Of a stretch of 29,286 nucleotides of DNA, positions 1-29,286 are shown piece after piece. The translations under genes and the position numbers were made by a program. Positions within the stretch are counted from its first letter, which is position 1. The number at the start of each line of letters is the position of its first letter. The notes below the pieces were generated by a model, which had not been told where the DNA came from, did no database searches, and saw only the letters and a list, made by a program, of their open reading frames with translations. The DNA is taken from IMG/VR virus record IMGVR_UViG_3300009068_000136, positions 1 through 29,286 of that record. One strand, given 5' to 3'. The DNA comes from a virus.

Positions 1-104
1 ATTGCAAAGCCATGTTTTTTTTCAAATGCGCTTAACAATCCATCGCCTGGTTCAAACAGGCACGAATGCTTTGTGCCGTAAGCATAGGCCAGACATATCT
101 TCAC
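1..104 (-). CDS. Partial small hypothetical protein, runs off left edge
   Basis: A reading frame opens with GTG at 104 and stays open to the window edge, giving about 34 residues beginning VKICLAYAYGTKHSC. The GTG overlaps the TGA of the upstream small gene as GTGGTGA, the same stop/start overlap used throughout this early operon, and a G-rich stretch precedes it. No family is recognised and the C-terminus is missing. It is accepted mainly because it continues the leftward chain of coupled genes. The alternative is chance openness over 100 bp. Confidence 0.35.
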   Translation of the reverse strand, partial: MKICLAYAYGTKHSCLFEPGDGLLSAFEKKHGFA

Positions 105-229
105 CACTGCCCCATTCCCCACCTGTGGCGATTGGCACGAGCCTCTCGCACACAGTCGGCATACTGCTTCGGCGTATAGGTTCCGATGACGCGGGCGGAG
201 AACATGAATAGAAGCTGTGCAAGGGTCAT
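101..229 (-). CDS. Small hypothetical early protein (42 aa)
   Basis: ATG at 229 follows directly on the TAA of the upstream gene (230-232). An AAAGGA ribosome-binding site lies inside that gene's last codons. The product begins MTLAQLLFMFSARVIGTY and ends with a basic, Trp-containing tail (RHRWGMGQW). The first 15 residues are hydrophobic but too short to be a sure membrane segment. No family is recognised. The perfect spacing suggests translational coupling in the early operon. A weak plus-strand frame covers the same bases and is judged a shadow. Confidence 0.5.
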   Translation of the reverse strand: MTLAQLLFMFSARVIGTYTPKQYADCVREARANRHRWGMGQW

Positions 230-475
230 TTAATTATCCTTTTCAATTACTTCCAAATAAGCCGTTCTGAGATCAGGTTCTAGTGTGTCGTCTGTCTCAT
301 CTTCAGGCGTTTCTATTTCGGCCTGCTCGCGTGCCAGCTCTTCCTCGATCTCTTCCTGACCACAAGTACAAATCTGCGAATCAATGTGTATGTAGCAATT
401 TAAGCCATGCCGGGGATGAAGTTTTAGTTTTTCAATTTGCGCCTTCACTTCCTTAAATAACTTTCCAAAATTCAC
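230..475 (-). CDS. Hypothetical acidic early protein (81 aa)
   Basis: The start is GTG at 475, overlapping the upstream TGA by four bases (GTGA), with GAAGG upstream as ribosome-binding site. The first 25 residues are basic and helical (FGKLFKEVKAQIEKL). A CTC pair follows (ICTCG, near residue 37), and then a long acidic stretch (EEIEEELAREQAEIE and onward), so it may be a partly disordered or coiled-coil accessory protein. No family is recognised. It sits in the early operon between an HTH protein and a 42-residue protein, so a role in early takeover is inference only. Confidence 0.6.
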   Translation of the reverse strand: MNFGKLFKEVKAQIEKLKLHPRHGLNCYIHIDSQICTCGQEEIEEELAREQAEIETPEDETDDTLEPDLRTAYLEVIEKDN

Positions 476-753
476 AGCACCGCCTTCGGCAGCGGCCCCG
501 CCAGCTTGTAAACGTATTTGTTGCGATCGTATTCAAGCGGGTAACCAAAAAAGTCGCGCAGCAGATCGATGTCCCGCTGGATGGTTTTGTAGCTACATTC
601 GAGCTTAACGCCCAACCTGGCACAGCTAGGCAACGTCAGATCCCGGCGCAGCATTCCAGCGATCACACCTAGGCGGCGGAACGTCGGCCGTGTATCGCCA
701 AGGCCAGCAGCCCGATTGCGCTTAGATGCAAACGTGGCGGCTCTGGTACTCAC
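472..753 (-). CDS. HTH protein resembling the N-terminus of WYL-type regulators
   Basis: The product has 93 residues. Residues 54-66 (SYKTIQRDIDLLR), followed by a short beta-hairpin with YDRNKYVYKL, match the recognition helix and wing of the HTH_11/DeoR-like domain that begins WYL-domain transcription regulators. The WYL sensor domain is absent: the protein stops right after the wing. The upstream part (residues 1-45) is basic and could be a first helix-turn or a poorly ordered arm. Both ends overlap neighbours by four bases, so it is translated within the early operon. It probably binds DNA as a small phage regulator. The family match rests on a short motif. Confidence 0.65.
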   Translation of the reverse strand: MSTRAATFASKRNRAAGLGDTRPTFRRLGVIAGMLRRDLTLPSCARLGVKLECSYKTIQRDIDLLRDFFGYPLEYDRNKYVYKLAGPLPKAVL

Positions 754-1178
754 TTCATCACCTCCACCATCGCCACTTTTGGCAACCGCATGGCGTTAAA
801 CTGCTTTTCACTAGCAGCAAACACGTCCACCACGGGCAGCTTTCCACCGCTTGCCTTTTTGCTTTTGACTGCCGTGCCCGTATCCACGGCCACCCACTCA
901 CGCTTTCCGCCCATCACGCGGATCTTTGACCACAGCGGAATGATGTCTGGATCGACTGCGCAGTGACGGCCAGCCCGCAACCTTGTGCCAGTGCTGGACT
1001 GATAGCGGCTGCTCCACTCATCTTCCCCTGGCCAATAGCCAGTGATACGCACCTTAATTTTTTTTACGTCGATCTTTTTGGCGTCTGGCCTTAAATCAAT
1101 CATCACGTTTGATGCCTGCGTCACTGGGAACCCAAAGAACGCCAGAAACGTCAGCACTACGTTGCAAAGCGCTCTCAT
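750..1178 (-). CDS. Secreted 3D-domain (RlpA/MltA-like) protein
   Basis: The product has 142 residues. Residues 1-22 form a signal peptide (MRALCNVVLTFLAFFGFPVTQA). A double-psi beta-barrel 3D domain follows, with the three signature aspartates in context: VDP (D76), VDTG (D99) and VDVF (D118), preceded by a GYWPGEDEWS segment. The 3D domain is known from lytic transglycosylase MltA and from RlpA/YocH-type wall proteins, so the product probably acts on or binds peptidoglycan after export. It lies in the early operon rather than the lysis cassette, with four-base overlaps on both sides. Depolymerase, moron or envelope-modifying roles remain open. No glycan-binding domain is present. Confidence 0.75.
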   Translation of the reverse strand: MRALCNVVLTFLAFFGFPVTQASNVMIDLRPDAKKIDVKKIKVRITGYWPGEDEWSSRYQSSTGTRLRAGRHCAVDPDIIPLWSKIRVMGGKREWVAVDTGTAVKSKKASGGKLPVVDVFAASEKQFNAMRLPKVAMVEVMK

Positions 1179-1327
1179 AGGCCAGCCCTTATTCGTTCGA
1201 TTAAATTGTTCTCGCGTCCTTCAGCAGCCGCCAGTGCTGACTTTGCCTCTGCCAGCTCACGGGCCAACGAGCGCACGCGGTTTAGTAACTGCTCGTGCGT
1301 GGATTGCTCGGGTAGGATCTCGATCAC
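1175..1327 (-). CDS. Small coiled-coil protein (50 aa)
   Basis: The start is GTG at 1327, overlapping the upstream stop as GTGA. The stop overlaps the ATG of the 3D-domain gene as ATGA. The product starts VIEILPEQSTHEQLLNRV and continues as one amphipathic helix with heptad-like leucines (LARELAEAKSALAAAEGREN), so it is probably a short coiled coil. No family is recognised. The exact four-base overlap at both ends argues that it is translated. Function is unknown; small phage coiled-coil proteins are often adaptors or inhibitors of host proteins. Confidence 0.65.
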   Translation of the reverse strand: MIEILPEQSTHEQLLNRVRSLARELAEAKSALAAAEGRENNLIERIRAGL

Positions 1328-2106
1328 AACTTAACCTCCCGCGGGTCATATTTCTTCAGCCAACGCCACACCTTGCAGATCGATGTGAACGCCTCAAACG
1401 CCTGGGCAACTTGCTCGGCCGTGTAGCGAATGTCCTGCAACTGGCCGGTGACTGGATCGATCAGAATGTTTCGGCAGGCCATTCCGTCGTCCGTGAAGGC
1501 GTACGCGTAGGCACTAAGTTGCAAAAGATCAGTCTCATAGCCCAATGCTTTTGAGATACCTTTTGCGTCCTTTTTGAATTTCCTCGTCTTAAAATCAATG
1601 ACCTCCATCTCACCGTGGATCTGAGCGATCAAATCCACTCTTCCTGCGTAACCTTCAGCCTCGTTGACTAGGACTGATTCACTGGCGTGAACTTTTGTCA
1701 CGCAACACTCACGCCATTCTTTTAGCCCTGCATAATGCTCCTCGTAGCCTTTAACCAGTTCACCCGGCTCTTGCCGATTAATTATCATTTCAGCCAGGGA
1801 ATGAATGTGAGTTCCGCGAAGTGCGGCCGCCTCCACTTCCTTTCTGCTGTCCAATACCACCCGCTTGGCAAAATCGGCCAACGATTCACCATCGTTCCGA
1901 GGTAGCGAAAGGGCCGCAGCAATGGCCTGCTCCTCCTTCCAATTCATCAGCCCTTGCTTGCTGGGGCCAGCCGCTCCGAGGATTGTGGTCACTGACGGAT
2001 ACGCCCCCACCTTTCGGGCAGATCGCAGATCACCATGGCACGACTCACCCGACGCCAAGTAATAGTGCGACGACTCGGTCTTTGCCGTAGCAATTAACGC
2101 AGCCAT
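1324..2106 (-). CDS. PD-(D/E)XK nuclease (phage exonuclease-like)
   Basis: The product has 260 residues from ATG 2106. The core shows GTHIH (residues 98-102), GRVDLI (155-160), IDFKTRK (170-176) and QLSAYAYA (196-203). This is the order of the PDDEXK_1/Cas4-RecB-like nuclease fold: the metal ligand aspartate of GRVD, then DxK, then QxxxY. Such phage enzymes process DNA ends for recombination or recycle host DNA. The frame extends to a TTG at 2247, but ATG 2106 is preferred: AAGGA stands about ten bases upstream, and the ATG overlaps the stop of a 31-residue gene as TAATG. It lies two genes downstream of an ssDNA-binding-like gene, which fits a recombination role. No annealing protein is seen nearby. 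Confidence 0.8.
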   Translation of the reverse strand: MAALIATAKTESSHYYLASGESCHGDLRSARKVGAYPSVTTILGAAGPSKQGLMNWKEEQAIAAALSLPRNDGESLADFAKRVVLDSRKEVEAAALRGTHIHSLAEMIINRQEPGELVKGYEEHYAGLKEWRECCVTKVHASESVLVNEAEGYAGRVDLIAQIHGEMEVIDFKTRKFKKDAKGISKALGYETDLLQLSAYAYAFTDDGMACRNILIDPVTGQLQDIRYTAEQVAQAFEAFTSICKVWRWLKKYDPREVKL

Positions 2107-2201
2107 TACTGCCAATCCTTCAGCAAGCGCATGGTCATAAGAGCCAGCACAACTGCTGTAGTTGGGAATACGATTTGAACTATTAAAGTTAGGATTTCCA
2201 T
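2106..2201 (-). CDS. 31-residue single-span membrane peptide
   Basis: ATG 2201 opens MEILTLIVQIVFPTTAVV, continuing ALMTMRLLKDWQ, and ends in TAA overlapping the nuclease ATG (TAATG). Residues 3-24 are almost wholly hydrophobic and end in a positively charged tail, as in a single-pass membrane peptide. The upstream AGAAAG is a weak ribosome-binding site. It is embedded in the recombination genes and reads in a different frame from the TTG-extended nuclease, which is why the shorter nuclease start was chosen. No family is recognised. Confidence 0.5.
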   Translation of the reverse strand: MEILTLIVQIVFPTTAVVLALMTMRLLKDWQ

Positions 2202-2252
2202 GGGGGGATTCTTTCTGGCCTCGGTGGGATGGAACCACCTCGGCCAATTTGG

Positions 2253-2735
2253 TTAGAACGGTACGGGTGTTCCGTCGGCATCCAGCTCGACTACTGCTGG
2301 TTTAGGAGCGCCAGGACGATTGCACTTCCTGACAAAATCCTTATCGACTTTGATTTTGTTTGCACCTGCAGGCAGTACCGCCTGCACATTGGCGTATGTA
2401 GAGCCATCACGCTCCGCATGAGTCACGAGGATCTGGCACGGCTTACCGATCAGCGTTTCCAGATCCAGATTCTGCGGTGGCGCCTTTTTGGCATAGGATT
2501 TCAGATCTTTGAACAGAGCCGACTTCTCATGCAGACTCAGCCCGTAACGTCGGCCAATGGTGAACGGCCGCCCGTCCTCCATCTTCTCAGCGATCTGCCA
2601 GACCAACCTGATCTGGTGCTTCTTTCCATACTGCGTTTCCACTACGCCGAGATCCTCAACGTCGCAGAATACTGCGTCGTGATTCCCTTCTGGGGCTGGC
2701 GTATATGTGCCCCCTCTTGATGCTACGATTGGCAT
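2253..2735 (-). CDS. Putative phage ssDNA-binding / recombination accessory protein
   Basis: The product has 160 residues, with a strong AAAGGA ribosome-binding site before ATG 2735. The pattern is that of a beta-rich phage early protein often annotated as ssDNA-binding: GNHDAVFCDVEDLG near residue 17, TQYGKKHQIRLVWQI near 34, a GRRYGLSLHEKSAL segment near 61, and DLETLIGKPCQILVTH near 92 with a conserved-looking GKPC turn. The C-terminal 35 residues are basic/proline-rich and end in VPF. It is the first larger gene upstream of the PD-(D/E)XK nuclease, consistent with a replication or recombination role. Identification is by pattern only. Confidence 0.5.
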   Translation of the reverse strand: MPIVASRGGTYTPAPEGNHDAVFCDVEDLGVVETQYGKKHQIRLVWQIAEKMEDGRPFTIGRRYGLSLHEKSALFKDLKSYAKKAPPQNLDLETLIGKPCQILVTHAERDGSTYANVQAVLPAGANKIKVDKDFVRKCNRPGAPKPAVVELDADGTPVPF

Positions 2736-2794
2736 ACTAGGATTTCCTTTCTTGTTTATTGTTTCTTTGTTTTTGTTTCTTGGATTTGCGACGA

Positions 2795-3010
2795 CTACTC
2801 ATCGTCACAAAAATCGTTATTTCGGTGCGGTTGGTTAAGGTCTTGAAATTCACGGTCAGCCAAGTGCCAAGCGATCTCATGCTTGCGGGCCAAGTCTTTG
2901 GCTTGAGCTAAGTCGCCACGATTGACTGCTTTCACAACCCGCTCGGCTGAGTTGCGACAGGCCATCACTTCAATGTTTTCGATTAGGCGGAATTTCGTTA
3001 GGTCGGTCAT
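2795..3010 (-). CDS. Hypothetical early protein (71 aa)
   Basis: ATG 3010 lies two bases after the upstream stop (3013). The protein is helical, with MACRNSAERVVKAVNRGDLA and then QAKDLARKHEIAWHLADREF, and has an acidic C-terminus (CDDE). No motif is recognised. It is followed by about 60 bp of T/A-rich sequence before the ssDNA-binding-like gene, which holds only that gene's ribosome-binding site. Co-transcription with the neighbours is inferred from spacing. Confidence 0.55.
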   Translation of the reverse strand: MTDLTKFRLIENIEVMACRNSAERVVKAVNRGDLAQAKDLARKHEIAWHLADREFQDLNQPHRNNDFCDDE

Positions 3011-3012
3011 AA

Positions 3013-3153
3013 TTAGCCCCGTCGGTTGTTCCCGTAGTAATCGGCGAAGCGCTGTTCCTCATATTCAGAGTCAGCTTTCTCCCGCTCATAGACGTCGTAT
3101 TCGTAGTCCGGCTTGTCGTTAGTGATAGGTGTCTCGTTGGTTGGTTCGCTCAT
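3013..3153 (-). CDS. Small acidic Tyr-rich early protein (46 aa)
   Basis: ATG 3153 overlaps the TGA of the DUF559-like gene (ATGA) and has GGAGAAAA upstream. The product starts MSEPTNETPITNDKPDYEYD and continues as a highly charged, Tyr-rich chain, so it is likely disordered. The frame is open upstream to 3393, but that part is antisense-frame noise inside the nuclease gene, so the short start is preferred. No family is recognised; the acidic composition would fit a DNA-mimic or an adaptor, which is speculation. Confidence 0.55.
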   Translation of the reverse strand: MSEPTNETPITNDKPDYEYDVYEREKADSEYEEQRFADYYGNNRRG

Positions 3154-3485
3154 TTTGTTTTCTCCTTCATCGACAAGCGGAATGATTTGGCCGTCATCGC
3201 CACTGCTTCGGCCGTCAGGCACTTGGTTGTAAAACGCCAGATGCGCCAGCCCAGGTCGGCGGCTGCTCGGTATTTTTCGCAATCTTTCACCATCCCCATC
3301 CCTCGCCCGTGACGGCCGCCAAACGGTAGGAACGCACCGCCGTCCAGCTCGATCGCACAGCGGGCGGATTTGCAGGCGTAGTCGAAACGCCATTTACGTG
3401 TCGGGTGGAACGTGTGCTCAGCCACCAACTCCGGGCCGCCAGCTACTTTCCACAACACTAGAAATTTGCTGGCTAATGCGCTCAC
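3150..3485 (-). CDS. DUF559/Vsr-like endonuclease
   Basis: The product has 111 residues. It shows the PD-(D/E)XK layout of the DUF559/Vsr-like group found in many phages: E23 before the HTFHPTRKWRFDYA strand (D35), IELDGG (E46, D48), RHGRGMG, then KDCEKYRAAADLGWRIWRFT (68-85), the typical DxxKYNxAxxxGWxVxRFT closing motif. It is probably a small endonuclease that processes branched or flap DNA in recombination. It is coupled by ATGA overlaps to both neighbours. This is a second, different nuclease fold member in the same early operon. Confidence 0.75.
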   Translation of the reverse strand: MSALASKFLVLWKVAGGPELVAEHTFHPTRKWRFDYACKSARCAIELDGGAFLPFGGRHGRGMGMVKDCEKYRAAADLGWRIWRFTTKCLTAEAVAMTAKSFRLSMKEKTK

Positions 3486-3745
3486 GATTGCGCCCTCTTG
3501 AGCAGGCTTGCGACCACCTCTTGAATGCCGTCTAGGTCATTACGCAGCTTGCGGTACTTGGTTTGCAGATCGATAAGAGCGGTGGTCTGGGATAGCTGGG
3601 CCGATCCGTAGGATTGCGAGACTGAGATGGGCAAGATGCCCTCTGCTTCCAAATCGCGAACAGTAGCCGCAGGCGGATAGAACGCCCCGGCCACGCCGCC
3701 TTGGCTTTCAGGTGCGGGGGCACCGTTGTCCTTGGCGTAAATCAT
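3482..3745 (-). CDS. Hypothetical early protein with C-terminal coiled coil (87 aa)
   Basis: ATG 3745 overlaps the stop of the upstream membrane-protein gene (ATGA). The first 50 residues are Gly/Pro/Ala-rich (MIYAKDNGAPAPESQGG), and residues 55-85 form a helix with heptad character (TALIDLQTKYRKLRND). The frame stays open to 3964, but that extension overlaps the membrane gene in another frame and is rejected. No family is recognised. Confidence 0.55.
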   Translation of the reverse strand: MIYAKDNGAPAPESQGGVAGAFYPPAATVRDLEAEGILPISVSQSYGSAQLSQTTALIDLQTKYRKLRNDLDGIQEVVASLLKRAQS

Positions 3746-3903
3746 CTGCCCTCCCAAAAAAATCGACGCACTTGATCGACTACCCACCCAAACACCAGTA
3801 CGGCCACGGTTAGCCCAGCGATTCCAGAGCCTACGAACAGCGCCCAGCCAGTAATCAGCATGGATACCTGAGCGAGATCCCGCATGACTTCCCACGAGAT
3901 CAT
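3742..3903 (-). CDS. Small membrane protein (53 aa)
   Basis: ATG 3903 overlaps the upstream TGA (ATGA). Residues 11-42 are hydrophobic (MLITGWALFVGSGIAGLTVA and onward), probably one long or two tightly packed membrane spans, followed by a basic amphipathic end (VDQVRRFFWEGR). It may be an early inner-membrane protein such as a superinfection-exclusion or holin-like factor, but nothing specific identifies it. Confidence 0.55.
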   Translation of the reverse strand: MISWEVMRDLAQVSMLITGWALFVGSGIAGLTVAVLVFGWVVDQVRRFFWEGR

Positions 3904-4163
3904 TTGCTGGCCTCGTGTTGCTGTGCCCACATACGGCACACGGCGGGGTTTGGGTGATAAACAAACGCGTCGGGGGTCAAATCGTACCCGCCCCGCGAAT
4001 TTAAATTTAGTTGTTGGTAGTGAGCCTTTTTAGGCCCAGTAATTACCGCCGTGTTACCGTTTCGGCTTAAGTCGTTGTAGTGATAAGCTTCGGACGGGGT
4101 GGGATTTGAACCCACGGTACAATTACCTGATTCGATTTGATTGATTATGATTGGGAGCTTCAT
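3900..4163 (-). CDS. First early-operon reading frame, crossing the attP site (87 aa)
   Basis: ATG 4163 opens MKLPIIINQIESGNCTVGSN. Codons 13-24 are the tRNA-like att fragment read in frame, and the body continues with HYNDLSRNGNTAVITG and ends VCRMWAQQHEASK. The stop overlaps the next gene by ATGA. No good ribosome-binding site precedes ATG 4163 and no internal ATG exists. The downstream half looks protein-like but is not recognised. If integration occurs within 4091-4127, the first 12-24 codons are separated from the rest. It may be expressed differently in phage and prophage, or the start may be wrong. Confidence 0.45.
   Translation of the reverse strand: MKLPIIINQIESGNCTVGSNPTPSEAYHYNDLSRNGNTAVITGPKKAHYQQLNLNSRGGYDLTPDAFVYHPNPAVCRMWAQQHEASK
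4091..4127 (-). other. attP candidate: 3' end of a class II tRNA gene (Ser-like)
   Basis: Read on the minus strand this is a variable-arm hairpin GGTA-ATTG-TACC, a T arm with five paired bases (GTGGG/CCCAC) around TTCAAAT, the acceptor 3' strand CCCGTCC and discriminator G. The long variable arm with a G discriminator fits tRNA-Ser. No matching GGACGGG 5' half lies upstream, so it is a fragment and not a gene. Tyrosine integrases commonly use tRNA 3' ends as attachment sites and this one is about 80 bp from the integrase start. The 44 bp between the early start and the integrase (4164-4207) show no clear promoter. Confidence 0.8.
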
Positions 4164-4207
4164 AGTAATTTATTGCGTCAAACTTAGTAAATGTTACCGT
4201 TATCACC

Positions 4208-5305
4208 ATGGCGTATTCTTACCAGAAACGCGGCAGCCCTTGGTTCTTTATTCGTTTTAAAGATCCGACTGGAAAATGGCGTAGCAAGAGCACCCGCTAC
4301 CGAATCGACAATACCCTGCACCGCGCCAAGGCAACGGCCGAGGCTGCTCAAATTGGCGTTAATGAAAAGCGAGCGGATAGTGGCCACGATTGGGTTGAGG
4401 ATTTGATCGAGAATCATCCCGTTTCCCCTCTGACAAAAGTGTATTACAGGAATTGCTGGCGTCATCTTGTGCGATTTATTATCGAAAAAAAAATAACCCT
4501 GCAAGCGTTTTCTCCATCCGATTGTGAAATTTATTTGAAATGGCGCCAAAGCCTCCCACGCACGTCCGGCGGTAAGGCTGGCCGTAACCAAGCGTGCCAA
4601 GACCTGAAAATTCTTAAATGGATTCACAGGCAAGGCCGACTGCTTGGCAAGATGGATTCTGTCGCCCTTCTGGATTACCGAATTAAGCGGGGGCCGATTG
4701 CACGCATTAAACCTATCTTTTCGGAGAATGAAGTTAAAATCACCCGGAAGGCTCTCACTGTGGAAGGTGTGCCCGATTGGATGCGAGTCAGCTTTGAGAT
4801 CGCCCTGGCTACGGGGTGCAGATTGCGTGAGACGCAAATACCTCTCGACTGCGTGGATCTGAAGAATCGCATCCTTACGTTCCCCTGCCCCAAGGGTGGC
4901 ACCGGCAAATCGTTTAGCATTCCTATCCCGGCCGCCATTGAACCTATGCTTGCCAAGATGAAGGCCGAAGGGCGCGAGATCACTTGCGAGGTGCCTCGCA
5001 CGCGAGCCTCGCTTTGCTGGCGCAGGCTGCTCGATATATGCGGCCTCAAACGTCACTGTTTTCATTCCTTGCGGGTAACTCGTGTAACCAGGCTTCGTCT
5101 TTCAGGGTGTTCGCAATCTGTCGCCATGAGACTCGTGAACCACTCTTCGACTCTAGTGCATGAACTTTACCAACGACACTGCGTAGACGATCTCCGCGAT
5201 GCAGTGAACTTAGGCCAGTCTGCATCAGCCGCCACTGATCAAAGTCGCTCGGAATTACCTTACCCGCGATCAGCGGGAATCCAGGCAACGACTGCATTTG
5301 CTTAA
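4208..5305 (+). CDS. int: Tyrosine recombinase (phage integrase)
   Basis: The product has 365 residues. It has a basic N-terminal arm-type segment (1-55), a core-binding SAM-like domain (about 60-145) and a catalytic domain with R205 (ATGCRLRE), K229 (CPKGGTGK), H286-x-x-R289 (FHSLR), H312 (VNHSS) and nucleophile Y321 (HELYQRH). It joins attP to the host att, here the adjacent tRNA 3' fragment. No Shine-Dalgarno sequence is seen before ATG 4208. Residues beyond about 330 are not typical of the family. The last 260 bp, including H286 to Y321, are antisense to the excisionase-like gene. It is one of only three plus-strand genes. Confidence 0.93.
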   Translation: MAYSYQKRGSPWFFIRFKDPTGKWRSKSTRYRIDNTLHRAKATAEAAQIGVNEKRADSGHDWVEDLIENHPVSPLTKVYYRNCWRHLVRFIIEKKITLQAFSPSDCEIYLKWRQSLPRTSGGKAGRNQACQDLKILKWIHRQGRLLGKMDSVALLDYRIKRGPIARIKPIFSENEVKITRKALTVEGVPDWMRVSFEIALATGCRLRETQIPLDCVDLKNRILTFPCPKGGTGKSFSIPIPAAIEPMLAKMKAEGREITCEVPRTRASLCWRRLLDICGLKRHCFHSLRVTRVTRLRLSGCSQSVAMRLVNHSSTLVHELYQRHCVDDLRDAVNLGQSASAATDQSRSELPYPRSAGIQATTAFA

Positions 5306-5411
5306 TGCGCACGTACCCCAGCCCGTAAGCTGCGCCTAGTTGGCGAAGGGAAAGAGCTCGGTTCTCCTGGCGGAGTTTCATTGCACTATCGTTGAGACGC
5401 ACCGAGCTCAT
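5046..5411 (-). CDS. Excisionase-like DNA-binding protein, antisense to int 3' end
   Basis: The product has 121 residues. The N-terminal half carries a helix-turn-helix-like segment (ALSLRQLGAAYGLGYVRIK), then LPGFPLIAGKVIPSDFDQW, the PGFP...W pattern common in small phage excisionase/AlpA-like proteins that read a wing and a C-terminal Trp. It starts 7 bp after the RHH gene, so the two form an operon. The C-terminal 86 codons are antisense to the integrase catalytic end and look less conserved. It may direct excision. A weak ribosome-binding site leaves ATG 5381 as an alternative start. Confidence 0.6.
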   Translation of the reverse strand: MSSVRLNDSAMKLRQENRALSLRQLGAAYGLGYVRIKQMQSLPGFPLIAGKVIPSDFDQWRLMQTGLSSLHRGDRLRSVVGKVHALESKSGSRVSWRQIANTLKDEAWLHELPARNENSDV

Positions 5412-5418
5412 AGAGGTA

Positions 5419-5574
5419 CTATTGCTTATCCTTTTCTTCGAGCTGAGCCTCGATGAGTTGCGTCACTAATTGCGAAAAGGAAAGACGACGATCGTCTGCA
5501 AGTTTGAATCCAGCCTTCTTCACGTCGAGCGGCAGATACAGGTTGGTTTGCTCATTTTCTATCGCTCGTGCCAT
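5419..5574 (-). CDS. Ribbon-helix-helix repressor 1
   Basis: The product has 51 residues. QTNLYLPLDVKK is the RHH beta-strand, and FKLADDRRLSFSQLVTQLIE gives the two helices with the turn, as in Arc/CopG-type regulators. It is clearly related to the divergent RHH protein (shared TN-YLP-D-KK, LS-S and TQLI). The left operator repeats begin two bases upstream of the ATG, leaving no room for a ribosome-binding site. A TTGACG -35 at 5603-5608 (complement) places transcription start at about the ATG, so the mRNA is probably leaderless. It probably represses itself and/or the divergent operon and controls the excisionase-like gene downstream. Confidence 0.75.
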   Translation of the reverse strand: MARAIENEQTNLYLPLDVKKAGFKLADDRRLSFSQLVTQLIEAQLEEKDKQ

Positions 5575-5575
5575 A

Positions 5576-5598
5576 GGCGCACAATGTGCGCACAATGT
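5576..5598. promoter_or_regulatory. Tandem 11-bp operator repeats, left set
   Basis: GCGCACAATGT occurs twice head to tail (5577-5587 and 5588-5598), an 11-bp period matching one DNA turn, and it contains the palindromes GCGCACA-A-TGTGCGC (5577-5591) and TGTGCGCACA (5585-5594). RHH dimers typically bind such phased sites side by side. The set covers the predicted -10 region (CATTGT on the minus strand) of the RHH1 promoter and abuts its ATG at 5574, so binding would block transcription. Confidence 0.7.
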
Positions 5599-5642
5599 AA
5601 TGCGTCAATAGATTTCTATTATTTTTTTGTTTGATCTTGCAT

Positions 5643-5671
5643 TGCGCACAACTAGCGCATACTTTGCGTCT
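5643..5671. promoter_or_regulatory. Tandem 11-bp operator repeats, right set, with RHH2 promoter
   Basis: TGCGCACAA (5643), AGCGCATAC (5654) and TGCGTCTAT (5665) recur every 11 bp, the same word as in the left set, with decreasing match. They overlap a possible plus-strand promoter (TTGCAT at 5637, CATACT at 5658) and reach the ATG at 5672. A start at that promoter would give a leaderless RHH2 mRNA. The two operator sets are 56 bp apart with an A/T-rich stretch between them. The promoter boxes are weak. Confidence 0.65.
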
Positions 5672-5857
5672 ATGAATAAGCAGAGAACAAACATTTATCT
5701 GCCAGCAGACATTAAGAAAAAGGCTTTTGATTTGGCTAATAAGGGCGGTCTATCACTTTCGGCATATATCACGCAGTTAATTCTGCGGGAATGCGCCATT
5801 GCGGATGGGCGCATCAAAGGCAATCTTGCTATTTTTACTAAGACCAATAAAAAATAA
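5672..5857 (+). CDS. Ribbon-helix-helix repressor 2
   Basis: The product has 61 residues from ATG 5672. RTNIYLPADIKKKAFDLANK and LSLSAYITQLILREC form an RHH domain paralogous to the divergent protein, with an extra basic C-terminal tail (IKGNLAIFTKTNKK). An upstream in-frame ATG at 5627 exists, but its 15 extra codons lie across the promoter/operator and add nothing RHH-like. No Shine-Dalgarno site precedes 5672, which supports leaderless translation. It is followed after 4 bp by a secreted-protein gene. It probably competes with RHH1 for the shared operator words as the other half of a lysis/lysogeny or excision switch. Confidence 0.75.
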   Translation: MNKQRTNIYLPADIKKKAFDLANKGGLSLSAYITQLILRECAIADGRIKGNLAIFTKTNKK

Positions 5858-5861
5858 GGAT

Positions 5862-6344
5862 ATGAAAAGCTCGTTAATTGTTTGTTTATTCCTTGGATTA
5901 TATTCTTTAGCTCAGTCCCAAGTAAGTAGTGGTTCACAACATAAAGTGGGTGGCGGAGGATATTTTGTGAGAGTTCCCACGGATGCTCAGGCTCAGAGAA
6001 TGAAGCAACAAAGGGAAACTCCGGCGGGTATGACGGCAAAAATGGTATGGGTAACGCCTGGCATAGTAGTGGCAAGGCACAAACAGGATGATGTAGTTAT
6101 CCTAGAAATTACTTACATTAAGAAAACCGATAAAGGCGAAGAGGGCAGCACATTTCTTGTGGCCGACCATCCAGATGCCTCAAACATTGCTGTGGGTGAA
6201 TCCGCAAAGTGCATTGTGGCACCTGGGCCAATTCGGGACGATTTTCAAGGCAGACGCCTTTACTATTTTTTCGACAAAAAAGAAGTAACCGAAAACAATT
6301 TGCGTCAGTTTAAGTCGCAGTACGCTGACGCGGAGCTGGACTAA
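5862..6344 (+). CDS. Secreted protein in the RHH2 operon
   Basis: The product has 160 residues. Residues 1-20 are a signal peptide (MKSSLIVCLFLGLYSLAQ, cleavage near QSQ). The mature part begins with a Gly-rich segment (HKVGGGG) and is otherwise a small mixed alpha/beta protein with no recognised motif (GIVVARHKQDDVVILEITYI; LYYFFDKKEVTENN). AAGGA lies only one base from the ATG, an unusually short spacing. Being co-transcribed with RHH2, it is a candidate prophage-expressed (lysogenic conversion) factor. Its 3' end overlaps the convergent winged-helix gene by 35 bp with no visible terminator between. Confidence 0.7.
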   Translation: MKSSLIVCLFLGLYSLAQSQVSSGSQHKVGGGGYFVRVPTDAQAQRMKQQRETPAGMTAKMVWVTPGIVVARHKQDDVVILEITYIKKTDKGEEGSTFLVADHPDASNIAVGESAKCIVAPGPIRDDFQGRRLYYFFDKKEVTENNLRQFKSQYADAELD

Positions 6345-6615
6345 CAATCTTGTAGTAAGGCGTTAGGCGGGAATAGCTACGACGCGGGCCATACTTGTTT
6401 TTGTTGGACGTATCTACCATAACTGCAAACTTCCGCATTTCAGCTCGGCCATTCCTCACCATGGAGTTCAGCATCTTGCTGGCGTGCGACTGTGTGTAGC
6501 CCCATATTTTTGCAATTTGAGCGGCACTTTTAAAGTCAGGCGGAACAGCCACAGCCCTTCGCTCGACAAACTCCTCAAGAGCGACCGCCCAATCTTTTAC
6601 AGCGGATACCGCCAT
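6310..6615 (-). CDS. Winged-helix DNA-binding protein
   Basis: The product has 101 residues with an excellent ribosome-binding site (GGGAGGAGT) before ATG 6615. Residues 29-57 (SAAQIAKIWGYTQSHASKML) form a helix-turn-helix in which the second helix reads SHASKMLNSMVRNG, as in MarR/ArsR-like winged helices, followed by a basic wing region (NKNKYGPRRSYSR). It is probably a late-region regulator or DNA-binding accessory. It is the last gene of the leftward late block, overlapping the phosphoesterase gene upstream and the secreted-protein gene head-on. Confidence 0.6.
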   Translation of the reverse strand: MAVSAVKDWAVALEEFVERRAVAVPPDFKSAAQIAKIWGYTQSHASKMLNSMVRNGRAEMRKFAVMVDTSNKNKYGPRRSYSRLTPYYKIVSPAPRQRTAT

Positions 6616-7343
6616 ACTCCTCCCACGGGCGACAGGACGTTAACCGTGCACCCCTGCCCCCCTTCTACGTATTCGCCCCAGGCAACTCCGTGCTGCCACC
6701 TAGTAACGGATCGCATTCTCCTGGCGTAGTGCATGCTCGGAATATCCGCTAGGCAACCGATCGACCATCCCACGGGTGCGCCGATGCTGCGGCCAGCCGT
6801 CCGATCCACGCGGTGCAGATGCCCCATGACGACAGGTTTGCGTAGCATTTCAACGTGGTCGCGTACTGCGCTGGACTCTGAATACATAAATCCGTGGCCG
6901 AATGCCGTCCCGCCTAGGTCGTGCCAGCCTGTTTCAATGTCGTAAGGCACATACTTCGCCTTTAGATCCTTGCACATGTTATAGATCTCCGATTTAGCCG
7001 ACGTGCAGCAGTGCGCCACGATTGCGCTTGGCGAGTATTGTAGAGCCGTTAGACGGTGTTCATGGTTTCCCTCAAAGATGTAACGTGGCGCAAGTTCTCG
7101 AACAAAATTAACCCCTGCATCAAAGTCCTCACGAATCGACGAACTGCGTTCGGGAGAATCTGGATCTTTCCTTGCGCTACCCATCAGCCCGGACAGATCA
7201 ACAAAATCGCCAAGGTGTAGAGTGGTATCTGGATTCCATCGTCGTTTCATTTCTAGAGCAGCCTTGCACGCGGCCGCGTTCGCTAGGTGACCATGGGAGC
7301 AGCTGACCGCCAGCCACTTTTTCCATTTCCGAATGACTTTCAT
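6597..7343 (-). CDS. Calcineurin-like metallophosphoesterase
   Basis: The product has 248 residues. The motifs are in order: SCSH (14-17), GDFVD (45-49), GNHEHR (92-97), FGHG (148-151) and GHLH (174-177), covering the metal-binding core of the calcineurin/Mre11-type fold. The usual first motif DxH reads C-S-H here, so one bridging or M1 aspartate is replaced by cysteine. The phage role is unknown; family members hydrolyse phosphomonoesters, phosphodiesters or nucleic acid ends. It overlaps the MazG-like gene by four bases (ATGA). Confidence 0.85.
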   Translation of the reverse strand: MKVIRKWKKWLAVSCSHGHLANAAACKAALEMKRRWNPDTTLHLGDFVDLSGLMGSARKDPDSPERSSSIREDFDAGVNFVRELAPRYIFEGNHEHRLTALQYSPSAIVAHCCTSAKSEIYNMCKDLKAKYVPYDIETGWHDLGGTAFGHGFMYSESSAVRDHVEMLRKPVVMGHLHRVDRTAGRSIGAPVGWSIGCLADIPSMHYARRMRSVTRWQHGVAWGEYVEGGQGCTVNVLSPVGGVWRYPL

Positions 7344-7666
7344 TTCTTATCAGCGGCCGATGGGAATCCTTCGAGCACAGCAAGGATCTGGCGACAACTT
7401 TCCCGCGATTGTGCTGCTACCACGCTCTCATCGCTTGCCCCGATCAACGCGATCTCGGCAATCACGGAAAGCTGCATTTTTAACGTGTGTACATACGTGC
7501 AAAGATCCAGAACCTCCTCCCAAGCATCTTTCCACACGGGCCTGCGCCAAAGCGCTCCGCCGTGCTCTTCTTGCCCTTTGCGGTACTTGGCGTCCAGATC
7601 CCTGCTTAAATCGCGTACAATGCCAGCCAGATGCTTCTCGTGTTCGGGCGTCACCGTGAACTCCAC
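7340..7666 (-). CDS. MazG/NTP-pyrophosphohydrolase-like all-alpha protein
   Basis: The product has 108 residues. KYRKGQEEHGGALWRRPVWK is followed by DAWEEVLDLCTYVHTLKMQL, resembling the EExxE...ExxD metal-binding helices of phage MazG-like or dUTPase-like proteins (EEH near 34, WEEVLDL near 49). It could trim non-canonical or signalling nucleotides during infection. The match is by motif only and the helix pair is short. It overlaps the endolysin gene upstream by 16 bp and the phosphoesterase downstream by 4 bp, so all three are translated from one transcript. Confidence 0.55.
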   Translation of the reverse strand: MEFTVTPEHEKHLAGIVRDLSRDLDAKYRKGQEEHGGALWRRPVWKDAWEEVLDLCTYVHTLKMQLSVIAEIALIGASDESVVAAQSRESCRQILAVLEGFPSAADKK

Positions 7667-8172
7667 GGGCGGTTACTGACTAGGCTTGTGGCCTTGCTCT
7701 GTTTGCGGATGTCCTTGGCCTGCACTTGTTCCACAGGGTTGCGTGAGATGTCACGCCAGCTCTTGTAGTCGCTGCTTTGCAAATGACCTGTTTCCCAGCT
7801 AATGCCGACCAAGCGGAATGCAATTCCAACGTGCTCGCCAAGGCGGAAAGCGGTTTCGTTATCCCAATCGGCAAACCACAGATCCGCGTTTTTGCCAGAC
7901 TGCTTCAACGGCACCCAATCAAACGCCAGCCCGTAGTTGTGATAGCTTTGACCTGGCTTGGCTTTGGTCACGATCTTGCTGCTCCCGTCCGTCCTTCCTT
8001 TCGCATAAAGCGCGGCCTGCTCCTCCATAGTGCGACGGCCGCAGTAGATCAGCGGCTCAATCCGACTGGTTACCATCTCATTCACCCATCCCCTCACCTG
8101 TTTTTGAAAGCTGGTGTCCAAAGAATCAATCGCCCGCAAGGTGCGGGAACTAGCTTCCGCAAGGCTGGTCAC
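7651..8172 (-). CDS. Endolysin, M15-family peptidase
   Basis: The product has 173 residues. LIYCGRRTMEEQAALYAKGR (41-60), SYHNYGLAFDW (76-86) and WETGHLQ (126-132) give the M15 zinc site H78, D85 and H130 with E127 as catalytic acid/base candidate. This is as in phage L-alanyl-D-glutamate or D-Ala-D-Ala peptidases such as T5 and Ply500-type lysins, which cut peptidoglycan stems. There is no signal peptide, so export depends on a holin. The last 40 residues are basic and could bind the wall. The gene overlaps the lipoprotein gene upstream by ATGA and belongs to the lysis cassette. Confidence 0.88.
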   Translation of the reverse strand: MTSLAEASSRTLRAIDSLDTSFQKQVRGWVNEMVTSRIEPLIYCGRRTMEEQAALYAKGRTDGSSKIVTKAKPGQSYHNYGLAFDWVPLKQSGKNADLWFADWDNETAFRLGEHVGIAFRLVGISWETGHLQSSDYKSWRDISRNPVEQVQAKDIRKQSKATSLVSNRPWSSR

Positions 8173-8417
8173 TTCCTCGCTCGCTCTCTTTCAACTTCTG
8201 CCAGGCAATCAGAAAGCGCCTTGAGCGATTGCGCAAACAGATCTCTGTAAGCTTGTGGGCAGGGCTTGTTTGTTCGCTCGGCCTTGTCCCACTCGTAGAT
8301 GAAATAGCTGATCGTGTCCGGGCTTGGCGGCGGGCCGTCCTGCGTTTGCGAGGTTGTCGCACAGGAGCACAGTGCCAGGCTACTGATCAGCAGGAGGGCG
8401 TTTAGTCCACCACGCAT
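8169..8417 (-). CDS. Outer-membrane lipoprotein, o-spanin candidate
   Basis: The product has 82 residues from ATG 8417 (AAAGGGA upstream). The signal MRGGLNALLLISSLALCSCA has a lipobox at C17 or C19, followed by a Ser/Thr/Pro linker (QTQDGPPPSPD) and a helical C-terminus (LKALSDCLAEVERERARK). The start lies inside the preceding membrane-protein gene in another frame, the Rz/Rz1-like overlap known for two-component spanins, which fuse inner and outer membranes after wall digestion. It sits immediately upstream of the endolysin. A TTG at 8453 would give a longer form but lacks support. Confidence 0.7.
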   Translation of the reverse strand: MRGGLNALLLISSLALCSCATTSQTQDGPPPSPDTISYFIYEWDKAERTNKPCPQAYRDLFAQSLKALSDCLAEVERERARK

Positions 8418-8550
8418 CGATGTCCCTTTGTCTTTTCCTGCGTTCAAGTTCAATCGCCTCGAAGTTGCGCTGTAAGGGCGATTTGCGTTTTAAGAACCAC
8501 AACACAATCCCGATTATCCCGCCAAGCGCCGTTAAGATTCCGGCGATCAT
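8380..8550 (-). CDS. Small inner-membrane protein overlapping the lipoprotein gene
   Basis: The product has 56 residues. MIAGILTALGGIIGIVLWFL is a single N-terminal membrane span, followed by a strongly charged helix (FEAIELERRKRQRDIDAWW) that would face the periplasm or cytoplasm. Its last 38 bp overlap the lipoprotein start in another frame. The position and N-in signal-anchor layout fit an i-spanin (Rz-like), but the soluble part is much shorter than usual, so a holin/pinholin or other small membrane protein is possible. Confidence 0.6.
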   Translation of the reverse strand: MIAGILTALGGIIGIVLWFLKRKSPLQRNFEAIELERRKRQRDIDAWWTKRPPADQ

Positions 8551-8557
8551 GGGCGGG

Positions 8558-8722
8558 TTATTTGCGACTTAGCTTGGACAAAAAATCTACCACAGCTTGC
8601 AAGCTTTTCTCAGGTTGATCGCCTGGGATGAGGGAGGCGACTGCGATAGCCGCTACAAGCACGGCTGAGACGGCCCCGAGATACGACTGCCAGTTGTTTA
8701 GTATGTTATTGAGTATGTCCAT
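8558..8722 (-). CDS. Small membrane protein, holin candidate (54 aa)
   Basis: ATG 8722 follows an AGGTGG ribosome-binding site. MDILNNILNNWQSYLGAVSA leads into a hydrophobic span (about 16-32) and a soluble tail with PGDQPEKSLQAVVDFLSK. A single span with a short tail beside the endolysin suggests a holin or antiholin. The frame extends to 8824 but would then overlap the coiled-coil gene's C-terminus, so the shorter start is preferred. Which of the three membrane genes is the holin cannot be decided from sequence. Confidence 0.6.
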   Translation of the reverse strand: MDILNNILNNWQSYLGAVSAVLVAAIAVASLIPGDQPEKSLQAVVDFLSKLSRK

Positions 8723-8748
8723 ACCACCTAGCGGGGTGTCAAAGCTGG

Positions 8749-9009
8749 CTAAAGGCTGAACCGACGCTTGATCAACTCCCACGCCGTGCTTACCACTGCC
8801 CCGGATACTAACGCCACAAGCCATAGCTTCGTTTTAATCGTGTGGGCGTCGCGCTCCATGTTGGTTAGGCGGCCGTGATACTCCCCTAGGCTGGCTTGTG
8901 ATCGTTCTAGTAAATCCAGAATTACCGACTGGCGAGTCTCGATCCGGGCGATGCTCTCACGGACTAGGCTTAACCGCTCAGAAAGTTCGGCTACTTGGTC
9001 AGTGCTCAT
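8749..9009 (-). CDS. Coiled-coil protein with C-terminal membrane anchor (XhlA-like)
   Basis: The product has 86 residues. Residues 1-60 form a heptad-rich helix (LSERLSLVRESIARIETRQS; HGRLTNMERDAHTIKT) and 61-80 a membrane span (LWLVALVSGAVVSTAWEL) with a basic end (KRRFSL). This layout is that of XhlA/haemolysin-type holin partners and of cytoplasmic-facing tail-anchored lysis proteins. ATG 9009 overlaps the upstream stop (ATGA). Likely a lysis accessory by position; a direct holin role is not proven. Confidence 0.65.
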   Translation of the reverse strand: MSTDQVAELSERLSLVRESIARIETRQSVILDLLERSQASLGEYHGRLTNMERDAHTIKTKLWLVALVSGAVVSTAWELIKRRFSL

Positions 9010-9161
9010 AGGGTGGCCGTTTCTGCGCCTTCGGCGATCCGCACCATCTCCTCGCCCTTCTCGTTGTAGAACATTTCGATGTAGCCCTCGGCCTCAAGCC
9101 AGCGCAGGCTGGCAGTAAATTCACGCCAGCCGGGCGTGTTGCGATCGTCGGGCGCAGTCAT
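9006..9161 (-). CDS. Small hypothetical protein (51 aa)
   Basis: ATG 9161 lies one base before the TGA of the small lipoprotein gene, and its own TGA overlaps the next ATG. The protein starts MTAPDDRNTPGWREFTASLR and continues with WLEAEGYIEMFYNEKGEEMV, a helix then a beta-hairpin resembling a mini winged helix. No membrane span is present, which is unusual inside a lysis cassette. It may be a regulator of lysis genes or a structural small protein; unknown. Confidence 0.6.
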   Translation of the reverse strand: MTAPDDRNTPGWREFTASLRWLEAEGYIEMFYNEKGEEMVRIAEGAETATL

Positions 9162-9281
9162 TCACTTTGCCTTCCCCGCGTCCTCGGCCGCAGACATATC
9201 GCTGTAATCCGGCAGTCCTGTGTTATCCGCTGGCTTTGGCGAGCAAGAGCAGAACAATAGAGCGATAAAGAGAATGGGCAT
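9162..9281 (-). CDS. Very small lipoprotein (39 aa)
   Basis: ATG 9281 overlaps the fibre gene's TAA by one base (TAATG). MPILFIALLFCSCSPKPADN is a short lipoprotein signal with cysteines at 11 and 13, followed by a 25-residue polar tail (SDMSAAEDAGKAK). It could be an Rz1-like o-spanin, an entry/exclusion lipoprotein or a virion component. It is one of two lipoprotein genes in this lysis block. Confidence 0.6.
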   Translation of the reverse strand: MPILFIALLFCSCSPKPADNTGLPDYSDMSAAEDAGKAK

Positions 9282-10117
9282 TAGGGTATGACGCTAGCAA
9301 GCGTGTTCATTAGGTTGGTTACTCTGGAATCTAGCAAAGAAAGGGTTAGGCTTTTTCCGATTGAATAAAAAGACATCCTTGCCGAAGTTAGTTGTGTTGG
9401 GGTAGTTGGGGCGGCGGCAGTAAAAGCACCAAATACACCCCACTTGAGACTTGCTGGTGATTGAGAAGTTCCAGTAGTAGTAGCTTCACTCGGCCCGCTT
9501 GTTGTTGTTGCTCTGCTTGTAAAATTTGAAGAATTATTTCTTGTTAAACCTTGAAACCCAGTTGATAAGGATGATACATTTCTGTTTGTGTTCACCAATG
9601 TCATAGAAACAAAATTAATTTGAGTTGTGGCTGGGTGTCTAATATAAGAAAGGCTGCCAGCCCCAGCTATTGTTCCAATAATTTGCCCAGTCGTATCGGT
9701 TTGAAGTTGTGTTATATAAACAGACAAATGATTGTTATTTTGTGAATATAAAATTGCCTCATTGTTTGTGTAATTTGTATCTAATACTTTATTTGAGTCG
9801 TTACCGAGTAGTCCAGTTTTTCGGTTGTAATCCCCACTTGCAAAATTGTAATTAGTTGGTGCAGTTCCCTTGAGTGGCACTAAAGCACCAGTATGAGTTC
9901 TAGCCCCAGCCATAATGCAACATCCGACAATAGCATCCCAAATCCCATCTGCCTTGCATCCTAGAACGAAAGCGTTAATAGCCCCACGTACTTGTGATTC
10001 AAGCCTCTCGCCATCTGCTGCCTCAACTCGCAAAATGTAGTCTCTTGCGTCTTGATCGAATAATCTGTTTTTAATTCGATTAACTGGCAAGGGTGCGACT
10101 GCCGAAAACAAAGGCAT
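9281..10117 (-). CDS. Tail fibre / receptor-binding protein
   Basis: The product has 278 residues with an AGGAG site before ATG 10117. The pattern YNFASGDYNRKTGLLGNDSN and then LDTNYTNNEAI is typical of laminin-G-like (concanavalin-fold) modules found in phage tail fibres and host-range proteins. The C-terminal half is Thr/Ser/Asn-rich. The gene is visibly more AT-rich than its neighbours, as horizontally exchanged adhesins often are. It stands at the end of the tail block just before lysis, the usual place of receptor-binding genes. No enzymatic motif is seen. Confidence 0.65.
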   Translation of the reverse strand: MPLFSAVAPLPVNRIKNRLFDQDARDYILRVEAADGERLESQVRGAINAFVLGCKADGIWDAIVGCCIMAGARTHTGALVPLKGTAPTNYNFASGDYNRKTGLLGNDSNKVLDTNYTNNEAILYSQNNNHLSVYITQLQTDTTGQIIGTIAGAGSLSYIRHPATTQINFVSMTLVNTNRNVSSLSTGFQGLTRNNSSNFTSRATTTSGPSEATTTGTSQSPASLKWGVFGAFTAAAPTTPTQLTSARMSFYSIGKSLTLSLLDSRVTNLMNTLASVIP

Positions 10118-10127
10118 CGCCTAGCTC

Positions 10128-11078
10128 CTAACTAACTTCGGTAACCCTAGCCGTGCCAGCCGTGGCGAATACTGCCGTATGGGCAAGTGAAAGTTGACCC
10201 TGCGGACATTCCCAATAATCGCCAGCCGATAAACGAACTTGGTAGCTGATAGTGGTGCAGGTCGCACCAGGCGAGATATATAGAGTTGGGCCTTCGTTAA
10301 ATACCGTCAACACTTCCCTGCCCTCTACTGCTGACACGAGCGTGGTAGATGGCGTGATGCTGGTAAAGTTCGTGTTAGATACTGTCGTGCCTTGAGCGGG
10401 TGTGAATGTGACTACTGTATTGGCAATCGTAACACCGTGAGTCACACAAGAGCCAATAGTTACGGAATTACCAATGGTGACTGATGAGATTGAGACTGGG
10501 ACTGTCCCGCTGATGGAAGCCGTAACAGAGCCGATCTGATTTGTGCCAGCCGCAAGACTTGGTAGCGAGTTTACTGTGACGGTGGTGGATGTAAGCGAAA
10601 CTGGTTGAGTCGCCTGCCAGAAAGTTCCACTAACGGGTTGAGTGGCTTGGTAGAAAGTACCAGAAACAGGAACTGTGCCAGAGATGGATGCCGTGACGCT
10701 TCCGATTTGAGCCGTGCCTGCCGCAAGGGCGGGCAGTGAGCTAACTGTTACCGTCGTGCTTGTGAGAGTTACCGCATGCGCTGGCACAGATGCAAGAGAC
10801 ACCGGCTGCGTCGCCTGATAAAATGTTCCGCTAACTGGCACTGTTCCGCTGATGCTTGCCGTAACGCTTCCAATTTGTGCTGTGCTTGCCCCCAATGTGA
10901 CAGATCCGATGACCGTTGTTACCGATGGAGCCTGCACGCTAATGCTAGGCATAGTCACAACATTCACGCTTACCACGTTTGCTACTGTAACTGTTGCCGC
11001 TAATGCCCCGGACACAACTGGCGCGGATAGTGTGACTACGGTGGGCGTTTCGGTGATCTGTAGGTAAATATCGCTCAT
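10128..11078 (-). CDS. Beta-repeat tail protein
   Basis: The product has 316 residues, almost all Val/Thr/Ser/Gly/Ala, with internal repeats: GSVTASISGTVPVS three times (starting near residues 70, 126 and 183), GTFYQATQPVS or GTFWQATQPVS three times and SLPALAAGT-like linkers, period about 56. This is an extended, fibrous beta-structure, and the VSGTFWQATQPVS word is common in phage tail proteins. The C-terminus (200-316) is non-repetitive, with TLYISPGATCTTISYQVRLS suggesting a tip domain. A four-base overlap with the upstream gene supports co-expression. Function in fibre or baseplate is inferred. Confidence 0.65.
   Translation of the reverse strand: MSDIYLQITETPTVVTLSAPVVSGALAATVTVANVVSVNVVTMPSISVQAPSVTTVIGSVTLGASTAQIGSVTASISGTVPVSGTFYQATQPVSLASVPAHAVTLTSTTVTVSSLPALAAGTAQIGSVTASISGTVPVSGTFYQATQPVSGTFWQATQPVSLTSTTVTVNSLPSLAAGTNQIGSVTASISGTVPVSISSVTIGNSVTIGSCVTHGVTIANTVVTFTPAQGTTVSNTNFTSITPSTTLVSAVEGREVLTVFNEGPTLYISPGATCTTISYQVRLSAGDYWECPQGQLSLAHTAVFATAGTARVTEVS
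10479..10872 (-). repeat. Coding tandem repeats of the beta-repeat tail protein
   Basis: Three copies of an about 56-codon unit encode identical GSVTASISGTVPVS cores. The DNA differs: for example the serines are AGC in one copy and TCT or TCC in another, which needs two base changes, so the amino acids rather than the DNA are conserved. Confidence 0.7.
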
Positions 11079-11410
11079 GGTACGGTTATCCTTGGGCTTA
11101 ATGTCACAGCGCCTTCCAGCAGCCTTGTCGCAATCCCGGCGCTAGTCACTTGCACTAGGTCGTACTTCGCGCCAGCGGTGGGTACGAGCAGGCTTGCTGC
11201 CGATGTAACGGTAAGGCGTAGCTGGCCACCGGCTGCCGACACAACGCTGGTCGCAATCTGCGTGACTACCGTGCCCCCTGGCATCTGGCGGATCTGAGCG
11301 GTGAAGGTGCTGCCAGCAAGACTAATGTATCCTTGGGTAGCAGTAGTAAGGAATAGGTCGCGAGTCCAATCCGTTCCCTGTTCGATAGTGATGTTGTAAG
11401 AGGCCGACAT
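11075..11410 (-). CDS. BppU-N-like baseplate/tail protein
   Basis: The product has 111 residues. ITIEQGTDWTRDLFL at the N-terminus, AGSTFTAQIRQMPGGTVV, and a Leu/Thr-rich second half ending LLEGAVTLSPRITVP form the pattern of the small beta-sandwich tail proteins (BppU N-terminal-like, qGtdf...G-tf-aqir). It probably connects a fibre to the tail tip. It overlaps the repeat protein by ATGA, and the two may form one adhesion unit. Confidence 0.6.
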   Translation of the reverse strand: MSASYNITIEQGTDWTRDLFLTTATQGYISLAGSTFTAQIRQMPGGTVVTQIATSVVSAAGGQLRLTVTSAASLLVPTAGAKYDLVQVTSAGIATRLLEGAVTLSPRITVP

Positions 11411-11422
11411 GTGGATCTCAGT

Positions 11423-11629
11423 TCACTTCTTGTCAAAGACGCCCCATAGGCCAATCGGACAGTTCAGACTCTTAATGCGTGCCTTGATAAACATAAAGCA
11501 GCCGCACTTGCCGCAACGGTAATTACTGTAGTGCTGACACTTCCCGCATATCTTTAGCCTGCTTTGCGCCAGTTTTTCATCAGCCAAGCCAAGGCGGGCG
11601 ACTATAGACAAGGCATCCATTTTGATCAT
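11423..11629 (-). CDS. Small zinc-ribbon protein in the tail operon
   Basis: The product has 68 residues, with a zinc-binding pattern C28-x2-C31, C39-x2-C42-x-C44 and C57 (KICGKCQHY, RCGKCGCF, NCPIG). It resembles the small phage zinc-finger proteins that often lie among tail genes. The N-terminus is helical. It overlaps the upstream gene by ATGA. The role in assembly or in host take-over is unknown; the metal site is convincing. Confidence 0.65.
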   Translation of the reverse strand: MIKMDALSIVARLGLADEKLAQSRLKICGKCQHYSNYRCGKCGCFMFIKARIKSLNCPIGLWGVFDKK

Positions 11630-12336
11630 TTTTCAAAGGTTGCGTCAAAATCGTAAGCACTTTCCTGAAAGATGCTCAAAAGGCACGGCGGCGGATCTGC
11701 AAATCCGTTGCTATAATCGCTCTCTAGCTTGTAATCGCACTTGTATTGAAAGTCTCCAATTCTAAAAGTGGCTTTTGCCCCAGAGCCTTTCTGCCTATTT
11801 ACCCCCAAGATATAATCATGGTAAAAAGGCTTTTTGGCGTAGCCTGTTTGCTGAATAGTCATTTGAACCGCATACGACGATTGCCCGTCCTCTTGAAGTG
11901 ATTGAATAATCTCTTCAATCTGAATGGCGCCATTTGGGCATGTTATGAATCCGCTTAGATTTTTCTCGCTGCTTTCGTACAATAATTCTGCATCTAAAGG
12001 CAGACTTGAATCATAGACTCCCTCCTTTTGGCATGCGGGATAATCAATTTCTTTCTGCTGAGTTTTGTTAATGGTAAGTCGTGTAACGCTAGCTGTGCAG
12101 TCGTCGCAATTTTGTGTTTCATCAACAAAGAGTCCGTTTATTTGTGCGGTTATTGCGTTGTAATTTAGCCGTGTATTTAGTTTTTTGTATTTACCAGACA
12201 TCAGCGAGATCGAAGTATCAATAGGAACTTCCACAAGATAAAGGTTTTGCGGAATGGACGCTAAGTATGCCTGTTCGCCGCCAGGGTATTCTTTTCTGTG
12301 TTTAACCCCGCCAATCGGGCACTGAAGTGCGCTCAC
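11626..12336 (-). CDS. Hypothetical tail-region protein (236 aa)
   Basis: Eight cysteines are spread through a mixed sequence (NCDDCTASVTRL, PACQKEG, ITCPNGAIQI, YKCDYKLES), with no signal peptide and no family recognised. Lower GC than the head genes. Coupled by four-base overlaps to the 198-residue protein upstream and the zinc-ribbon protein downstream, so all three probably belong to the same distal tail assembly. Paired cysteines may bind metal. Confidence 0.55.
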   Translation of the reverse strand: MSALQCPIGGVKHRKEYPGGEQAYLASIPQNLYLVEVPIDTSISLMSGKYKKLNTRLNYNAITAQINGLFVDETQNCDDCTASVTRLTINKTQQKEIDYPACQKEGVYDSSLPLDAELLYESSEKNLSGFITCPNGAIQIEEIIQSLQEDGQSSYAVQMTIQQTGYAKKPFYHDYILGVNRQKGSGAKATFRIGDFQYKCDYKLESDYSNGFADPPPCLLSIFQESAYDFDATFEK

Positions 12337-12929
12337 AACGGCACAATCAGTAGGTACGCAAATCCGTTTAGGCAGCCAAGATTTGTTCTAAGATGCGTTT
12401 TTACGCTCTGCGTTATCACACCTTTTTTTGTAATCGATCCAATCGGGATTCTGGTAGCTGTTTGTGCGGACTGCCCGTCAGATGGATCAACAAGGGATTT
12501 GCTGCTTCCAGAAAAGTCGATTTTTGCAGATTGTATTTTATGATCAGAAATCTTTGCCTCTAAGTAGATCTGGCATATCTCACTATTCCCAATGTTATTC
12601 CACTCATCTAGGCCAGTTATATCTTTTTTAACTGGATCATATAATTCGGATTCTTTTTGAATCTTAGCCTGCATCTTATTATCTTTCATGCGGGCAAAGA
12701 TTTTAAATGGGTGAATATCGGGTGCGACTACACCGCCCTGTCCCGCGCTGATCGTTAGGGACGTGCCACCTGATGATCGGTTTAACGTGTACCCAACGCC
12801 AGGCTGCAATCGACACTGATCCACTGCCTCCCGCAACCGATTGAGCTTTTCTACAAATTGCGAAACATTTGGATTTTTTGCTACTTCAAACGCCCCGCAC
12901 TGGAAGCTGTCGGGTTTGTCGCTGGCCAC
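12333..12929 (-). CDS. Hypothetical distal tail protein (198 aa)
   Basis: The N-terminal third (VEKLNRLREAVDQCRLQPGV, then NRSSGGTSLTI) is a pattern I associate with small phage structural proteins that carry a helix and a beta hairpin. The rest is beta-rich and unrecognised. It follows the large repeat protein by ten bases and overlaps the next gene by ATGA. AT-rich in the second half. Function is unknown; probably tail. Confidence 0.5.
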   Translation of the reverse strand: MASDKPDSFQCGAFEVAKNPNVSQFVEKLNRLREAVDQCRLQPGVGYTLNRSSGGTSLTISAGQGGVVAPDIHPFKIFARMKDNKMQAKIQKESELYDPVKKDITGLDEWNNIGNSEICQIYLEAKISDHKIQSAKIDFSGSSKSLVDPSDGQSAQTATRIPIGSITKKGVITQSVKTHLRTNLGCLNGFAYLLIVPL

Positions 12930-12938
12930 GGCCGCTCC

Positions 12939-15248
12939 TTACGAGACGCGGGCTTGGATTGTAACGGGAACTTGAGCCAGCACAGTCGTATCCGATCCGC
13001 TCTTTTCTTCAATCTGAAGATATGCGGAGGCTGACGTGTTGCCGTTCAGAATCGAGGTGACGGATGCTGCGGATAAATCAATCTGCTTTTTGTAGTAAAC
13101 AGACGATGGTGGAACATCAATTGAGACTGCTGGGGCGGATGTGTAACCAGTGCCGCCAGTAGTGATTGAAATTGTAGTAATGGATCCGTTATCAATCGTG
13201 GCTTCCGCTACAGCCCCAAATCCGCCTCCGCCCGTCAAAGTAATAGCCGGAGCGATTAGATACCCGGCGCCCTTACATGTGACAGTAAATGCGGAAACTT
13301 GCCCGCCGAGGTCTGGCTTTGTTACGACAACCGCAGGCACGCTGGTATAGCCGCGCCCAGGATTAACAATAGTAAACGATTGGCTTGTCCCAGATTTTAC
13401 AAAATTGACAATAGCGGTAGCTCCGCCCGTCGGAGCTGCGGATACGGTACAAGCAAACGTGCCGTCAGAGTAGCCGACGCCAGGCGTTACGACGGATACG
13501 AGTCTAATGCCGTTACCGCTGTTTGGTGCGCTAATAGTGACGGAAGGCGTGGCGGTATAGCCATATCCAGCCGTTACCAGCGAGAGCGAGATCGTGCCGT
13601 CTCCATTTAGCCCGGCCGACACAACGGCAGGCGTGGCGCCAGGAGCCGTAGGGACATAATTAATAGAATCTACGACAACGGCAGGAATATCCGTCCAGTA
13701 GCCAGATCCGGCGCAAGTGACGGAAAGGCCAGAAATGGATTTGTAACTTGCAAGACTGACTACGGTAGAAGTTGTGGTAAAACCGCTTCCAGCACAAATG
13801 ACAGTGATGCCAGCAAGTTGCCCAGCGTTAGAGACAGAAACAGTGCCTGACGCGGCAAGACCACCGCAAGAATCGGAATTTATGCCAAAAGGAATGGCGC
13901 TTCCGACAGCGTAGCCAGAACCAGCGCAAGAGACAGAGGCAGAAGAAAGTGACCTAGCAAAGTTTACTGGATAGATTTTGGCGCCAGTGGTAACAAGGGA
14001 AACTGATGCGGCTGAGTGGCAGGCAAATTTATCAATCCTGAAAGAAAATGAATTGCTCGAGGCTGAAACAACTGGCCAGATCCCTTTTACGCCAAAATAC
14101 TTGAATCCGTTAGGAGCTAGGCAATCCAATGCCTCTACCATGACTAAGGATCCAGTGCTGACGCCGTGAGCTGTGGACGTGACCACAGTAGTGCGACCAG
14201 AGATATATGCGGAGGTAAGCGTGACCGCAGCTCCCAGCGTGTAATCCTGTGGCTGTGGGATTACAAATATATCTGGAGGATTGCTGTAACCGTTGCCAGC
14301 ATTTGATACCAAAAGAACTGGCTTATTTTCAGAAAGCGAAACTGAAAGTTGAGCCGTATTTTCAGGCGAACGATAATCGTAGGTAATAGTTGGAGTCAAC
14401 GTCGCATTCGCGCCGCCTTGGCCAAGGGCATTATAGGTAGCTTTTAAATCACCCAAAAGGTTAAATCCGGTAGAAACAGACAAGCTTCCAGATGTTGCGA
14501 TAGCAGTAGCAGATTGAGGAAAATATGAATATAGGTATTTGGTTGCAACGGTTCCAACGTCAGAGATGATTTTAAGCTCATATTCGGCTAGGCTTCCGCT
14601 TGCTGCGGTACCATGTACCCCGTAAAGATCGGCCGAAAGACTGATAATCGTTGGCCATGTGTAAGTATCGCCTGAATTTGTTATTGTAGTGGTAATTTGA
14701 GTTTGAACGGCGCTTGTAAGCACAATTCTCTCATTCTTAAAAATGTCTGGCTCAGACACAAAAACGCACGGGACAGCGCTAAAATAGTTGCCGCACGTCG
14801 GCACTTCCAGCGCCACCAACTGATTACTTTTAAGAACTGGAATAATCGAAGGCAACTGCACTTGGCTAAAGTTTGCCGTGATAGAACCAGTAACAGGACT
14901 ATTTACGCCAGCCGTGGCGGTTGCCGTTATTGATCCAAGCATAGATGCAAGGCCAGTAGCCGTGACTGGACTTGTAATTCCAGCCGTGGCTGTTGCAATA
15001 GCGGAAAGGGTTACCACCGAAAGCGTGAGTGCGGAAGCAACGCTGGAAGATCCCAGCGCTCCGATCCGCACGTTCACCGCGCTGGCTGCGGATGTGTATT
15101 GAGCCATCACGCCAGTTGTCCTTGTAATAAGTTCCAGCTCTAAAGTTGGCTTGTCTCCTTGGTAGAGGCTTGGCGTAGGCGCAATCTGTGTGCTGGATGA
15201 GCCTGTGATCAGCTTATTGTTATCTAGGTCTACGTAATAGTGAGGCAT
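12939..15248 (-). CDS. Large beta-repeat tail/adhesion protein
   Basis: The product has 769 residues. Residues 1-130 hold a small N-terminal domain and two TATAGVNSPVT-like repeats. From about 317 to 712 there are nine copies of a GxGY-type motif (AGNGYSNPP, TAGYGYTATPS, NPGRGYTSVPA, TGGTGYTSAPA and others) alternating with Val/Thr strands and Gly/Ala turns. This repeated fold occurs in phage tail fibres and spikes as an extended beta-solenoid. The C-terminal 50 residues (YYKKQIDLSAASVTSIL) end as a short domain. It is the largest protein in the window and likely a side fibre or tail-tip protein. Confidence 0.65.
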   Translation of the reverse strand: MPHYYVDLDNNKLITGSSSTQIAPTPSLYQGDKPTLELELITRTTGVMAQYTSAASAVNVRIGALGSSSVASALTLSVVTLSAIATATAGITSPVTATGLASMLGSITATATAGVNSPVTGSITANFSQVQLPSIIPVLKSNQLVALEVPTCGNYFSAVPCVFVSEPDIFKNERIVLTSAVQTQITTTITNSGDTYTWPTIISLSADLYGVHGTAASGSLAEYELKIISDVGTVATKYLYSYFPQSATAIATSGSLSVSTGFNLLGDLKATYNALGQGGANATLTPTITYDYRSPENTAQLSVSLSENKPVLLVSNAGNGYSNPPDIFVIPQPQDYTLGAAVTLTSAYISGRTTVVTSTAHGVSTGSLVMVEALDCLAPNGFKYFGVKGIWPVVSASSNSFSFRIDKFACHSAASVSLVTTGAKIYPVNFARSLSSASVSCAGSGYAVGSAIPFGINSDSCGGLAASGTVSVSNAGQLAGITVICAGSGFTTTSTVVSLASYKSISGLSVTCAGSGYWTDIPAVVVDSINYVPTAPGATPAVVSAGLNGDGTISLSLVTAGYGYTATPSVTISAPNSGNGIRLVSVVTPGVGYSDGTFACTVSAAPTGGATAIVNFVKSGTSQSFTIVNPGRGYTSVPAVVVTKPDLGGQVSAFTVTCKGAGYLIAPAITLTGGGGFGAVAEATIDNGSITTISITTGGTGYTSAPAVSIDVPPSSVYYKKQIDLSAASVTSILNGNTSASAYLQIEEKSGSDTTVLAQVPVTIQARVS
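13110..14300 (-). repeat. Nine GxGY repeats within the large tail protein
   Basis: Nine imperfect copies of a Gly-x-Gly-Tyr/Phe motif with flanking Val/Thr strands, about 40 codons apart, with variants such as CAGSGY (three cysteine-containing copies). The DNA copies are diverged, so the array is visible mainly at protein level. Confidence 0.65.
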
Positions 15249-15278
15249 AGGGATTTAGCTTATTGAGGTGTCAAAAGA

Positions 15279-15983
15279 TTAAGATCCGTAGAGAAACGTG
15301 TCCCAGCCACCTTCCCCGCTCATTTCGTACTCTTCCGTGACTGTGTAAGATCCGCTTGTTCCTCGTGCTGAAATGTTGATCAAAAGAAAAGTTGCGCCTT
15401 TTGGTGCGCCTGGAACTGCGCCACCTGGTGAAGATATCTTGCCAACGTTTCCGCCAGAAGGAGGAGAGGATGCCTGATATGTTTTACGCACAATCATGGA
15501 CGGCACGTAATAAGATTCCACTCCCTTGGCGAGATAACCATATAGACTTCTACACTTTCCCAACTCTCCAGAAACAAGCTGATCTGATATGTCGTCAAAT
15601 GTTTTTCCAGGTGTTTGAACTGTGTCCTTAATTAGTTTTATATCTTCGGGTTTAATGAAGCCGCCGCTTGAGATTTGCGATCCGCCAAAGTTGGGGTGAG
15701 CTTCAATTGGAACGGTGCGCACAGATGAAACATATTCAAGGCTTGCCCCGCCAGAGAACTTTCCTTGTTGTCCGACTGAGCCTTGAGCTGGTGAATCTAG
15801 CTCAATCTGAAACTGCGTGCGAATCTGGCCAGCTTCCGACTTTGTGACTGATTTGGATTTTACTGTGCCAGTGATACCCGATGGCTGCGTAGCTTCCTCT
15901 GTGCCGACATAGGTTATTGTAATTGTCTGTTTCCCATTACTATCAACAGAAGTCGTGCGTCCGGGCTGTTCGTAATATGCCAT
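15279..15983 (-). CDS. Hypothetical tail protein (234 aa)
   Basis: The frame starts at ATG 15983, sharing the base after the tape-measure TAA (TAATG). The N-terminal half holds TYVGTEEATQPSGITGTVKSK and many Thr/Gly/Ser turns; beyond 190 comes LLINISARGTSGSYTVTEEY. This is a beta-rich structural protein of unknown family. Position right after the tape measure is where distal tail proteins lie in many siphoviruses, so that is the inference, without a sequence match. Confidence 0.5.
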   Translation of the reverse strand: MAYYEQPGRTTSVDSNGKQTITITYVGTEEATQPSGITGTVKSKSVTKSEAGQIRTQFQIELDSPAQGSVGQQGKFSGGASLEYVSSVRTVPIEAHPNFGGSQISSGGFIKPEDIKLIKDTVQTPGKTFDDISDQLVSGELGKCRSLYGYLAKGVESYYVPSMIVRKTYQASSPPSGGNVGKISSPGGAVPGAPKGATFLLINISARGTSGSYTVTEEYEMSGEGGWDTFLYGS

Positions 15984-17074
15984 TATTGTGCTCCTTGTGT
16001 TGCGCTGAAACCTGATATGCCGTCAACGATCTCCGCTTTTACTCTAAATTTTCCAGAAGATAGGCCACCGTAAATGTCTTTTGTATAATCCTGCCCGCCG
16101 ATTCGTGCGAATTGGCCACCGCCTCCAACCTTCTGCAGGGCATCCGCAAGAATGGTGAGTTTGTTGTCTCCCTTTAATGGGGCAGCTACAGCATCCATGT
16201 TAGGCATCGCCCTGTTTCCTTGGTTTGCCGATATAGCCATCCGTTGATCAAATTCCTGCCCACCCCTTTGAAATGCTTCAATCATCTTCTGCGGCCCGTT
16301 CATTAGTTCCTTTACGTTTCCTGCCAGTAGGTCAGCAATCTGGCCGCCAAATTCGTAAGCTACTGCTTGAAGTTGAGCAAACAGTCGCAACATAGGCGTG
16401 CCAAACTTGGCGGCAATATCTCCAAACAGATCCGTTATATTGTTTTTAATCCGTATAAATTCATCCTCAAGCCCTTTAAGCGCGCCTGCTGTTTCTACTG
16501 AAAACGAGCGCATGCTGTCGGCTTCTTCGCGTATGGATTCAGCACCCTGCCCCAAAAAGGCAAGCATACCAGGGCCGCCACGTTCCATTAAGGTTTTTGC
16601 CAGAGCAAAGTCCCTTCCAGCCAATGCTCCGCTATGAAGTGCGTCTGCAAATTTCATCAGCTTTTCAGTAGGAGTCATTGTGACCAAATCGTTCCCAGAT
16701 ATTCCTATTGCCTTAAATTCTTCTCGTAGTTTTGCCGCATCTTCCCCTGTTCCGTTGAATGCTTTTTGCGCATTCACTTCCATTCTTTGCATACTGCGAG
16801 CAAGCGATTCCATATCCACGCCAGACAACTCTGCTGCGTTTGCCATTTTCTGTAGTTCATCCGATGGGATTCCAAATCGTTTAGCTACGTCCACAAGGCG
16901 AGATGCCTTACTGATAGCCCCCTCAAATCCAGCCGCCAGGCGTTCCAAACCAAACACGCCAGCAAGGCCCGCCATTAGCTCATGCTTAAATCGTGCCGCA
17001 GAGTTTTGTAACCTGGCAAATCCAGTCTCAAATGCCGTTGTCTCAAGCCCTACGGATACTTTTACTTCACTCAT
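15983..17074 (-). CDS. Short tape measure protein
   Basis: The product has 363 residues. The N-terminus (VSVGLETTAFETGFARLQNS) and the helix-rich body with LVDVAKRFGIPSDELQKMAN and MTPTEKLMKFADALHSG match the start region of phage tail tape-measure proteins (phage_tail_MPP1/lambda-H-like, R/K-F-G-I...L-A). Tape-measure length sets tail length at about 1.5 angstrom per residue, which would give only about 50-55 nm. Typical tape measures have 600 to over 1000 residues. It follows chaperone-position and tail-completion-like genes. Confidence 0.7.
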   Translation of the reverse strand: MSEVKVSVGLETTAFETGFARLQNSAARFKHELMAGLAGVFGLERLAAGFEGAISKASRLVDVAKRFGIPSDELQKMANAAELSGVDMESLARSMQRMEVNAQKAFNGTGEDAAKLREEFKAIGISGNDLVTMTPTEKLMKFADALHSGALAGRDFALAKTLMERGGPGMLAFLGQGAESIREEADSMRSFSVETAGALKGLEDEFIRIKNNITDLFGDIAAKFGTPMLRLFAQLQAVAYEFGGQIADLLAGNVKELMNGPQKMIEAFQRGGQEFDQRMAISANQGNRAMPNMDAVAAPLKGDNKLTILADALQKVGGGGQFARIGGQDYTKDIYGGLSSGKFRVKAEIVDGISGFSATQGAQ

Positions 17075-17874
17075 TTAAACCCCGCAACTTTGGAAGAATG
17101 CTTAATGGCTATATCGATCTCTTTCACAATCTTGTACTTGGCTATGTCAAGAGCGTGCTGACCTTGGCTTGGCGACAATACTTTCGACACCCACGGAACC
17201 ATGTTTGTGAATGTAATTCGCGGATCTTTTTTTCGCATGCTTTGATCGTTGACCATGCCGCCTGCTCGTTTGCCAGCGTGCCTAGTTACCCACTGCGGAA
17301 TGCCCCTAGATCCACCTAAAATCTTAGCACATGCAGCCCAGCCACCCTTAGCTATGCCTGACTTTTTCCAAACGCTCTGCGTGTAAGATGTTAAATCGGA
17401 TTCTGAAACCACGCCTCGCGGCCGCTCCTGATGCCTACCCACATCCTTTGTTTGCCGTTTGGAATTTGCATTTTTCACATTCCCACGCCCGGGTGTTCTC
17501 ATTGTTTGATGAAAAGCCTTCATCTGACTTTTTGTCATATAAGTATCGGTATCAGTAATCCAAACCGTGCCGTCTTTACGTGTTAATACTAAGCGTTTAT
17601 TTGTTCCTCCCATGACCTCTTTGAAATAGGCCATGCTTTGTGCATTAAGGCTTACAAAAATATAGTTTAGATCCCTAGCGATTGCCTTCATACCTTGCAG
17701 CCTTCCCTGCTCATCTCCAAAAGGTTGAGTCTGATAGGCAAGATTAACGCAAATCAGTCGCGTTGCTTTCTTTAGGGCTTCTGAAACATTTTTCCCCTTC
17801 AACACCATCCATTGCTTGAGCGCTTGCTGAAGGCGAGAATCGTCCACACGCATGTAGACGGGTTGCAGTCTCAT
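17071..17874 (-). CDS. Tail assembly protein, gp10-like N-terminus (267 aa)
   Basis: The N-terminal 50 residues (RVDDSRLQQALKQWMVLKG, then VSEALKKATRLICVNLAYQT) form a helix pattern resembling HK97-gp10-like tail/neck completion proteins, while the rest is basic and unrecognised, with RTPGRGNVKNANSKRQTK. ATG 17874 overlaps the upstream TGA. Its place between the chaperone-position gene and the tape measure differs from the usual order, so a different role is possible. Confidence 0.45.
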   Translation of the reverse strand: MRLQPVYMRVDDSRLQQALKQWMVLKGKNVSEALKKATRLICVNLAYQTQPFGDEQGRLQGMKAIARDLNYIFVSLNAQSMAYFKEVMGGTNKRLVLTRKDGTVWITDTDTYMTKSQMKAFHQTMRTPGRGNVKNANSKRQTKDVGRHQERPRGVVSESDLTSYTQSVWKKSGIAKGGWAACAKILGGSRGIPQWVTRHAGKRAGGMVNDQSMRKKDPRITFTNMVPWVSKVLSPSQGQHALDIAKYKIVKEIDIAIKHSSKVAGFK

Positions 17875-18428
17875 TTTTGCCCTGCCTTTACCCGATCAAT
17901 TACGAGCTGTTCTTCCGGGCTAACAAGATCGATATCGGATCCCCTCTGCTTTGCGCACGCAATATAGTACCAATGAGCTAATCCTATCGGCATATTCCAC
18001 GACCTAGTTTCTCCAAATCCGTGGCGTACGAGCCAAGCGACAAGATCTAGCGCCATGGGTAAAGGGCATTTTGGCGTTTCTTTTTTGTCCGTCTTTTCAA
18101 CCGTCCAAAGCATTGGGACTGAATTGTAGTCGTTAAAATAGGCAATAAGTTTTTTAGATTCTTTCTCTAATCGCTCTCCTCTTAAAAACGTGTTGCGCAG
18201 AATTGTAAAGGCGTCGGCCTTAAGATTAAATTTAGGCCACTCATTTGAACAAATCGCAACAGCAGAATGAAGATCAGCCAGAGTTAGCTTACCTTGGCCT
18301 AGCCAGATTGGCGATTGAATCGCCTCAAGCAGTAGGGCGTGCCAAAGCGAAAACGGCTTTAATTTTTTGCCGAGTACGCGGTGATTCAGATTAAGAACAC
18401 TCTCGGCAAACTTTAAATCTAGGGACAT
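17871..18428 (-). CDS. Tail assembly chaperone-position protein (185 aa)
   Basis: The sequence FAESVLNLNHRVLGKKLKPF, then SLWHALLLEAI and LADLHSAVAICS, is all-helical with an LKPFSLWH motif seen in phage proteins that precede the tape measure and are annotated as tail assembly chaperones. Chaperones of this class keep the tape measure soluble. Its 3' end overlaps the next gene by ATGA after a run of five A, but the heptamer does not fit an efficient -1 slip site. Assignment rests on position. Confidence 0.5.
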   Translation of the reverse strand: MSLDLKFAESVLNLNHRVLGKKLKPFSLWHALLLEAIQSPIWLGQGKLTLADLHSAVAICSNEWPKFNLKADAFTILRNTFLRGERLEKESKKLIAYFNDYNSVPMLWTVEKTDKKETPKCPLPMALDLVAWLVRHGFGETRSWNMPIGLAHWYYIACAKQRGSDIDLVSPEEQLVIDRVKAGQK

Positions 18429-18455
18429 ATTTTATGCCCCTTCCCAGCAATTGTT

Positions 18456-18749
18456 TTAAGCTGCGTAATCGTAGGCGGTACCGCGTAAAGAGACTTTCTT
18501 AACGTCTCCTGCAGTGCGCTTTGTTTCCGTGCTGGTAACTAAAAATGTTTTGCCCTTGTAAGTTACAGATGTGCTTGCGGTAAAACCGTCATCAATACCC
18601 TCAATACTGATATCCAGTTTTTTGTTATATGCTTCTGCAACAACTGGAGCTGTGTTTGCAGTTCCTGACTCAACGATGGATGTATCCACAGATCCGCTAA
18701 TGGACACGTTTGTTAAGGCCAACCCTGATACTGTTCCTGAAAATGCCAT
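18456..18749 (-). CDS. Tail tube / tail structural protein candidate (97 aa)
   Basis: Beta-rich, starts MAFSGTVSGLALTNVSISGS and carries VTYKGKTFLVTSTETKRTAG and KKVSLRGTAYDYAA near the end. Small Thr/Val-rich proteins just before chaperone genes are often tail tube (major tail) proteins. No Shine-Dalgarno-like site precedes the ATG. It is one base from the upstream gene, with which it may pair; residues show only weak resemblance. Confidence 0.4.
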   Translation of the reverse strand: MAFSGTVSGLALTNVSISGSVDTSIVESGTANTAPVVAEAYNKKLDISIEGIDDGFTASTSVTYKGKTFLVTSTETKRTAGDVKKVSLRGTAYDYAA

Positions 18750-18750
18750 A

Positions 18751-19038
18751 TTAGGAGATTGTTGTCAGTTGAGTGGTGTTGGTTGTGAGCCTATTTGGCT
18801 CAACAGGGCTTTCCCTATATTCGTATGATGTGATTCTAGCCGTTGTTCCCATCGAACCGGTAAAGAGCGTCGGTAATGATGCGCTGCCAACGGTTTCTGT
18901 GCTTCCCTCGCCTCTTGCGTATTTTTGGAAAACAGTAACTACAGCGCCAGTTGCGCCAACGATCGGTGCAAGCTCATTTGTGGTTACTACTGATTCAGTG
19001 ACGTTAGAACTAGCAGTGGTTCCGTAGATGTATGCCAT
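18751..19038 (-). CDS. Tail structural protein candidate (95 aa)
   Basis: Beta-rich, Thr/Val-rich, starts MAYIYGTTASSNVTESVVTT, with YRESPVEPNRLTTNTTQLTT at the end. No family is recognised. It lies directly beside the 97-residue protein. These two are the candidates for tube and a companion (or decoration) protein, as both sit between connectors and chaperone-position gene. Confidence 0.4.
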   Translation of the reverse strand: MAYIYGTTASSNVTESVVTTNELAPIVGATGAVVTVFQKYARGEGSTETVGSASLPTLFTGSMGTTARITSYEYRESPVEPNRLTTNTTQLTTIS

Positions 19039-19060
19039 ACGCGGGAATAATCCGTGTCAA

Positions 19061-19477
19061 TCAGCGCGTGACAAAAAAGAAGGCTGAAACTGTGTCGCCC
19101 ATCGCCTGCTCGTTTCCTGAGCTTTTTTCGTCGGCAATATAAGAGCCATAAACCGTCATTCCTGCCGTGATTGCGGAGCAGATAGCCGAATTATCTCTAA
19201 GTCTTTCGCAAGTCCAAAGGTAGAAGGCTGAATGGCTTACTGTAGTTCCAGTTTCCTGCATAGGCGTAATCACGGTCGCATCTATTCTGATCTTTCTATC
19301 CGCGCCAGAATTGCCTTCGGATATTGGCTCTGCCGATTCGGCATGGATGATCAGAGCTGGCACCTGTAAATCGTCGATCCGATGCCCCGCCTGAATGTTT
19401 AGGCCGGTAGGCTTGGACGGGCTGACGGTGGTTAGGTAGCTCGTCAGTGCGTTTTCAAAGTCTAGGCGTAGGCTCAT
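19061..19477 (-). CDS. Tail terminator/connector candidate (138 aa)
   Basis: Beta/alpha protein starting MSLRLDFENALTSYLTTVSP with VPALIIHAESAEPISEGNSG and DATVITPMQETG, then a helix around FYLWTCERLRDN. This layout (N-terminal helix, VP-x-hydrophobic strand, E/T sheet) resembles phage tail terminator proteins of the lambda gpU/HK97 type. It overlaps the connector candidate upstream by four bases. Position supports it; sequence similarity is not tested. Confidence 0.5.
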   Translation of the reverse strand: MSLRLDFENALTSYLTTVSPSKPTGLNIQAGHRIDDLQVPALIIHAESAEPISEGNSGADRKIRIDATVITPMQETGTTVSHSAFYLWTCERLRDNSAICSAITAGMTVYGSYIADEKSSGNEQAMGDTVSAFFFVTR

Positions 19478-19785
19478 TTCCGCACGTCCTCCGGGGTGTT
19501 TAACGTAAGGCTTGTCGTGCCGCTGTCCGTATTGATCCCGGCTACCCGCTTGCGAACGCCTGCAACCGTGATGACGCTCATCAGGCTGGGCGTTGTGACG
19601 CCTGCGCTTACATAAACAAATTCGCTGCCTTGTGGATCAATCATCCCGCCGTAGCCAAGCTGCCCCGTCTGCTCGTTTGATGTATAAAAGCCTGTAACGA
19701 CTGTGCCGCTAAAAGATGCGGTTACGGGTGCGGCGGCAATCGCTTCGGAAAGGCCGCTGGTCATAAGTTGTTCCAGCTCGGTCAC
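19474..19785 (-). CDS. Head-tail connector candidate (103 aa)
   Basis: Starts MTELEQLMTSGLSEAIAAAP and continues with two beta stretches (FSGTVVTGFYTSNEQTGQLG; MSVITVAGVRKRVAGINTDS). The layout fits small head-completion or stopper proteins (gpFII-like), which follow the capsid gene in siphoviruses. Here the glycosyltransferase cassette lies between it and the capsid gene. No exact family is recognised. Confidence 0.45.
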   Translation of the reverse strand: MTELEQLMTSGLSEAIAAAPVTASFSGTVVTGFYTSNEQTGQLGYGGMIDPQGSEFVYVSAGVTTPSLMSVITVAGVRKRVAGINTDSGTTSLTLNTPEDVRK

Positions 19786-19795
19786 GTCGTGCTCC

Positions 19796-20326
19796 TTATG
19801 TCAAAACTTTGACCCAGCAGTTGTCTTGAAACGTGACGCAGTTAAAAGCCTCTGCAACGGCCCGATCCACCTCAGGCCAACCGCACATGTAGTCGTGCCC
19901 AGCAATCACGCCGCCCCGCTTTACCTTGGGCAGCCAAGCCGCGATATCGGCCTTTACGTTTTCGTAGTCGTGCGCGGCATCAATAAATACAAAGTCTATC
20001 GATCCATCCTTAAATCCTTTTGCGGCCTCAATCGATGGCCTGCGCAGTGGCGTGAATAGATGCCAGACAAGCTTCATGTTTTTACAAAACGCATCGTAAA
20101 GGTCTGGCTGTTCTCCGTGCTCGGAAGATCCGAGCCAGGTATCCACCGCATATACCCGAATCGATCGGCCAGTATTAAACGCCGACACGACTAAGTGCGC
20201 GGTGCTCCTTCCTTTCCAACATCCAACCTCTACAACTACTCCGCTGGTTGGAACCAACTTGAGCACGTCGTCGTATAGCCCGCCAAACGTAAACCAATCC
20301 TCTGAGTCTACTGTGATGTGATCCAT
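19796..20326 (-). CDS. Class I SAM-dependent methyltransferase
   Basis: The product has 176 residues. Start ATG 20326, with AGAGGAG upstream, overlaps the glycosyltransferase by 19 bp; a longer frame to 20401 is rejected. Motif I VVEVGCWKGRS (31-41), acidic loop VDTW (61-64), and motif IV FIDAAHDYENV (114-124) identify a Rossmann methyltransferase of the Methyltransf_24/FkbM-like group. Such enzymes often methylate sugars or small molecules, so it may modify a glycan made by the two glycosyltransferases beside it. Protein or DNA methylation is less likely: no target-recognition domain. Confidence 0.8.
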   Translation of the reverse strand: MDHITVDSEDWFTFGGLYDDVLKLVPTSGVVVEVGCWKGRSTAHLVVSAFNTGRSIRVYAVDTWLGSSEHGEQPDLYDAFCKNMKLVWHLFTPLRRPSIEAAKGFKDGSIDFVFIDAAHDYENVKADIAAWLPKVKRGGVIAGHDYMCGWPEVDRAVAEAFNCVTFQDNCWVKVLT

Positions 20327-20985
20327 GTGGTTTGTTTCTCCTCTGGCATTGCCACCCGTGTCGCGTGCTGGTTTTCTTTGTGAAATTCTGACCCTGGGCA
20401 AAACGTTCCGCCTTCTGCCCCGATGTTCTGTATCCGACTTACACGCGGATACATTTCAAACATGCCAAGCCGTTCCCTAACTCTCTGCACGCCGCCATCC
20501 CAAAAAGAAGAATCCCAAGTTGGCGCAAGGTGCTGATTAAATCGTTCCCGCCAAGTTCCCCATCCCCAAGGAGTGAACCAGTTGCGGATGCCAAACGTGT
20601 TTGGATTGGCATCGCCCCCGTGTTGGTTGTAGCCGCTGATCGTCAGGATCGTGGCTGGCGCATTCCTTGCCGCCCATTCAAACCAGCGCAGGCAATCGAC
20701 GCTAGGCACCGTATCGTCCTCCAAGTGAATGTGAAAATCTGAAATTCTAAATCCCAGCTCCATGCAGTATCGAATCATTGATCCGCAGCCTAATCGTTCT
20801 TGCATAATCATCGTCTGAATACCGGCCGCCTTAGCAATCTCTGCCAGCTCGTGCGTTTTGTCGGATGGATCTAATACAGCCACGACGTCGTACTCGCCCA
20901 CCCCATCGCACCATGCCAGCCCTCTGATTACCTGAGCGAAATATGCGGGGCGATTGTAGGCCGAGATGGTGAGCGTCTTAACCAT
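20308..20985 (-). CDS. GT-A-like glycosyltransferase
   Basis: The product has 225 residues. SAYNRPAYFAQVIRGL near residue 8, IHLEDDTVPSVDC (86-98, EDD as metal-binding DxD), and GYNQHGG plus RNWFTPWGWGTWRERF. The SxYNRP start and WGWGTW motif recall GT2/GNT1-like enzymes that use nucleotide sugars. It would add a sugar to a surface glycan or virion protein. It overlaps the larger glycosyltransferase by 8 bp and the methyltransferase by 19 bp. Confidence 0.8.
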   Translation of the reverse strand: MVKTLTISAYNRPAYFAQVIRGLAWCDGVGEYDVVAVLDPSDKTHELAEIAKAAGIQTMIMQERLGCGSMIRYCMELGFRISDFHIHLEDDTVPSVDCLRWFEWAARNAPATILTISGYNQHGGDANPNTFGIRNWFTPWGWGTWRERFNQHLAPTWDSSFWDGGVQRVRERLGMFEMYPRVSRIQNIGAEGGTFCPGSEFHKENQHATRVAMPEEKQTTWITSQ

Positions 20986-23110
20986 TTTTCAGCAACGCAT
21001 AGGCGGCCAGATTCCCGCCCGTGCCTTTGTTGTTTTGTAGTGCGTCTGGCCCCAATCCCTCCTGGCGAATCTTTAAGGCATTCGCGCGGTTTAAGTCTGA
21101 GGTGTTGCAGACAAGCGTGGCAGTGCCTGCCTTCCGCAGTTCCGTGCTGATCATGTAATCATCCGCAAGGAAACGGGCGCGAGCCAAGGGAGTCAGGCCA
21201 GCAAAGTCATTCGCGGCAACGGCTGGCCATAGCTCAGCCTTTGGCATGTCCAAACGCCTGCACATCACGCCGCCGAAACCTTCCAGAATCTCCGCATTCC
21301 CGCCGTGGTCGGGGGCGATGGCGTAGCCGGTAGATCCCGTCATAAAAAATCCGCAGACTCCAATCGCCGTTTTTGGTCTGTTGTGTAATTCTTCAGCGAG
21401 GGTCTGCAAAAGTCGTGGACTGTAGAGAATATCGTCATCCAGCCAGCAAATCTTGTCGTCAGGATCCCCGCCTACTTCCAGCGGGCCAATAAACTTGGTC
21501 GCAGGGCCATAATCCTTTGTGCGGTGAATTTGTAATTTACCAGCATCAGCCAGCTCTTGTATCTCTTTAGGAATATCCCCAAAGCGTTCGCCTGTTCTAG
21601 CCAGCTTCTCAGGGACGGACAGAATGATCTGATCTGCTGGACGCGATTGGTTAAGCAGGCTTTTTATTGTGGGCAGAATTGTGCCAATGCGTTTTGGGGT
21701 TGTAGTTAAGCCAACGATGACTCGGTTTAAGCGATCGACAGGATCGGGCAGTCGATCTGCTCCTGGCGGGATAGTTCCATTTTCAATCAGATCCAAATCC
21801 CAACGTAGTCCAGGCATCTTCGCATCTTTGGCAGTAACGGTGAGCAAGATATCCCCGGCCGCTGCCCCCATCGCTTCGTCCGCTGAGTGAATGATGCGAT
21901 GGCGATCGGCCTGCTTGTTCCCACGCTGGGTTACGAGCATGTGCTGAATTGCGTTAGGATCGTCTGCTGTGTCTGTGTAGAGGGCGAGCGAGCGCAGACA
22001 GTCCTCTGGCTCGCCAACATGCAGTACGGTGATTCTTCCCCAGGCTGATCGGAATCCTTCTCTGACCAGAATATCCGCCTCTAGGTTTTGTTTATCCGCC
22101 CGTAAACATTGGGCCATTAACTGACGGGGCAGGTGCTTGTACCAACGATTCTCCTGATTCCAATCGCTTGTATGCGGCATCGAATCCACTTTTTTTAGAA
22201 TGTGAAATGCGGTGGTGAAATCGTCGTGATCCATTCTGTCAGCGGCCAGTAAGCCGTACGCCTCACGACGTAGCGGGCAAAGGGTGATGGCTTTGCCTAA
22301 ATGCTCTAATCGTTTTGCCCGGTCAGACAGCATCATGCTGGCCTGCGTGTGGAGCTGGTAACGCTCGGCTGAGCCTAGATCGCCGTGTTCCAACGCCAAC
22401 AGGCAAGGCCCGATGGCTTGCTGATACTCGTTTTTTAGAAAGTGCTCTTGCGCCAGATAGTACCACTCCATTCCGATGCCGCTGATACGGCTGGCGATAA
22501 TCCGCTTGTTCCGCTCCGCGCTAGATATCTTTGGCCCATTAGGGGCATGAAGGATTTTTAGGTGCTCTGCCACGCCAATCTTTGCGTCTTTTGCTGGCGT
22601 GACTCTTTCGTGGATCTGTCGCTCCCAATGGGCAGGGAGTTTGCCGTCCTCCATCCTGCGGAATATCCGCTCGCGCTTGTTGTTGCGCATTCCGGAGTTT
22701 TGAACGTCGTAAATGGTGACTAAAATATCCCACTCCGTCTTGCCTGCTTCCCGATCCATAATGGCTTGCCGATGGGCCTCCGCCTGCCCTGGCTCAAAGA
22801 TATCGTCGCAATCTGCCCAAATCACATACTTACCTGTGGCTAGGCTGAAGGCTTTATTTCTGGCGGCTGCAAAATTATCGATATGAGGCCAATCCTTAAA
22901 CTCAGGGCTATTGTGGTATTCCTCGCACACTAAAGCCTCGCCAGCGGCTTCCTGAGCGCATTGGCGCACACTGTGCGCATCATTTGCGCCTACTGCTGGG
23001 ACGACTACCACTTGATCCCATAGGCCACGGGATGACTCGATCAATCTACGCAAAATCGCCCCCTCTCCGGGGCCGGAGATGAGGGCAATTGTGACAAGGG
23101 GGGTTTTCAT
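20978..23110 (-). CDS. Two-domain glycosyltransferase with helical middle
   Basis: The product has 710 residues. Residues 1-185 form a GT2 domain: NDAHSVRQ, AAARNKAFSLATGKYVIWAD-CDD with DCDD at 100-103 as the DxD, and HWERQIHERV (161-170). The middle (200-360) is helical and TPR-like (WYYLAQEHFLKNEYQQAIGP). Residues 460-640 form a second GT-like domain: VGLTTTPKRIGTILP, LDDDILYS (557-564). Two active centres in one chain would allow alternating sugar addition. It lacks a clear ribosome-binding site and follows the capsid stem-loop. Cytoplasmic: no membrane span is seen. Confidence 0.82.
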   Translation of the reverse strand: MKTPLVTIALISGPGEGAILRRLIESSRGLWDQVVVVPAVGANDAHSVRQCAQEAAGEALVCEEYHNSPEFKDWPHIDNFAAARNKAFSLATGKYVIWADCDDIFEPGQAEAHRQAIMDREAGKTEWDILVTIYDVQNSGMRNNKRERIFRRMEDGKLPAHWERQIHERVTPAKDAKIGVAEHLKILHAPNGPKISSAERNKRIIASRISGIGMEWYYLAQEHFLKNEYQQAIGPCLLALEHGDLGSAERYQLHTQASMMLSDRAKRLEHLGKAITLCPLRREAYGLLAADRMDHDDFTTAFHILKKVDSMPHTSDWNQENRWYKHLPRQLMAQCLRADKQNLEADILVREGFRSAWGRITVLHVGEPEDCLRSLALYTDTADDPNAIQHMLVTQRGNKQADRHRIIHSADEAMGAAAGDILLTVTAKDAKMPGLRWDLDLIENGTIPPGADRLPDPVDRLNRVIVGLTTTPKRIGTILPTIKSLLNQSRPADQIILSVPEKLARTGERFGDIPKEIQELADAGKLQIHRTKDYGPATKFIGPLEVGGDPDDKICWLDDDILYSPRLLQTLAEELHNRPKTAIGVCGFFMTGSTGYAIAPDHGGNAEILEGFGGVMCRRLDMPKAELWPAVAANDFAGLTPLARARFLADDYMISTELRKAGTATLVCNTSDLNRANALKIRQEGLGPDALQNNKGTGGNLAAYALLKNG

Positions 23111-23129
23111 TTTTTAAGGTGGGAAAGCC

Positions 23130-23153
23130 CGGACGCACCCCCCGATGCGTCCG
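23130..23153 (-). terminator. Stem-loop after the capsid gene, possible attenuator
   Basis: An eight-base perfect stem (CGGACGCA/TGCGTCCG) around an eight-base C/G-rich loop lies in the only long gap of the structural operon, 23 bp past the capsid stop. On the transcript it is followed by GGGCUUUCCC and not by a true U-tract, so it is a partial terminator or an mRNA-stabilising hairpin, reducing the glycosyltransferase yield relative to the capsid. Confidence 0.55.
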
Positions 23154-23176
23154 AGCTACCCGGATGATTCTGTAAC

Positions 23177-24049
23177 TTAGACCAAGCGAACCAGCGAGCT
23201 GGTCGATCCACGTCCCACGCCGAACAGCAAGATGTAGCTGCGGTTAGTGGTTCCGAGGGTAGGATTCACGAACTCCCTGACGGCCAAAGAAAGGCCGCTG
23301 GAAGGATCGGTCACTACGTCCTGGCTGCCAGGATAGTTGTCGAGAGCTTCGGGCACGCGAGCCGCAACGATGAGGGCTTCTTTCTGTGCCGCAAAACCCT
23401 TGGACACTGCCGAGGGAAGCGCGGTGTAGGAGAACACCTCAATGCCGTTGACCATTCCAATGGAGCCGGTTTTCACCGTATCACCTTGGATCTGAGCGTT
23501 AGCAACGATGCTGCTGTCGTTCAGGAGGCTGGCTTTGTTATCCGGGGAAACGATCGCATAGCGGTCGTTCGACGGAACTTTGTTAGTATCCAAGCTGTAT
23601 CCCAAGCTGACCACGCCGCGATAGCTCAACGCACCGGCCGCAACCGTGAGGGTCGAAGCGAAGGTGCTGGTCACAAGACCGAGCAAGCTATCCGTCATGC
23701 TCTTGCCCAAGGCATAAGCTGCCGAGGAAGCAAAGCGGTTGATTAGATCGATGGAGGAGCTGTACTTCTCATCATCGCGGATGGCGTAGGTGCTATGGAT
23801 CAAGTTGCTCAAGCTGATGGTGGCATCAGTCTGAGTGCGATCCTGGGCAACGTATCCAGCAGTCGTGCTGTATGCACCAGCAGTGCCTACGGTCACGAGG
23901 TGGGTTGTGATTGTGTCGTTCATGCGGGCCGGGACATCTGAGAAGTCCGTCACCGCTTTTGTTAGGAAAGGCAGGGAATCTACAAGCGTGGTCAATGCGC
24001 GTTGCGCAATGGCTTTGCCGTTAGATACCGAGCCGAGTGTGTTAGCCAT
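23177..24049 (-). CDS. Major capsid protein
   Basis: The product has 290 residues with a strong AGGAG site before ATG 24049. Helix-rich N-terminus (VSNGKAIAQRALTTLVDSLP), beta-rich body with YAIVSPDNKASLLNDSSIV and GMVNGIEVFSYTALPS, and late SLAVREFVNPTLGTTNRSYI. This matches HK97-fold phage coat proteins of the P22-coat-like type seen in metagenomes, placed directly after the prohead protease. Expected to be the most expressed gene. No internal cleavage site can be defined. It is followed by the stem-loop and glycosyltransferase cassette. Confidence 0.8.
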   Translation of the reverse strand: MANTLGSVSNGKAIAQRALTTLVDSLPFLTKAVTDFSDVPARMNDTITTHLVTVGTAGAYSTTAGYVAQDRTQTDATISLSNLIHSTYAIRDDEKYSSSIDLINRFASSAAYALGKSMTDSLLGLVTSTFASTLTVAAGALSYRGVVSLGYSLDTNKVPSNDRYAIVSPDNKASLLNDSSIVANAQIQGDTVKTGSIGMVNGIEVFSYTALPSAVSKGFAAQKEALIVAARVPEALDNYPGSQDVVTDPSSGLSLAVREFVNPTLGTTNRSYILLFGVGRGSTSSLVRLV

Positions 24050-24073
24050 GGTTTTTGTATCTCCTGTAGTGGG

Positions 24074-25057
24074 TTATCGTGCGAACTTGATTTGTTTAAA
24101 AATCTCCGCCGCACGACGGGGATTCTTTTCTGCGTTGAACTGCGCCAGCAATTCTACGCGAGAAAGTTGTTTGGAAGTTTCTAATTCGATGGGCTTAATG
24201 CCACGCGAGGCTTCAAGCTCAATCACTTTTGCGGAAAGTTCGGCCTTTAAAGCAGCGGCCTCGTTGGCCACGGGTGCTTCTGGCTTCACTTCTTCAGTCT
24301 TGGCTTCGGCCTCAACCTTAACGGCTGGTTCCTCGGCTTTGACTTCTTCCGCTTTAACTTCGGGTTCGGAAAGATTTGTTTCTTCAACCTTGGCGGCCAT
24401 AGGTTCCTCAACCACATCGCTCACCGCATCAGCCGTGAGCATAGCCATGAGCATAGCCATGATGGCGTCCAGCTTTGCGTTGATGTCGGAGAGGGTTGGT
24501 TCAGCAGCTTTTACCGCTTTTTCCACCGGGGCCGTCGGTGCAACGGGCGCGGCTTCTGCCAACGCTTCTAGTTTGGCTTCTTGAGCCGGTAGTTTTTCGG
24601 TCATGGCTTTTTGGTTGCTGTCAACCCGTGCGTGAAAAATTCCCGTTGGGTTCGCTGCGGGCGACAAAACAAGGTCAACGCTGAATAGGTTTTGAACGTC
24701 GGCCAGCATCGTGCCGTCTGCCGCTTCACGCGGGATGCCAGAAAAGCTAATGGAAAACCCAATCTGCCCAGGAAGGGTGCTGATGAGTTCGCTGAAGTAG
24801 GAAAAGCCGTCGTGGCTTTCAAAGAGAGTCAGGTCAGCACGGACTCTGCCGCCATCCAGGCTAAAGTTTTCAAGGTATCCGATAATGTTTGAGATGCTGG
24901 AGCTGTGGTCGCTGAGTACCTTCACCTGCTCTGCTTCGTTGCCACGCTCGACTACTTGAGTGAGAGTCTCCGCATCGATCACCATTCCGTGCCCTAAAGC
25001 TGGGCCAGCAGTGATGACGCTAATCCCTTTAAATTTCTTTTCGGCCATATCGGCCAA
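24074..25057 (-). CDS. Prohead protease with scaffold-like C-terminus
   Basis: The product has 327 residues. Residues 1-150 form a protease-like domain with H51 (KVLSDHSSS), the strand segment NIIGYLENFSLDGGRVRADL and GQIGFSISF (S102), consistent with HK97 S78-type or related prohead proteases; the third residue is not clear. Residues 150-290 are a charged, Glu/Lys/Ala-rich coiled linker with repeated EEVKAEE words, and the end (LSRVELLAQFNAEKNPRRAAE) is helical, as in scaffold fusions. It probably matures the capsid. Next to portal (6 bp gap). Confidence 0.75.
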   Translation of the reverse strand: MADMAEKKFKGISVITAGPALGHGMVIDAETLTQVVERGNEAEQVKVLSDHSSSISNIIGYLENFSLDGGRVRADLTLFESHDGFSYFSELISTLPGQIGFSISFSGIPREAADGTMLADVQNLFSVDLVLSPAANPTGIFHARVDSNQKAMTEKLPAQEAKLEALAEAAPVAPTAPVEKAVKAAEPTLSDINAKLDAIMAMLMAMLTADAVSDVVEEPMAAKVEETNLSEPEVKAEEVKAEEPAVKVEAEAKTEEVKPEAPVANEAAALKAELSAKVIELEASRGIKPIELETSKQLSRVELLAQFNAEKNPRRAAEIFKQIKFAR

Positions 25058-25063
25058 ACCGCG

Positions 25064-26680
25064 TCAACTCGATTTTTTTTTGCGAGGCTTTTTGTCTTTA
25101 AGGCCAAGGCTTTTCGCCACCATATCCAGCTCTTTAGAGGACAGGTTAAAATCTGCGTCGTCCTTCATGGTGAAGGTTTCGGTCTTGGCTACAGGCTCAG
25201 GTGCCGCCTCAACAGGAGCAGTCAGAGTTACTGTCTCAGCAGGCGCGGAAAGTTCTGGAGCGGGAGCTTGTGCTGGCACTTCATCTGCCGGGGCTGCGCT
25301 GGGAGGAGTCACGGCTGGCTGGGCTTGCGGTTGGTTTGGAATAAATTGCACCTCGCTAACGGGAATGCCGGCGGCTTCGCACTTTGATCTGATGTAGGCT
25401 TGTTCCGCAATCTTCTGATCAATCGCATCCTGCCAATCCTCTCCCCTGGCGGCGTAAATATCCGCATAGGTGGTAAGGCCAAGTTTCAGATCCTCACGAT
25501 CGGCTGCGCTATCCCGGCCAGCATCAATCGTGGTCTGGCGGGGGGTGTGATAGGCCGCCTGCCACCACCGATCCATCCCACGCGGAGGAGTCAGATCGCC
25601 GCGTTTGATTGCCTTAGCTAGTGCCCAAAGGCGAACCCTTGAAACGAGTTGATTGATTACGGTTTGTGAAATTTCGTCGAATCTGCGCTGGGCTTGTGCC
25701 AGGACGAATCTCTGCGATGGGCCGGAGAGATCCGCTTTCCATAGGTACTCGTAAGGCAAGCCAAGGCCAGAGGCCACGGCTCGCAAAAACTGATCCATAA
25801 ACTCGGTCAAGTTAGGGCTTGGACGATCGTCTTTAATCTCGCGGATCTTGCGACCATTCGGAACGTTCCAGATCGCACCCGAACCGAATACTCGGTCTGT
25901 CGTGATTCCTTCTGAGTTGGTTGATTCAGGGCCAAAGAATCCCGCACTTCCCTCGCCTTCCAATGCCAATCCAATCGCGCTGGATCGTTTCACGCTGACC
26001 ATTGTGTTGCTCAAAATCTCTTCGCGATCTTGGATCAGGTTTAAGCATGTGACTAATCGTGAAAGGCTGCGCAGCTCGTCAGCTCTGTCGCGTTCTGCCA
26101 GTACGATTAGATCGGGGGCTTGAATCTCTGAATACTTATCTGCGTCGCCCGTGTTGATGTAGTAGGAGAGCGGTCGACCTTGGGCATTCACCCGCACGCC
26201 ATCGATCACCCGTTTCTCGCCTTGTAAGTAGTCTGGCGTTTCGCAGCGGTGCGCCTCGACCATCTGAAGCATTGGCCAGCCGTCACCGTTATCGGTTAGC
26301 AAAATAAAGACTTCATTATCGCGTAGGCAGGTGCGGGTGGCGATTTGCTGAATGGTGCTCCAATCCAAAAGGCCACGGATATCGCAAGCACGGGCCCAAT
26401 TCTCCAGCCATTCCTCGGTCGCCTTATTCCATCCCTCGTCGCTTGTACGGGATTGCATTTTGATGCCAGGGCCAATCGAATTGCGAACCATGCAATCAAT
26501 CGCACCACGGACGACGGGGCTATTGTAAAACCAATAGCGAGCCAACCCTAGAACCTGCTTGCGGCTTTGATTGGATACGTCAGTGCGTGTATCCTGCGGA
26601 GTTACGTAAATGTGCTGCCGCTTTGTGTAGTCCTCAGCACCCGCCCGAACGATGCGGCCAAACCAAGAACCCAAGCTCAT
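25064..26680 (-). CDS. Portal protein, lambda family
   Basis: The product has 538 residues. YWFYNSPVVRGAIDCMVRNS, WNKATEEWLENWARACDIRG, TCLRDNEVFILL and GLPYEYLWKADLSGPSQRFV lie in the order of the phage_portal_2 (lambda B-like) family, including the LaAQRR-like helix. The last 90 residues are a Pro/Ala/Glu-rich tail with a lysine-rich end (KDKKPRKKKSS). It forms the dodecameric vertex for DNA entry and tail joining. Overlaps the gpW-position gene by ATGA. Confidence 0.92.
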   Translation of the reverse strand: MSLGSWFGRIVRAGAEDYTKRQHIYVTPQDTRTDVSNQSRKQVLGLARYWFYNSPVVRGAIDCMVRNSIGPGIKMQSRTSDEGWNKATEEWLENWARACDIRGLLDWSTIQQIATRTCLRDNEVFILLTDNGDGWPMLQMVEAHRCETPDYLQGEKRVIDGVRVNAQGRPLSYYINTGDADKYSEIQAPDLIVLAERDRADELRSLSRLVTCLNLIQDREEILSNTMVSVKRSSAIGLALEGEGSAGFFGPESTNSEGITTDRVFGSGAIWNVPNGRKIREIKDDRPSPNLTEFMDQFLRAVASGLGLPYEYLWKADLSGPSQRFVLAQAQRRFDEISQTVINQLVSRVRLWALAKAIKRGDLTPPRGMDRWWQAAYHTPRQTTIDAGRDSAADREDLKLGLTTYADIYAARGEDWQDAIDQKIAEQAYIRSKCEAAGIPVSEVQFIPNQPQAQPAVTPPSAAPADEVPAQAPAPELSAPAETVTLTAPVEAAPEPVAKTETFTMKDDADFNLSSKELDMVAKSLGLKDKKPRKKKSS

Positions 26681-27006
26681 GGATTGATGGGCGACATAGC
26701 GCCAAAGTTAGGGTAGCTCATCTGCCCGTTTGATTTTGTAAGGAAGTTTTCGAGTTCGGCCGAGGTGGTGAAATCTTTGACCTTCGTCCACAGCTCGTAA
26801 GCCGCTTGAGCAATGTTGGACGGATTGACGCCTGGTTGCATTTGGTAGCTGAAAGACTTGCCCGCAACGGATGCGCTAACCATCACGCGACCTCCATTAT
26901 TAAAGGTGCTGTATTGATTTGCGGCGATTGCTTCAAGTGCAAGACGTGTCGCAACCGGATCTTTTGCCGACTGTATCCAAAGGGAAAAAAGCAGACCTCG
27001 CTCCAC
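26677..27006 (-). CDS. gpW-position head-tail joining protein (109 aa)
   Basis: It lies between TerL and portal, as lambda gpW does, but is longer (109 against 68 residues). Starts GTG 27006 (19 bp after TerL stop); sequence RLALEAIAANQYSTFNNGGR then SYQMQPGVNPSNIAQAAYEL resembles an alpha-beta fold like gpW. ATG 27029 opens another frame overlapping TerL by ATGA (48 residues) and is a rival start for a different product. No Shine-Dalgarno site is seen before GTG. Confidence 0.55.
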   Translation of the reverse strand: MERGLLFSLWIQSAKDPVATRLALEAIAANQYSTFNNGGRVMVSASVAGKSFSYQMQPGVNPSNIAQAAYELWTKVKDFTTSAELENFLTKSNGQMSYPNFGAMSPINP

Positions 27007-27025
27007 ATCGCCAAAATCGTGTCAA

Positions 27026-28756
27026 TCATACCTGCGTAAGCGTCGCCTCTGCCGCAATGACCTTCCCGTAAACGGCAAGGCCAGCCAGGTATGTTTCGCA
27101 ATCATATAAGTGATCTTGTCGGCTTTTGATCCGAATCCACTCATACACGTCTTTACCTGTCTTGCGGTTAATCCGATGGGCTTTTCTGTGGCTCGCCATG
27201 TGCTCCCGGTAATCTGGGCTTACGTCGTGCGCCACTTCCCACGTTGGCCCCTGCCCTCTGCGTAACCAAGCCAGCAGATCCTGGCACGCCGGCGAGCTGA
27301 GTAGGAGCAGATGACAGCCTGCGTCAGTAGTTTGTTCGGAGCTGTGCACGCTCTTTATGCGTGTCCCGTTTATTTCGATTAGATAGTGCGGTCGCTCCTC
27401 CCCTTTTATCGCCATCCATCCATAGCGGGCAGCGATGCGGTAGGTGTCTTGGGTTTCGTAACCCGAATCGATACAGGCATGCCGCGGTTTCACGCCTAAG
27501 TCTTGCAGGCTTTGGGCGATATCCTCGATCGTTCGTCTGTGGCCTTCCTCAATCAATCGGCTCGATCCATCCCTACCAAACGCCCGTACCACGAACCAGT
27601 AGCCGTCTATCTGTCGATCGATCGCCGCCAGTTTGATGTGGTCGGCCTCCCACTCTTGCTTCTTTGCAAACGCTCCTGGCGGGATGCTGTTCAGCTCATC
27701 ATCATCGAATTGATCCTCCCAAGGCATAGCACTCCACCCGTTCACGAACCCTTGCAACCCGTGCAGGTAGTGCTTTTCAGTTAAAAACTTTTTAGCCGCG
27801 TCAGCAAATCCGAGCGTGCTTGAATACCATGACGGCAGGCGGAACGATCTGCGCCCTGTCTCGGCGTTTGAATTGCCAGCAACCCACTTTCCCCTTTCAA
27901 TGGATTGCCTGCGGTTGCGTTCGCTCCACTTAGCGTCGCACTTTGTGCAATGGTAGGTAGCGGTTTCGGTTACCTTGCGCATGTCCCATTTACCATCTTC
28001 TGATCGCGCCGTTTCATCCCACCTTATCTGCCCGAACTCCATCGCTTGAAATTCTCCGCACGCATGGCAAGGAACGTGAAAAGTCTCTTGCGATCCTGCC
28101 TGATAGTTAATCCAGATATCCCCGCTGGAAAGCGTCGGGGTGCTTGTAAGAACGTGCTTACGTTGCGGAAAAGATTTAGTGCGCTCTAACGCCAGAGAGT
28201 AAGCGGCCGCGTCCTTTTCGGATGGTGGGGCAAAAGAATCCAGCTCATCCAAAACGGCAATGCAGATCGGCCTTGAGCTAAGATTGGCTGGGCTGTTTGA
28301 GCCGACAAGACTCAGCGTGCTGGTCGCAAACTGCATTTCCATGATTTTAAAATCGTTCATATCTACCGGGAAAAGTGCCTTCACTGGCTTGCACTTCTGG
28401 AACAGTGGAGCCAACCGCGTCTCGCTGTACGATCTAGCCAGATCCGCGTTAGGCATTACGAGCAATGCTGGCGCTGGATCGTTTGCGATTCTGTACGCAA
28501 GCCAAACCGCAAGCGTTAGCGTCTTGCCTGTCTGCGATCCCCAGCAAAGCGTGACGGTGTGCACGCCAGGATCGGCTAATGCTTCCAGTACGCCCCGCAC
28601 GTAAGGCGTCCACGTTGTACTGTAAAGACCAGGGCGAGCCGTAAGCCTGCTATCTAGTTGAATGTTTTTCTCTGCCCACTCGATCACCCCAGGCGGCTTT
28701 TCGTAGTGCCAACGCAGTCGCGCCCTTCGATGCAGTTCCGACTGCGCTTTGGTCAC
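27026..28756 (-). CDS. Terminase large subunit (GpA family)
   Basis: The product has 576 residues. ATPase: GSQTGKT (73-79) Walker A, ICIAVLDELD (164-173) Walker B, TSTPT near 206 as coupling motif. A zinc-binding pair C230-x2-C233 / C270-x2-C273 is typical of GpA. The nuclease domain has AIDRQIDGYW (D380) and CIDSGYET (D430) as acidic residues. It cuts and pumps DNA into the prohead with the small subunit. The gene overlaps TerS by ATGA; GpA-type terminases often go with cos-type packaging, but no cos site is seen in the window. Confidence 0.95.
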   Translation of the reverse strand: MTKAQSELHRRARLRWHYEKPPGVIEWAEKNIQLDSRLTARPGLYSTTWTPYVRGVLEALADPGVHTVTLCWGSQTGKTLTLAVWLAYRIANDPAPALLVMPNADLARSYSETRLAPLFQKCKPVKALFPVDMNDFKIMEMQFATSTLSLVGSNSPANLSSRPICIAVLDELDSFAPPSEKDAAAYSLALERTKSFPQRKHVLTSTPTLSSGDIWINYQAGSQETFHVPCHACGEFQAMEFGQIRWDETARSEDGKWDMRKVTETATYHCTKCDAKWSERNRRQSIERGKWVAGNSNAETGRRSFRLPSWYSSTLGFADAAKKFLTEKHYLHGLQGFVNGWSAMPWEDQFDDDELNSIPPGAFAKKQEWEADHIKLAAIDRQIDGYWFVVRAFGRDGSSRLIEEGHRRTIEDIAQSLQDLGVKPRHACIDSGYETQDTYRIAARYGWMAIKGEERPHYLIEINGTRIKSVHSSEQTTDAGCHLLLLSSPACQDLLAWLRRGQGPTWEVAHDVSPDYREHMASHRKAHRINRKTGKDVYEWIRIKSRQDHLYDCETYLAGLAVYGKVIAAEATLTQV

Positions 28757-29232
28757 AGTGCCGCCTCTACCTGACGCATGATCTGTCCCACTTCGTTTTC
28801 CACCTCTGCCTCAACCTCAACCGCTGGCCTGTTGGCGCAGATCGGGGCCAACCGTTTTGCCATTCCTTTAAGTAGCGGGATCAGAGCGTTATCCCTTGCG
28901 GCCAAAATCTTATCGGCCTCATCGACTGGCACCATCGTGCCTTCCGCCTGGTCAATGTCTGGCCGGTCGCCCTTCATCCTGCGCAGTGCTTCGACCAGCT
29001 TTGTGTAGTTACTGATCAGCTCGGAGCGATCTGCCCGCGTGTCGTCCTTGGCTGACTCCCCAAGGCTGGCCGCCAGATCCTCAAGCCGTTGGATTTCTAC
29101 GTCCAACCCGCCCCCCTTTGCCTTGACCAGTGGCTGCGACTCCGCCTTCTTGCGCTGAAGGTAGACGGTAGCACGGGATTTGCCCGTGGCCGCCATCGCC
29201 CTCTTAACGTCGTGATTTACTGGCCTAGCCAT
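28753..29232 (-). CDS. Terminase small subunit (Nu1-like)
   Basis: The product has 159 residues from ATG 29232; a TTG at 29241 would add three residues. N-terminal KRAMAATGKSRATVYLQRKK is an HTH that would bind the packaging site, followed by a helical dimerisation region (RLEDLAASLGESAKDDTRAD; NYTKLVEALRRMKGD). Its gene sits directly upstream of TerL and overlaps it by four bases. No ribosome-binding site is evident. The 54 bases beyond to the window edge contain nothing recognised. Confidence 0.7.
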   Translation of the reverse strand: MARPVNHDVKRAMAATGKSRATVYLQRKKAESQPLVKAKGGGLDVEIQRLEDLAASLGESAKDDTRADRSELISNYTKLVEALRRMKGDRPDIDQAEGTMVPVDEADKILAARDNALIPLLKGMAKRLAPICANRPAVEVEAEVENEVGQIMRQVEAAL

Positions 29233-29286
29233 AGGACGCAACTACTACGGGGCCACACTCAAGAAATCGACGGCAGTCGTCGCCAC

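Follow-up and report, generated by a model that had tools for sequence, protein, structure and literature searches.

The window, i.e. the whole stretch of DNA analyzed here, is a 29,286-base IMG/VR record. It encodes a tyrosine integrase, a terminase, a D-Ala-D-Ala peptidase-like protein that is likely the endolysin, and a 3D-domain protein, and is therefore assigned to a tailed phage with integration genes. The integrase was recognized by its PHROG profile (E=5.9e-28), and its Pfam match (PF00589) falls just below the cut-off. Next to it, two small divergent genes encode the proteins termed RHH1 and RHH2. The region comprises the following features.

4208-5305, + strand: tyrosine integrase, convergent with the xis-like gene and RHH1.
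5046-5411, - strand: small xis-like gene downstream of RHH1, in antiparallel overlap with the 3' end of the integrase gene.
5419-5574, - strand: RHH1, 51 residues, beta strand E-Q-T-N-L-Y-L-P; likely the lytic-side (Cro/Cox-like) repressor.
5576-5592: predicted RHH1 operator array, GGCGCA (5576-5581) and TGCGCA (5587-5592), 11 bp apart.
5581-5586, - strand: predicted RHH1 -10 element CATTGT, a weak match, 6 nt before the ATG.
5603-5608, - strand: predicted RHH1 -35 element TTGACG; TTGAC is kept at about equal distance in distant relatives (L013-L018).
5637-5642, + strand: predicted RHH2 -35 element TTGCAT, present also in L026, L032, L033, and L072.
5643-5670: predicted RHH2 operator array, TGCGCA (5643-5648), AGCGCA (5654-5659), and TGCGTC (5665-5670), 11 bp apart.
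5660-5665, + strand: predicted RHH2 -10 element TACTTT, after a 17-bp spacer; the ATG is 6 nt downstream.
5672-5857, + strand: RHH2, 61 residues, beta strand Q-R-T-N-I-Y-L-P; likely the prophage repressor (CI-like role).
5862-6344, + strand: cargo gene behind RHH2, with a signal-peptide-like N-terminus (Q-x-V-GGGG family), in a variable slot.

The fold of the two proteins was approached by several routes. As single sequences, they gave sub-threshold matches to Pfam RHH_5 (E=0.04-0.09) and to a PHROG of Arc-like repressors (E=0.002-0.01, below the cut-off). An HMM comparison with RHH families, suggested as a check in the initial annotation, identified RHH_5 when members of the family were used, with E-values of 6.7e-6 in the RHH2 set and 1.4e-4 in the RHH1 set. 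Profile searches against the PDB returned CopG and Arc for RHH2, and the CopG-family protein 9kkd for RHH1. The AlphaFold (AF2) monomer models (pLDDT of 82 and 80 for RHH1 and RHH2) consist of an extended N-terminus and two helices. These monomer models have no beta strand, an element that RHH proteins form on dimerization. With Foldseek, the models match Arc, CopG, 9kkd, and StnY with probabilities of 0.95-1.0, but with E-values above 0.01; the closest fold to RHH2 is that of Arc, which also ranks among the closest to RHH1. Both proteins fit the ribbon-helix-helix (MetJ/Arc) superfamily, in which, as in solved RHH proteins, a short beta strand precedes two helices. Given the agreement of the Pfam, PHROG, PDB-profile, and AF2/Foldseek results, RHH1 and RHH2 are ribbon-helix-helix proteins by fold, with Arc and CopG as the nearest folds. 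By analogy, they are expected to dimerize and to read bases through the beta strand, the contact positions of which were taken from the CopG alignment.

The two proteins are 53% identical over 34 residues. In a phylogenetic tree, every RHH1 sequence is separated from every RHH2 sequence with a support of 100/97, although the alignment has few columns and the branches are long. Judged from their sequences, RHH1 and RHH2 are true paralogues forming two ancient clades, and with such a split the duplication probably predates the family. The initial description of two related RHH proteins encoded back to back is therefore upheld by the fold searches and models, by the identity, and by the tree.

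Both RHH genes and the array are retained in close relatives, and also in distant ones, in which RHH2 is 41% identical. A scan with the integrase profile yielded 79 viral loci, and nearly all those that are long enough hold the RHH pair at the same place. Two scans of IMG/VR with the RHH profiles only, independent of the integrase and run on overlapping contig sets, yielded 152 loci. The search for the same pair in related phages had been set beforehand as a test of the proposal; both genes, always divergent, were present in 147 of these 152 loci. Among the five exceptions, four begin at a contig end, and the fifth (L242) has a diverged RHH-like neighbour in divergent orientation. The L242 locus (1113-1671) has an integrase of another type and a far-diverged divergent RHH pair, with an RHH2-like strand KLTLSLE and intergenic boxes TGCGCA and TACGTA. 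From this locus, the twin-RHH architecture may extend beyond the present integrase family.

Regarding the host, the integrase-profile scan of genome contigs found two contigs of Verrucomicrobia metagenome-assembled genomes (MAGs; L019 and L020) as the sole cellular relatives, with integrases 55% and 32% identical. One of the contigs is short and stops before the repressor region. In a sample of 388 Verrucomicrobia genomes, two were positive for the integrase, one being the same MAG. The genome scans contained no relative of RHH1, RHH2 was not found in the two MAGs nor a relative of it in the phage GenBank collection, and neither the RHH pair nor an integrated prophage carrying it was seen in the bacterial genomes scanned. 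On this indirect evidence from the integrase, the host group is probably Verrucomicrobia. The phage family carrying the RHH pair is large, temperate, uncultured, and unstudied.

The segment between the two genes contains short repeats next to each start codon. GCGCA had been reported to recur every 11 bp at five positions. The spacing was confirmed within each set, with two corrections: the word starts one base further right (5577, 5588, 5644, 5655), and the fifth occurrence (5666) reads GCGTC. The RHH2 side thus has two exact copies and one variant. On the RHH1 side there are two boxes in phase, retained in L003-L007 and in distant relatives. An additional RHH1-side box (TGCGTC, 5601-5606) is 14 bp off, out of phase, and overlaps the predicted -35 element. 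As first noted, the box sets stop within about 2 bp of the start codons (2 bp for RHH1 and 1 bp for RHH2), and no fitting Shine-Dalgarno sequence precedes either start.

That the repeats reflect chance or base composition, with no relation to the RHH genes, is a negligible prospect. GCGCA is indeed not over-represented across the window as a whole, but shuffled sequences seldom contain a triple array like the one beside RHH2, and the arrangement GCGC-N7-GCGC occurs five times in the window versus 1.5±1.1 times in shuffles. Phasing was further evaluated in 36 upstream regions from 18 representatives, with 500 dinucleotide shuffles. Box centres (CG) were 11 bp apart in 33 of the 36 regions versus 5.4±2.1 in the shuffled sets (largest value 15), the representatives being related and the regions not amounting to 36 independent events. 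The second harmonic, at 22 bp, was likewise raised. Short repeated sites about one helical turn apart, as bound by the RHH superfamily, are therefore found in these 33 regions.

The spacing is kept despite group-specific box sequences. The boxes are TGCGCA in group A, TACGCA/TGCGTA in group B, TGCGCA together with TACGCA/TGCGTA in group C, and TACGTA in group D, all of which are covered by the palindrome TRCGYA. Upstream of RHH1 in group B, the positions of the boxes are nearly invariant and the gaps are variable. The 11-bp phasing outlasts changes in box sequence, and the original claim of phased operator sites stands in this respect. In both proteins, the first contact position is a lysine where the half-site is TAC (groups B and D), and Gln, Arg, Val, Ala, or Pro where it is TGC (groups A and C). 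The strands QTNLY/RTNIY are paired with TGCGCA in group A, and KTTLT with TACGTA in group D. This pattern, behind which there are few independent changes, suggests that the half-site covaries with the beta strand in RHH1 and RHH2 alike.

Elsewhere in the window, no further operator array was found except at 22963-22990, which is coding. There, within the start of a glycosyltransferase-like gene, lies a triple TGCGCA-type array in perfect 11-bp phase. It was rejected as an operator: in relatives whose repressors belong to group B, the codons (AHSVR) are the same and the box type of that group is absent.

The promoters were examined with a dedicated scan, using a simple -35/-10 score on 64 distinct upstream regions per gene, from which tabulated counts were read. 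A generic scan had reported no promoter in the switch because its cut-off requires 9/12 matches. In 60 of the 64 RHH2 regions, 4-8 nt lie between the end of the -10 element of the best promoter and the start codon; the corresponding distance is 5-7 nt in 40 of the 64 RHH1 regions. The RHH2 promoters are closer to consensus than those of RHH1. In the window itself, the RHH2 -10 element is degenerate and is not the top match of the script. The top-scoring site lies elsewhere, and the prediction for the window rests on the relatives, in which the -10 element is TATTAT or TATGAT (TATTAT in the closest ones). In L032 and L072, the better-scoring RHH1 -10 element is an alternative one, TACAAT, 19 nt upstream; in group A, an alternative -10 element would give RHH1 a leader of about 12 nt, again without a ribosome-binding site. 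The two predicted -35 elements are separated by a 30-bp A+T-rich gap. In place of the single shared operator array first envisaged, there are two arrays, one per promoter.

With the transcription start taken as about 7 nt past the -10 element, each start codon would coincide with the mRNA 5' end or lie within a few bases of it. Judging by this promoter geometry, the RHH2 mRNA is predicted to have no leader or almost none; the same prediction is less certain for RHH1. The predicted geometry agrees with the earlier proposal of leaderless mRNAs closely for RHH2 and less so for RHH1. The missing Shine-Dalgarno sequences are weak evidence, since many other genes of the phage also lack one. The start codons are supported by the triplet periodicity of variability among 34 relatives, which begins exactly at both of them; after the RHH2 start, variability at the three codon positions is 0.00/0.02/0.27, and it is flat before. 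A TTG start for RHH1 at 5595 was considered and rejected, as it lies inside the operator and upstream of the favoured predicted transcription start, and triplet conservation begins at the ATG.

Divergent predicted promoters with operators are found here beside the integration genes of a temperate phage, as in a primary switch. We propose, with a probability of roughly two in three, that the region is the lysis-lysogeny switch (immunity) module, in which each RHH protein represses its own promoter and that of its sister. Two divergent, leaderless or near-leaderless promoters would each drive one small RHH repressor. Each promoter would be covered by TRCGYA boxes (TGCGCA here) from just past the -35 element to the start codon, 11 bp apart, so that RHH dimers, one per palindromic box, could align side by side on one face of the DNA. 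Occupancy of the boxes over the -35, -10, and +1 positions would block RNA polymerase. As the paralogues have similar base-contacting strands and the same box occurs in both arrays, cross-repression is probable, and would produce two mutually exclusive states. RHH2 would most likely dominate in the prophage, with a transcript carrying the exported or membrane cargo. RHH1 would most likely act as a Cro/Cox-like lytic regulator, with a transcript running into the xis-like gene.

The genes behind the pair bear on these roles. Nearly every integrase locus of the family has the xis-like gene, which was counted in 75 sources, the window and one MAG contig among them. The idea that RHH1 drives an excisionase-like gene is in line with the conservation of this gene; the designation itself is putative, based on position and look, as the product has no match in Pfam, PHROG, or PDB profiles. 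Its antiparallel overlap with the integrase 3' end is 260-272 bp long (5046-5305 in the window, 3192-3463 in L013, 5254-5525 in L014) and is retained in distant relatives. Past the catalytic tyrosine, the integrase has a variable tail that apparently corresponds to the xis-like gene read in antisense. On the other side, a secreted protein had been proposed as the partner of RHH2. The window does encode a signal-peptide-like product, of the same Q-x-V-GGGG type as in L032, L033, L072, L078, and L094, but the slot is variable: it holds a small single-span membrane protein in L029, L087, L088, and L093, and is empty in most relatives, in which the RHH pair is still present. The cargo genes, without an assigned family, might serve superinfection exclusion or lysogenic conversion.

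The reverse assignment, with RHH1 as the prophage repressor and RHH2 as the lytic one, is improbable. It would fit the RHH2 promoters, which are closer to consensus, as lytic early promoters often are, and the putative nature of the excisionase; on the other hand, RHH1 is regularly followed by the xis-like gene, and exported or membrane cargo behind RHH2 occupies a position typical of prophage-expressed genes beside a maintenance repressor. Still more improbable, by a wide measure, is that the RHH proteins are antitoxins autoregulated through phased boxes. RHH antitoxins such as RelB do bind adjacent phased sites (PMC2812701), and 18 of 28 RHH2 members have weak CcdA-like Pfam matches; however, the fixed adjacent toxin gene of type II systems is not seen, the neighbour of RHH2 being variable or absent and that of RHH1 having no toxin-family match in Pfam or PHROGs.

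A more serious alternative, unlikely nonetheless, is a secondary immunity module like immI of P22, in which the pair would control only the neighbouring accessory cargo under another master repressor. In P22, Mnt represses arc and ant, and Arc represses mnt, so that two repressors regulate each other and the antirepressor gene (PMC11016777; PMC8022706; PMC2629481). The window has two more genes that possibly encode HTH proteins and could supply such a master, and the RHH pair may then not be the master switch. These candidate regulators are small genes at 472-753 (weak HTH_11 match) and 6310-6615 (weak MarR-like match), and proteins similar to both products occur in the distant relative L013. 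Against this, most relatives lack the cargo and still have the pair, the module adjoins the integrase and xis-like genes and not a late operon, and the other small genes tested had no PHROG repressor match. The lysis-lysogeny switch remains the preferred reading. A bolder version of it, which we put somewhat short of even odds, is that this phage lineage, probably of Verrucomicrobia, uses cross-repressing RHH paralogues, leaderless transcripts, and equal 11-bp arrays as its only master switch. The strands would change with the half-site (TGC/TAC), and each specificity group would form an immunity group of its own, whose recognition code could be read.

Several specificity groups sharing one geometry constitute a natural data set on DNA reading by RHH proteins and on the origin of immunity groups. 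The twin-RHH module could also serve synthetic circuits as a two-gene toggle of very small size, and would open a first way into the lysogeny of phages that probably infect Verrucomicrobia. RHH repressors are already known as side switches (Mnt and Arc of P22), plasmid copy controllers, and antitoxins; among the papers found, none describes a large uncultured phage family with a symmetric RHH pair at the site of its main switch.

The closest parallel is P22 immI. Mnt and Arc are related and divergently transcribed, and the spacing between bound Arc dimers is about one turn. As in immI, two small paralogous RHH repressors, mutually repressing in P22, are encoded side by side in divergent genes, and Arc is among the nearest folds here. 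In contrast, immI is a secondary region within the late operon, with control over an antirepressor, in a phage that has a C2/Cro switch as well. The pair described here lies beside the integrase and xis-like genes, with exported cargo or nothing on the other side, has TRCGYA boxes, and has at least one gene predicted to be leaderless; none of the neighbour genes tested with Pfam and PHROG matched an antirepressor (ant).

The CopG and RelB systems share RHH dimers on adjacent, helically phased sites as well as autorepression, which is probable here (PMC2812701), and RHH2 matches the CopG profile. They differ in serving plasmid copy control or toxin neutralization, and RelB has 12-bp half-sites without spacer. 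The RHH regulator F55 of SSV1, active in the lysogenic state, likewise binds tandem sites overlapping a transcription start (PMC5569661). SSV1 is an archaeal virus, the F55 site is ATAGATAGAGT, and the available part of that report describes no divergent paralogous partner (PMC5569661).

In terms of layout, the region resembles the CI/Cro switch of lambda and the C/Cox(Apl) switches of P2 and 186, whose repressor genes likewise diverge or oppose each other across phased operators. In the 186 switch, the direct repeats bound by Apl, a protein of a different fold, have a spacing of 10-11 bp (PMC7498355), and leaderless repressor mRNAs are documented for lambda cI and PaaR2 (PMC8630535). The difference lies in the proteins: those switches use HTH or winged-helix folds and two distinct proteins, whereas here a single small RHH family would act on two equal arrays.
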